A DNA stretch of 64,000 nucleotides. Source: Chryseobacterium sp. Marseille-Q5410 (GTDB lineage Bacteria > Bacteroidota > Bacteroidia > Flavobacteriales > Weeksellaceae). The stretch is from positions 1,178,001 to 1,242,000 of the forward strand of contig CAMPOT010000001.1 in the NCBI GenBank assembly GCA_946892665.1, given 5' to 3'. Position numbers and translations under genes: made by a program. Of the stretch, positions 1 through 64,000 are shown one piece after another. Below the pieces are notes generated by a model, which did no database searches, was not told the DNA's origin, and was given only the letters and a program-made list of their open reading frames with translations. The first letter of the stretch is position 1; each line of letters starts with the position of its first letter.

Positions 1-112
1 GGTGACCTTCGTGTAGTGCGCCCATAGTGGGAGCGAACCCGATTTTTTTTCCCATTTCTTTTTGTCTTTCTACAAAGTCGAGGAGCGGTTTCTTAGTTTT
101 AAAAATTTCCAT
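1..112 (-). CDS. panC: Pantothenate synthetase PanC, N-terminal 37 codons only
   Basis: Partial gene running off the left edge. Reading leftward from the ATG at 112 gives MEIFKTKKPLLDF, then the family signature APTMGALHEGH, the ATP-binding HIGH-like region near the N-terminus of pantoate-beta-alanine ligase. The enzyme condenses pantoate and beta-alanine with ATP to make pantothenate, the precursor of coenzyme A, in the cytoplasm. It is divergent from the GlgA-like gene at 308, with about 195 bp between the starts. Only the start region is visible, so completeness cannot be judged. The identification rests on the motif alone but is quite specific. Confidence 0.85.
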   Translation of the reverse strand, partial: MEIFKTKKPLLDFVERQKEMGKKIGFAPTMGALHEGH

Positions 113-252
113 AGTTCGGTATTAACTGTGTAAAAGTAAAAAAATCCGATAAAAAAGATAGCTTGGAATCTATTTATTTTGTGGAATAATAGAATGATTT
201 GAAATAAAATCATTAAAATTTGTTAATTAAAAAATATTCACTCAAAATTTTG

Positions 253-260
253 TAATTTTG
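253..260 (+). promoter_or_regulatory. Probable -7 promoter box (TAATTTTG) for the GlgA-like gene
   Basis: Exact match to the Bacteroidota -7 consensus TAnnTTTG, 47 bp before the ATG at 308. I see no convincing -33 TTTG at 19-21 bp upstream. Confidence 0.4.
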
Positions 261-307
261 CACAACAGAAAAAAATCTGTTTTATTAATAAGAAGAACGA
301 AGAATTT

Positions 308-1078
308 ATGCCGAACCAAAAGATTTTATATGTCACCACGGAAATGTTCCCGTATCAGGAAGATAGCAATATGGCGACAATGGTGAGCAAAATGGCTCTG
401 AAAATGCACCAAGACGGAAATGATGTTAGAGTTTTTATGCCACGATTTGGACAAATCAGCGAGCGCAAGTTCCAGCTTCATGAAGTTATTCGACTTTCAG
501 GAATGAATATCATCATCAACGACCTCGATCAGCCACTAATTATTAAAGTAGCCTCTCTTCCGGGCGAAAGACTTCAAGTATATTTTATTGATAACGAAGA
601 GTATTTCAAAAGGAAACAGCTGTATGCTGACGACCAAGGCAATGCTTTTGATGATAATGATGAGCGCGCAATTTTCTTTGCACGTGGTGTTATCGAAACC
701 ATCAAGAAACTTAATTGGGTTCCTGATGTAATTCATTTAAATGGTTGGATGGCTTCTTTCATTCCTATTTATCTTAAAACTTTCTATAAAACCGATTCTT
801 ATTTCAAAGATTCTAAACTTGTTTTGTCGGTTTATAATGAAGAGGATACCCCGCTTTCTCCTTCGATAGAAGAAAAAATGAATTTTGACAATATTACCTC
901 ACTTAAAGCGTTTAAGAAACCGAGCATTCAGCAATTTGTTATTGAAAGCATGGATTTGGTAGATGTTATAGTAAAAGGGGACGAGTTTTTACAAGGTGAA
1001 CTCGATGAAGCTTTTAACAATACCAATACCCAAAAATCGGAGTATTTGGATGCGCAATCAATCGAAACTTTATACTAA
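308..1078 (+). CDS. Glycogen/starch synthase N-terminal domain-like protein, probably non-catalytic
   Basis: 256 aa resembling only the N-terminal Rossmann half of GT5 glycogen synthases. It opens with ILYVTTEMFP and has an internal VIHLNGWMASFIP, which corresponds to the 'H-x-H-D-W' region of GlgA. True GlgA is about 480 aa. The C-terminal GT-B half is absent, and the N-terminal KTGGLADV motif that contacts ADP-glucose is replaced by YQEDSNMATM. I therefore infer that it is not a working glycogen synthase. The ORF is intact. It sits between panC and a DUF4270 lipoprotein, an arrangement I believe is usual in flavobacteria, so it is probably a conserved protein rather than a fresh truncation. 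Its role is unknown. Confidence 0.7.
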   Translation: MPNQKILYVTTEMFPYQEDSNMATMVSKMALKMHQDGNDVRVFMPRFGQISERKFQLHEVIRLSGMNIIINDLDQPLIIKVASLPGERLQVYFIDNEEYFKRKQLYADDQGNAFDDNDERAIFFARGVIETIKKLNWVPDVIHLNGWMASFIPIYLKTFYKTDSYFKDSKLVLSVYNEEDTPLSPSIEEKMNFDNITSLKAFKKPSIQQFVIESMDLVDVIVKGDEFLQGELDEAFNNTNTQKSEYLDAQSIETLY

Positions 1079-1094
1079 ATCAATTTAAATATTA

Positions 1095-2678
1095 ATGATA
1101 AAAAATATTAAGAAATTACTCAATATTGCCGCATTTGTGGTAATGGGAAGTTTAATTTTATGGAGCTGTGAGTCTGATGCAGATCAATTGGGATCTCAGT
1201 TTTTTCAAAATGTTGCACAAGGAAATCAGACTCCTTACGATGTGATTGCATATAATGTAAATAATGGAGATTCTATAAGAGTTGATAATTCTAGATTGCA
1301 GACCGCTACTTTGGGAGCGTTCAGCGAATCACAATTCGGATTGCAAAAATCCGCTTATGTTTCTCAGGTAAGATTGTCTTCTTATGAACCGGATTTCGGC
1401 ACCAATGCAATTTTGGATTCAGCGGTTATGGTTATAAAACCTACCTATCCTACAGATTCTGTCACCACAACTACTACTGAGGATTATATTTATCCTGATG
1501 GGAATGTAGCTGCAAAAAAAGTTGTAACAACCTATCCTGTCTCCAAATACGGTAAAACTAAACTGAACGGAGGGAAAACAGTTTTCAATATTAAAGTTCA
1601 CGAAGTAACCGAATTTCTTGGTTCGAATGCAGATCAAGTTCGTTCTAACCGTTCCGTTGCTACTGGAGCGCTTATTGGAAGCAAAGTTTTCAATGGTGAC
1701 ATCAGCGGAATTAAGATTACAAAAGATAGTGATAACAGCGAACTTTATATAAGAGAGGCAAACCTTCGGATTCCAATGGACTCTTCCTTCTTCCAAAATA
1801 AAATTATTGCAAAGGGTTCTTCACCGGAATTGGCAGATGTAGCTTCATTTATTCGTTATTTTAAAGGGTTGAAAGTTTCTGTTGATGAAAACGACGGCTA
1901 TATCTTTAGTTTCGATCCAAGTTCCATTGTTGTTAATTTGTACTATAAAAATGATGTGGTGACAGACGGAACTACAACTCGCCCTCAATCTGCATTTCAA
2001 CTGGATTTAGGTTCGGCTAATGCTTATTTTAATGAGATAAAGTACAATAGAGCTGGCTCAGCTTCTGAAACTGCTTTGGCTACAATTGATCAAGTTAATG
2101 GTGATCAGAAATTGTTTGCACAAGGAATGGGAGGGCCTGGAATCGGGGTAAGAGTTCCTGCTGCAACTGTTGCAGCCATTAAACAACTTTATAACGAAGA
2201 TAAAATCGGGATTATCTCCGCGAAAATCAGACTTTATACTGATGTTCAAAGTTGGAATAATAATTACACTAAGCCTAATTATTTTGTAGTTCGACAAAGG
2301 GATTTAACTCCACCAACAGGCGAATCGGAATATCTTGACGACTACTTGGAAGACATGAGCGCGATGGCTTACAACTCGGTGTATAGCTTAGTGAAATCAT
2401 TTGATTTAGATAAAAATCCGGCTTATTATGATATTTCAATTACCCAAACTTTCAAAAATATCATTGAGAAAGAAGCCGAAAATCACGATTTGATTCTCAA
2501 TGTAGGAAGTTATACGACAGATTCTACAACCGGAAATCTTATGGGAACAATTTATTCGAGTTTAGGAGCTCAAAATTTCACGACAAGAGCTTATACGCCA
2601 AATAGAGCAGTGTTTGTAGGCAATGACCCGGCAAACGATAAAAGAGTACAGCTGCTTGTCGCTTATGGGAAAAAATAA
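1095..2678 (+). CDS. DUF4270 family lipoprotein
   Basis: 527 aa. The N-terminus has a basic start, a hydrophobic run and a lipobox ending LWSC (Cys25), so it should be an Lgt-processed outer-membrane or periplasmic lipoprotein. The mature part is rich in Ser, Thr, Asn and Asp, and resembles the flavobacterial DUF4270 family, whose function is not established. It begins 16 bp after the GlgA-like gene and ends 27 bp before glmS, suggesting one transcript. The flavobacterial neighbourhood (panC, GlgA-like, DUF4270, glmS) supports the family call more than any single motif does. Confidence 0.75.
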   Translation: MIKNIKKLLNIAAFVVMGSLILWSCESDADQLGSQFFQNVAQGNQTPYDVIAYNVNNGDSIRVDNSRLQTATLGAFSESQFGLQKSAYVSQVRLSSYEPDFGTNAILDSAVMVIKPTYPTDSVTTTTTEDYIYPDGNVAAKKVVTTYPVSKYGKTKLNGGKTVFNIKVHEVTEFLGSNADQVRSNRSVATGALIGSKVFNGDISGIKITKDSDNSELYIREANLRIPMDSSFFQNKIIAKGSSPELADVASFIRYFKGLKVSVDENDGYIFSFDPSSIVVNLYYKNDVVTDGTTTRPQSAFQLDLGSANAYFNEIKYNRAGSASETALATIDQVNGDQKLFAQGMGGPGIGVRVPAATVAAIKQLYNEDKIGIISAKIRLYTDVQSWNNNYTKPNYFVVRQRDLTPPTGESEYLDDYLEDMSAMAYNSVYSLVKSFDLDKNPAYYDISITQTFKNIIEKEAENHDLILNVGSYTTDSTTGNLMGTIYSSLGAQNFTTRAYTPNRAVFVGNDPANDKRVQLLVAYGKK

Positions 2679-2705
2679 TAATTAAGAATTAATAAAAAAA
2701 ATAAT

Positions 2706-4559
2706 ATGTGTGGAATCGTTGGATATACAGGTTTTCAAGACGCATACGAAGTAGTAATCAACGGTCTTCGAAGATTAGAATACAGAGGTTACGATAGTGC
2801 TGGAATTGTTTTAGATCGTGAAAATGCCAGTTTCGATGTTGCTAAAACAAAAGGAAAAGTAGATGATTTGGTGGCTGTTTCTGAAAATCTTTCAGGAAAA
2901 TCACACGTCGGAATGGGCCACACAAGATGGGCAACACATGGCGTACCAAGTGATAGAAATTCGCATCCGCACCTTTCAAATAATGGAAAAATTGCATTAG
3001 TACATAATGGAATCATTGAGAATTATGATACCATTAAAATAATGCTTACTGAAAAAGGCTTCACTTTTCAATCTGAAACAGATACCGAAGTTTTAGTTAA
3101 TTTGATTCAGTTTTTTATGGATATGGATGCCTCCCTTGATTTTCCAACTGCGGTGAGATTTGCATTAAATGAAGTATATGGAGCTTACGCAATTACTGTA
3201 ATGCATGATGATTTCCCGGGAGTATTGGTGGTGGCGAGATTAGGTTCTCCGCTGGCAATCGGTTTGGGTACTAATGAATATTTTATTGCTTCCGATGCTT
3301 CTCCATTTGTGGAGTTTACCAAAGAAGCAGTTTATCTTGAAGAAGGTCATATGGCAACCATCTCTCTTGAGAAAGGCGTGGATATAAGAACCATAAAGGA
3401 TAACGAAAAAATTGTTCCACAAGTTCAAGAATTAAAACTGAGTTTGGAACAAATTGAAAAAGGTGGATATGAACATTTTATGTTGAAAGAAATTTTCGAA
3501 CAACCTAAATCAATCCATGATACATTAAGAGGAAGATTGCTTGTTGAAGAAGGAATCATTAAAATGGCGGGAATTTGGGATCATTTGGATCGAATCAATA
3601 AAGCTCAAAAAATTACCATCATTGCTTGTGGAACTTCTTGGCATGCCGGATTAATTGGTGAATATTTAATTGAAGAATTCGCAAGAATTCCGGTTGAGGT
3701 TGAATATGCTTCGGAATTTAGATACAGAAATCCTATTATCACGGAAAACGATGTAGTAATTGCAATTTCCCAATCAGGGGAAACTGCAGACACAATGGCT
3801 GCATTAAAAATGGCCAAAGATAAAGGAGCTTTTATATACGGTATTTGTAATGTGGTAGACTCCTCAATTGCAAGAATTACGGATGCGGGCTCTTATACCC
3901 ATGCTGGTCCTGAAATTGGAGTAGCTTCTACAAAAGCATTTACTGCACAGCTTACGGTTCTTTCTTTAATTGCGTTGAAGTTAGGTAAACACAAGGGGAA
4001 CCTTAGCAATCAGGAATTCATGAGATTAATCACAGAGCTGGAAGCGATTCCTAAAAAAGTGGAAGAAGTGTTGGAAAAGACACATGACATCACTAAAGAA
4101 ATAGCGAAGGACTTTGTGAATGCTCAAAACTTTCTTTATTTAGGAAGAGGATACAATTTCCCGGCAGCATTAGAAGGAGCTTTAAAGCTTAAAGAAATTT
4201 CTTACATCCACGCAGAAGGTTATCCGGCAGCAGAGATGAAGCACGGGCCAATTGCATTAATCGACGAGAATATGCCAATAGTGATTATCGCTCCAAAACA
4301 AGGGCATTATGACAAAATTGTGAGCAATGTTCAGGAAATTAAAGCAAGAAAAGGAAAGATAATCGCGTTAGTAAATAAAGGAGACACTCAGGTTTCGTCG
4401 ATGGCAGATTACGTGATAGAGTTCCCGGAAACATCCGAATGCTTTTCTCCAATAGTGGCTTCTGTTCCATTGCAATTATTGTCTTATTATATTGCCGTTT
4501 ATAGAGGAGCAAATGTGGATCAACCTAGAAATTTGGCAAAATCTGTTACTGTGGAGTAA
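2706..4559 (+). CDS. glmS: Glutamine--fructose-6-phosphate aminotransferase (isomerizing)
   Basis: 617 aa, full length for GlmS. It starts MCGIVGYTG, with Cys2 as the N-terminal nucleophile of the class II glutaminase domain (residues 1 to about 220), followed by two SIS sugar-phosphate isomerase domains; CGTSWHAG and SQSGETADT are visible in the first. The C-terminus LAKSVTVE matches the mobile tail that closes the fructose-6-phosphate site. It makes glucosamine-6-phosphate, the first step to UDP-GlcNAc for peptidoglycan and lipid A. It is probably cotranscribed with the upstream lipoprotein gene. Downstream lies an AT-rich palindrome and the gldK promoter region. Confidence 0.97.
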   Translation: MCGIVGYTGFQDAYEVVINGLRRLEYRGYDSAGIVLDRENASFDVAKTKGKVDDLVAVSENLSGKSHVGMGHTRWATHGVPSDRNSHPHLSNNGKIALVHNGIIENYDTIKIMLTEKGFTFQSETDTEVLVNLIQFFMDMDASLDFPTAVRFALNEVYGAYAITVMHDDFPGVLVVARLGSPLAIGLGTNEYFIASDASPFVEFTKEAVYLEEGHMATISLEKGVDIRTIKDNEKIVPQVQELKLSLEQIEKGGYEHFMLKEIFEQPKSIHDTLRGRLLVEEGIIKMAGIWDHLDRINKAQKITIIACGTSWHAGLIGEYLIEEFARIPVEVEYASEFRYRNPIITENDVVIAISQSGETADTMAALKMAKDKGAFIYGICNVVDSSIARITDAGSYTHAGPEIGVASTKAFTAQLTVLSLIALKLGKHKGNLSNQEFMRLITELEAIPKKVEEVLEKTHDITKEIAKDFVNAQNFLYLGRGYNFPAALEGALKLKEISYIHAEGYPAAEMKHGPIALIDENMPIVIIAPKQGHYDKIVSNVQEIKARKGKIIALVNKGDTQVSSMADYVIEFPETSECFSPIVASVPLQLLSYYIAVYRGANVDQPRNLAKSVTVE

Positions 4560-4621
4560 AATAAATGTTAAATCTTACGAAATAATCCAAACAATTTTTC
4601 GTTTTTCAAAAAAAACAATAA

Positions 4622-4648
4622 TTGTTTTTCCAAAAAATTATATATTTA
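4622..4648 (+). promoter_or_regulatory. Probable gldK promoter
   Basis: TTG at 4622-4624 and TATATTTA at 4641-4648 fit the Bacteroidota -33/-7 arrangement, with the ATG 23 bp further on. The -33 overlaps the right arm of a perfect inverted repeat (AAAAACAAT at 4611-4619, A, ATTGTTTTT at 4621-4629). That repeat could be a weak glmS terminator or an operator. Confidence 0.4.
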
Positions 4649-4670
4649 CCGCTTAATTTTTAAAAATAGC

Positions 4671-6089
4671 ATGAAAAGAATATTTCTTTTATTATTATCG
4701 GCATCTGCTGTAATTTCTTGTTCAAAAGGAGGAACATCTGCAGGAAGACCAGGGTCTAAAACCAAAGGTGAACTAGTTTCTGCAAGCAAAGGAAAATCTT
4801 TCGTTGCAGAGAGACCTTACGGAATGGTTGCAATACCGGCTGGTTCCTATGTAATGGGTTTAGCTGATCAGGATTTTACCAACACTCCGGAAAAAGCAAA
4901 TCTGAAAACGGTAACTGTTTCTTCATTCTTTATGGACGAAACGGAGATTACCAATGCAGAATACAGACTTTTCGTTAATTATGTAAGAGATTCTATTGCG
5001 CGTACTTTGCTGGCTGAAGCAGCTGGTGATGGCGGATCTACAGGAGACGGAAGATCAATTGGGGATTTTGCTTATGCTTCAAAAAAAGCTGGTGATGAGA
5101 AAACTGCTTATCAAGAATTTATGGAATCTCAGGGCGGGAGAGAAGGATATGATGAGTCTAAAAAATTAGACTGGTCGGTTCCTTTGACTTGGAAAACTTC
5201 AGAATATCCTGATGCGCAATATGCGGAAGTTTTAGAATCAATGTACTTACCACCCGCAGAAAGAATTAATAATGAAAGAATTCTTGATACTAGAAAATTA
5301 CAGTATGCATATAGCTGGGAAGATGTTGAATCTGCTGTAAAAGATAAGTCTAGAGGTGCAAATTATCTAAAGAAAGAAAGTATCGCAGTATATCCGGATA
5401 CTACCGTTTGGATCAAAGATTTCAATTATGCTTATAATGAGCCTTTATATGATGGCTATTTTTGGCACAGTGCTTATAAAAATTATCCAGTTGTAGGAGT
5501 TACCTGGGATCAGGCAAGAGCATTTTGTAACTATAGATCAAAAAGAAAATCTGATTATAACGAATCTTTGAAAAAGAAAAAACAAAAACCAATGTCTTTC
5601 CGTCTGCCAACCGAAGCTGAATGGGAGTATGCCGCTAGAGGAGGACTTTCTAACGCAACTTATCCATGGGGAGGACCTTATTTGCAAGATGATAGAGGAT
5701 GTTACCTAGCGAATTTCAAACCAAAACGTGGTAATTATATTGAAGATGAGAAGAAAGGAACTTATACGTACACTGCTCCAGTAAAACAATTTCAGAAAAA
5801 TGGTTACGGGTTGTACGATATGGCTGGTAACGTAGCTGAGTGGACAGAATCTCCTTACAACAACTCTACGTATGAGTTTGCATCTACCTTAAACCCATAT
5901 CTGTCGAACCAAGCATACAGAGAACCAAGAAAAACCGTAAGAGGTGGTTCATGGAAAGATATCGGATACTTGTTGATGACTGGTGCGAGAGATTATGAAA
6001 GAAAAGATTCAGCAAGAAGCTATATCGGATTCCGAACTGTACAGGATATTCCGGAAGGTTCAGCTAAATACAAAAAGAGAACAAACTAA
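4671..6089 (+). CDS. gldK: Gliding motility / type IX secretion lipoprotein GldK
   Basis: 472 aa. Signal peptide with lipobox VISC (Cys17), so an outer-membrane lipoprotein. The body has the formylglycine-generating-enzyme (SUMF1) fold: FRLPTEAEWEYAARGG, YPWGGP, MAGNVAEWTES, VRGGSW and a terminal IGFRTV. In F. johnsoniae and P. gingivalis (PorK) it forms, with GldN/PorN, a ring on the periplasmic face of the outer membrane that is required for T9SS. The FGE fold is structural here. It is the first gene of gldKLMN; gldL follows 39 bp later. Identity is secure from the fold plus the operon order. Confidence 0.95.
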   Translation: MKRIFLLLLSASAVISCSKGGTSAGRPGSKTKGELVSASKGKSFVAERPYGMVAIPAGSYVMGLADQDFTNTPEKANLKTVTVSSFFMDETEITNAEYRLFVNYVRDSIARTLLAEAAGDGGSTGDGRSIGDFAYASKKAGDEKTAYQEFMESQGGREGYDESKKLDWSVPLTWKTSEYPDAQYAEVLESMYLPPAERINNERILDTRKLQYAYSWEDVESAVKDKSRGANYLKKESIAVYPDTTVWIKDFNYAYNEPLYDGYFWHSAYKNYPVVGVTWDQARAFCNYRSKRKSDYNESLKKKKQKPMSFRLPTEAEWEYAARGGLSNATYPWGGPYLQDDRGCYLANFKPKRGNYIEDEKKGTYTYTAPVKQFQKNGYGLYDMAGNVAEWTESPYNNSTYEFASTLNPYLSNQAYREPRKTVRGGSWKDIGYLLMTGARDYERKDSARSYIGFRTVQDIPEGSAKYKKRTN

Positions 6090-6128
6090 AAACGAATAAA
6101 TAAACTTAACTAAAAAAAATCAAATAAC

Positions 6129-6815
6129 ATGTTTAAAACTAAAGAAGGAATTTATAATTTCATTTATTCTATTGGTGCTGCAATCGTAATTTTAGGTGCA
6201 CTTTTCAAAATGACTCACTGGAGTTTGGGACCTCTTTCTGGTAACGTAATGTTGGCTATAGGTCTAATTACGGAAGCTATTATCTTTATTATTTTTGCAT
6301 TCGATCCTCCTAAAACTGAAGAGTCGTATGCATGGGAAAATGTTTATCCTGAATTGCTAGATTCACACGCAACTCCTAATCCAAGACATTCTACCATGGG
6401 TGTGCAATCTGCAGAAGTAAAAGAATTGCAAGTTTCATTGTCTGATAAATTAGATCAAATGCTAGCTGATGCTAAATTAGACGCTGGTTTATTCGAAAGA
6501 TTAAGAGCAGGTATCGATAATTTCTCCAATTCTGTGGATCAAATCAATAAAACAGTTGATGTTACCGGTGCTACGCAAAAATATAACGACCAATTGACCT
6601 TAGCTTCTAGCCATTTGGAAAGCATGAACGCACTTTATGCATTACAGTTGGAGCACGGCAAAATTCAATCGGAATACAGCAAAAAATATGTTGAGGATAT
6701 GCAGAAATCTGCTGCTCATTCAGAAAAATTCAACGAAGAATTATCAGGATTAACTTCAAACCTCAATAATCTTAATAGAGTATACGGCGGAATGCTTAGC
6801 GCGATGAAATCATAG
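6129..6815 (+). CDS. gldL: T9SS inner-membrane motor protein GldL
   Basis: 228 aa. Two N-terminal transmembrane helices (about residues 9-30 and 38-58) are followed by a long cytoplasmic tail rich in Leu, Gln and Asn. Glu49 lies inside the second helix (GLITEAIIF) and Lys27 near the end of the first. Both occupy positions described as key for proton flow in the GldL-GldM rotary motor. GldL5-GldM2 uses proton motive force to power secretion and gliding. It is second in gldKLMN, with gldM 54 bp downstream. Confidence 0.95.
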   Translation: MFKTKEGIYNFIYSIGAAIVILGALFKMTHWSLGPLSGNVMLAIGLITEAIIFIIFAFDPPKTEESYAWENVYPELLDSHATPNPRHSTMGVQSAEVKELQVSLSDKLDQMLADAKLDAGLFERLRAGIDNFSNSVDQINKTVDVTGATQKYNDQLTLASSHLESMNALYALQLEHGKIQSEYSKKYVEDMQKSAAHSEKFNEELSGLTSNLNNLNRVYGGMLSAMKS

Positions 6816-6869
6816 TTTTCTAACCATTATTTATTTAAAATTTAAAATTATTAACAAAATTTACTAAAA

Positions 6870-8429
6870 ATGGCACAGGGAAAACAGACACCTCGTCAGA
6901 AGATGATCAATTTGATGTATCTTGTTTTCATTGCAATGCTTGCAATGCAAATTGACCAGGAAATCATCCGCTCATATAAAGATACTACCGGATCTCTAGA
7001 AGAAACTAGAGTTCTTACTGAAAACAATAATTCCATCTTCAAAAGGACCTTAGAAGCAAAAGCTAAAAATTCTCCTGAAAGTTTTCAGGCACCTTTAGAC
7101 AGCTATATCGGTTTAGAAGCAAAAGCTGAGGACTTGGTTTCAACGATTGAAGGGATGAAAACTACATTAAGCAAAGAAGCTGAGTACAACAAAAGTGCAG
7201 AAATTCAAGAAAGTTTTGCTGCTCTTAACAATACTGAACCTTCTACCAATTTGTTTTTTGCTGGTGGTGATGAAAATAAACCATCAAAAGCTGCACAGGA
7301 TTTAAAGACAAAAATTGAAGCTTTTAAAACTTATATCACCCAAACTTATGGATCTAATCCATTGATGAAAGAAGTGGTAGCAAGAACCAATAAGCAAATG
7401 ATCTCTGAGTTCGCAAAACCACAGAATGGTAAAAACTGGTTGCAATACAAGTTCTACAATCAACCACTTATTGCGGCATTGTCAAACCTTGAAGTAATTC
7501 AGTCTTCTGCTAGAGGAATTCAAGGGGATGCATTATCTGTAATGCTTCAAGAGAAAGTTGATGCAGATATTAAATTTGATGCTTACCAAGCTATTGTCTC
7601 TGCTCCTTCGACCGTAATTCAAGGTGAAGCTGCTCCGGCTTCTGTTGCTATTGGAAATTATTCCAGCAATGTTCCCGGATTATCGATGCCTGGATTGTCA
7701 GTACAAAACGGACAAGGAACCACTACGCTTAATACAAGTTCTTTGGGTGATCACAAATTCGCTGGTACGATTTCGTTCACCGATGTGAGTGGTAAGGTGA
7801 TTTCGTTACCTTATGATCATACTTATAAAGTAATCGCAGGTGCTCAGGAACTTAAAGCTCAGAAAGGAGCAATCGTAACTGCTGATAAAATGAATGTATT
7901 ATACCGAGGATTAGCCAACCCAGTTTCTGGTTCAATCTTAGGTGCTGATATGTCAGGAATTTCTCTTTCCGCTGCTGGCGCATCTGTAAGTGGAAGCGGT
8001 GGTAAATGGACTGTAACACCGGGTGCGGGAAGCACTGTTACATTAACAATTTCTGGTAGAGATCCAAAAGGAGGTACTATCTCTCAGTCTTTCCCTTTCA
8101 GAATTAAGAATGTTCCGCCACCAATCGGTCAGGTTCAAGGCAAAAACATCGTTTCTATGCCTGCAAGTTCAATTCCAAACCAAAGAGTAACTGCTGACAT
8201 GCCAGATTTCGATTTCCCTGTAAGTTTCACTGTAAACAGTTTCATGTTTAAAGTTCCTGGTAAAGCAGCAATGCTTGTAAACGGAAACTCCATGAGCAGT
8301 GTAGCCAATCTTACTAAAGGACTTAGAAATGGCGATATTGCTTATGTATTTAATATCAAAGCAACTGCGACAGGACTTGGAAACCAACAATTACAGAATA
8401 TCGGAAACGTCATAATAAACGTACAATAA
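6870..8429 (+). CDS. gldM: T9SS motor/shaft protein GldM
   Basis: 519 aa, the usual GldM length. A single N-terminal transmembrane helix (MINLMYLVFIAMLAMQI, about residues 11-28) is followed by a large periplasmic region. In the known GldM structure this is four domains: a helical one, then three Ig-like ones. The helical region here runs to about residue 230, and the remainder is Gly/Ser/Thr-rich beta sequence. The conserved start (GKQTPRQKMINLMYLV) is typical. GldM pairs with GldL as the rotating shaft that contacts the GldK/GldN ring. gldN starts 38 bp after the stop. Confidence 0.95.
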   Translation: MAQGKQTPRQKMINLMYLVFIAMLAMQIDQEIIRSYKDTTGSLEETRVLTENNNSIFKRTLEAKAKNSPESFQAPLDSYIGLEAKAEDLVSTIEGMKTTLSKEAEYNKSAEIQESFAALNNTEPSTNLFFAGGDENKPSKAAQDLKTKIEAFKTYITQTYGSNPLMKEVVARTNKQMISEFAKPQNGKNWLQYKFYNQPLIAALSNLEVIQSSARGIQGDALSVMLQEKVDADIKFDAYQAIVSAPSTVIQGEAAPASVAIGNYSSNVPGLSMPGLSVQNGQGTTTLNTSSLGDHKFAGTISFTDVSGKVISLPYDHTYKVIAGAQELKAQKGAIVTADKMNVLYRGLANPVSGSILGADMSGISLSAAGASVSGSGGKWTVTPGAGSTVTLTISGRDPKGGTISQSFPFRIKNVPPPIGQVQGKNIVSMPASSIPNQRVTADMPDFDFPVSFTVNSFMFKVPGKAAMLVNGNSMSSVANLTKGLRNGDIAYVFNIKATATGLGNQQLQNIGNVIINVQ

Positions 8430-8467
8430 TTACGTTGTAAAATCATATATAATAATTTTCCAGAAAG

Positions 8468-9556
8468 ATGAGAAAGATACTATTTCTATTTTTAGCTTTA
8501 AGTTTTCTAGGGTTAAATGCTCAAAAAAAGAAAAAAACCGTAAGAAAGAAAAAAACTAAAACAACCACAGTCGCTAAAGCTGATGCTGGCGCAAACATGG
8601 GAAATGTGGATTCGTTGGTCAATGCGTATGCTTCACCAGCTGTTCAGGAAGTGCCTGATGAGCCAATTACTTCAATGTCTATTTTGAATGCTAAATCTCC
8701 GGAATCTTTCAGAAAATATCGTGAGCAAGGTCTTGTAAAAAAAGGAGATTCTTTAGTATCCAATAAAGTTACACCATTGAAGTACGGTTATATCGAAGAT
8801 AAAGACATCTTGAAGAGTATGGTAGTTTGGGAAATTATTGATATGAATGATAAATTGAACCAACCTTTTTATCACAACGAAGATGGATTGGTTTCTCAAA
8901 ATAAATCTTTATACCAAGTACTGTTTGATGCGATCAACGACGGTAGAATCAAAGAAGTGTATGACGATGAAATGTTCCTTACCAGATTAAGCCCAGATGC
9001 AATTCAGGCCAGAATTAAAAATGCAGTACTAAGTGATGCTGGTATCAACAAAATGAACGAAAATGGAGGTAAACTTACCGAAGAGGAGCAAAAAGAATTT
9101 ACCAACGTTTACGAAACCAAAACTGAAAATGTAAAGGTTTTGAAAATTAAAGGGATGTGGTATATCGACAGAAGAGATAGCCAGATGAAGTATAGACTTT
9201 TAGGTATTGCTGCCATGGGACAAGATCCCGCTACTATGGGACAATACGGACCAGACGGGCAACCGTTGGCTTCTAAAGACGAACTGATCGACTTGTTCTG
9301 GGTATATTATCCTGATGCAAGGGAAGTTTTGGCTAATACCATTGTTTTCAATAGTAAAAACTTGGCTTCTGATATCAGTTTTGACGATATCCTTAATGCA
9401 AGAAGATTTTCTACCGTGATTTACAAATCAGATAACGGTTTAGGAAATGGGGTGATCAAAGATTATATTCCACGTGATGCAGATGCTCAATTGGAAGAAA
9501 GCGAAAGAATCAAAGCCCAAATCCTTCAAATGGAAAATGATATGTGGAATTACTAA
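8468..9556 (+). CDS. gldN: T9SS ring protein GldN
   Basis: 362 aa with a signal peptide (MRKILFLFLALSFLGLNAQ), so periplasmic. A strongly basic Lys/Arg/Thr stretch follows directly. The conserved core contains VVWEIIDMNDKLNQPF, VKVLKIKGMWYIDRR and DLFWVYYPDAREVL, as in GldN/PorN proteins. GldN forms the periplasmic ring with GldK. It is last in the operon and is followed by a strong intrinsic terminator. I see no second gldN-like copy (gldO) in the window. Confidence 0.94.
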   Translation: MRKILFLFLALSFLGLNAQKKKKTVRKKKTKTTTVAKADAGANMGNVDSLVNAYASPAVQEVPDEPITSMSILNAKSPESFRKYREQGLVKKGDSLVSNKVTPLKYGYIEDKDILKSMVVWEIIDMNDKLNQPFYHNEDGLVSQNKSLYQVLFDAINDGRIKEVYDDEMFLTRLSPDAIQARIKNAVLSDAGINKMNENGGKLTEEEQKEFTNVYETKTENVKVLKIKGMWYIDRRDSQMKYRLLGIAAMGQDPATMGQYGPDGQPLASKDELIDLFWVYYPDAREVLANTIVFNSKNLASDISFDDILNARRFSTVIYKSDNGLGNGVIKDYIPRDADAQLEESERIKAQILQMENDMWNY

Positions 9557-9575
9557 TATTCCATTGTAATACAAC

Positions 9576-9609
9576 AAAAACCTGAGTATCTTTACTCAGG
9601 TTTTTTTTT
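9576..9609 (+). terminator. Terminator of the gldKLMN operon
   Basis: Arms CCTGAGTA (9581-9588) and TACTCAGG (9593-9600), loop TCTT, extended by A:T pairs and followed by a run of nine T. A textbook intrinsic terminator. Confidence 0.9.
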
Positions 9610-9634
9610 AACCAAAAATGTAGTTTGTTTTAAA

Positions 9635-10663
9635 ATGAAAAATATTGATTATATCATCGTTGGCGGTGGCTATGCAGGACTTTTTTTTGCCCATCAATTG
9701 ATCAAAAATAAAAAGAGTTTTGTTCTTTTTACTGATGAAAATAAAGGCGCATCGCAGGTGTCTGCAGGCATTGTAAATCCTGTGGTGCTCAAAAGATTTA
9801 CAACTTTCTGGTTGGCAAAAGAACAAATAGATTTTCTAGAGAAAACATTAGATGAAATTCAGGTTTATACCGGTAGAAACTATGGCATTAAACAGCCCGT
9901 TCAACGTATCTTTCATGATGAAGCTGAGCAAAAATTATGGCGCAAAAAAGCAGAAAATGAAACGCTGCAACCTTTTCTAAATACCCATTTTGAATATGCC
10001 GATGGTGTCAATAATCCTTATAAAACCGGTATTGTAAACCAGTCTCTAAGGTTAGCAGTTAGCGATTTTTTTGATGATTTTTTTGGCTACCTTTCCCAAG
10101 AAAACATCCTTATTTCTGAGCGTTTTGAGTATGATTCGCTCCACAAAAACACCTATAAAGATTTTAAGTTTCAGCACATCGTTTTCTGTGAAGGAATGGA
10201 GGTAAAGCATAATCCTTTTTTTAAGTTTATTCCTGTAGAGCCAAATAAAGGACATCATTTATTAGTGAAATTGGCTCAAACATTACCGTCGAAGTTTACC
10301 ATTAAGAAGAAACATTTTCTGTTTCCATTAAAAGATGGACTTTATTATTACGGAGGTACCTATGATAGAGATGCGCAAGGAAAGGCCGTTGATCCGGAAG
10401 CGGTGAGACAGCTGAAAGAAGGATTGCAGGAAATTTATAAGGATCACTTCGAAATAGTAGAGGTGCAAGTAGGTTTCAGACCGACAGTGAAAGACAGAAG
10501 ACCTATTTTAGGAAGACACGCTACTGAAGAAAATTATTATATTTTAAACGGTCTCGGTGCAAGAGGTATTCTAAATGGCAGCTATTTTTCAGCTCAATTG
10601 TATAATTTTATAGAAAACGGAACAGCGCTAAACGACGAGGTTTCTTTAGAACGTTTTTCATAA
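9635..10663 (+). CDS. FAD-dependent oxidoreductase (DAO-like)
   Basis: 342 aa. N-terminal Rossmann dinucleotide fold YIIVGGGYAGLFFAHQL (about residues 5-21), then a D-amino-acid-oxidase-like layout: ASQVSAGIVNP after the first strand pair, and near the C-terminus a typical FAD-contacting stretch, PILGRHATEENYYILNGLGARG. The substrate cannot be told from sequence. No signal peptide or membrane helix, so cytoplasmic. It is a single gene between the gldN terminator and the accessory patch. The long T run (9681-9688) inside its 5' end is a slippery site but the frame is intact. Confidence 0.8.
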   Translation: MKNIDYIIVGGGYAGLFFAHQLIKNKKSFVLFTDENKGASQVSAGIVNPVVLKRFTTFWLAKEQIDFLEKTLDEIQVYTGRNYGIKQPVQRIFHDEAEQKLWRKKAENETLQPFLNTHFEYADGVNNPYKTGIVNQSLRLAVSDFFDDFFGYLSQENILISERFEYDSLHKNTYKDFKFQHIVFCEGMEVKHNPFFKFIPVEPNKGHHLLVKLAQTLPSKFTIKKKHFLFPLKDGLYYYGGTYDRDAQGKAVDPEAVRQLKEGLQEIYKDHFEIVEVQVGFRPTVKDRRPILGRHATEENYYILNGLGARGILNGSYFSAQLYNFIENGTALNDEVSLERFS

Positions 10664-10804
10664 TTAAGTTTTGTTGCTGTAAACACAATGCATTCAATAC
10701 AAAAATCGGCAGTAACGCTAAAGTTTACTTATTATTTTTGCAAAATATTTATCGAGATTGATGACGCTGACACGATAAGATTAGGATGGTGAATTTATAC
10801 GCCG
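10664..10804. other. Spacer with a stranded promoter-like box
   Basis: No gene. It contains an exact -7 match, TATTTTTG (10733-10740), pointing right towards the 3' end of the leftward sdhB fragment, where it has no gene to drive. It may be left from a gene lost in the rearrangement at about 11,180. Confidence 0.3.
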
Positions 10805-11179
10805 TTAGTAACTATTTTTTCTTAAAAACAAAGCTCTACCATATTCATAATTCATTCTAGCTATATTCAAAACTGAAATTCCTTGTGGACATTCAATCTC
10901 GCATGCTTCAGTATTGGAACAGTGACCAAAATGTTCAGAATCCATTTGATTAACCATTTTAATCACTCTTTCATTTCGTTCATTTTCCCCTTGTGGCAGC
11001 AAAACTAGGTGACTAATTTTTGCGGAGGTAAATAAGGCTGCACTTGCATTTTTGCACGTTGCTACACAAGCTCCGCAACCAATGCACGCTGCGGAATCAA
11101 AGGCTTCCTCAGCAGTTTGATGGGTAATGGCAATGGCTGTTGCATCCGGTGCTTGACCAGTATTCACAGAGACAAAACC
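10805..11179 (-). pseudogene. sdhB: Succinate dehydrogenase iron-sulfur subunit, C-terminal fragment
   Basis: Leftward reading frame matching only the C-terminal half of SdhB/FrdB: GFVSVNTGQAPDA, the [4Fe-4S] motif CIGCGACVATCKN, then CSNTEACEIECPQGIS with the remaining cluster cysteines, ending RALFLRKNSY. A full SdhB is about 250 aa and has an N-terminal [2Fe-2S] ferredoxin domain; here that domain and the start codon are gone. The only initiator-like codon is an internal GTG at 11167. Homology can be followed back to 11179 and stops abruptly, with an in-frame TAA at 11191-11189. No sdhA or sdhC lies nearby. I read it as a displaced or duplicated 3' fragment, not a working gene. Confidence 0.8.
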
Positions 11180-11182
11180 TAA

Positions 11183-11941
11183 GATAATTTAGGTTTAATT
11201 CATTTAAGACAGAATAATTTTAATGAAGAATTTGTAACCCTTGTAACAAATGTTATGACTGAAAAAGGGTCACTTGTTTGTGGAAATTATTATATAAGCC
11301 CACTTTACCTTTATCCCGAAACCACTCTTGAAGGTGATTCCGAAAGAATTCCGAACCTCAATATGGAAATCGTGGAGAACATGGCTACAAATTTAGGTTT
11401 ACATTTCTCTCCTGAAAGACCGGACTATTCGCAGCAAACTGAGGAAGACGGCCTATTTTATCCCGAAGATATTTTGGATTACATCTATGCCGTGCTGCAC
11501 TCGCCAAGTTACCGCGAGAAATATAAAGAATTCCTAAAGATCGACTTCCCAAGAGTGCCTTATCCGAAAGATGCAGAAACTTTTTTCAAGTTGGTAAACT
11601 TAGGACGGGAAATTCGGGAGATTCATCTTTTGGAAAGTCCTGTGGTTGAAAATTACATCACCCAATATCCCGAAGATGGTGATAATGTGGTGGATAAGCC
11701 TGTTTATAAAGATGGCAGGGTGTACATCAATTCTTCTCAATATTTTGAAAGCGTACCGGAAGTGGCTTGGAATTTCTACATCGGGGGCTACCAACCCGCC
11801 CAAAAATGGCTGAAAGACCGCAAAGGAAGAACATTAGATTTCGATGACATCCTGCATTACCAAAAAATCATCGTGGCTTTAGCGGAAACGAATAGGCTGA
11901 TGAAAGAGGTGGATGGGGTGATGGAAGAAAATAAATTATAA
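11183..11941 (+). pseudogene. Type ISP restriction-modification enzyme, C-terminal fragment
   Basis: The open frame runs from 11183 (DNLGLIHLRQ) to 11941; the first ATG is at 11255. It matches the target-recognition end of type ISP / N6-methylase restriction enzymes: ISPLYLYPET, an acidic middle, then FYIGGYQPAQKWLKDRKGR and DDILHYQKIIVALAET. Full proteins exceed 1000 aa and carry nuclease, helicase and methylase domains, all missing here. There is no start signal at 11183, and the opposite-strand sdhB fragment abuts within 3 bp. It is therefore a 5'-truncated remnant. The ATG-started 228 aa product could still be expressed but would have no catalytic domain. Confidence 0.75.
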
Positions 11942-11950
11942 TTCTTTATT

Positions 11951-12253
11951 ATGTTGCTAAGGATAAATAAATTGAAAAACTTTGGTGTTTATCAAAATTT
12001 CGACTGGGGAAGTCTTGACGATTTCAAAAATAAAAATCTAATTTATGGCTGGAATTATTCAGGCAAGACTACAATATCAAAACTTTTCCAAATATTAGAA
12101 TATAGGTACAAAAACATATGTTTTCCTCGTGCTGAATTTGAAATCGCAGAAGGGCGAGAAGGCTTACCAACAAAGATTTTCACCCAAGATACAATTAATA
12201 CATTTCCATTTACAGTTAAGGTATTTAATAGTGAATATTTTAATAAAGCTTAA
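11951..12253 (+). pseudogene. RloC-like / AAA_13 family ATPase, N-terminal fragment
   Basis: 100 aa beginning MLLRINKLKNFGVYQNFDW with a Walker A at residues 33-41 (GWNYSGKTT). This is the start of AAA_13 ATPases such as the anticodon nuclease RloC and PrrC-like proteins, which are 700 aa or longer. The sequence stops at VFNSEYFNKA; the rest of the ATPase, the coiled coils and the nuclease end are gone. It lies 9 bp after the restriction-enzyme fragment, as expected for an RM-linked defence operon. The fragment lacks Walker B and cannot hydrolyse ATP. No continuation is visible in other frames downstream. Confidence 0.65.
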
Positions 12254-12263
12254 AAATTCATAG

Positions 12264-12295
12264 TTTCAGTACATAAAATACGAATTTCGGTACAT
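12264..12295 (+). promoter_or_regulatory. Direct repeat, 21-bp period, likely activator site for the peroxidase cluster
   Basis: TTTCAGTACAT (12264-12274) and TTTCGGTACAT (12285-12295) match at 10 of 11 bases and start 21 bp apart, two turns of the helix. This is the geometry of AraC-type sites next to a promoter. They lie 96 bp before the ATG at 12391, just upstream of a poor -7 match (AACATTTG, 12317-12324) with no -33 TTTG, as in activator-dependent promoters. No AraC gene is in the window. Confidence 0.4.
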
Positions 12296-12390
12296 TACGA
12301 TAGATTGCTATGGCATAACATTTGTACAATTCTCCTCAAAATTATTGTTGATTTACAAAACAATATAAATCATTAATCAAAATCTTAATT

Positions 12391-12942
12391 ATGAGTTTCA
12401 TAGACAAAGTAAAATTGGCTGCCGAGCTAGCAAAGGCGAATTTCAGTGAAGGTATCGATGATGGTTACGACCATTCCACTACATCTGCCGGAAAAAAAGG
12501 GTTAAGATCCGGTCGTGTATCTGAGTTAACTGCGATGGCAAACCTAAAACCCGGAGGTGCAGAAAATCTCAGAACCATAATGGAAATTGCAGGCGGAAAT
12601 ATGAAAGGTGCAAACAGAGTAGGAACGCTGCATGATCTTCGTATAGTTTTGTTTGATAACGATACCAAGATTCTTTTCTGCACGGCTTACGATGGTGATT
12701 GGGATGCTTATATTGATGATTTCGCCACAAAAATTCCGCAGCTGATGGACATCATTTTTGGGAATGTAGAAGGCTGGCCAGGCATAAAAAACCCGAGTGT
12801 AAAACAGTTCATTCTAGACCATCAGATTACCGCGACAGGTTGGTATGTAGGTGTTCCGCATCTTACGGTGAATGATATAAGGAGAAATGATAAAATCATT
12901 AAAGGACTGAATAAGGCCATTGACGAAGCAAATAAAATCTAA
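12391..12942 (+). CDS. Small dimeric alpha/beta-barrel protein related to Dyp peroxidases
   Basis: 183 aa, no signal peptide. The core GTLHDLRIVLFDNDTKILFCTAYDGDWDAYIDDFATKI has the strand-helix pattern of the Dyp/chlorite-dismutase fold (compare 'LLF.SNFDGSW..YLDDF' in related proteins), followed by VEGWPGI. It lacks the GxxDG haem motif, so it is unlikely to bind haem like a peroxidase. It is 3 bp upstream of the Dyp-type peroxidase gene, so a partner or accessory role is likely, but this is inference. First gene of the oxidative cluster, preceded by the direct repeat at 12264. Function unknown. Confidence 0.55.
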   Translation: MSFIDKVKLAAELAKANFSEGIDDGYDHSTTSAGKKGLRSGRVSELTAMANLKPGGAENLRTIMEIAGGNMKGANRVGTLHDLRIVLFDNDTKILFCTAYDGDWDAYIDDFATKIPQLMDIIFGNVEGWPGIKNPSVKQFILDHQITATGWYVGVPHLTVNDIRRNDKIIKGLNKAIDEANKI

Positions 12943-12945
12943 TCT

Positions 12946-14304
12946 ATGGCACTGGAATTTTTAAAGCGGATTTTTAATCCAAATAAAGTAGAAATTGAGC
13001 TGAATGAAATACAGGCCTTAATTCTCAGAAGCCGACCTATACCATATTTCGGAACAGTGGGTATTATTGAAATCAAAGATGCTGTGGCAGCCAGACAAAT
13101 GCTCCAAAAACTCTTGCCGATTGTGAGTTCTGCGGAAGACTGGCATAAGAATGAAGGCGCATCGCTTACTTTGACATTCACTTATAAAGGTCTAGAAAAA
13201 ATCGGTGTTCCTCAAGAGTCACTCGATACTTTTCCCGAATCCTTCAAGGAAGGAATGGCAGAACGTTCCCGGTTTCTTTATGACATTGGAGTCAATGACC
13301 CTAAAAACTGGGAAAAGGTTTTTAGAAGATCACATATTCACATCGCGGCGGCAATTATCGCCAACAATGAAGAGGCGTGGAAAAGCAAGCTGGAGGAATT
13401 TCGTTCTAAATTGACGAATGACAGCGGCGTAGAAGTAATAATGAGCCACGATTTCGCCGTATCTGAAGAGGTTAAAAATGTATTCGGATTCAGGGATGGC
13501 ATCAGCAATCCGGAGATTGAAGGCAGTGGGATAGATGTGCCGCCCGGATTTGACCGTCCGCTTAAAGCAGGCGAATTTATAATGGGCTATCCTGGAGAAG
13601 CAGGCATCATAAAGCCATTTCCACAACCGGAAGTTTTAGGAAAGAATGGTTCTTTTATGGTTTTCAGAAAGTACCAAAGTCAGGTAGCAGAATTTAATCA
13701 ATTCATTAAGGAAAATTCTTCTTCACCGGAAGAAGGTGAGCTATTGGCTGCTAAAATGGTAGGTCGCTGGCGAAGTGGTGCACCTTTGGTTTTAGCTCCT
13801 GAAAAGGATGATAAAGAGCTAGGAGATGATATGCAAAAGAACAATGATTTTTCTTTCAAGAATGATGAGTACGGTAAAAAGTGTCCGTTCAGTTCGCATA
13901 TCCGCAGGATGAACCCAAGAGATTCCAAATCTTTTGTTTTGGAGGATGAACGTTTGCACAGGATCATCAGAAAAAGTGTAACTTTTGGCGACATCGTTCC
14001 GCCGGAGGTAACAAAAAATGATGGTAAAGAACGTGGACAGTACTTTATTGGCATTAGTGCCGATGCAATGGGAACACTGGAATTTCTTCAAAAACAATGG
14101 GCAAACGATGGTAACGCCCAAAATCTGGGAACAGAAAAAGATCCTATGATCGGTGTACAGGACGAAGACGCACTTTTTTCTGCGCCGGGAGAACCCCTCA
14201 TCAAAAGATACCGTGGTTTGCAGACCTACAACATCGTGAAAGGCGGCGAATATTGTTTTATCCCAAGCATTTCTGCTTTAAAATGGATTAGCGAATTAAA
14301 ATAA
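12946..14304 (+). CDS. Dyp-type haem peroxidase
   Basis: 452 aa. Visible signatures are GFRDGISNP at residues 181-189, giving the GxxDG motif with Asp184 as the likely proton donor, and CPFSSHIRRMNPRD with His318 as the likely proximal haem ligand, followed by the conserved Arg. A typical end, RGLQTYNIVKGGEYCFIPSI, follows. Such enzymes use hydrogen peroxide to oxidise dyes, phenols or unknown natural substrates. No Tat or Sec signal is visible, so it is probably cytoplasmic or loaded into a compartment; no encapsulin gene is nearby. It is 3 bp after the small Dyp-like gene and 11 bp before the catalase-like gene, so all three should be translated from one mRNA. Confidence 0.88.
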   Translation: MALEFLKRIFNPNKVEIELNEIQALILRSRPIPYFGTVGIIEIKDAVAARQMLQKLLPIVSSAEDWHKNEGASLTLTFTYKGLEKIGVPQESLDTFPESFKEGMAERSRFLYDIGVNDPKNWEKVFRRSHIHIAAAIIANNEEAWKSKLEEFRSKLTNDSGVEVIMSHDFAVSEEVKNVFGFRDGISNPEIEGSGIDVPPGFDRPLKAGEFIMGYPGEAGIIKPFPQPEVLGKNGSFMVFRKYQSQVAEFNQFIKENSSSPEEGELLAAKMVGRWRSGAPLVLAPEKDDKELGDDMQKNNDFSFKNDEYGKKCPFSSHIRRMNPRDSKSFVLEDERLHRIIRKSVTFGDIVPPEVTKNDGKERGQYFIGISADAMGTLEFLQKQWANDGNAQNLGTEKDPMIGVQDEDALFSAPGEPLIKRYRGLQTYNIVKGGEYCFIPSISALKWISELK

Positions 14305-14315
14305 AAAAAAGCACT

Positions 14316-15452
14316 ATGGAAGAATACATCAAGTACAGTTACGAAGTGGAAGAAATTCCAGAAAATTTCGAAGAGTATATTACCACCATTAATAACGATA
14401 TCCGCGAATACATCAAAAATACGCCAAACCTAAGCAGGGCGACCCATCATACAAGAGATGCGCACGCCAATGGCTATGCAGTGCTGAAAGCAGAGGTTGA
14501 AATTTTGGATAATCTGCCCGAAGAACTGGCGCAGGGCATTTATGCGAAACCCGGAAAACACCAGGCAGCAGTTCGCTTTTCCAATGGTTCGTCCAGAGTT
14601 TTGCCCGATAAACTAAGCGGTAATGCACAAGGATTTGCTTTAAAGATTTTTGGGATAGATGGCAAAAAATTATCTCCCGGAGAGGAAGATTCTCCCAATG
14701 TTGATTTTAACCTGATTAATAATCCCGTGTTTTTCTGTAACTCGGCAGAACATTATGTTTTCATTTCAAAGCTTTTTTTAAAGCTAAATGATTTCTTTGA
14801 AAAGGGAGCCTTGGGAAAATTGGAATTTGCCACACTTTGGGTCACCGAAAATAAAAAAGCATTTCCAAATTTTGAGGCTTTGAAGGAATTGGGGGCTCTT
14901 AAAACTTTTGAAAAAATCCCTTCCATCAACAGTTTTCTTTATGAATTTTACAGTATGGGAGCGGTACGCCACGGTGATTATATCGCCAAAGTAAGAGTGA
15001 TCCCAACTGAGCAGACCAAGAACGCCATCACGCAAAAAGATATTGATCTAGACAGCGCAGAATGGCCGTACAGAAAAGGAATTATCAAAGAAATAGGTCA
15101 AAAAAACCTTACGTTTGAGTTGCAAATACAACTTTGCAAAGACCTGAAAGAAATGCCTGTGAATGACCTTACAAAAGAATGGTCGCAGGAATTATCACCA
15201 TTCCGTACGGTGGCAAAAATCACAATACCAAAACAAACTGTTCCTGAGGATGGTAATTTTGAAATTATGGAAAATCTGTCTTTTACACCGTTCAGAACCA
15301 TCGAAGAGAATTCACCGATCGGAAATTTACAGCGTTCACGGCAGTCAGCGTATGTAACATCTTCAACCTCAAGACACGAGCTAAATCACAAAAAACGTAA
15401 AGAACCAAATAATTTGGAGGAAGCATTCAGTCCGGAGTTTTATCAATTATAA
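14316..15452 (+). CDS. Catalase-like haem protein
   Basis: 378 aa, shorter than catalases (about 480 or more). The conserved core AAVRFSNGSSR with QGFALKIFG and DFNLINNPVFF matches the catalase superfamily. THHTRDAHANGYA (about residues 43-54) can supply the distal His, probably His50, and RQSAY near the C-terminus (Arg342-x3-Tyr346) fits the R-x3-Y proximal haem ligand. This minimal layout resembles catalase-related enzymes acting on fatty-acid hydroperoxides (allene oxide synthase-like) or SrpA-like proteins rather than true catalases. The substrate is unknown. It sits 11 bp after the Dyp peroxidase and 63 bp before the dehydrogenase. Confidence 0.75.
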   Translation: MEEYIKYSYEVEEIPENFEEYITTINNDIREYIKNTPNLSRATHHTRDAHANGYAVLKAEVEILDNLPEELAQGIYAKPGKHQAAVRFSNGSSRVLPDKLSGNAQGFALKIFGIDGKKLSPGEEDSPNVDFNLINNPVFFCNSAEHYVFISKLFLKLNDFFEKGALGKLEFATLWVTENKKAFPNFEALKELGALKTFEKIPSINSFLYEFYSMGAVRHGDYIAKVRVIPTEQTKNAITQKDIDLDSAEWPYRKGIIKEIGQKNLTFELQIQLCKDLKEMPVNDLTKEWSQELSPFRTVAKITIPKQTVPEDGNFEIMENLSFTPFRTIEENSPIGNLQRSRQSAYVTSSTSRHELNHKKRKEPNNLEEAFSPEFYQL

Positions 15453-15515
15453 TTGAAAATGAAGATTGCTGAGTCCTAGTTCCGTAAATTTTATTACCAA
15501 AAATCAACCAAAATT

Positions 15516-17321
15516 ATGAGCAAAATAAAAAATGTAACGGTAGCTGGAAGTGGTGTTTTAGGATTCCAAATTGCTTTTCAAACTGCAATTCACGGATTTG
15601 AAACCACTGTTTACGATATCAGTGATGAGGTGTTGGAAAAGGCTAAAGCAAAGTTCGAGGGCTTGGCCGAAAGTCATAAAAAGGATCTTGGCGCCACCGA
15701 AGAACAAATTACAAAAGCCAGGGAAAGACTGCACTATTCATCCGATTTGGCATTTGCCGTGAAAGATGCCGATCTTTTGATAGAAGCAGTGCCAGAAGAT
15801 ATTAAAATAAAAACGGAATTTTATAAGCAACTCTCCGCAATTGCACCGGAGAAAACCATTTTTGTAAGTAATTCATCCACCTTGTTGCCAAGTCAGTTTG
15901 CTGAGGTGACAGGAAGACCGGCTCAATACCTTAACCTGCATTTTGCCAATCAAATATGGTTGCGAAATACGGCGGAAATTATGCCACATCCAGGAACCGA
16001 CGAAAAAATAACCGAGGAAATAGTCGATTTTTCAAAGGCGATAGGGATGGTGCCTATTTTGGTAAAAAAAGAAGTTCCAGGTTATGTGCTCAATTCTTTA
16101 TTAAATCCATTTCTGAATGCCGGAATGCAGCTTTGGATTGGCGATTATGCTACGCCAGAAACCATAGACAAAACCTGGATGCTGGGAACAGGTTCGCCTT
16201 ACGGACCAATGGCTTTGTATGATATTATCGGATTGACGACACCATACAACATTTACAAACTGCAAGTAGAGAAGGGCAAAACAGATGATAAGATTGTTCT
16301 GGAAAAACTTAAATCAACTTTCATCGACCAAAATAAACTGGGAATTTCTACTGGCGAAGGCTTTTACAAATATCCAAATCCTTCGTGGCAAAGTCCAGAT
16401 TTTTTGAAAGTGCCGGAAGCCGATTTATCTAAAATCAGTATCAAAAATGTTGTGGTGGCTGGAAGTGGCGTTCTCGGTTTTCAGATTGCGGTGCAGTGTG
16501 CTTATTTCGGCTATAAAGTCATGGTTTATGATGTTAATGATGAAGCTTTAAGTAAAGCCAAAAACCGTTTTGATGTCTTGGCTGAAGAATATAAGAACTA
16601 CCTGAAAGCTGATGAAGAAAAAATCCAAAATACCAAAAATAATCTCACTTATTCTACAGATTTGAAAGCTTCTTTACAAGATGCTGATTTATTGATAGAA
16701 GCCGTACCGGAAAGCATCGATATCAAAAAAGATTTCTGGGAAAAAGCTTCTGAGCACGCGCCGGAAAAAACCATTTTCGCGAGCAACTCATCCACACTTT
16801 TGCCGAGCAGATTAAGCACATTTACTGATCGTCCGGAAAAATTCATCCATTTACATTTTGCCAATCATATAATGGTTCGTAATACGGCAGAAATAATGGG
16901 TTCTGATCAAACCGACCCAACGGTTTATAACGAGATTGTAGAGTTTGCAAAATCCATTGCTATGCTTCCCGTGGAACTGAAGAAGGAAAAATCGGGCTAC
17001 GTTCTGGATTCTTTGTTGATTCCGCTTTTGGTGGCTGGTCTTGCGCTGTGGGCGAATGACGTTGCCGATCCTGCAACAATCGATAAAACCTGGAGAATAG
17101 CAACAGGTGCTCCTTTTGGACCGATGGCCATTTTAGATTTGAATGGGATGAACACCAATTACAACATCTTAAAAGAAATCCCGGGAGAATTAACACAGAA
17201 AATAGCAGAAAAGCTAAAAACCGAACTTATCGACAAAGGAAAACTTGGTCAGCAATCCGGCGAAGGTTTTTACAAATATCCTGATCCAGAATGGCAAAGC
17301 AAGGATTTTTTGAAAGCTTAA
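15516..17321 (+). CDS. Double 3-hydroxyacyl-CoA dehydrogenase (two full copies in one chain)
   Basis: 601 aa made of two similar units, residues 3 to about 305 and about 309-601. Each unit starts IKNV-VAGSGVLGFQIA (NAD-binding Rossmann fold), contains DADLLIEAVPE, NSSTLLPS and an LHFAN--RNTAEIM segment that takes the place of HFFNPV with the catalytic His, and ends GEGFYKYPxPxWQSxDFLK. A single 3HCDH enzyme is about 300 aa, so this is a tandem duplication fused in frame. It should oxidise 3-hydroxyacyl-CoA or similar hydroxy substrates with NAD. It is last in the oxidative cluster, 63 bp after the catalase-like gene. Confidence 0.85.
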   Translation: MSKIKNVTVAGSGVLGFQIAFQTAIHGFETTVYDISDEVLEKAKAKFEGLAESHKKDLGATEEQITKARERLHYSSDLAFAVKDADLLIEAVPEDIKIKTEFYKQLSAIAPEKTIFVSNSSTLLPSQFAEVTGRPAQYLNLHFANQIWLRNTAEIMPHPGTDEKITEEIVDFSKAIGMVPILVKKEVPGYVLNSLLNPFLNAGMQLWIGDYATPETIDKTWMLGTGSPYGPMALYDIIGLTTPYNIYKLQVEKGKTDDKIVLEKLKSTFIDQNKLGISTGEGFYKYPNPSWQSPDFLKVPEADLSKISIKNVVVAGSGVLGFQIAVQCAYFGYKVMVYDVNDEALSKAKNRFDVLAEEYKNYLKADEEKIQNTKNNLTYSTDLKASLQDADLLIEAVPESIDIKKDFWEKASEHAPEKTIFASNSSTLLPSRLSTFTDRPEKFIHLHFANHIMVRNTAEIMGSDQTDPTVYNEIVEFAKSIAMLPVELKKEKSGYVLDSLLIPLLVAGLALWANDVADPATIDKTWRIATGAPFGPMAILDLNGMNTNYNILKEIPGELTQKIAEKLKTELIDKGKLGQQSGEGFYKYPDPEWQSKDFLKA

Positions 17322-17395
17322 TAAATGCTAAATTTCCATTATAAACTAAGTATTTAATTATTAATAAATTATTTTTAATTAAAATACTTTTTTGG

Positions 17396-17877
<482 letters not shown>

Positions 17878-17908
17878 AATCCCTGTAAGTTAGATGCTTA
17901 CAGGGATT
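17878..17908 (-). terminator. Terminator of tRNA-Ser
   Basis: Perfect 12-bp arms AATCCCTGTAAG (17878-17889) and CTTACAGGGATT (17897-17908) with a 7-nt loop, immediately 3' of the leftward tRNA. Confidence 0.75.
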
Positions 17909-17912
17909 TTCG

Positions 17913-17999
17913 CAGAGAGGAAGGGATTCGAACCCTCGATACAGTTACCCGTATACTAACTTTCCAGGCTAGCTCCTTCAACCACTCGGACACCTCTCT
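17913..17999 (-). tRNA. tRNA-Ser(GGA)
   Basis: 87 nt, class II tRNA. Acceptor AGAGAGG/CCTCTCT pairs perfectly with discriminator G. The anticodon stem CTAGC/GTTAG encloses the loop CTGGAAA with anticodon GGA (17965-17963). It has a long variable arm and a T arm GAGGG-TTCGAAT-CCCTT. CCA is not encoded. It reads UCC/UCU serine codons. A -7 box lies just upstream. It marks the right edge of the accessory patch; tRNA genes are common integration sites, though no integrase or att repeat was found. Confidence 0.95.
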
Positions 18000-18011
18000 A
18001 TTTGAAGATTG

Positions 18012-18019
18012 CAAAAATA
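18012..18019 (-). promoter_or_regulatory. -7 box of the tRNA-Ser promoter
   Basis: TATTTTTG on the minus strand, 12 nt from the tRNA 5' end. Exact TAnnTTTG match. Confidence 0.5.
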
Positions 18020-18067
18020 GGATATTTTGGCGAGATTAAAAAATTCAATCGAAAAAAAATGTAAACT

Positions 18068-19087
18068 TTAGCTTTCAGAAACTTCTCCACAAAGGTTTTT
18101 AGCAAAGTTTTCCGCAAAATTTCCTTCGTAATTCGGATTTTCCAAAAGATGCATCGCTTTTGTAATCGCACTTTCTGCGGTTATATCGTTTCCGCTAATG
18201 GCTCCAATTTTTGTAAAAATATTCGAATTGGAATATTTGCCAAACGAAATTCCACCCGAAACACATTGCGAAACGACTACTATTTCCGTTCCGCGATCGC
18301 GCAAAAGTTGTAAAATATCCAGCGTTTTTTTGGTGTTAAAAATAGTACCGGAACCGAAAACTTGCAAAATCAGTACCTTCATTTGCGGAATTTCGGAGAA
18401 ATGTTCAAGATGCATTCCCGGAAAAATTCGCCAGAAAAGAACATCCTGCGACAAGTGCGAATCCACGCTGAAGCGCGCATCCGATTTTGAACGCCACAAA
18501 AAATCTTTTTCAATATTCAAATGAACTCCGGATTGACCCAACGCAGGATAGTTCGGACTCTGGTACGCATCGAAATATTCTGCGGAATATTTTAAAGTTC
18601 GGTTTCCGCGGAGTAATTTATATTCAAAATATATGGTAACCTCCTGAATTACAGCTTTATCGTTTTCGTATAAACTAGCGTAGTATAAGGTGGTCAAAAG
18701 GTTTTCTCTAGCATCCGTGCGCAAATCTCCAATCGGTAATTGCGAACCGGTCAAAATCACAGGTTTGCTTAAATTCTTTAGCATGAAGCTCAATGCTGAA
18801 GCCGTGTAAGACATCGTATCTGTGCCATGTAAAATCACAAAACCATCGTAGTAATCATAATTTTTCCCGATTAATTTGGCGATAATTTTCCATTCTTTAG
18901 GTCCCATATCGGAGGAATCGAGCGGTTTTTTGAACGGATGAACATCAACTTCGCACTCGATCAGTTTCATTTCCGGAAGTTTCTGAAAAATATTTCCAAA
19001 ATCGAAAGCCCGCAAACTCCCGGTTTCGTAATCTTTTTCCATGCCAATCGTACCGCCGGTGTATATAAGTAGAACTTTTCTTTTCAT
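18068..19087 (-). CDS. ansA: L-asparaginase, type I
   Basis: 339 aa, usual length. The N-terminal YTGGTIGM carries the first catalytic Thr and HGTDTM (about residues 88-93) the second Thr-Asp pair; GSQLPIGDLRTDARENL follows. No signal peptide, so the cytoplasmic, lower-affinity type. It hydrolyses asparagine to aspartate and ammonia. It is divergent from trmH, with 81 bp between the starts. Its -7 box ends only 5 nt before the ATG, suggesting a leaderless or near-leaderless mRNA. Confidence 0.93.
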   Translation of the reverse strand: MKRKVLLIYTGGTIGMEKDYETGSLRAFDFGNIFQKLPEMKLIECEVDVHPFKKPLDSSDMGPKEWKIIAKLIGKNYDYYDGFVILHGTDTMSYTASALSFMLKNLSKPVILTGSQLPIGDLRTDARENLLTTLYYASLYENDKAVIQEVTIYFEYKLLRGNRTLKYSAEYFDAYQSPNYPALGQSGVHLNIEKDFLWRSKSDARFSVDSHLSQDVLFWRIFPGMHLEHFSEIPQMKVLILQVFGSGTIFNTKKTLDILQLLRDRGTEIVVVSQCVSGGISFGKYSNSNIFTKIGAISGNDITAESAITKAMHLLENPNYEGNFAENFAKNLCGEVSES

Positions 19088-19092
19088 AGATT

Positions 19093-19100
19093 CAAAAATA
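19093..19100 (-). promoter_or_regulatory. -7 box of ansA
   Basis: TATTTTTG on the minus strand, ending 5 nt before the ATG. Confidence 0.45.
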
Positions 19101-19156
19101 CATTATTTAAAGTAATATCAAGGAAAATTAGCCGTGCTAAAATCCCCAAATTATAT

Positions 19157-19164
19157 TATTTTTG
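19157..19164 (+). promoter_or_regulatory. -7 box of trmH
   Basis: TATTTTTG ending 4 nt before the ATG at 19169. The next in-frame Met is far inside the conserved domain, so the transcript should be leaderless. Confidence 0.45.
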
Positions 19165-19168
19165 AAAG

Positions 19169-19837
19169 ATGAATTCACAAAAAACTTTTGAGTATTTAAA
19201 GCAATTTCTCACAGAAGAACGCCTAAGCAAAATAGAATTTTACGCCCAAGAAAGTTCCGATTTTGTATTGCCGGTGATGGAAGATATTTTCCAATTTCGA
19301 AATGCCGCCGCTATTGTACGTTCGGTGGAAGCTTGTGGATTTCATAAAATTGTGGCGATGGAAAGCGAGAACCAATTCAATCCGAATCTTCGCGTGACCA
19401 AAGGTGCGGAAACGTGGGTGGAAGTTGAAAAAATGCCTCACCAAATAAAATCATTAAAAAAAATTAAAGAAAGAGGATACAAAATTTTGGCAGTTTCGCC
19501 CGAAAAAAATGCGACCATGCTGCCGGATTACGATTTGAAAGAACCCGTTGCGCTGGTTTTTGGGACAGAAAAAGAAGGTGTTACCAAAGAAATTCTAGAT
19601 TTTGCTGATGAAACTTTGGGAATTCCGATGTATGGTTTTACCAAAAGTTTTAATGTTTCTGTGGCGGCGGCAATTTGTTTCTACGATTTAAAGCAAAAGC
19701 TCTTTAGGTCCAATCTCGATTATAAACTTTCTAACGAGAAACTCTGGGAACTCAAAGTTCGGTGGGCAAAAAATTCAATAAAAAGCGGCGAGGAAATTCT
19801 GCAGAAATATCTCAAAGAGCAAGCTACATCATTTTAA
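19169..19837 (+). CDS. trmH: tRNA (guanosine-2'-O)-methyltransferase, SpoU/TrmH family
   Basis: 222 aa. SPOUT motifs in order: RNAAAIVRSVEACGF (motif 1, residues about 43-57), ALVFGTEKEGV (motif 2) and MYGFTKSFNVSVAAAICFYDL (motif 3, the trefoil knot that binds SAM). The C-terminal extension KLWELKVRWAKNSI is typical of TrmH, which methylates G18 in the tRNA D-loop. Its last 14 bp overlap the end of convergent rsmE. The exact target could differ from that of E. coli TrmH. Confidence 0.88.
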   Translation: MNSQKTFEYLKQFLTEERLSKIEFYAQESSDFVLPVMEDIFQFRNAAAIVRSVEACGFHKIVAMESENQFNPNLRVTKGAETWVEVEKMPHQIKSLKKIKERGYKILAVSPEKNATMLPDYDLKEPVALVFGTEKEGVTKEILDFADETLGIPMYGFTKSFNVSVAAAICFYDLKQKLFRSNLDYKLSNEKLWELKVRWAKNSIKSGEEILQKYLKEQATSF

Positions 19838-20516
19838 AATAATTCCACGCAGCAACAAAAATCCCCGCTGTTTCAGTTCTCAATCGTTGGTTTCCGAGGG
19901 AAACGGCCTTAATGCCTTTTTCTACTAAAGTCCGAATTTCTTTGTCCGAAAAGTCACCTTCAGGACCGATCAGGATAGTAATTTTTTCTTTTAAATTGAT
20001 TTCTTTCAAATTAATTCTTTCCAGATTTTCGTTGCAATGGGCAACAAATGTGGTTTCAGGATCTAATTTTTTTATAAAATCTGGAAATTTGATTAAATCA
20101 TTGACGATCGGAAAATGAAATCTCAAACTCTGTTTGGACGCGGCGATGCTTTGTTTTCTTAGCTTTTCAATGTTCAGGATTTTCCGCTCCGTTTTTTCGG
20201 TTTGTATTAAACTTACCTCAGAAATCCCCATTTCTGTAGCTTTTTCTAAGAAAAACTCAATCCGGTCGATGTTTTTGGTTGGAGCAATCGCAATATGAAG
20301 TTTTGGAGAAAATTCCGGAAGATTTTTTTGGATTTCTCTGATGTCTAAAGAAACTTTTTTGCCTTCAAAAACCAATGTTCCGTCGGCGAGATTTCCCTTT
20401 CCATCGGTTACGGAAATTTCTTCGCCATCGCGCATTCTCAGGACTTTTATAATATGTTGCTGTTCTTCATCATTAATCTGAACTGCGGGGAAAATTTCAC
20501 CAAAAAATAACTTCAT
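19824..20516 (-). CDS. rsmE: 16S rRNA (uracil-1498-N3)-methyltransferase RsmE
   Basis: 230 aa from the ATG at 20516 (MKLFFGE). I reject the longer frame back to 20555 because it would overlap tsaD and adds non-homologous residues. N-terminal PUA-like part (HIIKVLRMRDGEEI), then the SPOUT knot with IGPEGDFSDKEI and SLGNQRLRTETAGI. It methylates U1498 of 16S rRNA. It starts 1 nt after the tsaD stop, so is translationally coupled to it, and its 3' end overlaps convergent trmH by 14 bp. Confidence 0.93.
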   Translation of the reverse strand: MKLFFGEIFPAVQINDEEQQHIIKVLRMRDGEEISVTDGKGNLADGTLVFEGKKVSLDIREIQKNLPEFSPKLHIAIAPTKNIDRIEFFLEKATEMGISEVSLIQTEKTERKILNIEKLRKQSIAASKQSLRFHFPIVNDLIKFPDFIKKLDPETTFVAHCNENLERINLKEINLKEKITILIGPEGDFSDKEIRTLVEKGIKAVSLGNQRLRTETAGIFVAAWNYFKMM

Positions 20517-20517
20517 T

Positions 20518-21561
20518 TTACTCGGATTTTTTCTTAAAACTTTCTTCAATATCATATCGTGCTGTTGCCGAAACCGAAAGGTCAGTAAATTCGCCGCGGT
20601 CGTATTTTAACTTTGCAACCATAGCGATCATCGCTGCATTATCGGTAGTGTATTCGAATTTTGGGATGTAAATATTCCAGCCGAGTTTGTCTTCATTTTT
20701 CTTCATCGCTTCTCGAAGTCCGGAATTTGCAGAAACTCCACCGGCGATGGCAATATGCTGAATGTTGTAATCTATTGCGGCTTTTTCCAGTTTGTTCATC
20801 AAGGTTTCTACGATGGTTTTTTGGACGGAAGCTGCTAAGTTTTCGATGTTTTCTTTAATAAAATCCGGATTTTTTTTGATTTCTTTTTGAATGAAATATA
20901 AAACCGAAGTCTTCACGCCGCTGAAGGAATAATCATATTTTTCTAATCGAGGTTTACTAAAAGTAAATGCGTTTGGATCTCCGTTTTTTGCCAGTTTATC
21001 AATAATGGGACCTGCCGGATAATCGAGATCGAAAATTTTCCCAATTTTGTCGAAGGCTTCACCCGCAGCATCGTCAATGGTTTTTCCGATGATTTCCATA
21101 TCGAAATAATCTTTCACCAAAACGATCATCGTGTGACCACCAGAAACTGTTAAACATAAAAAAGGAAACGGTGGAGGTGCAATATTTGCATCGTCGATAA
21201 AGTGTGCTAAAATGTGTGCCTGAAGGTGATTTACCTCAATTAAAGGCACATTTAAACTCATTGCTAAAGATTTCGCAAATGAAGTTCCTACGAGCAAGGA
21301 ACCCAAAAGTCCCGGTCCGCGTGTAAATCCCACGGCAGAAATATCTTTTTGTTGTATATTTGCTTTGCTGACGGATTTTTCAACCACAGGAATGATATTT
21401 TGCTGATGTGCACGGGAAGCCAGCTCGGGAACCACACCACCATATTCGTTGTGGATCGCCTGATTGGCTGCAATGTTTGAAAGAATTTTATTCCCTCTGA
21501 TGATGGCAGCAGAAGTATCGTCGCAGGATGATTCTATTCCTAAAATTATTGAGTCGCTCAT
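20518..21561 (-). CDS. tsaD: tRNA N6-adenosine threonylcarbamoyltransferase TsaD
   Basis: 347 aa from the ATG at 21561 (MSDSIILGIESSCDDT). The upstream 18 codons lie outside the family and inside tamB. Conserved: ESSCDDT, PELASRAHQ, the metal-binding HLQAHILAH, TVSGGHT and GGVSANSGLR. With TsaB/E/C it installs t6A37 on tRNAs reading ANN codons. Operon with rsmE. It is divergent from tamB with only 4 bp between the start codons. Confidence 0.95.
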   Translation of the reverse strand: MSDSIILGIESSCDDTSAAIIRGNKILSNIAANQAIHNEYGGVVPELASRAHQQNIIPVVEKSVSKANIQQKDISAVGFTRGPGLLGSLLVGTSFAKSLAMSLNVPLIEVNHLQAHILAHFIDDANIAPPPFPFLCLTVSGGHTMIVLVKDYFDMEIIGKTIDDAAGEAFDKIGKIFDLDYPAGPIIDKLAKNGDPNAFTFSKPRLEKYDYSFSGVKTSVLYFIQKEIKKNPDFIKENIENLAASVQKTIVETLMNKLEKAAIDYNIQHIAIAGGVSANSGLREAMKKNEDKLGWNIYIPKFEYTTDNAAMIAMVAKLKYDRGEFTDLSVSATARYDIEESFKKKSE

Positions 21562-21565
21562 AACA

Positions 21566-24500
21566 ATGGCAAATTTAGAGAATAATAACGATAACGAAAA
21601 CAAAAAATCGATCACTGAAAATATTGGAGATTCTGTGCAGAAGGGAGTAGAAAATGTTCAGGATACAGTGAAAGAAACAGTAAAAGGAGCTAAGGATTTG
21701 GCTTCGGATGCCATTAATCATCCTGTTGAAACTGCGGGCGAATTTGTACAGCAAGCGGCAAAAGACGTCACAAGTTACAAATGGTGGGCGAAATTGTTGC
21801 TTGTTTTATTCTGGACTTCTTTGTTTTTGGTGTTTTCTTTTTTTGTAATTGTAAGTTTGCCTGCCACCAAGAATTGGGCAGCTCAAAAGGTGATTGAAAA
21901 ACTCAATACCGATCTGAAGTCGCAAATGTCTTTCAAAAGTGTTGACATTAATTATTTTGGTGACATCCATATTCATGAAGTTGCGATCAAAGATTACAAA
22001 AATTTTCCTTTTCTAAAAGCCAAGGAATTGTACGCAGATTCCAACTGGTTTTCCATCATCAGCAATTCCCGAAATTTGCAGTTTCAATCTTTGTCTTTGG
22101 AAGAACTGGATTTAAAAGTAATTACTTACAAAGGCGACAGTATTTCGAATTTTGTCCGATTTGTTGATCTTTTTAATACGCCCTCCCCAACGGTGAAAAA
22201 AGAACCATTTCAATTGAAATCGCGTATTTTTATTACCAATTCCAAAGTTTCTATTGTTAACCAAAATAGCGAAGGCGAACAAGGGAAATGGCTGACCGCT
22301 GAGAATTTTAATCTTGTAGCTCCAGAGTTGAAAGTAGAAGGCTCCGATGTTTTTGCTCAAATAAATAACATCCGATTTACCACTGAAAGATGGGGCAAAA
22401 AACATTTTGTCGATACATTTTCCACCGAATTGGCATTGACTAAAGAGTTTTTGGTTTTAAATGATTTAACCATTAATACCAATAATACTTTGCTGCAAGG
22501 AGACATAAAATTTAATTTGAACAATGGCTCTTGGGCAGATTTTGCCGATAAAGTGAAGTGGGAAATGAAAATGATGCAAGGAAGCCAAATTAGTGGATAC
22601 GACATCAGTTATTTCGTTACGAATTGGGATAATTATAAACCGATCAATATTTCCGGTGATATGACCGGTCCGCTGAATAATTTTTATTTAGATAATTTCC
22701 TGGTTAGAAATCCACAGGTGAATATTCGAACCGCGAAAATGAAAGTAACCAATCTGCTAAAAGGTAATTTTCAAATTGAAACCAATAATCTTTCCACAGA
22801 TTTCACTTATAAAGAGCTGAAAAACATGATGCCGACTTTCATTTCATCTAAAATGAAAAATTTCGCGGACGATTTCGGAAGGTTAAAATACAACGGTGCG
22901 GTTCGGGTGAATCCGAAAGAAGTTTTCGTCTCCAACGCCAATCTAGTCACCGGAATTGGGCAAGCAAAAATTAGTAATTTTTATTTAAATGATTACAGTT
23001 CGAATTTGCCAAAATACCGCGGTTATGCTGAAATTAACGATCTAAACACCTCAGTGATTACCAAAAATAAACAAGTAGGATTGATTTCCGGTAAATTTAA
23101 TCTTCAGGGGCAAAGTTTCGATGTGAATACGATGCGATTGAAAACCCGTTCCCAGATTTCAAAAATCGAAATTATGGACAAGGAAATCAACAATGTTTTT
23201 CTTGATGGTTTGCTGGATCATAAAACCTATCGCGGAATTGTAAATGTAAACGACGAGCAGGCGAAAGCCGATGTTAACGGATTTATCGATTTCCGAACCA
23301 GCAGATTATCGGCCGATATTAATGCTGACATTAAACATTTAAATATTAATTATTTTACCGGCGCTAAAGGCAATCAAATCGTTACTGGTTTGGTGGATGG
23401 GAAAATTTCGATGACTAATATCAATGATTTGAACCTCGATGCGGATCTCCAACGCGTCACCTTTGCAAATGCATCACAAAAATTCCTTATTCCGAATGCA
23501 AAAGTAAAAGCGTTCTTCGAAAACGGGAACAGGATCGTTTCAGTTGATGCTCCAGGAGCTGTGAACGGGCAGATTTCCGGGAGATATAATCTTGGTGATT
23601 TGATGGGAATGGTGCAAAACGGAATTGGAAAAATTCTGGTGGGTCCTCCGCCAAGAAAGTTGTATCGTGGACAAAACTTCTCTATGAATTTTGAGGTAAA
23701 ACAAGGTCTGGTAAGTTATTTTGAGCCTAATCTGCAAATTCCGAGAGGTGCTTCGGTGAATGGCTCTTATGATGGGAATTCGAATAATTTGATTTTGAAT
23801 GTAGATGCGGAAACTTTAAAATATATCATGACCAAAAAGCAGGAAATCACGGATGCTGACAAAGCTTTAGCAGCTGCAAATCCCGCATATAAAATCTCCG
23901 ACCGCGACAATATTACCCGAGACAGTGCGATGGTAGACAGTTTGATGGTGAGAATTAATACCGCCAACCTCGATGAACAGATTTTTACGAAAATTAATCG
24001 GGTAGAATACAACAAGAATATCCTAAAAGACATTACTTTACGTGGAAGAAACGAAAATAATCAAGTTCTTCACATCGCGGCGAATTTTAAACATGGAACT
24101 CCCGAAGATGAAGTGAAACAAAATTTGAAAGAATATGTTATCAATCTTAATCAAACCACCAATTCTGCTGGAGATTATGTAGTAAGATTCGAGCCTACAA
24201 CAGTGAAATTTAATGATGTAGCGTGGAGCGTCGATACTTCCGCCGAGTTGAACCATTCGATAACATACAGAAAGAAAACTTCCGATTTTCTGATCCAGAA
24301 TTTAAGACTTTACTCAGATGCCAGTGAATTGTTTTTGAGAGATGCCATTTTCAAATCTGCCCAGGATTTTTCTGCCGGTGGCGAAGTGAAAAACCTTGAT
24401 ATTTCGAAAATTTTTGCTCTAACCAAGAGTGAGAACAGCATGGATATTCAGGGAATTGCGAATGGAACTTTCGATATTAAAATGAATAAAAACAATCTGG

Positions 24501-26350
24501 AACCGCTCATCGATTTCAATATTACTGATATTTTGATGAACGGAAAGGATATGGGAAATATATTGATTTCTGCTAAAAAAAGTGATACACCCAACGTTTT
24601 TGATGTCGATGCCAAGGTAGTTTCTGCAGGAATTATCGGGGATAATAATCTGCATCTTACCGGAACAATAAATAACAATACCTCTTCACCAACCCTTGAT
24701 TTGGTCGCAGATATGAAGGAATTTGATATCGCTTTTGCTCAGGAATTTGTAAAAGGAGTATTCGGAAATCTTCGCGGAAAAGCTTCCGGTGAACTGAAGA
24801 TTTCCGGCAAATTGAGTGACATCGATTACAGTGGCGATATTGCGATGAAAGATATGGGATTGAAACTCAATTTTACTGGGGTTGATTATGCTTTTGATGA
24901 CACGGTGATCTCGCTTTCCAGAGGTTTGGCGATTCTGAATGATATAGGTGTTCGGGACGGACGAACAAATTCCCGGGGCTCCATTTCTGGTGCGATTCAG
25001 TTTGAAACTTTAGCCTCAATGGGTGTCAACTTAGTGATGAGAGCAGATAATTTGATGCTTCTCAATACAGGGCAGAAAGACTTTGATTTGTTTTGGGGCA
25101 GAGTATATGGCACCGGAACACTCTATGTGGACGGACCAATTTCTGCTTTGAATATTTCGACTCCGGAAATGAAAGTACTTAATAACAGTGTATTTACTTT
25201 TAACTCAAATTCTACGTCCAAAATCGAAGAATTTAAAATGCTTAGATTCTTGAAAAGAGACGAAGCCGGTGTGGTTTCTGTAGAGGAAAGGAAACGATCC
25301 AGCGCAAATATGAATATCGATTTTACACTTTCTTTGGATCGTGGAACTACGGTAAATGTTTTGGTGGGAGATGATATCGGTGATATTACGGTGCGTGGAA
25401 GTTCGGAAAGTCTGCGTTTTGTGATGAACCGATCCGGAGCGATTTCCATGAACGGAAATTATTTTGTGGACAACGGAACTTTTGTTTCTAAAGCGATTCT
25501 GAATAGAACTTTCCATATCACCAAAGGAAGCAGCATCCGTTGGGATGGCGATGCGATGTCGCCGGAACTCGATATTGACGCGACCTATTTGAGAACGGTA
25601 ACGAATGCTGGATCTTATCTTGGAATGTCGAATTTGCAACCTATTAATGTTTTGTTATCCACTAAAATTACCCAAACACTAAACAATCCGAACGTTCAGT
25701 TAGGGGTTTCTGCTTTGGATGTTTCCAGCAATTTGAAAGAAACGCTTGCTCAGAAAATGAGTAATGAGGATGAAAAAATCATTCAATTCGGATCTATTTT
25801 GGTGCTGAGCAGTTTCAATGAAGCCAATGCAGGATTCGGAAATCTTAATCTGGGAAATACTTTGGAAACATCAGGTTATAACATGCTTTTCAAACAACTG
25901 GGTTCGGTTTTAAATACCATAAGCAACGAGTTTCAGGTGGATTTGAATTATCTGCAAGGCGATACGAACTCCAATAGTGGCGACCGTGCAAACGCAAGTG
26001 TGAGCTTCAGCCTGTCCCCAAGAGTAAAAGTGAAAACAGGTTTGGGGATTCCTATTTCTAAAACGCAAAATACGAATGCAGATTATCTTTCAGGCGAGGG
26101 AATTATTGAATATGATTGGTCTAAGAAAAATGACGGAACAAGACTGTTGAGAGCTTATTCCAAACCAAGCAATATCGGATTGAACGGTGCAGTGGCCGGA
26201 AATGCCAATGCGAATCAAAGCTACGGAGTAGGGGTAGTTTATAGTAAAAGCTTTAATACGATATTCAAAAGGAAGAAAAAAGATAAAAAAAATAAAAGTT
26301 CAACCGGTGATATCATAAGGGATTCTATTAAAAAAGATACAATAAAGTAA
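21566..26350 (+). CDS. tamB: TamB-domain translocation/assembly module protein
   Basis: 1594 aa. I choose the ATG at 21566 (MANLENNND) because the frame upstream lies wholly within tsaD. A charged cytoplasmic N-terminus rich in Asn, Glu and Lys is followed by one transmembrane helix (about residues 76-98). A very long beta-rich, repetitive periplasmic part follows, ending in the conserved TamB C-terminal domain (from about residue 1150: GRVYGTGTLYVDGP, NGNYFVDNGTF, SPELDIDATYLRT). Such AsmA/TamB-like proteins form lipid-conducting or outer-membrane assembly bridges. No tamA/BamA-like gene is adjacent. Ends in a basic Lys-rich tail. Confidence 0.88.
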   Translation: MANLENNNDNENKKSITENIGDSVQKGVENVQDTVKETVKGAKDLASDAINHPVETAGEFVQQAAKDVTSYKWWAKLLLVLFWTSLFLVFSFFVIVSLPATKNWAAQKVIEKLNTDLKSQMSFKSVDINYFGDIHIHEVAIKDYKNFPFLKAKELYADSNWFSIISNSRNLQFQSLSLEELDLKVITYKGDSISNFVRFVDLFNTPSPTVKKEPFQLKSRIFITNSKVSIVNQNSEGEQGKWLTAENFNLVAPELKVEGSDVFAQINNIRFTTERWGKKHFVDTFSTELALTKEFLVLNDLTINTNNTLLQGDIKFNLNNGSWADFADKVKWEMKMMQGSQISGYDISYFVTNWDNYKPINISGDMTGPLNNFYLDNFLVRNPQVNIRTAKMKVTNLLKGNFQIETNNLSTDFTYKELKNMMPTFISSKMKNFADDFGRLKYNGAVRVNPKEVFVSNANLVTGIGQAKISNFYLNDYSSNLPKYRGYAEINDLNTSVITKNKQVGLISGKFNLQGQSFDVNTMRLKTRSQISKIEIMDKEINNVFLDGLLDHKTYRGIVNVNDEQAKADVNGFIDFRTSRLSADINADIKHLNINYFTGAKGNQIVTGLVDGKISMTNINDLNLDADLQRVTFANASQKFLIPNAKVKAFFENGNRIVSVDAPGAVNGQISGRYNLGDLMGMVQNGIGKILVGPPPRKLYRGQNFSMNFEVKQGLVSYFEPNLQIPRGASVNGSYDGNSNNLILNVDAETLKYIMTKKQEITDADKALAAANPAYKISDRDNITRDSAMVDSLMVRINTANLDEQIFTKINRVEYNKNILKDITLRGRNENNQVLHIAANFKHGTPEDEVKQNLKEYVINLNQTTNSAGDYVVRFEPTTVKFNDVAWSVDTSAELNHSITYRKKTSDFLIQNLRLYSDASELFLRDAIFKSAQDFSAGGEVKNLDISKIFALTKSENSMDIQGIANGTFDIKMNKNNLEPLIDFNITDILMNGKDMGNILISAKKSDTPNVFDVDAKVVSAGIIGDNNLHLTGTINNNTSSPTLDLVADMKEFDIAFAQEFVKGVFGNLRGKASGELKISGKLSDIDYSGDIAMKDMGLKLNFTGVDYAFDDTVISLSRGLAILNDIGVRDGRTNSRGSISGAIQFETLASMGVNLVMRADNLMLLNTGQKDFDLFWGRVYGTGTLYVDGPISALNISTPEMKVLNNSVFTFNSNSTSKIEEFKMLRFLKRDEAGVVSVEERKRSSANMNIDFTLSLDRGTTVNVLVGDDIGDITVRGSSESLRFVMNRSGAISMNGNYFVDNGTFVSKAILNRTFHITKGSSIRWDGDAMSPELDIDATYLRTVTNAGSYLGMSNLQPINVLLSTKITQTLNNPNVQLGVSALDVSSNLKETLAQKMSNEDEKIIQFGSILVLSSFNEANAGFGNLNLGNTLETSGYNMLFKQLGSVLNTISNEFQVDLNYLQGDTNSNSGDRANASVSFSLSPRVKVKTGLGIPISKTQNTNADYLSGEGIIEYDWSKKNDGTRLLRAYSKPSNIGLNGAVAGNANANQSYGVGVVYSKSFNTIFKRKKKDKKNKSSTGDIIRDSIKKDTIK
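21570..21577 (-). promoter_or_regulatory. Probable -7 box of tsaD, inside tamB codons 2-4
   Basis: TAAATTTG on the minus strand, 8 nt before the tsaD ATG. Because tamB starts at 21566, the whole tsaD promoter must lie in tamB coding sequence. Confidence 0.45.
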
Positions 26351-26429
26351 GAATTATAATATGAATTTTATCATTTACGTTAAAAGTTGTTAATATATCA
26401 TTATATTTTTTCACTTTAATATTTTTTCA

Positions 26430-26437
26430 TAAATTTG
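26430..26437 (+). promoter_or_regulatory. -7 box of the Lrp-family regulator
   Basis: TAAATTTG 43 bp before the ATG at 26481. Confidence 0.45.
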
Positions 26438-26480
26438 CAAAAATATTCACGGAGTATTATTAAATGCATAAAATTCAAAA

Positions 26481-26951
26481 ATGAACTATCAACTTGACGA
26501 AATAGATAAAAAAATCCTTGATTTTTTAGTAGAAAACACAAGAATGCCTTTTACAGAAATTGCTAAACAAATGGACGTTTCTGCAGGAACCATTCACGTA
26601 AGAGTAAAAAAGATGGAAGATGCTGGGATTATCCTGGGATCTTCTTTAAGCATCGATTATGGTAAATTAGATTATCATTTTACCGCTTTCATCGGAATTC
26701 TTCTTACCAAATCCAACAGAACTCAAGAAGTTTTGAAAGAATTAACTACAATTCCAAACGTAATCGAAGCGAGTGTAATTTCCGGTAAATACAATATTTT
26801 CTGTAAAGTGAAAGCTAAAAATACCGAAGATGCAAAAAGAATTATTTACCAAATCGACGATATCCAGGATGTGATGAGAACTGAAAGTATGATTTCGATG
26901 GAAGAATACATTTCGGATAAAAACAGATTGATCGATGCAGTAACCATCTAA
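26481..26951 (+). CDS. Lrp/AsnC family transcriptional regulator
   Basis: 156 aa. N-terminal winged helix-turn-helix (LDEIDKKILDFL, then FTEIAKQMDVSAGTIHVRVKKME, residues about 4-50) and a C-terminal RAM/AsnC ligand-sensing domain (residues about 65-145). Lrp-type proteins form octamers that respond to amino acids. It is a single gene with its own terminator, downstream of tamB. The target genes are not evident. Confidence 0.9.
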   Translation: MNYQLDEIDKKILDFLVENTRMPFTEIAKQMDVSAGTIHVRVKKMEDAGIILGSSLSIDYGKLDYHFTAFIGILLTKSNRTQEVLKELTTIPNVIEASVISGKYNIFCKVKAKNTEDAKRIIYQIDDIQDVMRTESMISMEEYISDKNRLIDAVTI

Positions 26952-26975
26952 TTCGAAAACACTTAAACATATTTT

Positions 26976-27008
26976 AAAAAACTTTTGAATCTATTCAAAA
27001 GTTTTTTT
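26976..27008 (+). terminator. Terminator of the Lrp-family gene
   Basis: AAAAACTTTTGAAT (26977-26990) pairs with ATTCAAAAGTTTTT, followed by a T run. It ends 13 bp before the next ATG. Confidence 0.75.
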
Positions 27009-27020
27009 ACTTTTACATGC

Positions 27021-27395
27021 ATGAATAACGAATTTGCCAACGAAAACCCAAAAAAAGATTTGGGTTTTCTCCTGTCGCTTGCCGCGCTACTTCTGTTCAC
27101 ATTAATGGGCATAGGAATCGATTACGACGAGTTTTTGCAGAAAGATGAAATCAATATTCCTAATTTTTATTTCCTACTCATTTTTTTTGTAGATTTCCTA
27201 ATGATTGTCGGATTGGCGCTCATCTATTTCTACCGAAAAATTGGTGTTTTTCTTTTCCCAATTGCTGTAGTTTTACATTTCATGACGCACAATTATTATC
27301 TTTCCACATTCCTTTATACCGATGTTACCAATCTTTTCCTTTATATTTCTATAGGATTACTTGCTATAATTCCCAAGTGGCAATTTTTTAAGTAA
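27021..27395 (+). CDS. Small four-helix membrane protein, unknown function
   Basis: 124 aa from the ATG at 27021 (MNNEFANENPKKD). The longer frame from 26985 would start inside the preceding terminator, so I reject it. After a polar N-terminus there are four hydrophobic segments (about residues 15-33, 50-70, 73-91 and 97-120), with GIDYDEFLQKDE between the first two. No domain is recognised. A possible promoter, TTTG (26984-26987) and TACTTTTA (27008-27015), would place the RNA start almost at the ATG. Confidence 0.6.
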   Translation: MNNEFANENPKKDLGFLLSLAALLLFTLMGIGIDYDEFLQKDEINIPNFYFLLIFFVDFLMIVGLALIYFYRKIGVFLFPIAVVLHFMTHNYYLSTFLYTDVTNLFLYISIGLLAIIPKWQFFK

Positions 27396-27426
27396 GTGGA
27401 GTATTATTTTTAAACGCTCGAAAATA

Positions 27427-27462
27427 AAAAACCCGTTTATATTCCTAAACGGGTTTATCTTT
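27427..27462 (-). terminator. Terminator of the transketolase operon
   Basis: AAACCCGTTTA (27429-27439), loop TATTCC, TAAACGGGTTT (27446-27456). Symmetric, so it can also serve the convergent membrane-protein gene. Confidence 0.8.
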
Positions 27463-27480
27463 TATATTGAATTTCCTCAA

Positions 27481-28428
27481 TTATTTTTTTAAAATCCTTT
27501 TCACTGCTTCTTTTACTGCCGTGGAGTCGATTTTGTATTTTTTCATCAATTCTGCAGGTGTTGCAGATTCACCGAACGTATCATTTACAGCTACAAATTC
27601 TTGTTTTGTCGGTCTTTTTCTGGCCAACATCCCGGCAACAGATTCGCCTAAACCTCCTTGGTAATTGTGTTCTTCAGCCGTTACAATCTTTCCTGTTTTC
27701 TCTACAGATTTTAGGATGATTTCTTCATCCAGAGGTTTGATGGTATGAATATTAATCACTTCGCAAGAAATTCCTTCTTTTTCCAATTCATCTGCAGCAA
27801 CCAAAGATTCCCAAACCAAATGTCCGGTTGCTACGATGGTTACGTCGGTTCCTTCTTGTAAAAGAATTCCTTTGCCGATTTCAAACGGCATATCCTCCGG
27901 AATGAAAATTGGAACTACAGGTCGTCCGAATCGTAAATAAACAGGGCCTTCAAAATCTGCAATTGCTAAAGTTGCGGCTTTCGTTTGGTTGTAATCGCAA
28001 GTGTTGATTACCGTCATACCTGGAAGCATTTTCATCATTCCGATGTCTTCTAAAACTTGGTGTGTGGCACCATCTTCTCCTAACGTTAACCCAGCATGAG
28101 AAGCGCAAATTTTTACATTTTTATTGGAATAAGCGATGGATTGACGGATTTGGTCATAAACTCTTGAGGTAGAAAAGTTTGCAAAAGTTCCCGTAAAAGG
28201 GATTTTCCCGTTGATGGTTAATCCAGCTGCTATTCCCATCATATTGGCTTCTGCAATTCCGACCTGGAAGAATCTTTCCGGAGCTTTTTCGATGAATTTT
28301 TCCATCTTTAGCGATCCGATAAGATCTGCGCAAAGTGCAACTACGTTTGGGTTTTTATCTGCAAGTTCAGCCAATCCGGCTCCGAAACCGCTTCGAGTAT
28401 CTTTTTTTTCTGTATAGGTGTATTTCAT
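27481..28428 (-). CDS. Transketolase, C-terminal subunit
   Basis: 315 aa. Pyrimidine-binding domain with the catalytic Glu in FFQVGIAEANMMGIAAG, then the C-terminal transketolase domain with TVIATGHLV-like strands. Pairs with the N-terminal subunit encoded 44 bp upstream to form a two-chain thiamine-diphosphate enzyme of the pentose phosphate pathway. The split is normal in many bacteria and is not a frameshift: each half has its own start and stop and a spacer lies between. It could alternatively be a DXPS-like paralog, but the paired layout favours transketolase. Confidence 0.9.
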   Translation of the reverse strand: MKYTYTEKKDTRSGFGAGLAELADKNPNVVALCADLIGSLKMEKFIEKAPERFFQVGIAEANMMGIAAGLTINGKIPFTGTFANFSTSRVYDQIRQSIAYSNKNVKICASHAGLTLGEDGATHQVLEDIGMMKMLPGMTVINTCDYNQTKAATLAIADFEGPVYLRFGRPVVPIFIPEDMPFEIGKGILLQEGTDVTIVATGHLVWESLVAADELEKEGISCEVINIHTIKPLDEEIILKSVEKTGKIVTAEEHNYQGGLGESVAGMLARKRPTKQEFVAVNDTFGESATPAELMKKYKIDSTAVKEAVKRILKK

Positions 28429-28472
28429 TTCTTTCTTTTTTGTTTTACGAATTACTTCAAATATTAAAAACT

Positions 28473-29324
28473 TTAGTAATCCGCCGGAGCTTCTAAATAC
28501 AATTGTTTGAAGGCAGTGTCCAGTTGCTCATCACTAGGCGCTTTTCCGTGCCATGCGTGAGTTCCCATCATATAATCTACTCCAAATCCCATTTCAGTAT
28601 GCAGGATGATTGCGATTGGTTTTCCGTTTCCGGTTTCGGCCTTGGCTCTCTCCAAAATCGCAATTACAGTTTCCAGATCATTTCCGTTTTTTTCTTCTAA
28701 AACAGTCCAGCCAAAAGCAGTAAGTTTTGCATGAAGATTTCCTAAACTCAACACATCATCCACATCTCCGTCAATTTGGCGGTTGTTGTAATCGATGGTT
28801 GAAATAATATTATCCACTTTGTTGTGCGCAGCGTACATCAAGGCTTCCCAAACTTGTCCTTCCTGCAATTCACCATCACCGTGAAGCGAGTAAACCAAAG
28901 AAGCATCTCCATCCAATTTTTTTCCTAAAGCTGCACCAATTGCGACAGAAAGTCCTTGTCCTAAAGAACCCGAAGCAACACGAACTCCCGGTAAACCTTC
29001 GTGCGTTGTTGGGTGACCTTGCAATCTGCTATTCAACTTTCTGAAAGTTGCCAATTCTGCAACCGGAAAAAATCCAAATCTCGCCAATGTGGAATAGAAA
29101 ACGGGCGAAATATGCCCATTGGAAAGGAAGAACAGATCTTCATTTTTGCCTTCCATGGTGAATGGTAATTTGTAATTCATCACTTTACCATAAAGTGCTG
29201 TGAAATATTCGGTACAGCCCAAACTTCCGCCAGGATGGCCCGAATTTACAGCATGAACCATTCTTAGAATGTCTCTTCTGATCTGTGTTGTAAGAGATTT
29301 TAGCTCTTCAATACTTTTACTCAT
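28473..29324 (-). CDS. Transketolase, N-terminal subunit
   Basis: 283 aa. Thiamine-diphosphate-binding half: HAVNSGHPGGSLG, the GxG region ASGSLGQGLSVAIGAALGKK and the TPP/Mg motif GDGELQEGQVWEALMYAAHNKVDN. It moves two-carbon ketol units between sugar phosphates together with the downstream C-terminal subunit. First gene of the pair; the next gene upstream is the symporter, also leftward but ending 84 bp away. Confidence 0.92.
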   Translation of the reverse strand: MSKSIEELKSLTTQIRRDILRMVHAVNSGHPGGSLGCTEYFTALYGKVMNYKLPFTMEGKNEDLFFLSNGHISPVFYSTLARFGFFPVAELATFRKLNSRLQGHPTTHEGLPGVRVASGSLGQGLSVAIGAALGKKLDGDASLVYSLHGDGELQEGQVWEALMYAAHNKVDNIISTIDYNNRQIDGDVDDVLSLGNLHAKLTAFGWTVLEEKNGNDLETVIAILERAKAETGNGKPIAIILHTEMGFGVDYMMGTHAWHGKAPSDEQLDTAFKQLYLEAPADY

Positions 29325-29407
29325 TTTTTTGATTTATTTGCGAGCGAATTTACAAATTTTTGATGGGTTAAGAAAATGTAAAACCATTGATTTTAAATTG
29401 ATGAAAT

Positions 29408-30844
29408 TTATTTTTTTCTAATCAACCATAACCCAATAAATGTGAGTAAACCATTGATAATCAATAATTCTAATCCGATTTTAAAATCTCCGAAAATATT
29501 TTCTTGGTATTGATCGATAAAGTAGGAGATTACAGGTGCAGCAATACAAACATAGGGTACCAAATGATCTTTCACTTTGAATTTGGTGAAAATGCCGAAT
29601 GCGAAAAGCCCCAAAAGTGGTCCATAAGTAAATCCTGCTAACTTCAGAATGAGACCAATCATCGAATTGTCATTAATAATTTTAAAAATCACCACCATCA
29701 TCAAAAATGCAAAAGAAACAATTAAGTGAACTTTTTTTCTGAATTTTTCTTTTTCCTTTTCTGAAATATTTTTTTCCCTTAAACCAAAAATATCAATGCA
29801 AAGCGAGGAGGTAAGTGCCGTCATCGCTCCATCAGCACTCGGGAAAAGTGCAGAAATCAATGCGATGATGAAGATAATTGAAATAAATGGAGGCATGTGA
29901 TTCAGCGCAATATCCGGGAATAATTGATCACCCGAAGTTGCTACATGTTCGGTGGTTCCATAAAGATGAAGCAAACCTCCCATGAAAAGGAACAAAGAAA
30001 TTACCCCTACTAAAATAAATCCGAGCGTAACCATGTTTTTTTGCGAATCCTTCAGTTTGGTTACGGAAAGGGATTTCTGCATCATTTCCTGATCAATTCC
30101 CGTCATCGTAATGGTGATGAATGCGCCGGCTAAAATTTGTTTAAAAAAGAATGCTTTGGAATTCACATCGGTATTGAAAACTTCGGTATATCCGAGTTTA
30201 TTCATTTCTTTTAAACTTTCAAAAAAGCCCAAATTCAGATGGTTCAGCATATATGCTGAGCAAATAATGAGACCCAAAAGCATACAGGTTGTCTGTAAAG
30301 TATCCGTCCACACGATGGTTTTCACACCGCCTTCGTACGTGTACAAAATAATCATTCCCAAAATTACCAAAGTGGTAACGATGAAAGGAACTCCCAAACT
30401 ATCGAGAATGGTAAATTGAAGAATATTTACTACTAAATAAAGTCGCGCTGTAGCACCAACTAATCGGGAAACAATGAAAATCCAAGCTCCGGATTTGTAA
30501 GAAATCTGGCCCATTCTTTCCTGAAGATATCCATAAATTGAGGTGAGTTTCAACCGATAATATAATGGCAGAAGCACATAAGCGATAATTACATAACCAA
30601 TAAGATATCCGATGGTGATTTGTAAATAATGAAACTGATCTGCACCCACCGCGCCCGGTACCGAAACAAAAGTAACCCCGGAAAGGGACGTTCCAATCAT
30701 CCCGAATGCCACGAGCATCCAATTCGATTTTCGGTTTCCGATAAAAAAACTGTCGTTGTTACTGCCTTTTCCGGTGCTGTAAGCAACCCAAAGTAAAAGC
30801 GCAAAATAGGCGATAATAATACACAACAGCAAAATCGGATTCAT
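29408..30844 (-). CDS. Sodium:solute symporter (SSS family)
   Basis: 478 aa from the ATG at 30844; a GTG at 30868 is possible but adds only KNK-rich residues. About 13 transmembrane helices. SSS hallmarks: YFALLLWVAYSTGKGSNNDSFFIGNRKSNW at the first helix pair and GMIGTSLSGVTFVSVPG in helix 2, plus ITMTGIDQEMMQKSLS. It uses a sodium gradient to import a small solute, but the substrate cannot be named from sequence. Its promoter box is at 30868-30875. Confidence 0.85.
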   Translation of the reverse strand: MNPILLLCIIIAYFALLLWVAYSTGKGSNNDSFFIGNRKSNWMLVAFGMIGTSLSGVTFVSVPGAVGADQFHYLQITIGYLIGYVIIAYVLLPLYYRLKLTSIYGYLQERMGQISYKSGAWIFIVSRLVGATARLYLVVNILQFTILDSLGVPFIVTTLVILGMIILYTYEGGVKTIVWTDTLQTTCMLLGLIICSAYMLNHLNLGFFESLKEMNKLGYTEVFNTDVNSKAFFFKQILAGAFITITMTGIDQEMMQKSLSVTKLKDSQKNMVTLGFILVGVISLFLFMGGLLHLYGTTEHVATSGDQLFPDIALNHMPPFISIIFIIALISALFPSADGAMTALTSSLCIDIFGLREKNISEKEKEKFRKKVHLIVSFAFLMMVVIFKIINDNSMIGLILKLAGFTYGPLLGLFAFGIFTKFKVKDHLVPYVCIAAPVISYFIDQYQENIFGDFKIGLELLIINGLLTFIGLWLIRKK

Positions 30845-30867
30845 AAATTTATTTTTTTTTAGTTGCA

Positions 30868-30875
30868 CAAATATA
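30868..30875 (-). promoter_or_regulatory. -7 box of the symporter gene
   Basis: TATATTTG on the minus strand, 23 nt before the chosen ATG. It overlaps the alternative GTG, which argues against that start. Confidence 0.45.
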
Positions 30876-30950
30876 GTTTTTTTGCGGTATTTTGAAATTT
30901 CTACTTTTTTAAATTAAAAATTAAATGAAAATCGAAATCTATTGCAAAAA

Positions 30951-30986
30951 AAAAGTCCCCTCAAAAATTAATTTGAAGGGACTTTT
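30951..30986 (-). terminator. Terminator of the small GNAT gene
   Basis: AAAAGTCCC-TCAAA (from 30951) pairs with TTTGA-GGGACTTTT (to 30986), with a single mismatch, followed on the minus strand by a long T run. Confidence 0.75.
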
Positions 30987-31007
30987 GCTTTGTTTTTATT
31001 TTGGGCG

Positions 31008-31295
31008 TTAAGATGCTAAAACATCCTGCAGTTCAGCATTTCTTTCGATAGTCACTTTAGCATACGGGCATAATGGAATTACTTTAAGGCTATTTTCTCG
31101 GGCATATTCCACGCCGGCGTAAACCAATTGTTTAGCGTATCCTTTTCCGTTAAAAGATTCATCAACACCGGTGTGATCAATGATGAATTTATCGGTTCCG
31201 ACCCATGTGTAGGTCATTTCTCCGGCTTTTACGCCGTCTTCATAAATTTCGAATACGCCGTTTTTCTCGTTGTTTTGGTGTTTGATTTCAGTCAT
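31008..31295 (-). CDS. Small GNAT-like N-acetyltransferase (YjdJ type)
   Basis: 95 aa. Short GNAT with acetyl-CoA loop SFNGKGYAKQLVYAGVEYAREN and the terminal VIPLCPYAKVTIERN. This is the compact YjdJ/Gtn family, about half a usual GNAT. The substrate is unknown. It lies between the symporter and the broken osmC gene. Confidence 0.85.
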   Translation of the reverse strand: MTEIKHQNNEKNGVFEIYEDGVKAGEMTYTWVGTDKFIIDHTGVDESFNGKGYAKQLVYAGVEYARENSLKVIPLCPYAKVTIERNAELQDVLAS

Positions 31296-31342
31296 AATTT
31301 TGTTTTTTTTGTTTTATTAAAATGTTCTTTTTCTAAAAAATT

Positions 31343-31743
31343 TTATTCAACCAAACTAGTGTTAACCTCAATACTTCCGTGGAAAATTTTGTGTACAGTG
31401 CAGGCTTCGGCAACAGCAAGCAGGCGTTTAAGCTGATCTTCATCCAATACAGCACCGTCACAGCTTATTTTTCTTGTGAAAACCGCATTGTTACTTTGCG
31501 GATAATTTTCCAGTTCTACTTACACCTGGATTTTCGGAATTTCCCAACCTTTTCGGTCGATATACATTCTCAAAGTCGCAGCAGTACAGCTTGCTAAAGA
31601 TGTTGCCAAAATTTCAAGTGGATTAATCCTTTGTTTTGGCCACCTTTTTCCAATGGTTCATCGGTGATGATTCTGTTTTCGCCTGCAATAACTTCTGTAT
31701 AATAATTTTCGGTTGCTAAAATTGCTTTTACCGTAACACTCAT
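31343..31743 (-). pseudogene. OsmC family peroxiredoxin, frameshifted and with a stop
   Basis: From the ATG at 31743: MSVTVKAILATENYYTEV, then ITDEPLEKGGQNKG; the frame is lost at about 31625 and resumes as NPLEILATSLASCTAATLRMYIDRKGW, with a TAA (31522-31520) between KIQV and VELENY, then the end GSIEVNTSLVE. The length from ATG to stop is 401 bp, one short of 134 codons, so a single base is missing: GGATTTAATCC is expected where GGATTAATCC is found. OsmC proteins reduce organic hydroperoxides; the first Cys region (ASCTAAT) is still present. Two independent lesions make a sequencing error less likely. Function is almost surely lost. Confidence 0.85.
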
Positions 31744-31848
31744 AGTTATTTTTTTATTTAAAATTTTCAGTAAGTTTGATGATTGTAAATCTGAAACCTT
31801 TTACAGTGACATTTTTTTAGTTTTAGAAAACAGATTGCGACATTTCCA

Positions 31849-32757
31849 TTATTTCGAAAGTTTTCCGTTCAAAATCTCTTTTGGAAGTGGTACATATTCT
31901 TCTTCATCACCCGGAACGAGTGGAAATGCTTCGTGGTTTTGCTCATGCCAGTTGATTTTGGCTTTCTCGATGATGTCTTTATCAGAATTCACGAAATTCC
32001 AGAAAATAAAACGTTCCTCATCAAAAGGATCGCCACCAAAAAGATAGATGGTCGAATTTTCACTGATTTCAAATTCGCATAAATTCGCATTTTTAGCAAC
32101 CAACAATTGTTTTCCGCCGAAAGTATTTCCTTCGATGGTTACATTTCCTTCCAAAACATACATCGCCACTTCGCCGAATAAATCCTTTCCGATGCTTACC
32201 AGCTGAGATTTTTTGCTCTTAATTTCAAGAAAAAACAGTTTGGAATGTACTGGAACCGGGGATCTTCTTCCGAAAAGTTCGCCCGCAATCAGTTTGTACT
32301 GCAAATCTCCTTCATTCCAAACCGGAACATCTTCCGCCTCGGTGTGATGAAAGGTAGGTTCGCTTTGTTCCATATTTTTCGGTAAACCTACCCAAATTTG
32401 AAAACCATGAAGATTTTTTTCGGAACTTCTAAGGTATTCAAGAGTTCTTTCGGAGTGCACGACTCCTTTTCCGGCAGTCATCCAGTTCACCGCACCTGGT
32501 TTTATTTCGATATCACTTCCCAAACTATCTTTGTGCTGAATGGAACCTTCAAAAAGATAAGTAAGTGTAGAAAGTCCAATGTGCGGATGAGGCGGAACTT
32601 CTAAATTCTGATATTCCTTCAACGCTGCAGGTCCCATGTGGTCGATGAAAACGAAAGGTCCAACAGCGCGTTTTTCTCTGAAAGGAAGCAGCCTACCGAC
32701 TAAAAAGTTTCCTATGTCCGCAGCTTTTTCTTCAATGATGAGTCCGATGTTCGACAT
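31849..32757 (-). CDS. Pirin family protein
   Basis: 302 aa bicupin. Pirin signatures: FVFIDHMGPA, then the metal-binding HPHIGLSTLTYLFEG (His-x-His) and WMTAGKGVVHSE. Pirins bind Fe and act as quercetinase-like dioxygenases or redox sensors. One of two pirins in this leftward cluster, the other being at 34635-35510. Upstream neighbours are an LLM flavin oxidoreductase and an NAD(P)-binding protein, which suggests a redox or xenobiotic-response cluster. Confidence 0.9.
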   Translation of the reverse strand: MSNIGLIIEEKAADIGNFLVGRLLPFREKRAVGPFVFIDHMGPAALKEYQNLEVPPHPHIGLSTLTYLFEGSIQHKDSLGSDIEIKPGAVNWMTAGKGVVHSERTLEYLRSSEKNLHGFQIWVGLPKNMEQSEPTFHHTEAEDVPVWNEGDLQYKLIAGELFGRRSPVPVHSKLFFLEIKSKKSQLVSIGKDLFGEVAMYVLEGNVTIEGNTFGGKQLLVAKNANLCEFEISENSTIYLFGGDPFDEERFIFWNFVNSDKDIIEKAKINWHEQNHEAFPLVPGDEEEYVPLPKEILNGKLSK

Positions 32758-32817
32758 GATTAAATTGGGTTTTAATGATATACAAAAGCTTTTAGAATAA
32801 ACAAGTTCTGCAATATT

Positions 32818-33864
32818 TTAGTGTATTCCTAATCTTCTTTTGACCTCGGGAATGACCTGCTTTGCAAACAATTCGATAGATTTCATCGTTGTTTCATGTG
32901 GGACAAATCCCATGCTCGCCTGCGCAAAAAATCGGGTGAAGCCGAAAAGTTCGTATTCATAAATAATTTTTTCAACAACTTGTTCCACACTTCCTACCAT
33001 CAGTGATCCTTCCGGACTTCTCATGAACTCAAATTGTTCGCGGGACATCGGTTGCCAACCGCGGCTTCTCCCTACACGATCCATCATTTGGGCGTAATAA
33101 GGGAAAAATTCGTCGGCAGTTTTTTCGCCATCTTCCCCTACAAACATATGGTTATTGATTCCCACTCGTAAATCTTCTCGTTTTACTCCATTTTCTAAAG
33201 CGGATTTTTTATAAAGATTAATAAATGGCGCAAACTGACTGGGCATTCCACCGATAATTGCAAGCATTAGTGGAAGCTGAAGTTTTGCAGCTCGCACTGC
33301 CGAAGCCGGAGTTCCGCCCGCTGCAAGCCAAATGGGAATTTCTCCGTTTATTGCTCTTGGATAAACGCCTAAATCATGAATCGGTGCACGAAGTGTTCCC
33401 TGCCAAGAAACTTTTTCTTCTTTATTAATTTTAAGCAAAAGATCGAGTTTCTCATCAAAAAGCTCGTTGTAATCATTCAAATCAAAACCAAATAATGGAA
33501 AAGATTCTATGAAAGAACCTCGTCCGGCCATGATTTCTGCTCTCCCGCCGGAAATTGCATCCACCGTCGCAAATTGCTGATAAACGCGAACCGGATCTTC
33601 GGAACTTAAAACTGTTACCGCACTTGATAATTTAATATTTTTGGTGATTGCAGCAGCTGCCGCCAAAACCGTGGTTGGTGACGAAACCGCATAATCCGGA
33701 CGGTGATGTTCGCCAATTCCGAAAACATCAACGCCCAGTTCATCGGCCAGTTTTATTTCTTCTAAAAGATTTTGTATTCTTTGATGCGCATTAACTCCTT
33801 TCCCGGAAGCAGTTTCCTGAGCCATATCGGCAAAGGTCATCAAGCCAAATTCGATCTTTTTCAT
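32818..33864 (-). CDS. LLM class flavin-dependent oxidoreductase
   Basis: 348 aa, luciferase-like TIM barrel. GVDVFGIGEHHRPDYAVSSP, SGGRAEIMAGRGSF and SPEGSLMVGSVEQVVEKI are typical. It uses reduced FMN or F420-like cofactors in related proteins; here FMN is likelier. The substrate is unknown. It begins 14 bp after the stop of the NAD(P)-binding gene, suggesting an operon. Confidence 0.88.
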   Translation of the reverse strand: MKKIEFGLMTFADMAQETASGKGVNAHQRIQNLLEEIKLADELGVDVFGIGEHHRPDYAVSSPTTVLAAAAAITKNIKLSSAVTVLSSEDPVRVYQQFATVDAISGGRAEIMAGRGSFIESFPLFGFDLNDYNELFDEKLDLLLKINKEEKVSWQGTLRAPIHDLGVYPRAINGEIPIWLAAGGTPASAVRAAKLQLPLMLAIIGGMPSQFAPFINLYKKSALENGVKREDLRVGINNHMFVGEDGEKTADEFFPYYAQMMDRVGRSRGWQPMSREQFEFMRSPEGSLMVGSVEQVVEKIIYEYELFGFTRFFAQASMGFVPHETTMKSIELFAKQVIPEVKRRLGIH

Positions 33865-33878
33865 ATTTGATGTGAAAA

Positions 33879-34535
33879 TTAATAAGCTGCTGTGAAAATT
33901 TGATGTTTGAATTTTTTGTTTTCAAGTTCATCAACAACCGCAACTGCCAAATCCTGAACGGAATGTCTGGAACGTCCCTCTTCATCAAAAATAGGCGAGT
34001 CGGTTGCCACTCTGTATTTTCCGGTTTTTACCTGGTCTTCGCTGAACATGCTCATTTCAATGGCGGGACTGAAAAATTCCCAATCGAGATTTTCGTTTTT
34101 GGAAAGGTTTTCAACAAAATATTTTTTCACCGCATTTGCAGCGGGATAAATTTCTTTCGGGAAATTCGGTCCGTCAACCAGGTGATTTCCATCAATTTTT
34201 AATGTTCCTGCACCTCCGATAACGATTAATCTTTTCACTCCTGAATTTTCAACTGCATTTTGAATGGAAGTTGCACCTTTTTGATATTCATCATGAATGT
34301 TGGGATTGGTCCATCCCGGGTTGTAAGCGCTTATTACGGCATCGCTACCTTTCACTGCTTCAGCCAACTCAGCTTCGCTAAAAACATCAACGTTTTTTTT
34401 CTCCAGATTTTCGTTTTCGATAGTGATTTTATCTGTATTTCTTGCGATTGCCGTTACGTGATAATTTCTTTCCAAAAGTTCATTAAGAATGGCATTTCCT
34501 ACAAAACCTGTAGCGCCGATCAGTGATATTTTCAT
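33879..34535 (-). CDS. NAD(P)-binding protein (atypical SDR)
   Basis: 218 aa. N-terminal ISLIGATGFVGNAILNELL (GxxGxxG), then LIVIGGAGTL and NLDWEFFSPAIEM, as in SDR a5/NmrA-like proteins. Such proteins are NAD(P)H-dependent reductases or redox sensors. First gene of a three-gene leftward set with the LLM oxidoreductase and a pirin. Confidence 0.88.
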   Translation of the reverse strand: MKISLIGATGFVGNAILNELLERNYHVTAIARNTDKITIENENLEKKNVDVFSEAELAEAVKGSDAVISAYNPGWTNPNIHDEYQKGATSIQNAVENSGVKRLIVIGGAGTLKIDGNHLVDGPNFPKEIYPAANAVKKYFVENLSKNENLDWEFFSPAIEMSMFSEDQVKTGKYRVATDSPIFDEEGRSRHSVQDLAVAVVDELENKKFKHQIFTAAY

Positions 34536-34634
34536 TTTTTTATATTATTAAATTTAAAGATTTTTTTTTTTCATTAATTAAAGGTACAGGAAAAATAACA
34601 ACTCAAATAGTTCGCGGTTATTTTTAACAAAACT

Positions 34635-35510
34635 TTAATCTTCCAGATATCCAAACTTACCTGTATTGAAATCATCAAAAGCTTGAATAATTTCTTCGCG
34701 GTTATTCATTACAAATGGACCATGAGGGAAGATAGGTTCGTTCAACGGTTCGCCGCTAATGATTAAAACGATAGCGTTTTCCGATGCCTCGATGGTGAAA
34801 TCTTCGCCTTCATTTTCGAACAAAACTAAATGATCAGTGGGAACTTTTTCTTTACCATTTACCAAAATATTTCCTTCAATCACCAAAGCTGCGGTATTGA
34901 AATGGGGAGGAAAACTAAAATTTGCTTTTCCATGTTCTTTCAATTTTGCATTCATCAAATTTACGGGACTGAAAGTGGAAGCCGGACCTTTTTGGCTGTT
35001 GTATTCTCCCGCAATTACTTCAATAAAGCCATTTTCTCCCAAATCCACAATCTTCATCTCAGAATTTTTAATGGCTTGATATTTTGGAGCGCTCATCTTG
35101 TCTTTTGCAGGTAAATTCACCCAGAGTTGCACCATCTGGAAAATCCCACCTTCTTTTGCCCATTCTGTTTCGTGAAATTCTTTGTGAAGAACTCCGGAAG
35201 CAGCGGTCATCCATTGCACATCACCTTCACCGATGATTCCTCCGCCACCTGCACTGTCGCCATGTTCAACACGGCCTTTGTAAGCGATGGTTACAGTTTC
35301 GAAACCGCGGTGTGGATGTACACCAACTCCGCGCGGCGTGTCTGTGCCGGAGAAGTGAAATTTCGAATTATAATCCAACATTAGAAAAGGATCCATTCTT
35401 TTCATGTCCAAATGATATCCGCTGGGAATAAAATTATGTACCCTGAAACCATCACCAACAAAATGTGGAGGTTTAGGAGCGGCGATTAATTCTATATTTT
35501 TTGTTGCCAT
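34635..35510 (-). CDS. Pirin family protein (YhhW-like)
   Basis: 291 aa. DPFLMLDYNSKF, then the metal site GVHPHRGFETVTI and WMTAASGVLHKE. It differs in length and N-terminus from the other pirin, so the two are not a recent duplication. The C-terminus ends SGEPLNEPIFPHGPFVMN, characteristic of pirins. It has its own -7 box at 35531. Confidence 0.9.
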   Translation of the reverse strand: MATKNIELIAAPKPPHFVGDGFRVHNFIPSGYHLDMKRMDPFLMLDYNSKFHFSGTDTPRGVGVHPHRGFETVTIAYKGRVEHGDSAGGGGIIGEGDVQWMTAASGVLHKEFHETEWAKEGGIFQMVQLWVNLPAKDKMSAPKYQAIKNSEMKIVDLGENGFIEVIAGEYNSQKGPASTFSPVNLMNAKLKEHGKANFSFPPHFNTAALVIEGNILVNGKEKVPTDHLVLFENEGEDFTIEASENAIVLIISGEPLNEPIFPHGPFVMNNREEIIQAFDDFNTGKFGYLED

Positions 35511-35530
35511 TGTGTTATTTTTTGATGATA

Positions 35531-35538
35531 CAAAAGTA
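35531..35538 (-). promoter_or_regulatory. -7 box of the second pirin gene
   Basis: TACTTTTG on the minus strand, 20 nt before the ATG. Confidence 0.4.
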
Positions 35539-35623
35539 CTTCAACACAAAGGCAAAAACATTGATGTAAGATAAGAACGAATCCCGTTGTAAATCAGTTG
35601 TTTTTTACTGAAAAAACTTTTGA

Positions 35624-37015
35624 TTATTCCGATTTCATGTTTTCGCCATCTTTTACATGAAGGCGTCGGAAAACAAAACCTGAGAGAATCGTGAGAATTC
35701 CTACCACAAAGAAGGTGTAACGAAAGGCAAGGTGGGGATTTTCCAACTTTGCTTCGAAGGATTTTAAAATAATCAGCCCAAATGCGATTCCGAAACCAAT
35801 GGCTAATTGCTGGTTTACGGCAAGCAATGAATTTCCACTGCTCGTATGATCATTTCGCAAATCGGCGATAGAAATCGTATTCATCGAAGTGAACTGAATG
35901 GAATTGAAAAATCCTAGTACTGAAATAATAGGAATAAACCAGAAAATGGAAGTATGACTTCCTGGAATTCCGAGGCAACAAATGAGTGCACCGATGATAA
36001 AGGTATTGGTCATCAGTGTTTTTCGGTAGCCGAATTTATTTAAAATAGGTATCACGAAAGATTTCCCAAACATCGCAGTTAAAGCCATTGGGGCTACAAT
36101 CCAACCCGAAATTACCGCACTTTCCTGGTAAGCAATTTGAATCACTAAAGGTAATAGCAAAGGAATTGAGCTGATTCCCAATCGTGTAGCGAGATTTCCT
36201 ACAATGCCTACTCGAAAGGTTCTTACCTGAAAAAGGTTCAAAGGAAAAATCGGATTTTTGGTTTTTCCTGCGTGTTTGTAGTAGTAATAAATCATCAAAA
36301 ATCCCAAAATGAAAATAAGCAAAACGGGAGTTGTGTGTGTAGTATTTCCAAATAATTCCAGGGAAACCGAGAGCAACAAAGACGCTGAGGCGAAGATGAT
36401 AAACCCTTTCAAATCAAATTCCGAAGACGCAGACTGATAATTGGGCATATACCTGAGTCCTAAAATTATTCCCAGCAAACCAATAGGAATATTGATGAGA
36501 AAAATCCAGTGCCAAGAAAGATAATCCACCATGTATCCGCCAACCAGTGGCCCTAAAACCGGACCGATTAATGCAGGAATAATTGCGAAATTCATCGCTT
36601 TTAGCAATTCGTTTTTCGGAAAAGTTTTGATCAGTGCCAATTTGCCCACTGGTGTCATTAAACTTCCACCAATACCCTGTATCACTCTGGAAATTACCAA
36701 ATGCATCAGGTTTTGAGAGATGGCGCAAAATAACGATCCTACACTGAAAATAATCAAAGCGAAAATGAAAACTTTCTTGGTTCCAAATTTATCCGCCAAA
36801 AAACCGCTTACCGGCATGAATAAAGCCAAAGTTAGTACATAGCTGATAATTGCATTTTGCATGTTCAGTGGCGATTCGTTTAAATCTTTTGCGATGGATG
36901 GCAACGATGTGTTCAGAATAGTAGAATCAAGCATTTGCATGAAAATTGCCGTCGCCAGAATAATAGGGAGAAATTTTTTAACAGATGGGTTTGGTGTATT
37001 AATGGATTCAGACAT
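35624..37015 (-). CDS. MFS drug exporter, DHA2 family
   Basis: 463 aa with about 14 hydrophobic helices. MLDSTILNTSLPSIAKDL in helix 1 is the QacA/EmrB signature; motif A is GFLADKFGTKKVF and motif C-like GPVLGPLVGGYMVD. It is expected to export drugs or toxic compounds by proton antiport. No periplasmic adaptor (EmrA) or outer-membrane factor is adjacent. It lies next to the pirin cluster, 113 bp from the pirin start. Confidence 0.9.
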   Translation of the reverse strand: MSESINTPNPSVKKFLPIILATAIFMQMLDSTILNTSLPSIAKDLNESPLNMQNAIISYVLTLALFMPVSGFLADKFGTKKVFIFALIIFSVGSLFCAISQNLMHLVISRVIQGIGGSLMTPVGKLALIKTFPKNELLKAMNFAIIPALIGPVLGPLVGGYMVDYLSWHWIFLINIPIGLLGIILGLRYMPNYQSASSEFDLKGFIIFASASLLLSVSLELFGNTTHTTPVLLIFILGFLMIYYYYKHAGKTKNPIFPLNLFQVRTFRVGIVGNLATRLGISSIPLLLPLVIQIAYQESAVISGWIVAPMALTAMFGKSFVIPILNKFGYRKTLMTNTFIIGALICCLGIPGSHTSIFWFIPIISVLGFFNSIQFTSMNTISIADLRNDHTSSGNSLLAVNQQLAIGFGIAFGLIILKSFEAKLENPHLAFRYTFFVVGILTILSGFVFRRLHVKDGENMKSE

Positions 37016-37062
37016 TAAACAAAAATAGAAAAATCCTGTGATAACTCGCGGGATTTAGAATG

Positions 37063-37371
37063 TTAAATGACGTCTTCTTTTTCTTTTCGGATACGTGTAA
37101 TTCTTGTCACTTCGCTCCATTTTTCTTTTAATTCATTTTCAATATCATAATCGTCTTGAAGTCCAAGCCAAAATTTCGGGGAATTTCCAAAGTAAGCACT
37201 TAGTCTCACTGCGGTATCAGCGGAAATTCTTCTATTTCCTTTAATGATTTCCGAAATTCTGGTTTGGGGAATTTCCAAATCTTTCGAAAGTCTATATTGC
37301 GAAATTTCGAGTGGAATCAAAAATTCCTCTAATAATATTTCTCCAGGTGATATATTTCTCAATTTTTCCAT
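37063..37371 (-). CDS. higA: HigA-type antitoxin
   Basis: 102 aa. LRNISPGEILLEEFLIPLEISQYRLS and FGNSPKFWLGLQDDYDIE are the HigA (XRE, addiction-module) signatures, with the helix-turn-helix at about residues 20-55. It neutralises HigB and represses the operon. It begins 11 bp after the higB stop: toxin first, antitoxin second, as usual for higBA. Confidence 0.92.
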   Translation of the reverse strand: MEKLRNISPGEILLEEFLIPLEISQYRLSKDLEIPQTRISEIIKGNRRISADTAVRLSAYFGNSPKFWLGLQDDYDIENELKEKWSEVTRITRIRKEKEDVI

Positions 37372-37382
37372 TTTTTTTCATT

Positions 37383-37664
37383 TTAATGATAATCTATAAT
37401 TTCAACCTCAAACGCATTACGATTTTTCCATTTGAAAATAATTCTCCACTGATTATTAATCCGAATGCTATAAAATTCTGATAAATCACCTTTTAATTTC
37501 TCAAGCCGATTTGCGGGCGGAATTCTATGGTCAGCTATATCAATTGAATTATTAATCATCCTCAGTTTTCTTCTGGCAACCTCCTGAATTTCTGTTGGAA
37601 GTTTTTTAGAAACAACTCCTTTCCAGATTTTTTGTGTTTCTTTATTTCCAAAATTGATAATCAT
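37383..37664 (-). CDS. higB: HigB-type mRNA interferase toxin (RelE/ParE fold)
   Basis: 93 aa from the ATG at 37664 (MIINFGNKETQKIW). The longer frame to 37688 is rejected because the promoter -7 box lies there. The core PPANRLEKLKGDLSEFYSIRINNQWRIIF is typical of HigB, a ribosome-dependent RNase. The catalytic basic residues appear present, so the module looks intact. Confidence 0.9.
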   Translation of the reverse strand: MIINFGNKETQKIWKGVVSKKLPTEIQEVARRKLRMINNSIDIADHRIPPANRLEKLKGDLSEFYSIRINNQWRIIFKWKNRNAFEVEIIDYH

Positions 37665-37673
37665 CCTCTTTTG

Positions 37674-37693
37674 CGTTACTAACGTCAAAGGTA
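37674..37693 (-). promoter_or_regulatory. higBA promoter and probable HigA operator
   Basis: -7 box TACCTTTG (minus strand, 37693-37686) followed at the expected RNA start by the perfect inverted repeat CGTTA-C-TAACG (37674-37684). A palindrome covering the start site is the usual place for autorepression by HigA. Confidence 0.5.
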
Positions 37694-37786
37694 AGTAAAA
37701 ATTTTAAATTATGATGTTAAAGTTGAATTTATTGAGAATGTATGTTTGTTTTTGTTAATAATCTGTTTTATATTAATTAAATTTTA

Positions 37787-37828
37787 AAAAATACCCCTAA
37801 AAAGCAAAAACTTCTTAGAGGTATTTCA
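37787..37828 (-). terminator. Terminator of asnB
   Basis: AAATACCCCTAA (37789-37800) pairs with TTAGAGGTATTT (37815-37826), one mismatch, with a T run on the minus strand. Confidence 0.7.
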
Positions 37829-37850
37829 AATTTTTCAAATCTAATATCGA

Positions 37851-39521
37851 TTAGTAACTATCCTCGTGAACGCTTACTACGGCTCTACCACTTGGATCGT
37901 TGGCGTTTTTGAAGGCTTCATCCCATTCCAAAGCGATAGGAGTGGAGCACGCCACCGACGGAACCGACGGAACTGTAGCCGCTGCAGTTTCGCTAGGGAA
38001 ATGCTCTTCGAAAATCGTTCTGTAGCGGTATTCTTCTTTGTTTTGAGGCGTGTTCAGCGGGAATCGGAATTTTGCGTTCACCATCATCTCGTCTGTCACT
38101 TCTTTTTCGGCAACTTCTTTTAAGGAATCAATCCATGAATAGCCAACTCCGTCGGAGAATTGCTCTTTTTGCCTCCACGCGATAGATTCCGGCAACAAAT
38201 CTTCAAAAGCTTTTCTTAACATCCATTTCTCTATTTTTGGCTCGTGCGCGGTAACCATTTTGTCTTTTGGATTTTGGCGCATCGCAACATTCATAAATTC
38301 TTTATCCAGGAAAGGTACGCGGCCTTCGATTCCCCAGCTCATCAATGCTTTATTGGCACGCAAACAATCATACAAGTGAAGTTTTCCAAGTTTTCTCACG
38401 TTTTCTTCATGAAATTCTTTTGCGTTAGGCGCTTTGTGGAAATACAGATATCCTCCGAATAATTCATCACTACCTTCGCCGGAAAGCACCATTTTTATTC
38501 CCATCGACTTGATGACTCTTGCTAATAAATACATCGGTGTGGAAGCCCTTACGGTAGTTACATCATAAGTTTCCAAGTGATAGATTACATCGCGAACCGC
38601 ATCCAAACCTTCCTGAACAGTAAAATGAACTTCGTGGTGAATAGAGCCGATATGATCCGCAGCTTTTTGTGCAGCAACCAGATCGGGACTTCCTTCCAGA
38701 CCTACTGCAAAACTATGTAAACGCGGATACCAAGCTTCCTGAGTATCGCCACTTTCGATACGGTTTCGCGAATATTTTGCAGTTACCGCAGAAATAATCG
38801 AAGAATCCAATCCTCCGGAAAGCAAAACACCGTAAGGAACGTCGCTCATCAATTGTCTGTGAACAGCTTCTTCCAAAGCTTTTCTAAGTTCAGCTAAATC
38901 GGTGGTATTGTCTTTTACGTTTTCATAATCCTCCCAATCTCTCCTGTACCATTGTTGCAGTTGGTAACCTTCCGGGCTGTAAAGAAAATGGCCAGGTAAA
39001 AAAGTTTCGATGGTTTTGCAAACGCCTTCCAAAGCTTTAAGTTCAGAAGCTACATAATAATTTCCGTGTTGGTCCCAACCTTGGTAAAGCGGGCAGATTC
39101 CCATGTGATCGCGGGCAACAAAATATACATTGTTTTCGATATCATATAAGGAGAAAGCAAAAATTCCGTTCAGTTTATCCACGAAATCTTTGCCGTATTT
39201 TTTAAATAAAGGAATGATTACTTCGCAATCGGATTCGGTTTGAAATTCGTAGTCCGGAAACTCTTTTCTAAGTTCGCGGTGGTTGTAGATTTCACCATTT
39301 ACGGCAAGAACGATTTTTTTATCATTAGAAAATAATGGCTGTTTCCCAGAAGTTGGGTCTACAATAGCCAATCTTTCGTGGGAGAAAATTACTTTTTCGT
39401 CCTGAAAAATTCCGCTCCAATCTGGTCCGCGGTGACGAATTTTTTTAGACATTTCTAAAACCTGAGGTCTTATAATTTCGGTTTTTTGTTTAGCATCAAA
39501 CAAGCATACAATTCCGCACAT
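37851..39521 (-). CDS. asnB: Asparagine synthase B (glutamine-hydrolysing)
   Basis: 556 aa from the ATG at 39521, chosen so that Cys2 is exposed (MCGIVCLFD); the frame extends 17 codons further but that would bury the nucleophile. N-terminal glutaminase domain, then the synthetase with pyrophosphate loop LLSGGLDSSII and SGEGSDELFGGY. It makes Asn from Asp, Gln and ATP. A single gene. The window thus encodes both synthesis and breakdown (ansA) of asparagine. Confidence 0.95.
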   Translation of the reverse strand: MCGIVCLFDAKQKTEIIRPQVLEMSKKIRHRGPDWSGIFQDEKVIFSHERLAIVDPTSGKQPLFSNDKKIVLAVNGEIYNHRELRKEFPDYEFQTESDCEVIIPLFKKYGKDFVDKLNGIFAFSLYDIENNVYFVARDHMGICPLYQGWDQHGNYYVASELKALEGVCKTIETFLPGHFLYSPEGYQLQQWYRRDWEDYENVKDNTTDLAELRKALEEAVHRQLMSDVPYGVLLSGGLDSSIISAVTAKYSRNRIESGDTQEAWYPRLHSFAVGLEGSPDLVAAQKAADHIGSIHHEVHFTVQEGLDAVRDVIYHLETYDVTTVRASTPMYLLARVIKSMGIKMVLSGEGSDELFGGYLYFHKAPNAKEFHEENVRKLGKLHLYDCLRANKALMSWGIEGRVPFLDKEFMNVAMRQNPKDKMVTAHEPKIEKWMLRKAFEDLLPESIAWRQKEQFSDGVGYSWIDSLKEVAEKEVTDEMMVNAKFRFPLNTPQNKEEYRYRTIFEEHFPSETAAATVPSVPSVACSTPIALEWDEAFKNANDPSGRAVVSVHEDSY

Positions 39522-39701
39522 AGATTTATTATTATAAGTAATTGTTAAAAATTGATTAATTTTGTTCTGCAAACATAAAGTAAATGTTTATAAAACAAAA
39601 TAATTTTAAATAAAATTAGAAAATTTTACTAAAATTAGTTTTTAAAACGGAAAAAATTAAGTTGAAAGGAGAAATTTAGAGAATCTGGTGGAAAAAATTC
39701 A

Positions 39702-39729
39702 AAAAAAAGCAGACAAATGCCTGCTTTTG
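39702..39729 (-). terminator. Terminator of the RsmB-like gene
   Basis: AAAAGCAG (39705-39712), 8-nt loop, CTGCTTTT (39721-39728), T run on the minus strand. Confidence 0.75.
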
Positions 39730-39749
39730 GTTTCGTTAATGACCTTTAT

Positions 39750-40955
39750 TTAAGCATTTCGCTGAATCAGCGCCATGTAGAAACCATCGAAACCATCGCT
39801 CGGCATTACTTTTTCTTCTTTTATTAACGAAAATCCATCGTTGTTTTTAAGGAAAGTTTCCACCTGTTCGTTGTTTTCACTTGGCAAAATGGAACACGTT
39901 GCGTAAATCATTTTCCCGCCTTTTTTCAAAATTTTAGAATAATCTTGCAGGATTTGCTGTTGCTCTTTTTTAATTCTGTCGATAAAATCTTGATCAATTT
40001 TCCATTTGGAATCGGGGTTTCTTTTCAAAACTCCCAATCCTGAACAAGGTGCGTCGATCAGCAGTCTGTCGGCTTTATCATGAAGTCTTTTGATAACTTT
40101 ATTGTCTTCAATGAAACGGGTTTCAATATTATGTGCTCCGGCTCTTTTCGCACGGCGTTTCAGTTCGGCCAGTTTCCATTCGTAAATATCTAGGGCGATA
40201 ATCTGACCTTTGTTTTTCATTAAGGCCGCTAAGTGAAGGGTTTTTCCACCGGCTCCGGCGCAGGCATCCACCACCCGCATGCCTTCCTGAACGTCCAGAA
40301 GTTCACCTATCTTCTGAGAAGAGGCATCCTGAACTTCAAATAAACCATCCTTAAAAGCTGAGGTTAAAAATACGTTTTTCTTCTCTTCAAGCTGAACGGC
40401 ATCAGGATAATTTCTGATCTGGAAACTTTCTACATTTTCATCCTTAAGGTCAGAAATCAATTCTTTGGCTGTGGTTTTCAATGTATTGGCTCTCAGTATC
40501 GTGGGAGCTTGCTCGTTCAACGCTTCCATCTCTCGTTCCCATTTGTTACCCAGTTCTTTTTCTAAAGTTTCGGCGAGCCATTCCGGAATCGAATATTCCA
40601 CCGCTTTTGTGGGCACCGTGTTTTTCTTCAGTTTGTTGAGGATGTCGGCATTTTTTATTCCGTCAAACTCTTCAAATTTTTTGTAATGTGTTTTGGTCCA
40701 AAGGCAATATGCGAGAATCATTTTATAGATGTTGCCTGGTTTTGCGCCTTCTCCCATGTAATATTCGAGGCGTTTTTTCCAACGGATAATATCGTAGAAA
40801 ATCTGTGAAACCACTTTTCGGTCTTCGCTGCCCCATTTTCTGTTGGCTTTCAAAAGTCGTTCTATGACCTTATCGGCGTATTTTTTATCTTCAAAAAAAG
40901 TTTCTTGCAAAGCATCGTGGATTCCGATGAGGAGATTTCTGTGTATAAGTTCCAT
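39750..40955 (-). CDS. RsmB/NOP family rRNA cytosine-C5 methyltransferase
   Basis: 401 aa. SAM-binding motif I DACAGAGGKTLHLA, motif IV DAPCSGLGVLKRNPD with its conserved Cys, and motif VI YATCSILPSENNEQV with the catalytic Cys. The N-terminal NusB-like helical part (about residues 1-130) fits RsmB, which makes m5C967 in 16S rRNA. Single gene with its own terminator. Confidence 0.88.
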   Translation of the reverse strand: MELIHRNLLIGIHDALQETFFEDKKYADKVIERLLKANRKWGSEDRKVVSQIFYDIIRWKKRLEYYMGEGAKPGNIYKMILAYCLWTKTHYKKFEEFDGIKNADILNKLKKNTVPTKAVEYSIPEWLAETLEKELGNKWEREMEALNEQAPTILRANTLKTTAKELISDLKDENVESFQIRNYPDAVQLEEKKNVFLTSAFKDGLFEVQDASSQKIGELLDVQEGMRVVDACAGAGGKTLHLAALMKNKGQIIALDIYEWKLAELKRRAKRAGAHNIETRFIEDNKVIKRLHDKADRLLIDAPCSGLGVLKRNPDSKWKIDQDFIDRIKKEQQQILQDYSKILKKGGKMIYATCSILPSENNEQVETFLKNNDGFSLIKEEKVMPSDGFDGFYMALIQRNA

Positions 40956-41077
40956 AGAGGGTTTTTAATAGTTGAATTTTAGTTTTTTAACCTAAAATTT
41001 TTTGCAAAAATACAGAATTTAAAAGAGAAAGTGGGAACCGTTTTTTTTGTAGTTAATGTTTTAGTGATCGCACGATA

Positions 41078-41108
41078 TTGACAAGCATTACTAAATATCG
41101 TATTTTTG
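41078..41108 (+). promoter_or_regulatory. Promoter of the YjdM gene
   Basis: TTG (41078-41080), 20-bp spacer, TATTTTTG (41101-41108), 20 bp before the ATG. One of the best -33/-7 matches in the window. Confidence 0.6.
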
Positions 41109-41128
41109 GATAATAAAAAATTGAAGAA

Positions 41129-41461
41129 ATGAGCGAAGTAATTACATGTCCGAAATGCCAATCCGAATTTACTTATGAACAGGATAATTTGATGGTTTGT
41201 TCCCAATGTTTTCACGAGTGGGATCCGAAAGAAACATCAAATGATGATAAAATTTTAGATATCAACGGAAATGAGCTGCAGAATGGCGATTCGGTGATCG
41301 TGATGAAGGATTTGCCGGTGAAAGGTGCGCCAAAACCAGTAAAAGCCGGAACGAAAGTTAAAAATATCCGTTTGAGACCAGATTCCGATCATAATATCGA
41401 TTGTAAAATCGATGGTTTCGGAGCAATGGCTTTGAAATCTGAATTTGTAAAGAAAGCTTAA
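41129..41461 (+). CDS. YjdM/PhnA-like zinc-ribbon protein
   Basis: 110 aa. N-terminal zinc ribbon CPKCQSEFTYEQDNLMVCSQCFHEW (two CxxC pairs) and a C-terminal PhnA domain (GDSVIVMKDLPVKG, IDGFGAMALKSEFVKK). Once named an alkylphosphonate-uptake protein; its real role is uncertain. Single gene with its own promoter and terminator. No phosphonate genes are nearby. Confidence 0.92.
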   Translation: MSEVITCPKCQSEFTYEQDNLMVCSQCFHEWDPKETSNDDKILDINGNELQNGDSVIVMKDLPVKGAPKPVKAGTKVKNIRLRPDSDHNIDCKIDGFGAMALKSEFVKKA

Positions 41462-41482
41462 AAAAAATTCAAATAAGAATAA

Positions 41483-41508
41483 AAAAAACACGTCTCGGCG
41501 TGTTTTTA
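41483..41508 (+). terminator. Terminator of the YjdM gene
   Basis: AAAACACG (41485-41492), 6-nt loop, CGTGTTTT (41499-41506). Confidence 0.75.
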
Positions 41509-41704
41509 ATTTTTGGGCATAAAAAAAGGAAAGATTTGGACAGGGTTCTTTTCTGGACTTGGTTGTTCGAGAACCGAACTAATTTCGTCTTAAAGGTAGA
41601 AAGAGAATTAACCAAAAATTTCCTTATTCGGGAAGTGTAAAGTTAGGTTTTTACCTGGATAATTGCAAAAAATTTCTACGATATTTTTTATGAAAATGAA
41701 AATT
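41509..41704. other. Spacer, no gene seen
   Basis: 196 bp between convergent genes. It contains a loose inverted repeat GGTTCT (41544-41549) / AGAACC (41570-41575) but no promoter paired with a terminator, so I do not call an RNA. Confidence 0.4.
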
Positions 41705-42655
41705 TTAAATGATCTCGATTTCTACATCGCCATCCAATCGGTGGCTGGTATAAACAACCAATTTTTTGTCGTTCCAGGAAATTTTGTTCCAGAAATGGTT
41801 TCCTGCAAAGCGGCTTTCCAAGACTTTTGCATTTAATTGCTGATGGCTATTTTCGCTCGATATAATTTTAATTTCGTGTGGAAACCAGAAATTTTTGGCA
41901 AGATTCCAACGGTTTTTTTCTTCGTCCGAAAACACATTTACTTCACCAAATAGTCTTGCTACATATTCATTATAAGGGTTTTTGTAAGTTTCTATGGGCG
42001 AATCGTTTTGGATTAGTCGTCCGTCCTGCAGTACAATGATCTGGTCGAGCCAAGGCATCACTTCTTGTATTTCGTGCGTAGAAATCAGCATCGAAATATT
42101 TTTTCCTTTCGCATAATTGAATAATCGTTCTCTGAGTTCAATTTTGCGCGAAAAATCGAGATTGCTGAAGGGTTCATCCAGCAAAAGCAGTTTTGGCATC
42201 ACGGAAAGCGCACGTGCTATCGCAACCCTTTGTTGTTGGCCTCCACTTAAATATTTAGGCAAAGTCATGGCATATTCTTCCAAACCAACGACCTTGAGCA
42301 ATTCCATTACTTTCGCTTTTTTCTCTGCCAAATTAATGTTAGACAGAAATTTCCCCACATTGTCGGCGACAGTTGCATACGGCATTAAATCGTAATTTTG
42401 TGCCACCAACTTCATTTCTGGTTCTCCAGGAACAAGGTTTTTCTTCGGTCCAAAAATAGGTTTTCCAGAGAAAATAATTTCGCCTTTTTCCCAATCGAGC
42501 AAGCCATAAATTAAGTTCAGTAAAGTGGACTTCCCACAACCACTTTCACCGGCAAGAGCAATGATTTTCCCTTCGCTGATTCGCAGATTGAGGTTCTGAA
42601 AAAGTTTTTTTTCAGGATGATGCGAAAAAAACAATTGATTGATTTCTAAAAGCAT
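41705..42655 (-). CDS. Orphan ABC transporter ATP-binding protein
   Basis: 316 aa. Walker A GESGCGKST, signature LSGGQQQRVAIARAL, Walker B LLLLDEPFSNLD and the His switch STHE. The extended C-terminus (from about residue 235) may be a small regulatory domain as in importer ATPases of the FbpC/PotA kind. No permease or binding-protein gene is adjacent, so the substrate and partner are unknown. Divergent from the YceI gene. Confidence 0.85.
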   Translation of the reverse strand: MLLEINQLFFSHHPEKKLFQNLNLRISEGKIIALAGESGCGKSTLLNLIYGLLDWEKGEIIFSGKPIFGPKKNLVPGEPEMKLVAQNYDLMPYATVADNVGKFLSNINLAEKKAKVMELLKVVGLEEYAMTLPKYLSGGQQQRVAIARALSVMPKLLLLDEPFSNLDFSRKIELRERLFNYAKGKNISMLISTHEIQEVMPWLDQIIVLQDGRLIQNDSPIETYKNPYNEYVARLFGEVNVFSDEEKNRWNLAKNFWFPHEIKIISSENSHQQLNAKVLESRFAGNHFWNKISWNDKKLVVYTSHRLDGDVEIEII

Positions 42656-42735
42656 ACTGCGAAAATAAGATTTTTATAAGTAATCTGATTTTTTTTATTA
42701 TTTTAGCGGAAACAATTAAAAATTCAAATTTCCGA

Positions 42736-43398
42736 ATGAAAACGATCATCAAAACTACGATTTTTTCAGCTTTTATTGCAGGGATTCTGTTGGTTTCCTG
42801 TGAGAAGGACAAGCCTTTATCCAGCGAAAGCAACGTGGTTTCTACCTCAAAAGAAGGAAATGTTTTTGTGTTGGATACGCTCAATAGCCGCATCGAATGG
42901 AAAGGTTTTAAAGTGGTGAAAACCGACAATACCAGTCATTTCGGAACTATAAAGTTTGAAAGTGGGGAAGTAACGGTCAATAAAGGAAAGCTAGAGAGCG
43001 GAAAATTCGTGGCAGATTTGAATTCATTAACGTCAGTTGATTTGAAAGATGATGCAGAACAATTGAATAAATTGAACGGTCACTTAAAAAGTGGCGATTT
43101 CTTCGATGTAGAAAAATTCCCTACAGCTTCTTACGAAATTACAAAGGTTTCTGAAAATACTTCCGGAGGCGATTACAACACTATTTTAGAAGGAAATCTT
43201 ACCATTAAAGGAATTACAAAACCGGTACAGTTTAATGCCAATGTTTCGGTGAAAGACGACATCGTAAGCATTGCCACAGAACCAAAAGATATCAATAGAG
43301 AAGATTTTGGAGTAAGATTCCAAATGCCAATTGAAAATGGTTTAATTAAAAATGAAATTAATATTCAGATTTTAGTTAAAGCCATGGAAATGAAATAA
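42736..43398 (+). CDS. YceI family lipoprotein
   Basis: 220 aa. Signal peptide with lipobox LVSC (Cys22), then the YceI lipocalin-like barrel: LDTLNSRIEWKGFKV, GTIKFESGEVTV, HLKSGDFFDVEKFPTASYEIT, LTIKGITKPV. YceI proteins bind long polyprenoid or lipid molecules in the periplasm; function here is not known. Single gene with its own terminator. Confidence 0.92.
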   Translation: MKTIIKTTIFSAFIAGILLVSCEKDKPLSSESNVVSTSKEGNVFVLDTLNSRIEWKGFKVVKTDNTSHFGTIKFESGEVTVNKGKLESGKFVADLNSLTSVDLKDDAEQLNKLNGHLKSGDFFDVEKFPTASYEITKVSENTSGGDYNTILEGNLTIKGITKPVQFNANVSVKDDIVSIATEPKDINREDFGVRFQMPIENGLIKNEINIQILVKAMEMK

Positions 43399-43435
43399 GA
43401 ATAATTTTTTTTATAAAGTGTAATAAGTGATGTAG

Positions 43436-43470
43436 ATTCGTCCCGTTTTTTAGCGAGACGAATTTTTTTT
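43436..43470 (+). terminator. Terminator of the YceI gene
   Basis: ATTCGTC (43436-43442) pairs with GACGAAT (43457-43463), followed by an eight-T run. Confidence 0.75.
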
Positions 43471-43544
43471 AATTACTTCGCACTCATTACTTCAGATAAT
43501 TTTATAGGTCGTGAATTTGCCTTCAATTTTCTCCCAAAATTTCC

Positions 43545-43552
43545 TAAATTTG
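43545..43552 (+). promoter_or_regulatory. -7 box of alaS
   Basis: TAAATTTG, 48 bp before the ATG at 43601. Confidence 0.45.
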
Positions 43553-43600
43553 CATGCTTACCAAAAAGGCAAAAGCAACCGCTAAAAGCAAAACTCAACT

Positions 43601-46258
43601 ATGACTTCACAACAGATACGAAAACAGTTTTTAGATTATTTTAAAGAAAAAGGACATCTTATCGTTCCTTCAGCGCCTATTGTATTGAAGGATGATCCTA
43701 CATTGATGTTCTCCAACTCCGGCATGACGCAGTTTAAGGATTATTTTCTAGGTTACAAACAACCGAAAGCACCTCGAATTGCCGATACCCAAAAATGTTT
43801 AAGGGTTTCGGGAAAACATAACGATTTGGATGATGTAGGTAGAGATACCTATCATCACACGATGTTCGAGATGCTCGGAAACTGGTCTTTTGGTGATTAT
43901 TTCAAAAAAGAAGCGATTGCTTTTGCATGGGAACTGTTGACCGAAGTTTATAAAATTCCAAAAGAAAATCTTTACGTAACTATTTTTGAAGGGGATGCGT
44001 CTGAAAACTTAGAACGTGATCAGGATGCCTACGACTACTGGAAAACCCACATTGATGAAAGCAGAATTATCAACGGAAACAAGAAAGATAATTTCTGGGA
44101 AATGGGCGAGAGCGGACCGTGCGGACCTTGCTCGGAAATTCACGTTGATTTGCGTTCTGAAGAGGAAAAAGCTTTAGTTCCGGGAATCGATTTGATTAAT
44201 AATGATCATCCGCAAGTGGTGGAAATCTGGAACAATGTATTCATGGAATTCAACCGAAAAGCTGATGGTTCTTTAGAAAAATTACCTTCACAGCATGTGG
44301 ATACAGGAATGGGTTTTGAGCGTTTGTGTATGGCTTTGCAAGGAAAAAAATCCAATTATGACACCGATGTTTTCACGCCTTTAATAGCTAAAGTTGAAGA
44401 ACTTTCTGGGAAGAAATACACCGGAATTTTAGAAGACGAAAAAGATATTGCAATTCGTGTTGTTGTTGATCATATTCGTGCGGTAGCATTTGCAATTGCC
44501 GATGGACAGCTTCCTTCAAATGGTGGAGCGGGTTATGTGATCCGAAGAATTTTAAGAAGAGCAATTTCGTATTCTTACCGTTTTTTAGGGATGAAAGAGC
44601 CTTTCCTTTTCGAATTGGTAGCAGTTTTGAAAAAAGAAATGGGCGAATTTTTCCCGGAATTGGTGAAACAGGAAAAATTGGTAACTGAAGTTATAAAAGA
44701 AGAAGAAACTTCTTTCCTGAAAACCATCGAGCACGGCTTGAAAAGAATCGATTTAATTATCAATGAAACGCTATCCAGAAACGAAAAAACACTTCCTGGA
44801 GCTGAGGTTTTTGAGTTGTACGATACTTATGGTTTCCCGGCAGATTTGTCCAGGATCATTGCAGAAGAAAAGCATTTAACCGTTGATGAAAAAGGTTTTG
44901 ATGAAGAAATGGAAAAGCAAAAACAGCGTTCCAAGAAATCATCTGCTCAAAAAGTTCACGATTGGGTTATTTTAGAAGAAAAACAAGAAGTTTTCGTTGG
45001 TTACGACCAAACAGAAGCCGAAACATACATCACTCGTTACCGAAAAATTGAAAATAAAGACGGAGAATTTTACCAGATAGTCCTCTCTAAATCGCCTTTC
45101 TATCCCGAAGGTGGTGGACAAATTGGTGACAAAGGACTGTTGATCCCAAGTTATACCGAAGGTTTCGATATTGCGAACCCAGATGTTTTTGATATTAAGA
45201 ATTGTGCTGATGTCATAGAGGTTTTGGAAACCCGCAAAGAAAATAATTTGATTGTTTCATTAATTAAAGATTTGCCGAAAGATGCGGGTGCCGTTTTTTA
45301 TGCAAAAGTGAATGCTGCTGAAAGAAAAAACACTCAGGCGAACCACTCCGTAACGCATTTGTTGCACGAAGCTTTGCGCGAAGTTTTGGGAACTCACGTT
45401 GAGCAGAAAGGTTCTTTTGTTGGTCCCGATTATCTTCGTTTCGATTTTTCTCATTTCTCCAAAATGACGGAGGAAGAATTTAAATTGGTGGAAGATAAAG
45501 TGAACGCAAAAATTAAAGAAAATATTGCGTTACAGGAATTTAGAAATATCCCAATTGCAGAGGCTTTAGAGAAGGGAGCAATGGCGCTTTTCGGTGAAAA
45601 ATACGGAGATACGGTTCGAATGATTCAATTCGGTACTTCGCGGGAATTGTGCGGAGGAACACACGTGAAAAATACTGGTGAAATCGGTTATTTTAAAATT
45701 CAGAATGAAAGTTCTACCGCTGCAGGAATCCGTAGAATTGAGGCGATTTCAGGTGATAAATCTGCGGAATATTTCCAGAGTTTAGAGCTTCAGATTAAAG
45801 AAATTTCAGCTTTGCTCAAATCCAAAGATTTAGCAAAATCTGTAGAAAAATTAATCGAAGAAAACGCCACTTTGAAATCGGAGGTTGAAGCTTTGAAAAA
45901 AGAGAAAGCCAAAGGTGAAACCGCCAATTGGAAAAATGATTTTGTAGAAAAAGGAGGTAAAAAATTATTGGTGAAAAAAGTTTCAATGGATTCAGGTAGC
46001 GTGAAAGATATCGTTTTCCAATTGAAAAAGGAAGTTGAAAACGCTGTGATCATCATTATTTCCGATGCGGATGGAAAACCGATGATTACGGTAGGTGTTT
46101 CGCAGGATTTGGAAGCTCAATACCACGCCGGAAATATGGTGAAGGATTTGGCGAAAGAAATCCAGGGCGGCGGCGGCGGTAATCCAGGATTTGCTACTGC
46201 AGGTGGTAAAAATCTAGATGGCATTGAAAGTGCTTACCAGAAAGCACTTGAAATTTAA
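43601..46258 (+). CDS. alaS: Alanine--tRNA ligase
   Basis: 885 aa, full length. Class II catalytic core ([39 protein letters not shown]), the editing domain with [11 protein letters not shown] and the metal site [13 protein letters not shown], and a C-terminal oligomerisation/DHHA1 domain ending in the glycine-rich [14 protein letters not shown]. It charges tRNA-Ala and hydrolyses mischarged Ser/Gly-tRNA-Ala. Single gene, own promoter and terminator. Confidence 0.97.
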
Positions 46259-46276
46259 AATAAAAAAAGAAGCCAA

Positions 46277-46308
46277 AAAAAATCCCGAAAATTCTTCGGG
46301 ATTTTTTT
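46277..46308 (+). terminator. Terminator of alaS, shared with the convergent gene
   Basis: AATCCCGAA (46281-46289) pairs with TTCGGGATT (46295-46303), with A and T tracts on both sides. Confidence 0.8.
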
Positions 46309-46323
46309 ATCATTTATTATGTA

Positions 46324-46563
46324 TTATTTGCTTCCTCCTCTGGTAATCAATGCGATGATGATGATTAGTACTACTGCACCAACTACCCAAACGATCGGGT
46401 TACTCATCCATTCTGCGCCCATAGCGTCGCTACCTTTATTGACGTCAACATCAACTTTTAAATCTGCAGCTTGGTCTTGAGCTTTTACGATAATTGCTGC
46501 GAAGTTTGCGAATAATGCTAATGCAAGCATCTGAATCTTGGTAAATAAATTTGCGCGTGTCAT
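46324..46563 (-). CDS. Small membrane protein, unknown function
   Basis: 79 aa. N-terminal hydrophobic segment with a likely signal cleavage after IIVKAQ (residue about 29), a short polar middle (DLKVDVDVNKGSDAMG), and a C-terminal helix VVGAVVLIIIIALI ending in RGGSK. So a tiny single-span protein of the cell envelope. No family recognised, but the codon pattern and layout look real. Confidence 0.6.
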   Translation of the reverse strand: MTRANLFTKIQMLALALFANFAAIIVKAQDQAADLKVDVDVNKGSDAMGAEWMSNPIVWVVGAVVLIIIIALITRGGSK

Positions 46564-46619
46564 AGGTTTATTTTTTAATGTTATAATTTTAGACCTTCTA
46601 AAATTGTACCAAAAAAAAT

Positions 46620-47114
46620 TTAAAGGTGTAATTCCATCAAAAAATCATCCATCACATAGCCGTTTCCGATATCGAAAATTCCTTCTTTGTACGTTGTAAA
46701 TCCTTGTGATTCATACATTTGCTTTGCTGGATTGTTTTTGTTGACATTCAGAATGATTCTTTTGTCTGAAGTTTCGGAAGTTTTTCCTTTCAGGAAGTTA
46801 ATCGCAGCTTTACCGAGACCTTGACCTTTGAAGTTATCCAAAAGATAAATTCGATGAAGCTTTGTAGTAGCATTTTCATAATGAAATTCAAAACCAATAA
46901 ATCCTGCTGCTAATTCGTCTTTTAAAACCAAATAATATTGGTAATTTGGATTGTCCATCTGACTGGAAATTTTTTCCTCAGAATACATTTGCTTCAGCAT
47001 ATAATCGATTTGTTCTTGTGAAAGAATGTTTCTGTACGCCGAATTCCAAGATCGATTTGCCAATTCCTGAATTTTGGGAATGTCGTTTTTAGTGGCTTTT
47101 CTAAATGAAATCAT
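46620..47114 (-). CDS. GNAT family N-acetyltransferase
   Basis: 164 aa. N-terminal ISFRKATKNDIPKIQELANRSW and the acetyl-CoA motif LDNFKGQGLGKAAINFL. The substrate is unknown. Lies 16 bp after the phosphoesterase gene, in the same direction, so cotranscription is likely. Confidence 0.88.
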   Translation of the reverse strand: MISFRKATKNDIPKIQELANRSWNSAYRNILSQEQIDYMLKQMYSEEKISSQMDNPNYQYYLVLKDELAAGFIGFEFHYENATTKLHRIYLLDNFKGQGLGKAAINFLKGKTSETSDKRIILNVNKNNPAKQMYESQGFTTYKEGIFDIGNGYVMDDFLMELHL

Positions 47115-47130
47115 TATAATTTAAAAATAA

Positions 47131-48336
47131 TTAAATAAGTTCTATCAAAGTAATTTCCGGCTCAATTCCAACTCTTCCCGGGAAGGCAATTACACCGAAT
47201 CCACGGTTAACATAAAGGTATTTACCGGAACTTTCATATAAATCCGCCCATTTTTTATATCGATACTGCACAGGAGACCAACGAACATTTTTCAAATCGA
47301 GGCCAAATTGCATTCCGTGGGTATGTCCGGAAAGTGTGAGTTGTACATTGGCAGGGTGGTTTTTTACGACCGCATCGAAATGGGTAGGATCGTGGCTCAT
47401 CAATATTTTCGCTGCATCTGCGGGGATTCCGGCGGAAGCTTTATTTAAATCACCGTACTGTGGAAAAGGTTTTTCGCCCCAGTTTTCAACTCCCAGAATA
47501 TAGAGCTTTTCACCATTTTTCTGGATAATTCTGTGTTCATTTCTCAGCATTTCGAAGCCGGCTTGCTTTTGTAACTGAATTAAAGTGGGAATATTATTCG
47601 CTTTTTCTTTAAGGGATTTCCATTCGGCATAATCTCCGTAATCATGATTTCCTAAAACTGAAAATTTGCCGTCTTTCGCTTGAATGCTAGAAAATAATGG
47701 TACAAATGGCTCGAATTCGCTGGCATAATTATTCACCATATCACCTGTGAACAGCACCAAATCTGCTTTTTGCTCATTGATTAAATCAACGGCTTTCTGC
47801 AATTTTTCGGGATGAAAAAAACTTCCCGAATGTACATCGGAAATCTGAACGATTTTGTAACCTCTGAAAACATCTGGTAAACCAGCGATTTTCAGTTTCA
47901 CTTTTCTTACGTTGTGACGATATTTTCCGAAAATAATTCCATCAATTACCAACGCAGAAAAAATTCCGGCAATTCCTAATCCGATGAGACTGATGAATTG
48001 TCTTCGCTCGGGAAAATAACTCTCCGGTCTGGCGAAAAAAGTAAATAAGTACCGGAAAATCCTCCCGATATCTTCAATTAATAGAAAAAAGATGATTAAA
48101 AGTTTAGGAATTAGAAAAATTAAAAAAATAGAAGACACCATTTGTATGCGATGATGATCTCGGTCGCTTCGCCTGAAATTGAGTAATTCATAAAGTAAGA
48201 AACCGTACACCACCAATGTCACGGCCCAATATCCGATACGCAACCAATTGTTGGAAGTGATGGTTTTGAACGCTTGATAAACGTAAAATTCCAGAATAAA
48301 AATGATTCCGGTGATGATTAAAAAATTTTTCTGCAT
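47131..48336 (-). CDS. Membrane-bound metallophosphoesterase
   Basis: 401 aa. Four N-terminal transmembrane segments (about residues 4-24, 33-50, 68-88 and 113-133), then a calcineurin-like phosphoesterase with QISDVHSG, FTGDMVNN, GNHDYGD and SGHTHGMQ metal-binding motifs. Similar to YaeI/UDP-diacylglucosamine-hydrolase-like proteins. The substrate is unknown; a role in envelope phospholipids is a guess. Confidence 0.87.
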   Translation of the reverse strand: MQKNFLIITGIIFILEFYVYQAFKTITSNNWLRIGYWAVTLVVYGFLLYELLNFRRSDRDHHRIQMVSSIFLIFLIPKLLIIFFLLIEDIGRIFRYLFTFFARPESYFPERRQFISLIGLGIAGIFSALVIDGIIFGKYRHNVRKVKLKIAGLPDVFRGYKIVQISDVHSGSFFHPEKLQKAVDLINEQKADLVLFTGDMVNNYASEFEPFVPLFSSIQAKDGKFSVLGNHDYGDYAEWKSLKEKANNIPTLIQLQKQAGFEMLRNEHRIIQKNGEKLYILGVENWGEKPFPQYGDLNKASAGIPADAAKILMSHDPTHFDAVVKNHPANVQLTLSGHTHGMQFGLDLKNVRWSPVQYRYKKWADLYESSGKYLYVNRGFGVIAFPGRVGIEPEITLIELI

Positions 48337-48352
48337 AGTAGAATTTCAATAA

Positions 48353-48381
48353 AAAAGCACAAAAAAAATTTTGCGCTTTTA
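48353..48381 (-). terminator. Probable terminator of the KAS III gene
   Basis: AAAAGC-CAAA (from 48353) pairs with TTTGCGCTTTT (to 48380), one mismatch. Confidence 0.5.
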
Positions 48382-48415
48382 ATTTTTAACTATATTTTTT
48401 TTCAAAAAAACGTGA

Positions 48416-49483
48416 TTAAGGAAATCTGTAAACAATTGCATTAATGTTCATTCCTGCACCAACGGAAGCGAACACAATATTGCCTTTGTCTTTGAATTGA
48501 TGACCTTTCATATTTCCTTTTCTGATCAAATCAAACATCGTAGGAATTGTTGCCACTGACGAATTTCCGAATTGCTGAATCGTCATTGGAGCAATATCAT
48601 GACTATAATCGCTTTTGCCATAGAGTTTGTGCAATCGCGAAATCATCGCATAATCCATTTTAGCATTGGCTTGGTGGATCAATATTTTATCAATATCATC
48701 AATCGTTAAATTTGCTTTATCGATAGTTTCTTTGATGGCATTAGGAACGTATTTCAACGCATATTCATAGATTTTTCTGCCGTGCATTCTGATGTAAAGA
48801 TTTCTTCTGTCTTCATCTTTTTTTAAGGAAGGTGCATTTTCCAAGTAGTTTAACTCTACATTATTATCGCAAATTGTGGCATCAGCGATAATTCCTACAT
48901 TTTCTTCATCTGTAGCTTTTACTACGACAGCGCCGGCTCCGTCCGCAAAAATCATTTTGTTTCTATCGAAAGGATCCGTTACGCGGCTCAACGTTTCGGT
49001 ACCTACCACCAAAATTTGTTTTGCTCTTTTTGCTTTAATTAAAGTATCAGCCAAGATCATTGCTTCTACCCAACCTGGACAACCGAAAATCATGTCGTAA
49101 TTGACGCATTTCCGGTTGAGGATTCCCAATTTGTTTTTGATACGTGCAGACATGGAAGGCATGAAATTACTCATTCCGTTTTGATCTACTTCGCCAAAAT
49201 TACTGGCACAAATGATATAATCAATTTCTTCTTGATCAATTTTGGCATCAGCAATTGCTTCTTTTGCAGCTCTATATCCAAGATCCGAATTGAATTCATC
49301 ATCTTCCAGATATCTTCGATTTTCTATTTCGGTGATGTCGACAAATTTTTGGATGATTTCCGAATTGGGTTTATCGATTTTTTCACCTTCATCAGTATAG
49401 AAAACTGCATCCATAAAGTGTTCCCGGCCGATTACTTTTTTAGGAATGTAACTTCCTGAACCTATAATGATTGTATTGGGCAT
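48416..49483 (-). CDS. 3-oxoacyl-ACP synthase III family protein
   Basis: 355 aa from the ATG at 49483; the frame extends to a TTG at 49507, which I reject. Thiolase fold with the nucleophile in MIFGCPGWVEAM, His in LIHQANAKMD and Asn in FGNSSVATIP. Related to FabH, but the insert and the long form suggest a specialised KAS III that could start unusual lipids. No fatty-acid cluster is nearby, so the pathway is open. Confidence 0.87.
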   Translation of the reverse strand: MPNTIIIGSGSYIPKKVIGREHFMDAVFYTDEGEKIDKPNSEIIQKFVDITEIENRRYLEDDEFNSDLGYRAAKEAIADAKIDQEEIDYIICASNFGEVDQNGMSNFMPSMSARIKNKLGILNRKCVNYDMIFGCPGWVEAMILADTLIKAKRAKQILVVGTETLSRVTDPFDRNKMIFADGAGAVVVKATDEENVGIIADATICDNNVELNYLENAPSLKKDEDRRNLYIRMHGRKIYEYALKYVPNAIKETIDKANLTIDDIDKILIHQANAKMDYAMISRLHKLYGKSDYSHDIAPMTIQQFGNSSVATIPTMFDLIRKGNMKGHQFKDKGNIVFASVGAGMNINAIVYRFP

Positions 49484-49581
49484 ATTTTTTTTGAAAATTT
49501 CCGACAAAGTTAAGAATTATATTGTATCGGCTTTAATGAAAATTATTATTAAATTTGCAAAAGTTTTTTCAAGAGTAAATT

Positions 49582-50151
49582 ATGAAAATGAGTGCGTCCA
49601 CAAAAGGTTTGATTATATCGGTGATTGCGGTGCTCTTTGCCTTTGGAATTTATTTTTTGTTTTTAGCTAAAAGAAATTATTTTTTGGTAGATAATCCTAC
49701 TAATAATACATTTTACTTCAAAATCAACAACGGATCCGAAAAAATCATCGCTCCCGGACAGAAACTGCAGGTAGATTTAGCCAAAGGGAAAAACCAAATC
49801 AAGGTTTTTGATGAACAGAAGAAAATGCTTTACGATTCTGGTTTTGTAGTAAAAAAAGATCGGGGATTGCTAAATATTGCACATCAAGATTATTATATCA
49901 ATGAGCAATTTTACGGATATGGACTCAACAAAGATTCACTAATCGCCGCTCGCGGAGCTACTATCATTGATGGGAAAAACTATCTCAACGAGCCCAAACT
50001 CTTCAATAAATTATATACTGACGACTTCTATTTCAATATTGATGAAGATTACGATCAAGTGGTAAAAAACGTCCAAAAAATAGAGTCCCGCACAAAAATT
50101 TTCAGAAAACAGGATTTTCTCAATTATTATAAAGAATACTATCAATTTTAA
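49582..50151 (+). CDS. Membrane-anchored protein of unknown function
   Basis: 189 aa. One N-terminal transmembrane helix (about residues 9-29, LIISVIAVLFAFGIYFLFL), then a soluble beta-rich part with NPTNNTFYFKINNG and many Tyr/Asp residues. Probably periplasmic. No family recognised. Followed by ubiE after 10 bp, so likely in the same operon. Confidence 0.65.
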   Translation: MKMSASTKGLIISVIAVLFAFGIYFLFLAKRNYFLVDNPTNNTFYFKINNGSEKIIAPGQKLQVDLAKGKNQIKVFDEQKKMLYDSGFVVKKDRGLLNIAHQDYYINEQFYGYGLNKDSLIAARGATIIDGKNYLNEPKLFNKLYTDDFYFNIDEDYDQVVKNVQKIESRTKIFRKQDFLNYYKEYYQF

Positions 50152-50161
50152 ATACAGCATT

Positions 50162-50881
50162 TTGAACCAAGTAAAACCATACAACACAGAAGCAGGAAAA
50201 AAGAGCGAAGTTGAAGATATGTTCGACAATATTGCTCCTAAATATGACTTACTGAATCACGTACTTTCTATGAAAATAGATGTACTCTGGAGAAATACTT
50301 TGGTAAAATGGATGCAGAAAGGCCAACCGAAAGAAGTTCTGGATGTAGCGACAGGAACCGGCGATTTGGCCATTGCTGTACAAAAAGGCACCTCGGCGAA
50401 GGTGGTAGGTTTGGATCTTTCCCAGCAAATGCTGAACGTAGGAATCGAGAAAATTAAAAAAATCAACTTAGATCAGCAAATCTCCATGCAGAAAGGTGAT
50501 GCAGAAAACCTTCCCTTCGAAAGCAATAAATTCGATGCGGTTTCCGTTGCATTTGGAGTAAGAAATTTCGAAAATTTAGAAAAAGGATTAGCAGAGCTCA
50601 GAAGAGTAGTGAAAAACGAAAAGAGCGTATATATTTTAGAATTTTCTAAAGTGGAAGGCTTTTTAGGACCTTTTTATATGTTTTATTTTAAAAATATTTT
50701 GCCACAAATTGGTAAATTAGTCTCCAAAGACAACAGAGCGTATACCTACCTTCCGGATTCGGTAAACGCGTTTCCTTATGGTGAAAAAATGAAAAACATT
50801 CTTCTGAATACCGGTTTCAGGAAAGTAGAATATAAAAAACTAAGTTTAGGAATCGCAACGATTTATAAGGCAACCAAGTAA
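50162..50881 (+). CDS. ubiE: Demethylmenaquinone methyltransferase
   Basis: 239 aa with a TTG start at 50162; the next ATG would remove the conserved N-terminus (NQVKPYNTEAGKKSEVEDMFD). SAM motif LDVATGTGDLAI, then FDAVSVAFGVRNF and the family motif FLGPFYMFYFKNILPQIG. It makes menaquinone, the quinone of flavobacterial respiration (menG). 3 bp before porT, an arrangement I know from flavobacteria. Confidence 0.93.
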   Translation: MNQVKPYNTEAGKKSEVEDMFDNIAPKYDLLNHVLSMKIDVLWRNTLVKWMQKGQPKEVLDVATGTGDLAIAVQKGTSAKVVGLDLSQQMLNVGIEKIKKINLDQQISMQKGDAENLPFESNKFDAVSVAFGVRNFENLEKGLAELRRVVKNEKSVYILEFSKVEGFLGPFYMFYFKNILPQIGKLVSKDNRAYTYLPDSVNAFPYGEKMKNILLNTGFRKVEYKKLSLGIATIYKATK

Positions 50882-50884
50882 AAT

Positions 50885-51670
50885 ATGGGGAAAACAGGGT
50901 TAAAAATTAATTTGCTCACGGCAATTTTTGTTGCATCATTATTTAATGCGCAACTTTTCCGTACGAAAGACCGAATGGACAATCTGGAAGGTTTTGATGA
51001 CCAAAAGCTCAGCTACGGTTTCTATCTTGCAGGAAATAATTTCGATTATAAATTGGTTTTGGATCCAAAATTTGGGATGCATGATAATAAAAATCTTGTG
51101 AGAACGAAATCTTCCTATAGTTTCGGCGCAGGATTGATCGGGAAATTCAGATTGAATGAAAATTTCGATTTAAGATTTGAACCTGGTTTACATTTCGTGG
51201 AACGAGAAGTGTATTTTGATACCCAGTCGAATGACCAATATTCCGCTGGAACTACAGCGTATCCACCATTTACACCGCGAGTACTCTCCGATGCGGATAA
51301 ATTAAGAACCGTAAAATCTACATATGTTGATTTGCCATTGCTCATCGAAGTTCATGGCGACAGATGGTACAATTCCCGTCCCTACGCGGCAGCCGGAGTG
51401 AATTGGATGATGAATTTGCAATCCAATAACAAAGCTACTGACGACAACCAGCAAGGACTTTTCCGAACTACCGCTAGCAATTTTGCATGGTCGGCAGAAA
51501 TCGGGATTCAGTTCTATTTCAGTAGGTTTAAGTTGACACCGGGTTTCCGTGGAACATTTATGATTAATGATGAAATGGTAGCGGACAATGCAGAAACTCC
51601 ACCATATTGGAACGCCGCCATCGCCAGTGGAAAAACCCGCGCATTCATGTTTGTTTTGAAATTTGAGTAA
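50885..51670 (+). CDS. porT: Type IX secretion outer-membrane protein PorT
   Basis: 261 aa. Signal peptide (INLLTAIFVASLFNAQ), then an outer-membrane beta-barrel pattern with alternating hydrophobic residues (YSFGAGLIGKFRLNENFDLRFEPGLHF) and a C-terminal aromatic FVLKFE. PorT/SprT is required for T9SS in P. gingivalis and Flavobacterium. The position right after ubiE supports the name over a generic porin. Ends at a strong terminator. Confidence 0.85.
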   Translation: MGKTGLKINLLTAIFVASLFNAQLFRTKDRMDNLEGFDDQKLSYGFYLAGNNFDYKLVLDPKFGMHDNKNLVRTKSSYSFGAGLIGKFRLNENFDLRFEPGLHFVEREVYFDTQSNDQYSAGTTAYPPFTPRVLSDADKLRTVKSTYVDLPLLIEVHGDRWYNSRPYAAAGVNWMMNLQSNNKATDDNQQGLFRTTASNFAWSAEIGIQFYFSRFKLTPGFRGTFMINDEMVADNAETPPYWNAAIASGKTRAFMFVLKFE

Positions 51671-51691
51671 AGAAAACCTTCGAGATAAAAA

Positions 51692-51728
51692 ATAAAAGAG
51701 AAAGTAAATCATTGCTTTCTCTTTTTTA
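51692..51728 (+). terminator. Terminator of the ubiE-porT operon
   Basis: Perfect 11-bp arms AAAAGAGAAAG (51694-51704) and CTTTCTCTTTT (51715-51725), 10-nt loop. Confidence 0.85.
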
Positions 51729-51775
51729 TTTCGATAAATTGTTGAAATAATTCATCAATTCAAATTAAAATTTTA

Positions 51776-51783
51776 TATTTTTG
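51776..51783 (+). promoter_or_regulatory. -7 box of the coiled-coil/zapA operon
   Basis: TATTTTTG, 30 bp before the ATG at 51814. Confidence 0.4.
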
Positions 51784-51813
51784 CTAAATAGTTAGAATTA
51801 ATTAAGCCTGAAA

Positions 51814-52116
51814 ATGCTCAAAGAATTAGAAAACAACTTTTCGGATTTAGAAAAAAAAATTCTCAGTGTAACGAAGAATTACCGGAATTTAAATGAAAAG
51901 TATGCAGAATTATCGAAAGAGCACGACGAACTGAAGAAGAAATACGAAGAGGAAAAAAGAAAAAGCCAGGTTTTAGCAGAAGAACAAAAAAATATAAAAT
52001 TGTACTCAGCAATATCCGGAAATCCTGATCATAACCGACTGATGAAAAATCATATCAACCGATTGATCAAAGAAGTGGATAATTGCATTGCTGAACTTCA
52101 AAACAGCGGGTTGTAA
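51814..52116 (+). CDS. Small coiled-coil protein linked to ZapA
   Basis: 100 aa, almost entirely a helical coiled coil rich in Leu, Glu and Lys (LEKKILSVTKNYRNLNEKYAELSKEHDELKKKYEEE-like heptads). Its TAA overlaps the zapA ATG by one base (TAATG), so translation is coupled. Probably a ZapA/FtsZ partner; no defined family. Confidence 0.75.
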   Translation: MLKELENNFSDLEKKILSVTKNYRNLNEKYAELSKEHDELKKKYEEEKRKSQVLAEEQKNIKLYSAISGNPDHNRLMKNHINRLIKEVDNCIAELQNSGL

Positions 52117-52403
52117 TGGAAGTAAGAAGAATTACCATCAACATTGCCGGAAGAAATTATCCGCTGAATGTACCTGCCGCTGAAGAAGAAACACTTCGGA
52201 AAGTAGGAAAGCAGATTGAAGCAATGATTAAAGATTTTGAACAAAATTTTGACGTGAGAGATAAGCAGGATGCTTTGGCAATGTGCGCCCTAAAACTAGG
52301 TACCAATGCAGAAGTATCAGCGATATCCAACGAGAAAAATATAGAAGCTTCCAACGAAAGGTTAATACAAATCAGCCGCTTGCTGGAAGAATTGGAAAAG
52401 TAG
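52116..52403 (+). CDS. zapA: Cell division protein ZapA
   Basis: 95 aa. RRITINIAGRNYPLNVPAAEEETLRKVGKQI and DKQDALAMCALKLG match ZapA, which cross-links FtsZ filaments at the division ring. Followed by a structured RNA, as ssrS follows zapA in proteobacteria. Confidence 0.9.
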   Translation: MEVRRITINIAGRNYPLNVPAAEEETLRKVGKQIEAMIKDFEQNFDVRDKQDALAMCALKLGTNAEVSAISNEKNIEASNERLIQISRLLEELEK

Positions 52404-52427
52404 ATTTTTCTTTTCCAAAACACGACT

Positions 52428-52597
52428 GCCTACAATAGTTCTAACACATTAAGGTAAACTCAACGCTAAACAATTACCGGACGAAAGTTCGCTTGATGGC
52501 GCGCCGACTTGCTCGGATTACAGAAAGCGAAAATCAGTTCAAATCGTGTTGATTAGGAGTTTACTCTAAATCATTGAATTATTGTGGGCTTTTTTTA
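52428..52597 (+). ncRNA. ssrS: Probable 6S RNA (6S-Flavo type)
   Basis: Extended rod. Closing stem GCCTACAATAGTTC (52428-52441) pairs with GAATTATTGTGGGC (52576-52589), 14 pairs with G-U, and a T run follows. Next inside: GGTAAACTC (52453-52461) with GAGTTTACT (52557-52565), then CTAA-CAA (from 52466) with TTG-TTAG (to 52556), and small hairpins such as CCGACTTGCTCGG. One-armed architecture, size about 165 nt and location downstream of zapA all fit 6S RNA, which sequesters RNA polymerase. No covariance search was run. Confidence 0.6.
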
Positions 52598-52697
52598 TTT
52601 AAAAATGAATAAAAAATAAATAAGAAAAACATCAATTTCGAAATACAATATAGTTTTTGAAATTGTTTAAACAAAGGAATATTTAAACTAAACATAT

Positions 52698-54269
52698 ATG
52701 ACAACAACCGCAATTATTATCGGTATTGTTTGCGTTATTTTAGGAGCTGTTATTGGGATGTTATTCTCTAAAAGCTCGCTTAACGCAAAAGCAAAATTCA
52801 TCATTCAGGATGCTAAGAAAAATGCCGAAAACCTTATAGAAAAAGCCAACGTACAGGCAGAATCCATTAGAAAGGAAAAACAGCTCCAGGCCAAAGAAAA
52901 GTTTTTGGAATTGAAATCTCAGCACGACGCCGATATTCAGGCAAGAGAAAAAAAGATGCAGGATGCTGAAAAAAGAATTAAAGAGAAAGAAAATAAGCTT
53001 AATGATGAGTTGAGCAAAACCGGGAAACTGGAAAAAGATTTGGACAGACAAATTGCCGAGTATCGCAAGAAACACGAAATTCTGGAGAAAAAGCAACATG
53101 AGTTAGATATTGCTACTTCCCAAAAAGTAGAAATGCTAGAAAAAATAGCAAATTATTCTGCCGAAGAAGCAAGAAATGAATTGGTAGAATCGCTGAAGGC
53201 AGAAGCGAAAACAAGAGCTCAGGCGCACGTTCAAAGCATTATGGAAGAAGCTAATCTTAACGCAAAACAAGAAGCTAAAAAGATTGTTATTCAAACCATT
53301 CAGCGAATCGGAACCGAGCAGGCAATTGAAAATTCAGTGTCAGTTTTCAATATCGAATCAGACGAGGTAAAAGGTAGAATTATCGGTAGAGAAGGTAGAA
53401 ATATCCGTGCTTTGGAAGCTGCTACAGGGGTCGAAATTATCGTTGATGACACCCCAGAAGCGATTTTGCTTTCATGTTTTGATCCTGTAAGAAGAGAAAT
53501 CGCAAGACTTTCCCTTCACCGTTTGGTAACCGATGGAAGAATTCACCCGGCGAGAATTGAAGAAGTGGTAGAGAAAACCAAGAAACACATCGAAGAAGAA
53601 ATCATCGAAGTGGGTAAAAGAACTGTTATCGATTTAGGCGTACACGGACTTCACCCGGAACTGGTGAAAATCGTAGGACGCATGAAATTCAGATCTTCTT
53701 ATGGCCAAAACCTTTTGCAACACTCCAGAGAAGTAGCGAATATCGCTGCAACGATGGCTGCAGAACTGGGGTTAAACGTAAAAATGGCAAAAAGAGCAGG
53801 TTTGCTTCACGATATCGGGAAAGTTCCGGAACAGGAGTCCGAACTTCCACACGCGCTTCTTGGAATGCAATGGGCCGAAAAATATGGTGAAAATCCTGAA
53901 GTGGTCAACGCAATTGGTGCACACCACGACGAGGTGGAAATGACTTCTTTGCTGTCGCCGATTATTCAGGTTGCCGATGCGATTTCGGGAGCAAGACCTG
54001 GAGCAAGACGCCAAGTTTTGGAATCCTATATCCAAAGGTTAAAAGATTTGGAAGCAGCAGCATTAAGTTTTGATGGAGTTTCCAGCGCTTATGCAATCCA
54101 GGCGGGACGTGAGCTTCGGGTGATGGTTGAAAGCGGGAAAGTAAATGACGATCAATCTTCTCAACTTTCTTATGATATTTCAGAAAAAATTCAGAATGAA
54201 TTGACCTATCCAGGGCAAGTTCGAGTAACGGTAATCCGCGAAACCAGATCAGTAAATATTGCGAGATAA
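52698..54269 (+). CDS. rny: Ribonuclease Y
   Basis: 523 aa. N-terminal transmembrane helix (residues about 4-22), a long Lys/Glu coiled coil to about residue 200, KH domain ([32 protein letters not shown]), then HD domain ([23 protein letters not shown]) and C-terminal part. A membrane-bound endoribonuclease that starts mRNA decay. Its terminator is split by the IS element 30 bp downstream; the gene itself is intact. Confidence 0.96.
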
Positions 54270-54284
54270 TTTCCAGCTATCGAT

Positions 54285-54298
54285 AAAAAAAACCTTCC
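54285..54298 (+). terminator. Left half of the split rny terminator
   Basis: AAAAAAAACCTTCC. Its pairing partner is at 56063-56076, beyond the insertion sequence. Confidence 0.8.
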
Positions 54299-54306
54299 GG
54301 GAAATC
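54299..54306. repeat. 8-bp target-site duplication, left copy
   Basis: GGGAAATC, identical to 56055-56062. This was the loop of the rny terminator. Confidence 0.85.
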
Positions 54307-54361
54307 GAGGCCACTGAAAAACCGTATCAATTTTAGGATTTATGGTTTTCGGTCATTAACT

Positions 54362-54404
54362 AAGAGCTTATTACAGGAGTTTAAATTCTGTAATGAGCTC
54401 TTTT
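54362..54404 (+). terminator. Bidirectional hairpin at the left end of the IS
   Basis: AAGAGCTTATTACAG (54362-54376) pairs with CTGTAATGAGCTCTT (54388-54402), one G-T, followed by a T run to the right. It can stop rny transcripts and the leftward transposase mRNA. Confidence 0.75.
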
Positions 54405-54500
54405 CCTTTTTTTGAAGTTTTGATTTTATCGGGGGTATGAGGCTGCTTTTGGCTTAAGCATTGCCCGTTTTTAGATGTATTGGTTTTTTGCCCTTCCCTT

Positions 54501-55949
54501 TCAGATTAATTTCAGAATTCTCTTCAAATTGACTGCGAAAATAGCCATCGCTCCCTGCATCTGCATATTTTCTAGGCCATAGGATGTTGCTTTGCCGTAT
54601 CCGTGGGCGTTTTTAAGTTCGCTGTTTTTCGCCTCAATCTTATACCGTTGCTTCGATTTCTCCCTGTAATAATCGCTTTCCTGAAAATCCATTTGATCCT
54701 GATGCATTTCTGATTTTATGGAGACAGAATAGGTCTTAGATTTTGCTCCATCTTTGTAACAGCCTTCTCTCATGGGGCATAATCTGCATTTTTCTATATC
54801 AAAATAATATACATCCACTTGGTTTTTGCCAACATTCTTTTTGTTTTGGCGGGCTTTTCTTGTCGCCAGATGTCCTGCGGGACAAACAAATCTGTCAGCA
54901 TCTTTGTTATAGTCAAACCGGTCTTGATCTTTTCTAAATCCCTGTGTAATAGAAGGATTCAGTTTTGCTACGATTTTAATGCTCTGATCACGGGCAATTT
55001 TCAGATTTTCTTTCCCGGAATAAGCGGCATCACCAATGATCGCCTCCACGTCCATTCCGTTTTCCTGGCTGATTTTTAAGAGTTTGGGCAGTTCTGGGCC
55101 GTCTCCTTTTTCGCCCGAAGTAACCACCGCCGCCGTAATAATGCGTTCCTCACTCATTGCCAGGTGTGTCTTGTAACCAAAAAATGGACTGTCAGCCGAC
55201 TTGTGTCCTGTTTTGGCATCCGTATCTTTTGAAAAAACCAACTGTTCGCCAGTGTCATTGGCTGTTTCCTTTAACAGGTTCAGTTTCTCCTTTACTGCCG
55301 GAATCGAACTTAGGGAGGGCTCGTTTTCAATAGATTTTTCAAGCTCTTTGCAGTAGGCTAATTCTTTGTTCAAATCATTTTCAACATTCTTGGATGGCAT
55401 TTTAGACTTAAACTCTTCGTCAAACTGATAAACTGTTTTGCGAAGTAACTTGGAACGTTCCCTAAGCACTTCCAGCGCCGAAAAAGGGTTTGATCGGGAC
55501 AAGGTATGCGTGGCATCCACAATGATGGATTTGCTTTTTATGATGCCTTTGTCAATAGCTATTGCGACGGTTTTTCCTATCAGCAAATTCAATAAATCGG
55601 TGTCCTTCAAACGCAGTTTTCTAAATTTAGTGAGGGAACTGGGATTGATCACGTCCTCTTCCGGAGCCATTTCCAAAAAATATTTGAACGACATATCGAA
55701 CCGCGAACGCTCCACAACGTCCACATCAGAAAGGGTATAAATACTTTTAAGCAAAAGATATTTAAACATGCGGATTGGACTTTCGGCATTACGACCATTA
55801 TTTAAACAATATTTGTTCAAAAGTTCATCATAAATGAAGGAGAAGTCAATCAGCTCGTTAATTTTACGAAGAATATTCTCCTTTGGAATGATCAGGTTAT
55901 ATAAATCAGAATAGGCACTAAACTGAACTCTTTGCTGCTGTACTAACAT
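54501..55949 (-). CDS. IS1182-family transposase
   Basis: 482 aa, full length. DUF772-type N-terminus (SPIRMFKYLLLKSIYTLSD), and DDE residues likely in IIVDATHTLS, AIIGDAAYSGKENL and RYKIEAKNSELKNAHG. A cysteine cluster CPAGHLATRKARQ... CRLCPMREGC resembles the zinc-binding stretch of this family. Frame intact, so the element may be active. Confidence 0.92.
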   Translation of the reverse strand: MLVQQQRVQFSAYSDLYNLIIPKENILRKINELIDFSFIYDELLNKYCLNNGRNAESPIRMFKYLLLKSIYTLSDVDVVERSRFDMSFKYFLEMAPEEDVINPSSLTKFRKLRLKDTDLLNLLIGKTVAIAIDKGIIKSKSIIVDATHTLSRSNPFSALEVLRERSKLLRKTVYQFDEEFKSKMPSKNVENDLNKELAYCKELEKSIENEPSLSSIPAVKEKLNLLKETANDTGEQLVFSKDTDAKTGHKSADSPFFGYKTHLAMSEERIITAAVVTSGEKGDGPELPKLLKISQENGMDVEAIIGDAAYSGKENLKIARDQSIKIVAKLNPSITQGFRKDQDRFDYNKDADRFVCPAGHLATRKARQNKKNVGKNQVDVYYFDIEKCRLCPMREGCYKDGAKSKTYSVSIKSEMHQDQMDFQESDYYREKSKQRYKIEAKNSELKNAHGYGKATSYGLENMQMQGAMAIFAVNLKRILKLI

Positions 55950-55981
55950 CTATAAATGATTAATTTACAGATTAAATATAC

Positions 55982-56022
55982 AAAAAAAGGAGCGAAAACA
56001 TTACTGTTTTAACTCCTTTTTT
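55982..56022. terminator. Hairpin at the right end of the IS
   Basis: AAAAAAAGGAG (from 55982) pairs with CTCCTTTTTT (to 56022), with an inner AAAAC/GTTTT. It lies upstream of the transposase and would insulate it from outside transcription. Confidence 0.6.
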
Positions 56023-56054
56023 CTGATTGCCCAGAAGACTTTTTCAGTGACCTC

Positions 56055-56062
56055 GGGAAATC
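56055..56062. repeat. 8-bp target-site duplication, right copy
   Basis: GGGAAATC, identical to 54299-54306. Confidence 0.85.
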
Positions 56063-56076
56063 GGAAGGTTTTTTTT
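56063..56076 (+). terminator. Right half of the split rny terminator
   Basis: GGAAGGTTTTTTTT. Joined to 54285-54306 it rebuilds a hairpin with loop GGGAAATC. Confidence 0.8.
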
Positions 56077-56092
56077 GTGTAAGAGTTGTTTT

Positions 56093-57637
56093 TTATTTAA
56101 TAATTTTTTCAGATTTTATGCCTGATTTAGTATGTATGTTAACTAAATAAATACCTTTTGGCAGATTTGAAAAGTCAATTTTATCGCTATTTATTTTGCT
56201 TTTTATCAATTTACCATCTACTGAATAAACGTCTACCTTATCAATCTTGTCATTGGATTTTATGAAAAGGATATCTTTTACTGGGTTTGGATACACTTTT
56301 AATTTAGCAACTGAAACATTATTTGCTCCTAAATTTGATTTTGAAAAACTCACATTATCTAATCTTAAAGAGGCATTTACTGCAACTATAGGTGTTACGT
56401 TGCCGAAACCAAAATAATAAACTTTCGATTCCGGAGCAGTAAAAGTTGAAGTGTACTCCATATAATTCCCGCCGGAAATTGCGTTGCTGCTAAGTTCCTG
56501 AATAATTGATTCTTTATTGGGTGCAGAAGCAGCAGACACTTTTAATGTTGCAGGAGTTGCAGTTAAGCTACTCATTTGCGCAAAATATTTAATGATAATT
56601 TCCTCTCCTGCATTGACTTTAATTGGGTACGAAAAAATCCAGTCATTTTTTGAAAATGATTTGCTGGTGTTATTGAAAACATATCCGCTCCCATTTTGCG
56701 AAGCCGATCCAGTTCCATTAATCCAGCTTCCTGATGTCCACCCGTCAGAGTCATATTCTCCATAGTTTTCAGCGGTGAATTCGAAGTCGTAAGAGTAAGG
56801 AAGAATAGCTGCTGTCCAAACGGATTTAGGGGTTGCCCAACCAGATCCGCAATCTTCATTTTTTAGAAAAAATTGATATCGGGTAGCCGGTTGTAAATTA
56901 GTATAACTTTTCGTAAGTGCGGTTTGAATTCCTGTTGAAGAAACCGGAACAGTGAATGTTGTAAATCCTGTATTGTAATTTGTAATCCCATCCGTTGCTT
57001 CCCAATTGATCGTAACGCTATTTTCCGTTAAATTAGTCGTGTTGAATCCCGACAGATTGGGCATTGTACAGTTTGCAGAGTTACTAATATATAAATCATC
57101 TAAAGCAAGATACATCCCATTATTCGTATTGTTTACGAAAGCAATATAAATATTTTGGCCTTTGTAATCAGATAGATCCAAATTTCTGGAATTGAATTCA
57201 TACGGTTGTTCATCAGTCACCGTTAAAAGGGTAGTTGTGAAACTATTTGGTTGATTATCTGTAGTAGAAATTTTTACCTCATAATCGTCCATCATTTCGA
57301 AATCATAGGATTTTGATTTCCAATATAATGTAGGATTTCCAGTAGATGGAATTGTAATTGCAGGCGTAATCAGCCAGTCATTAGATTGTCCTGCAGGATC
57401 ATACCAAGAAGTACTCATTGCAATTTTATTGTCGTAACCATCATAATATTGAATCCACGCATTAGTATCGAAATTTAAAATTGGGGCATAAAATGGTACA
57501 GTAAGACCATCTGCATTCACTTTGGAATAAGAGGAAAGTGGTGTTCCGTTGTTGTTTTCGAAACCGGAGCTGAAGATTTGAGATTGAAATTGCAACGAAA
57601 TGGCAATTAATAAAATAGAAGCAAATGTTTTTTTCAT
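56093..57637 (-). CDS. Secreted T9SS cargo, choice-of-anchor J protein
   Basis: 514 aa. Signal peptide (MKKTFASILLIAISLQFQSQ); two choice-of-anchor-J/cleaved-adhesin regions, DWLITPAITIPS with YDFEMMDDYEVKIST (about residues 20-190) and about residues 285-430; a fibronectin III segment between (PNLSGFNTTNLTENSVTINWEA); and a type A C-terminal sorting domain (VYPNPVKDILFI, FSNLPKGIYLVNI, EKIIK). Exported by the T9SS encoded elsewhere in the window; may be an adhesin or enzyme-linked. Convergent with rny; they shared the terminator now split. Confidence 0.88.
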   Translation of the reverse strand: MKKTFASILLIAISLQFQSQIFSSGFENNNGTPLSSYSKVNADGLTVPFYAPILNFDTNAWIQYYDGYDNKIAMSTSWYDPAGQSNDWLITPAITIPSTGNPTLYWKSKSYDFEMMDDYEVKISTTDNQPNSFTTTLLTVTDEQPYEFNSRNLDLSDYKGQNIYIAFVNNTNNGMYLALDDLYISNSANCTMPNLSGFNTTNLTENSVTINWEATDGITNYNTGFTTFTVPVSSTGIQTALTKSYTNLQPATRYQFFLKNEDCGSGWATPKSVWTAAILPYSYDFEFTAENYGEYDSDGWTSGSWINGTGSASQNGSGYVFNNTSKSFSKNDWIFSYPIKVNAGEEIIIKYFAQMSSLTATPATLKVSAASAPNKESIIQELSSNAISGGNYMEYTSTFTAPESKVYYFGFGNVTPIVAVNASLRLDNVSFSKSNLGANNVSVAKLKVYPNPVKDILFIKSNDKIDKVDVYSVDGKLIKSKINSDKIDFSNLPKGIYLVNIHTKSGIKSEKIIK

Positions 57638-57734
57638 TTCTTTAAAATTTATAAGAAATGCAATATAGTACTTATCTTATTGAATTACAATGAAATTATT
57701 CAACTTACCATTATTATATTTTCAGAAATTATCA

Positions 57735-58199
57735 TTACAAAAAAGGTTTCATCTCTTCCTCGATATTTTTTCGTAAATCCATGAGTTTTACGGCGTACTG
57801 TTCCATTTGTTTTTCAGCTTCAGTTTCCGGTTCGAATTTTGGGACTTCTACCGAATTTCCTTCATCGTCAACCGCGACAAAAACAATGATACAGTGGGTT
57901 TTCTTCTCAAAATCTTTCCGCTTGATGTTTCGGGAAAATACATTGATGGCGATGTGCATACTCGTACTTCCGGTGTAAATTACCTCGGCTTCCACTTTTA
58001 CAATATGCCCGATTTTTATAGGAGAATAGAACCTTATTCCGCCCACATAAACGGTTACGCAATAGCTGGAACTCCACGAACTTGCACAGGCGTAACCCGC
58101 CTGATCGATCCATTTCATCACACTTCCTCCGTGTACATTCCCACCATAATTCACATCACTTGGTTCCGAAATAAACTGAAAAACCGTTTTTGTCTGCAT
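57735..58199 (-). CDS. Acyl-CoA thioesterase (hotdog fold)
   Basis: 154 aa. NVHGGSVMKWIDQAGYACAS with the catalytic-type Asp on the hotdog helix, as in YciA/Acot. It cleaves acyl-CoA to free acid and CoA; chain-length preference unknown. Single gene, divergent from the ArsC-like gene. Confidence 0.92.
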   Translation of the reverse strand: MQTKTVFQFISEPSDVNYGGNVHGGSVMKWIDQAGYACASSWSSSYCVTVYVGGIRFYSPIKIGHIVKVEAEVIYTGSTSMHIAINVFSRNIKRKDFEKKTHCIIVFVAVDDEGNSVEVPKFEPETEAEKQMEQYAVKLMDLRKNIEEEMKPFL

Positions 58200-58271
58200 T
58201 TTTTACTTAAATTTTTAATAAAGGTATTCATAAAATTTTTAAATTCCTTTTATTAAGACTACTTTTGAAAA

Positions 58272-58622
58272 ATGAAAAAAGTATTTTATTTAAAAACCTG
58301 CGATACATGTCTGAAAATTATTAAAAAATTCAGTTTAAAAGATTGGGAAATGCGCGAAATAAAAATAAATCCTATTTCTACCGAAGAACTGGAACAAATG
58401 TACAAATTAGCAGGATCTTATGAAGCACTTTTTAGCAAGAAATCTAATCAAATCAAATTGAGAGAACTTAATTTAAAAACAATGACCGAAGAGGATTACA
58501 AGGAGCTTATTTTGGACCATTATACCTTTTTAAAAAGGCCAGTTTTTATGACTGATAAAGAGATATTCATCGGTAACGAAAAGGCAAATCTCGAAGCACT
58601 CCGAAAATTTTTTGCCGAGTAG
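58272..58622 (+). CDS. ArsC/Spx-like thioredoxin-fold protein
   Basis: 116 aa. FYLKTCDTCLKIIKKF gives a CxxC near the N-terminus and the later FLKRPVFMTD carries the conserved Arg-Pro of ArsC/Spx. No arsenic-resistance genes nearby, so the arsenate reductase name is only family level; a redox role is as likely. Confidence 0.8.
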   Translation: MKKVFYLKTCDTCLKIIKKFSLKDWEMREIKINPISTEELEQMYKLAGSYEALFSKKSNQIKLRELNLKTMTEEDYKELILDHYTFLKRPVFMTDKEIFIGNEKANLEALRKFFAE

Positions 58623-58626
58623 AAAA

Positions 58627-58660
58627 AACCGCCTGGAAAATTTTCCAGGCGGTTCTAATT
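58627..58660. terminator. Bidirectional terminator between arsC-like and gcvT
   Basis: Perfect 14-bp inverted repeat AACCGCCTGGAAAA / TTTTCCAGGCGGTT (58627-58654), no unpaired centre in DNA. Confidence 0.85.
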
Positions 58661-58681
58661 TTATATAAAAAATGTTTCGCT

Positions 58682-59764
58682 TTACACGAAAGGCAATTTC
58701 ACAACTTTCGCAGGCACATTTTTATTTCTAATTTGGATAAATATTTCTGAACCAATTTTGAAATGAGGTTTTGCCACATAAGCCAAACCAATTCCTACTG
58801 ATTTCATTGGGCTCATGGTTCCAGAAGTTACTTTTCCTATTTCGTTTCCATCAGCGTCTACCACCAAGTAATCGTGTCTTGGGATGGCTCTTTCCTGCAT
58901 TTCGAAACCAACCAATTTTCTGGTAACTCCTTCTTCTTTTTGCTTAGCAAGAAATTCTTTGTCCACAAAATCCTTATCGAATTTGGTAATCCAACCTAAA
59001 CCTGCTTCCAGCGGAGAAGTAGTATCATCGATATCGTTTCCGTAAAGACAGAATCCTTTTTCCAATCTCAAAGTATCTCTGGAAGCCAGTCCGCAAGGAA
59101 TCAAACCGAATTCTTCGCCTGCTTCGGTAAGTGAATCCCAGATTTTTTCAGCACTTTCATTTTTAAAATAAACTTCGAAACCTCCGCTTCCGGTATAACC
59201 GGTGTTGGAAATAATCACATCCGAAACTCCGGCAACAGTCCCCACAGTAAAGTGGTAATAAGGAATATCGGAAAGTTGCGTGTCGGTTAATTTTTGAAGG
59301 GTTTCGGTAGCTTTTGGACCTTGGATAGCGATCAAAGACATTTCGTCTGAAGCATTGGTAAGTTTCGCGCCAAATTTTTCGTTGTGCTTGGAGATGTGAT
59401 TCCAGTCTTTCTCGATATTCGAAGCATTTACCACCACGAAATATTTTTCGTCTTCCATTTTGTAAATAATCAAATCATCTACTATGCCGCCGTTTCCGTT
59501 GGGTAAACAAGAATATTGTGCTTTACCATCTTCCAAAGCATCCACATTATTGGTCGTAACATATTGCAACAGATCTTTTGCAGAAGGTCCTTCCACAAAA
59601 AACTGCCCCATGTGGGAAACATCAAAAATCCCTACTTTTTCGCGCACGGCAAAGTGTTCTTCGGTAACGCCGGAATATTGTACAGGCATTTCGAAACCTG
59701 CAAAAGGTACCATTTTCGCGCCTAAAGAAACATGTTTATCAAACAGCGCAGTTTTTTTATTCAT
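58682..59764 (-). CDS. gcvT: Glycine cleavage system T protein
   Basis: 360 aa. [25 protein letters not shown], the folate site region [16 protein letters not shown] and [18 protein letters not shown]. Aminomethyltransferase passing the methylene group to tetrahydrofolate. gcvH and gcvP are not in the window. Operon-like with idi upstream (37 bp). Confidence 0.95.
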
Positions 59765-59801
59765 TCTTCAAATTTATTTATAAGATTATATTTCGATTAT
59801 A

Positions 59802-60311
59802 TTAAAGATGATCTTGGTATTCCTTTAAAATGATTTTAAACCATTCTGTAAAATTTTCAGGGTTTGCATTCATTTCCTCATCGAGTTGTTGCATGGAAAT
59901 ATATCTTACTTCCGAAACTTCGTCATTATTGAGAGCGAAATTTCCTTCGTAATTTCCTGTAAAAACGTGGTCTAGCTCATGTTCCCAAAGATTTTGGCCT
60001 ACATCGGCTTTGTAAATAAAGCTGAATTTTTCCGTAAGATCGGTTGTGATGCCCAATTCTTCTTTTAAGCGGCGATGTGCGCCTTCGAGATAAGTTTCAT
60101 CGATTTTTGGATGTGAACAAACGGCGTTGGTCCACTGTTTTGGGGAATGATATTTTCCGGGAGCGCGCTTCTGAAGGAGCATTTCGCCTTTATCATTAAA
60201 TAAAAAAACTGAAAATGCACGGTGAAGGATACCATTTTCATGGGCTTCCATTTTATCCATCAGTCCTAAAATTTCATCATTTTCAGAAACTACAACTACT
60301 TGTTCTTCCAT
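59802..60311 (-). CDS. idi: Isopentenyl-diphosphate delta-isomerase, type 1
   Basis: 169 aa. Nudix-like fold with the catalytic Cys in WTNAVCSHP, the Nudix box GAHRRLKEELGI and the Glu in LWEHELDHVF. It interconverts IPP and DMAPP for quinones and carotenoids. Upstream of gcvT in the same direction. Confidence 0.93.
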   Translation of the reverse strand: MEEQVVVVSENDEILGLMDKMEAHENGILHRAFSVFLFNDKGEMLLQKRAPGKYHSPKQWTNAVCSHPKIDETYLEGAHRRLKEELGITTDLTEKFSFIYKADVGQNLWEHELDHVFTGNYEGNFALNNDEVSEVRYISMQQLDEEMNANPENFTEWFKIILKEYQDHL

Positions 60312-60429
60312 ATCTCACAAATTTAAGTTTTAAAACTTAGTTGGTAAAATTTTTTATAAAAATTTATACTTTCTCTTTTTTTATTTGAAATGTTGGAAAA
60401 TTTACCTGCAGTAAAACAATGAAAATTTG

Positions 60430-60437
60430 TAATTTTG
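60430..60437 (+). promoter_or_regulatory. -7 box of the HAD-like/serA operon
   Basis: TAATTTTG, 18 bp before the ATG at 60456. It overlaps the alternative TTG at 60435, which therefore is not the start. Confidence 0.5.
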
Positions 60438-60455
60438 ACTCTTAAAATTTTTGAA

Positions 60456-60857
60456 ATGGAACTGGAACATAAAGATCATCTGAGCCCAATACTAAAAGGT
60501 GATGTAAAAAATTACCTCATTGACATTGACGGTACGATAACCGATGATGTGCCCAATGAAGAGCCCGAAAGAATGATCGATTGCGAGCCGTACCCCGACG
60601 CGCTGGAAACCATCAACAGATGGTATGATCAGGGACATATCATTTGTTTTTTCACATCCCGTACTGAGAATTTAAAACAAATTACCATCGATTGGTTGGA
60701 TAAACACGGTTTTAAATATCACAGCGTTTTGTGCGGAAAACCCAGAGGCGGGAATTACCATTGGATTGATAACCACCTTGTGAAAGCGACACGTTACAAA
60801 GGTAAATTTACCGATATGGTAGAAAAACAAGTAACAATTGAAGTATTTAAAGATTAA
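60456..60857 (+). CDS. HAD-like phosphatase domain protein
   Basis: 133 aa from the ATG at 60456. DIDGTITDDVPNEEPER is a HAD motif I (DxDxT); FFTSRTENLKQI gives motif II and WIDNHL a late Asp. Short, without a cap domain; in related genomes sometimes named phosphoheptose isomerase, which I do not adopt. 3 bp before serA, so perhaps a phosphatase in the same pathway. Confidence 0.7.
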   Translation: MELEHKDHLSPILKGDVKNYLIDIDGTITDDVPNEEPERMIDCEPYPDALETINRWYDQGHIICFFTSRTENLKQITIDWLDKHGFKYHSVLCGKPRGGNYHWIDNHLVKATRYKGKFTDMVEKQVTIEVFKD

Positions 60858-60860
60858 TAA

Positions 60861-61820
60861 ATGAAGATATTAGCGAATGATGGCTTAGACCAATCTGGGA
60901 TTGATGCACTTACTGAGAAAGGTTTCGAGGTAATTACCAACAAAGTTCCTCAGGAATTTTTGATAGATTATATTAATGAAAACCAGATCCGCACGATCCT
61001 GGTAAGAAGTGCGACGCAAGTACGAAAAGAACTTATTGACGCTTGTCCAAGTATCGAAATCATCGGAAGAGGTGGAGTAGGAATGGATAATATCGATGTG
61101 GATTATGCACGTTCGAAAAACATACACGTGATTAATACCCCGTCGGCTTCTTCGGAATCTGTGGCGGAACTTGTTTTTGCGCATTTGTTTTCAGGAGCTC
61201 GCTTTTTGCACGACTCCAATAGAAAAATGCCGTATGTGGGAGATTCGGAATTTGCTAAACTCAAAAAATCGTACGAACACGGAATAGAACTTCGAGGGAA
61301 AACCATTGGAATTGTAGGGATGGGAAGAATAGGGCAGGAAGTTGCCAGGATCGCATTGGGATTAGGGATGAGGGTAATTGCAGCCGACAGCAATGTTGGC
61401 AGAGCAAGCATTAAAGTGAAATTTTACAATAACCAATTTATCAACGTAGATATCGAAACGGAGCCAATTGAGGGAGTTTTGAAACATGCTGATTTCATCA
61501 CTTTGCACGTTCCGGCACAGAAAAATGGTTATATGATCGGAGAAAAAGAATTTGATTTGATGAAAAAGGACGTAGCAATCGTAAACTGTTCCCGAGGTGG
61601 AGTTATCGACGAAGAAGCGCTGATTGCCGCATTGGATTCCGGAAAAGTTGCCTTCGCAGGATTAGATGTTTTCCTCAACGAGCCAACGCCTTCAAAAAAT
61701 ATTTTGAACCATCCAAAAATCTCTCTTACTCCGCATACCGGTGCTTCAACTGTGGAAGCGCAAGACCGAATCGGACTCTCTTTGGCACATCAAATTTGCA
61801 GTATTTTGCAAATTCAATAA
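60861..61820 (+). CDS. serA: D-3-phosphoglycerate dehydrogenase
   Basis: 319 aa. IIGRGGVGMDNIDVD, NAD fold GIVGMGRIGQEVA, catalytic Arg in NCSRGGVIDEEAL, Glu in LDVFLNEP and His in TPHTGAST. No C-terminal ACT domain, the short form. First step of serine synthesis, though other 2-hydroxyacid specificity is possible. Coupled to the HAD-like gene. Confidence 0.88.
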   Translation: MKILANDGLDQSGIDALTEKGFEVITNKVPQEFLIDYINENQIRTILVRSATQVRKELIDACPSIEIIGRGGVGMDNIDVDYARSKNIHVINTPSASSESVAELVFAHLFSGARFLHDSNRKMPYVGDSEFAKLKKSYEHGIELRGKTIGIVGMGRIGQEVARIALGLGMRVIAADSNVGRASIKVKFYNNQFINVDIETEPIEGVLKHADFITLHVPAQKNGYMIGEKEFDLMKKDVAIVNCSRGGVIDEEALIAALDSGKVAFAGLDVFLNEPTPSKNILNHPKISLTPHTGASTVEAQDRIGLSLAHQICSILQIQ

Positions 61821-61844
61821 TTTTTGCAAAAACATATTTAAGCA

Positions 61845-61876
61845 TAAAAAAATCCCGGCAATTCCGGGATTTTTTA
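61845..61876. terminator. Terminator between serA and mscL
   Basis: AATCCCGG (61851-61858), loop CAATT, CCGGGATT (61864-61871), A and T tracts outside. Confidence 0.8.
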
Positions 61877-61894
61877 TGATGATGGAATAATAAT

Positions 61895-62266
61895 TTATTT
61901 ATTCTTCAATAAATCTCTAATTTCTGCCAAAAGAACCTCTTCGTTAGAAGGTCCTGCAGGTGCAACTTCAGCCGGCTTAGAGACTTTATTAGCCGCTTTA
62001 ATCAACCAGAATAGTACCATTGCAATACATAAAAAGCTGATGATTGCGGATAGGAAATTTCCGTATTTCACACCGTTCCAGCTCAATTGTGCAATGTTTT
62101 CCGCGCCTACAGCTTTTAGCGTAGGATTTAGGAGTAATGGTGTAATTACATCTTCAACCAAAGAGGAAACAATTTTACCAAATGCAGCTCCAATGATCAC
62201 ACCGACTGCTAAATCTACCACATTTCCTTTGAAAGCAAATGCTTTAAATTCTTGTACAAATCCCAT
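61895..62266 (-). CDS. mscL: Large-conductance mechanosensitive channel
   Basis: 123 aa. FVQEFKAFAFKGNVVDLAVGVIIGAAFGKIVSSLV is the first helix with the gate Gly/Ala pattern, second helix near YGNFLSAIISFLCIAMVLFWLI. Releases solutes on osmotic downshock. Confidence 0.96.
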   Translation of the reverse strand: MGFVQEFKAFAFKGNVVDLAVGVIIGAAFGKIVSSLVEDVITPLLLNPTLKAVGAENIAQLSWNGVKYGNFLSAIISFLCIAMVLFWLIKAANKVSKPAEVAPAGPSNEEVLLAEIRDLLKNK

Positions 62267-62604
62267 AGTTTTATATTTTAATATTTTTAAGTTCAGCTAA
62301 ATTAATAAATAATTTTAAAATTTGTTGATAAATTATAGCATTAATTGATTTAAATGGTAGAAATGATGCTGAGTTCCCAATTATCATTAAATTTATTTAC
62401 TATTTAAGTTCATTAAGAATGAAAATATTTTCGGCTCAGGAAACCTCATTCTTTTTACGGAGCAATATGATACAAGCAACGATTTTAGGGGTTTAACTTT
62501 ATCCAAAATCCGGACAATGTAGGCTTGAAAAACATTTGAAAGTTTCGTTGCGGCCTTTAACTTTGACAGACGAATTGGGAATTTTTTTAAAAATTTTATC
62601 ATAA
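62267..62604. other. Gene-free spacer
   Basis: About 340 bp. A leftward 69-codon frame (62393-62602) exists but shows no family, no promoter and basic low-complexity composition; I do not call it. Left part is very AT-rich, likely the mscL promoter region. Confidence 0.4.
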
Positions 62605-62637
62605 AAAAAACCTTTCAAAAAATGTGAAAGGTTTTTC
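62605..62637 (-). terminator. Terminator of lgt
   Basis: AAAAACCTTTCA, loop AAAAATG, TGAAAGGTTTTT (62606-62636). Confidence 0.8.
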
Positions 62638-62653
62638 TAGTTTTATTTAGAAA

Positions 62654-63523
62654 TTACTCCGGTTGACCGTTTTCTTCCTCAGTAATTTTGTTGTTTTTGG
62701 AATACCACATGATTACAAAACCTGCAATTATAAAGGGGATTGAAAGAACTTGACCGGTATTTAAACCTGCAAATTGAATAAATTCGTCGCCTTGTGGTTC
62801 TTTTAAAAATTCTACAAAAAATCTTATTGCCCAAAGAAGGATGAAAAACACTCCGAATAGCCAACCTTGCTGATATTTTTTGTTGGTGTAGCGGTATAGA
62901 ATCCACAATAAAATAAAGAGTAGAAAATAACCTATTGCTTCAAAGAGCTGGGTAGGATAGCGTGGAACGATGGCGCCGTATTCAGAACTTTGCTGGGGGA
63001 AAAGTATAGCGAATGCAGATCCTTCGGGAGCGGGTTTTCCGATGATTTCTGAATTGAAAAAATTTCCGATTCTTACAAAAGCACCTCCCAACGCAACTAC
63101 AATTCCGATTCTATCATATACCCAAAAAGGATTTTTCTTAATAATTTTAAAGGAATAATAAAGCGTGGTGAAAATCAAAGCAATAGTAGCACCGTGACTT
63201 GCCAAACCAGAAAAACCGGTGAATTTGAACTCAGGCTTGGTTTGTATCGGAAGAAAAACCGACCAAAAATCTTGTTTGAAAAGTTCCGGTTGGTAGAAAA
63301 TAACATGTCCCAATCTTGCCCCAAGAATAGTTCCTACCAATGTCCAAGTGAAAAGCGGTTCCAGGTATTTTTGGTTGACGTTGTCGATTTTGAAGATTTT
63401 CGCCATAATTGCATAGCCAAGTCCAAATGCTAGAATAAACATTAAACTGTAATAATGAAGGGTGATCGGACCTAAATTGATGCCGGTTGACGGATCCCAA
63501 GTGGTATATAAGAATGAAACCAT
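62654..63523 (-). CDS. lgt: Prolipoprotein diacylglyceryl transferase
   Basis: 289 aa, seven hydrophobic helices. GARLGHVIFYQPELF, GLASHGATIAL and the Lgt signature GAFVRIGNFFNSEIIGKP. It adds diacylglycerol to the lipobox Cys of preproteins, including GldK, DUF4270 and YceI here. 20 bp after yidD. Confidence 0.95.
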   Translation of the reverse strand: MVSFLYTTWDPSTGINLGPITLHYYSLMFILAFGLGYAIMAKIFKIDNVNQKYLEPLFTWTLVGTILGARLGHVIFYQPELFKQDFWSVFLPIQTKPEFKFTGFSGLASHGATIALIFTTLYYSFKIIKKNPFWVYDRIGIVVALGGAFVRIGNFFNSEIIGKPAPEGSAFAILFPQQSSEYGAIVPRYPTQLFEAIGYFLLFILLWILYRYTNKKYQQGWLFGVFFILLWAIRFFVEFLKEPQGDEFIQFAGLNTGQVLSIPFIIAGFVIMWYSKNNKITEEENGQPE

Positions 63524-63543
63524 ATTTTTTTATTTATTTTTTT

Positions 63544-63789
63544 TTAATGTTGATGTTCGCATTTTGGAGGTACAGGATCATAGCCGTCGCCGCCCCACGG
63601 GTGGCATCTTGAAATCCTTTTTGCTCCCAACCAAAAACCTTTGAAAAGCCCGTGAACACGAAGCGCTTCTACCATGTAATGAGAACAGGTAGGTTCGTAT
63701 CGGCAATTTTTCGGAAGAATGGGCGAGATAAACCACTGATAAAACTTTATCAGTACAACCAAAGGAAATGTGATGATTTTGTTGACCAT
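63544..63789 (-). CDS. yidD: Membrane protein insertion efficiency factor YidD
   Basis: 81 aa. [33 protein letters not shown] and [14 protein letters not shown] are diagnostic. A small peripheral membrane protein that helps YidC. Operon with lgt; its promoter overlaps that of rarA. Confidence 0.95.
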
Positions 63790-63793
63790 TGCG

Positions 63794-63823
63794 TTGCAAA
63801 AATAACGAAATAGTTTAATTTTG
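63794..63823 (+). promoter_or_regulatory. Promoter of rarA
   Basis: TTG (63794-63796), 19-bp spacer, TAATTTTG (63816-63823). Confidence 0.55.
63797..63804 (-). promoter_or_regulatory. -7 box of yidD
   Basis: TATTTTTG on the minus strand, 7 nt before the ATG; it lies in the spacer of the rarA promoter, so the two may compete. Confidence 0.5.
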
Positions 63824-63889
63824 TTGAAAGTTTATGGCTAAACTTATCTGGCCGGCCATTTGCTATCAATTAATTTTCAATTTTCTATT

Positions 63890-64000
63890 TTGAATTCAAA
63901 CATTCCACTTGCTGAATTGCTGCGTCCGAAATCTTTAGATGAAGTTTTGGGTCAGGAACACCTTACCGGAAAAAATGGTACGGTGAGAAAGATGCTGGAA
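63890..64000 (+). CDS. rarA: Replication-associated recombination protein A, N-terminal 37 codons
   Basis: Partial at the right edge. TTG start at 63890; NSNIPLAELLRPKSLDEVLGQEHLTG is the typical RarA/MgsA beginning, an AAA+ clamp-loader-like ATPase acting at stalled forks. No ATG lies in frame before the conserved region. Confidence 0.88.
   Translation, partial: MNSNIPLAELLRPKSLDEVLGQEHLTGKNGTVRKMLE

What the first reader, a model, noticed from the sequence alone, without database searches (positions are those of the whole stretch)
54285..56076. Insertion sequence placed exactly in the loop of the rny terminator
Removing the 1748-bp IS and one 8-bp duplication (GGGAAATC) rejoins AACCTTCC and GGAAGGTT with T runs into a perfect bidirectional terminator whose loop is the duplicated sequence. 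The IS brings its own hairpin terminators (54362-54404, 55982-56022), so it replaces the one it breaks. This suggests that the element seeks hairpin loops, a low-cost target between convergent genes. Loop-targeting elements are known in general; whether this IS1182 group does so I cannot say.
Basis: partly seen in the sequence, partly recalled or inferred. Interest (0 to 1): 0.7.

Follow-up and report, generated by a model that had tools for sequence, protein, structure and literature searches.

The report
Mobile element that targets terminator loops
A small bacterial jumping gene inserts again and again, in distantly related bacteria, into the middle of hairpin signals that end transcription, duplicating about the length of the hairpin loop and carrying hairpins of its own.

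Summary
The window holds a 1748-bp IS1182-family element whose 8-bp duplication is the loop of the rny terminator. The host genome has eight identical copies; all eight sit in hairpin-terminator loops with 8- or 9-bp duplications. Of four sites searched in relatives, three have natural empty sites that match; the fourth had no counterpart. Among 78 clean sites (Bacteroidota and Bacillota, transposase identity down to 59%), 73 carry an A-tract left and a T-tract right at fixed distance from the cut, and 55 have a complementary inner stem. In three genomes tract spacing predicts sites better than the stem, and strong stems without spaced tracts were not hit; elsewhere three hairpins without tracts were. 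So the target is the short bidirectional terminator, probably read mainly through tract geometry, with the stem's own share unsettled. Most relatives carry hairpins near at least their 5' end. Hairpin targeting by this family is known: IS1272 replaces hairpins without duplication. Loop duplication was drawn as a hypothetical pathway; here it is the usual outcome in a clade. A distant branch duplicates whole hairpins. New variant of a known kind.

The parts
54307..56054 (-). insertion sequence, IS1182 family, 1748 bp (strand = that of its transposase gene)
   Evidence: 15-bp terminal inverted repeats and flanking 8-bp duplication; 8 identical copies in the genome
54501..55949 (-). transposase gene, 482 aa, DDE type
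   Evidence: NCBIfam NF033551 transpos_IS1182, 358.5 bits against cut-off 270; Pfam PF13751, PF05598, PF01609 above cut-off
54307..54321 (+). terminal inverted repeat GAGGCCACTGAAAAA
   Evidence: similar ends in relatives down to about 59% transposase identity
56040..56054 (+). terminal inverted repeat TTTTTCAGTGACCTC
54299..54306 (+). target-site duplication, first copy (GGGAAATC) = terminator loop with its closing pair
   Evidence: a single copy is present in the empty sites L101 and L103
56055..56062 (+). target-site duplication, second copy (GGGAAATC)
54285..54298 (+). left half of the broken rny terminator; its A run covers positions 7-14 outside the duplication
   Evidence: tract profile over sites
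56063..56076 (+). right half of the broken rny terminator; its T run covers positions 7-14 outside the duplication
54362..54402 (+). terminator-like hairpin carried by the IS downstream of the transposase gene; its T run faces transcription coming from rny
   Evidence: 17 pairs, 5 G-C; in the ungapped scan a 3' hairpin of score 10 or more is found in 35 of 63 elements, but the window's own type scores only 4 there
55983..56022 (.). hairpin with A run and T run carried by the IS upstream of the transposase gene
   Evidence: inverted repeat I5; score 15.5, and 54 of 63 elements have a 5' hairpin scoring 10 or more
52698..54269 (+). rny (ribonuclease Y), whose terminator is the target
   Evidence: TIGR03319, 635.7 bits
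56093..57637 (-). convergent gene: protein with T9SS sorting and choice-of-anchor J domains
   Evidence: TIGR04183 and NF038128

Best explanation
The element belongs to a clade of IS1182-family insertion sequences whose transposase picks short bidirectional intrinsic terminators as targets. It appears to read a two-fold symmetric DNA pattern: an A-tract about 9-12 bp to one side and a T-tract about 9-12 bp to the other side of an 8- or 9-bp staggered cut, with a GC-rich stem between tract and cut. The staggered joining spans the hairpin loop, so the loop becomes the target duplication and each half of the terminator ends up on one side. The element brings hairpins of its own near one or both ends, which probably restore termination. 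Shown: position, duplication, tract geometry, complementarity, natural empty sites, recurrence. Inferred: that the transposase itself reads this pattern on DNA, that the stem helps, and that the carried hairpins terminate.
For: All 8 copies in the genome sit in terminator loops with 8- or 9-bp duplications. 143 loci gave a transposase match: 95 had an exact 7-12-bp duplication, 30 none, 18 lacked a readable end; 81 distinct, 78 after dropping three next to another copy's end. Duplication lengths of the 78: 59 of 8 bp, 18 of 9, 1 of 7. Tract score 6 or more of 8 in 73 of 78, against 2.8-3.1% of all positions and 3.9-4.8% of intergenic positions in 400 kb of each of three host genomes; inner stem 5 or more in 55 of 78, against 15-16% of intergenic positions; of the 73 tract-bearing sites 51 have such a stem, against 17-23% of tract-bearing intergenic positions. 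Arm-swap control: mean stem 11.46 against 8.00 (sd 0.21, 200 shuffles, 55 sites, L016 still included). Tract cover on both sides in 62 of 78 targets against 60 of 368 intergenic hairpins, or 60 of the 121 of these that have tracts on both sides at any distance (targets measured from the duplication's centre, hairpins from their axis). For 38 sites of three genomes: no site among 167001 background positions with tract 6 or less of 12, including 2648 of the 3429 strong-stem positions. Of 26 copies without exact duplication and with both flanks, 24 have a half-terminator tract on both sides (either of two offsets allowed). Natural empty sites at three of four loci searched. The same terminator is occupied one base apart in two species, with ISs 0.6% apart and flanks 5-8% apart.
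Against: Three sites in other genomes are strong hairpins without spaced tracts (L070, L080, L081), so tracts are not always needed; two more fall short on tracts, L170 with and L021 without a stem. In the upper four of five bins, intergenic positions matched by a position weight matrix have about the same hairpin content as targets (0.35, 0.67, 0.93, 1.00 against 0.47, 0.50, 0.93, 1.00); only the lowest bin differs (0.14 against 0.62). In the three-genome pooled fit the stem adds almost nothing once GC of the inner positions is in the model (chi2 0.8; with tract alone 8.5), and the binned rates are not monotonic (at tract 9-10: weak stem 10 of 1709, middle 1 of 586, strong 9 of 206), so the stem's own part is not proven (the G000 fit did not converge). 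In G036 only 8 of 20 sites have an inner stem of 5 or more. L296 on a phage contig (53% identity) has a 9-bp duplication with neither tract nor clear hairpin (read by eye); L246, a broken 29%-identity relative, likewise. Target choice was not tested experimentally.
Confidence: 0.75

Rival explanations
1. Pure structure recognition: the transposase attacks an extruded cruciform or single-stranded hairpin at the 5' edge of each loop (pathway c of Wan et al. 2017), and the tracts only reflect what terminators look like.
For: Arms are complementary beyond composition; three targets are strong hairpins without tracts (L070, L080, L081); in the 40 sites of other genomes the stem adds to tract and GC against the unmatched three-genome background (chi2 37); a distant IS1182 branch duplicates exactly one hairpin whatever its length, 20, 20, 21, 24, 27 and 35 bp, which points to structure; IS1272 is reported to need an inverted repeat, not a sequence (PMC5678879).
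Against: In three genomes strong-stem positions with low tract score took none of the 17 strong-stem insertions although they are 2648 of 3429 such positions; 11 of 19 tract-bearing G036 sites have a weak inner stem; the duplication is nearly fixed at 8-9 bp.
Confidence: 0.22
2. Survivorship: the element inserts anywhere and only insertions in dispensable intergenic DNA between genes survive.
For: The host genome's eight sites lie between genes, and carried hairpins would lower the cost.
Against: Survival cannot place the cut within 2 nt of the best hairpin axis in 46 of 54 sites nor set the tract register; the main controls are themselves intergenic.
Confidence: 0.02
3. Recruitment by transcription: the transposase is guided by paused or terminating RNA polymerase or by exposed DNA at terminators, not by the DNA pattern alone.
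For: Targets look like working terminators: one directly follows a tRNA gene, and changes on both arms keep a stem in relatives (L306 and L314).
Against: The two-fold symmetric tract register does not need transcription; sites with weak stems would be expected to terminate poorly.
Confidence: 0.1

Closest known systems
IS1272 and TnSha1 (IS1182 family, staphylococci)
   Same: Family; hairpins, often terminators, as targets; little primary sequence (PMC4923244, passages; PMC5678879, abstract, sections 22, 24, first part of 29, and passages).
   Different: There the hairpin is deleted or replaced and no target duplication is made; here the stem halves stay and the loop is duplicated (8-9 bp). 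A/T-tract spacing was not mentioned in what I read. I did not fetch IS1272 itself.
ISBspe1-like and ISEfa7-like branch of the IS1182 family
   Same: Family name in the annotation of several members; hairpins as targets.
   Different: 20-25% transposase identity to this element in the members measured; terminal repeats begin CAG; a whole hairpin stands at each side, in six machine-checked cases the same one duplicated (20-35 bp).
REP-targeting insertion sequences (ISPsy8 and others, PMC1525189)
   Same: ISPsy8 inserts at the symmetry axis of a predicted hairpin (passages).
   Different: The target is one repeated REP sequence with a 3-bp duplication; here targets share geometry, not sequence.

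Membership tests
IS1182 family | transposase of the family above curated cut-off | tested here: met
   NF033551, 358.5 bits against 270
IS1182 family | one transposase ORF with a DDE domain, terminal inverted repeats | tested here: met
IS1182 family | palindromic targets in at least some members (Siguier 2015, as quoted in PMC4923244 and PMC5678879; original not seen) | tested here: met
IS1272-type inverted-repeat replacement | no target duplication | tested here: not met
   8- or 9-bp duplications in 8 of 8 own copies
IS1272-type inverted-repeat replacement | target hairpin removed on insertion | tested here: not met
   both stem halves remain when compared with natural empty sites L101, L103, L304, L305, L315, L316 (L315 has changes in the right arm)
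Loop-duplicating pathway c (Wan et al. 2017 model) | duplication corresponds to the loop | tested here: met
   8 of 8 own copies: duplication centre within 2 nt of the hairpin axis
Loop-duplicating pathway c (Wan et al. 2017 model) | target is a cruciform at the time of attack | not testable with these tools
   needs biochemistry; weak-stem sites in G036 speak against a strict need
REP-targeting ISs | target is one repeated REP sequence | tested here: not met
   the eight targets differ in sequence

The most novel reading that the evidence does not exclude
The IS1182 family holds all three outcomes that a hairpin-directed transposase could give: hairpin replacement (IS1272, published), whole-hairpin duplication (ISBspe1-like branch) and loop duplication (this clade). 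This clade has turned hairpin choice into a ruler that measures A- and T-tracts around the cut, finds intrinsic terminators genome-wide, and swaps the host terminator for terminators that it carries.
Probability: 0.42. Interest if true: 0.68.

Novelty: new variant of a known kind. Interest (0 to 1): 0.55.

Why it matters
It gives a natural data set for how a DDE transposase can choose DNA shape or structure rather than sequence, shows an outcome that had been drawn as a hypothetical pathway (loop duplication) as the usual one in a widespread clade, and suggests how an element can be nearly harmless: use the 3' ends of transcription units and bring replacement terminators. If true, copies of these ISs mark terminators, and 8-9-bp or hairpin-long duplications in this family can be read as terminator hits.

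Tried and rejected
Chance: rejected. Pure hairpin model: weakened, not excluded. Self-avoidance (the element's own hairpins being too long to be targets): 51 of 63 elements have no target-like position in their own flanks, but 12 do, so I do not claim it. A relative of the transposase among solved structures: none at E up to 1; no structure prediction was run. Viral contigs: no relative with the ISBspe1-like query; two loci with the S. simulans query, one on the same contig as L298. Of 19 distant loci looked at (L246-L255, L298, L301, L321-L327; L302 is the same copy as L298), 13 have CAG ends and hairpins; L246, L322, L323, L324, L325 and L327 show no complete hairpin on both sides by eye and are outside the claim. 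Of the ten loci only the two near-complete ones (L254, L255) were examined. Fourth empty-site search (L001 site): 2 of 36 genomes matched, one of them the host itself, and no empty site was obtained. At the L002 site L319 aligns without a clear terminator, and L318 and L320 do not align across the junction; at the L005 site L307-L310 do not. The first logistic fit had not converged; one search repeats it with Newton steps, where the G000 fit (8 sites) still fails, so only pooled and binned numbers are used.

Literature: five searches answered; seven timed out and one look-up of a review timed out. Passages of three more papers (PMC3196728, PMC10383233, PMC5395568) gave nothing on terminator loops; they do list an IS1182 element, ISCaa15, with 4-bp direct repeats in two copies, and a truncated ISSmi2 in an island with a 7-bp repeat. 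ISfinder and TnPedia were not available. So I cannot say that loop duplication in this clade is unpublished; it was not in the listings and passages that I saw.

Full report
What is there. The window carries a 1748-bp insertion sequence at 54307-56054 with 15-bp terminal inverted repeats and the duplication GGGAAATC on either side. Its gene, 54501-55949 on the minus strand, is an IS1182-family DDE transposase (NF033551, 358.5 bits against a cut-off of 270). The half-hairpins AAAAAAAACCTTCC and GGAAGGTTTTTTTT lie outside the duplications. rny ends at 54269 and the gene of a T9SS-sorted protein converges from 56093.

The empty site is real. In a genome 95% identical over rny (G018, locus L101), and in another (G009, L103, 90%), the sequence after rny is the uninterrupted hairpin with one GGGAAATC; L102 (92%) has the same stem with another loop. 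One search printed 29 of the 30 fetched rny loci (36 genomes matched); by eye the 28 that are not the host all have a hairpin after rny, of varying sequence. Three further sites of the host were searched in the genus: the L005 site has empty counterparts in L304 and L305, the L002 site in L316 (exact core) and L315 (changes in the right arm), and changes on both arms keep a stem in L306 and L314; the L001 site gave none.

It is not a single case. The host genome holds eight identical copies. All eight are in loops of hairpins that fold on both strands (RNA energies -10.6 to -21.7 kcal/mol), with 8-bp duplications in six and 9-bp in two. The same terminator is hit in G000 and in G018, whose copy is that of Chryseobacterium sp. 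FF12, one base apart; the two ISs differ at 11 of 1748 positions while the flanks differ by 5-8%, which suggests two separate insertions.

Relatives. A scan of genome contigs gave 79 loci, the best 80 of 284 being kept, and genome searches gave more. Of 143 loci with a transposase match, 95 had an exact duplication, 30 had none and 18 lacked a readable end; after removing duplicates 81 remained, and 78 after dropping three beside another copy's end (L016, L150, L155). Hosts are Bacteroidota and Bacillota; the lowest identity among the 78 is 59%. Of the 30 copies without exact duplication, 26 have both flanks, and 24 of these have a half-terminator tract on both sides, as expected if recombination between copies has swapped flanks.

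What marks a target. In the first 54 sites, A is found in 43-51 of 54 at positions 9-12 left of the duplication, and T in 43-51 of 54 at positions 9-12 right. Over 78 sites, 73 reach 6 of 8 in this tract score, against 2.8-3.1% of all positions and 3.9-4.8% of intergenic positions in 400 kb of each of three host genomes; 55 of 78 have an inner stem of 5 or more, against 15-16% of intergenic positions. Swapping right arms between sites lowers the mean stem score from 11.46 to 8.00 (sd 0.21, 55 sites). The best hairpin axis within 25 nt lies within 2 nt of the duplication's centre in 46 of 54 sites.

Hairpin or ruler. Intergenic hairpins with tracts at the right distance on both sides are 29 of 105 (G000), 17 of 145 (G036) and 14 of 118 (G201), against 62 of 78 targets. 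Among 38 sites of these genomes no insertion fell at tract scores of 6 or less of 12, although 2648 of 3429 strong-stem positions are there. At equal tract score strong stems are hit more often than weak ones (9 of 206 against 10 of 1709 at score 9-10; 7 of 40 against 3 of 65 at score 11-12), but middle stems break the order (1 of 586; 5 of 26). Against a stem effect: positions matched by a position weight matrix have about the same hairpin content as targets in four of five bins, and with GC of the inner positions in the model the stem adds nothing in the pooled three-genome fit (chi2 0.8), though it does for the 40 sites of other genomes against this unmatched background (chi2 37) and for all 78 (chi2 14.5). 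Against a strict need for tracts: L070, L080 and L081, in other genomes, are strong hairpins with tract scores of 2-3 of 8. I conclude that spaced tracts are the better predictor, that the stem probably helps, and that only an experiment can part them.

Carried hairpins. Of 63 distinct elements, 54 have a 5' hairpin and 35 a 3' hairpin of score 10 or more; the mean best score in coding stretches of the 5' region's length is 4.3, and no length-matched control was made for the longer 3' region. The window's 3' hairpin is missed by that ungapped scan but is listed by the terminator scan.

Place in what is known. IS1272 and TnSha1, of the same family, target hairpins but delete them and leave no duplication (PMC4923244, passages; PMC5678879, abstract, sections 22, 24, first part of 29, and passages). 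Wan et al. [quoted passage not shown] The clade studied here behaves as (c). A distant branch (20-25% identity in the members measured) behaves as (b): of 13 elements with terminal repeats beginning CAG, six have the same complete hairpin on both sides with direct repeats of 20, 20, 21, 24, 27 and 35 bp, two more (L249, L253) do by eye although the script mis-set their ends, and five have two different complete hairpins.

Exceptions. L296 (53% identity, phage contig) and L246 (29%, broken gene) have 9-bp duplications with neither tract nor clear hairpin, read by eye. Five of 78 sites fall short on tracts, four of them with a stem and one (L021) without. These limit the claim to the clade and to most, not all, insertions.

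Noticed in passing
L247, L250, L254, L301, L321, L326 (and L249, L253 by eye): A distant IS1182-family branch carries one complete hairpin, duplicated, on both sides of the element (direct repeats of 20-35 bp in the six checked by script); L248, L251, L252, L255 and L298 have two different complete hairpins.
   Followed up: partly
L004 and L009 (G000 and G018): The same terminator is occupied in two species with the insertion point shifted by one base.
   Followed up: yes
L016, L150, L155 (G036): Copies lie directly next to another copy's end, sharing the duplication between them.
   Followed up: no
26 copies without exact duplication, e.g. L028, L043, L171: 24 of 26 have half-terminator tracts on both sides though the two duplications do not match, which suggests rearrangement between copies (or assembly joins).
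   Followed up: partly
L022, L163, L079: Duplications that differ only at their first base; may be repair or mutation at the joint.
   Followed up: no
L008 (G000): The insertion lies in the terminator that follows a cluster of four tRNA genes (Thr, Tyr, Gly, Thr).
   Followed up: partly
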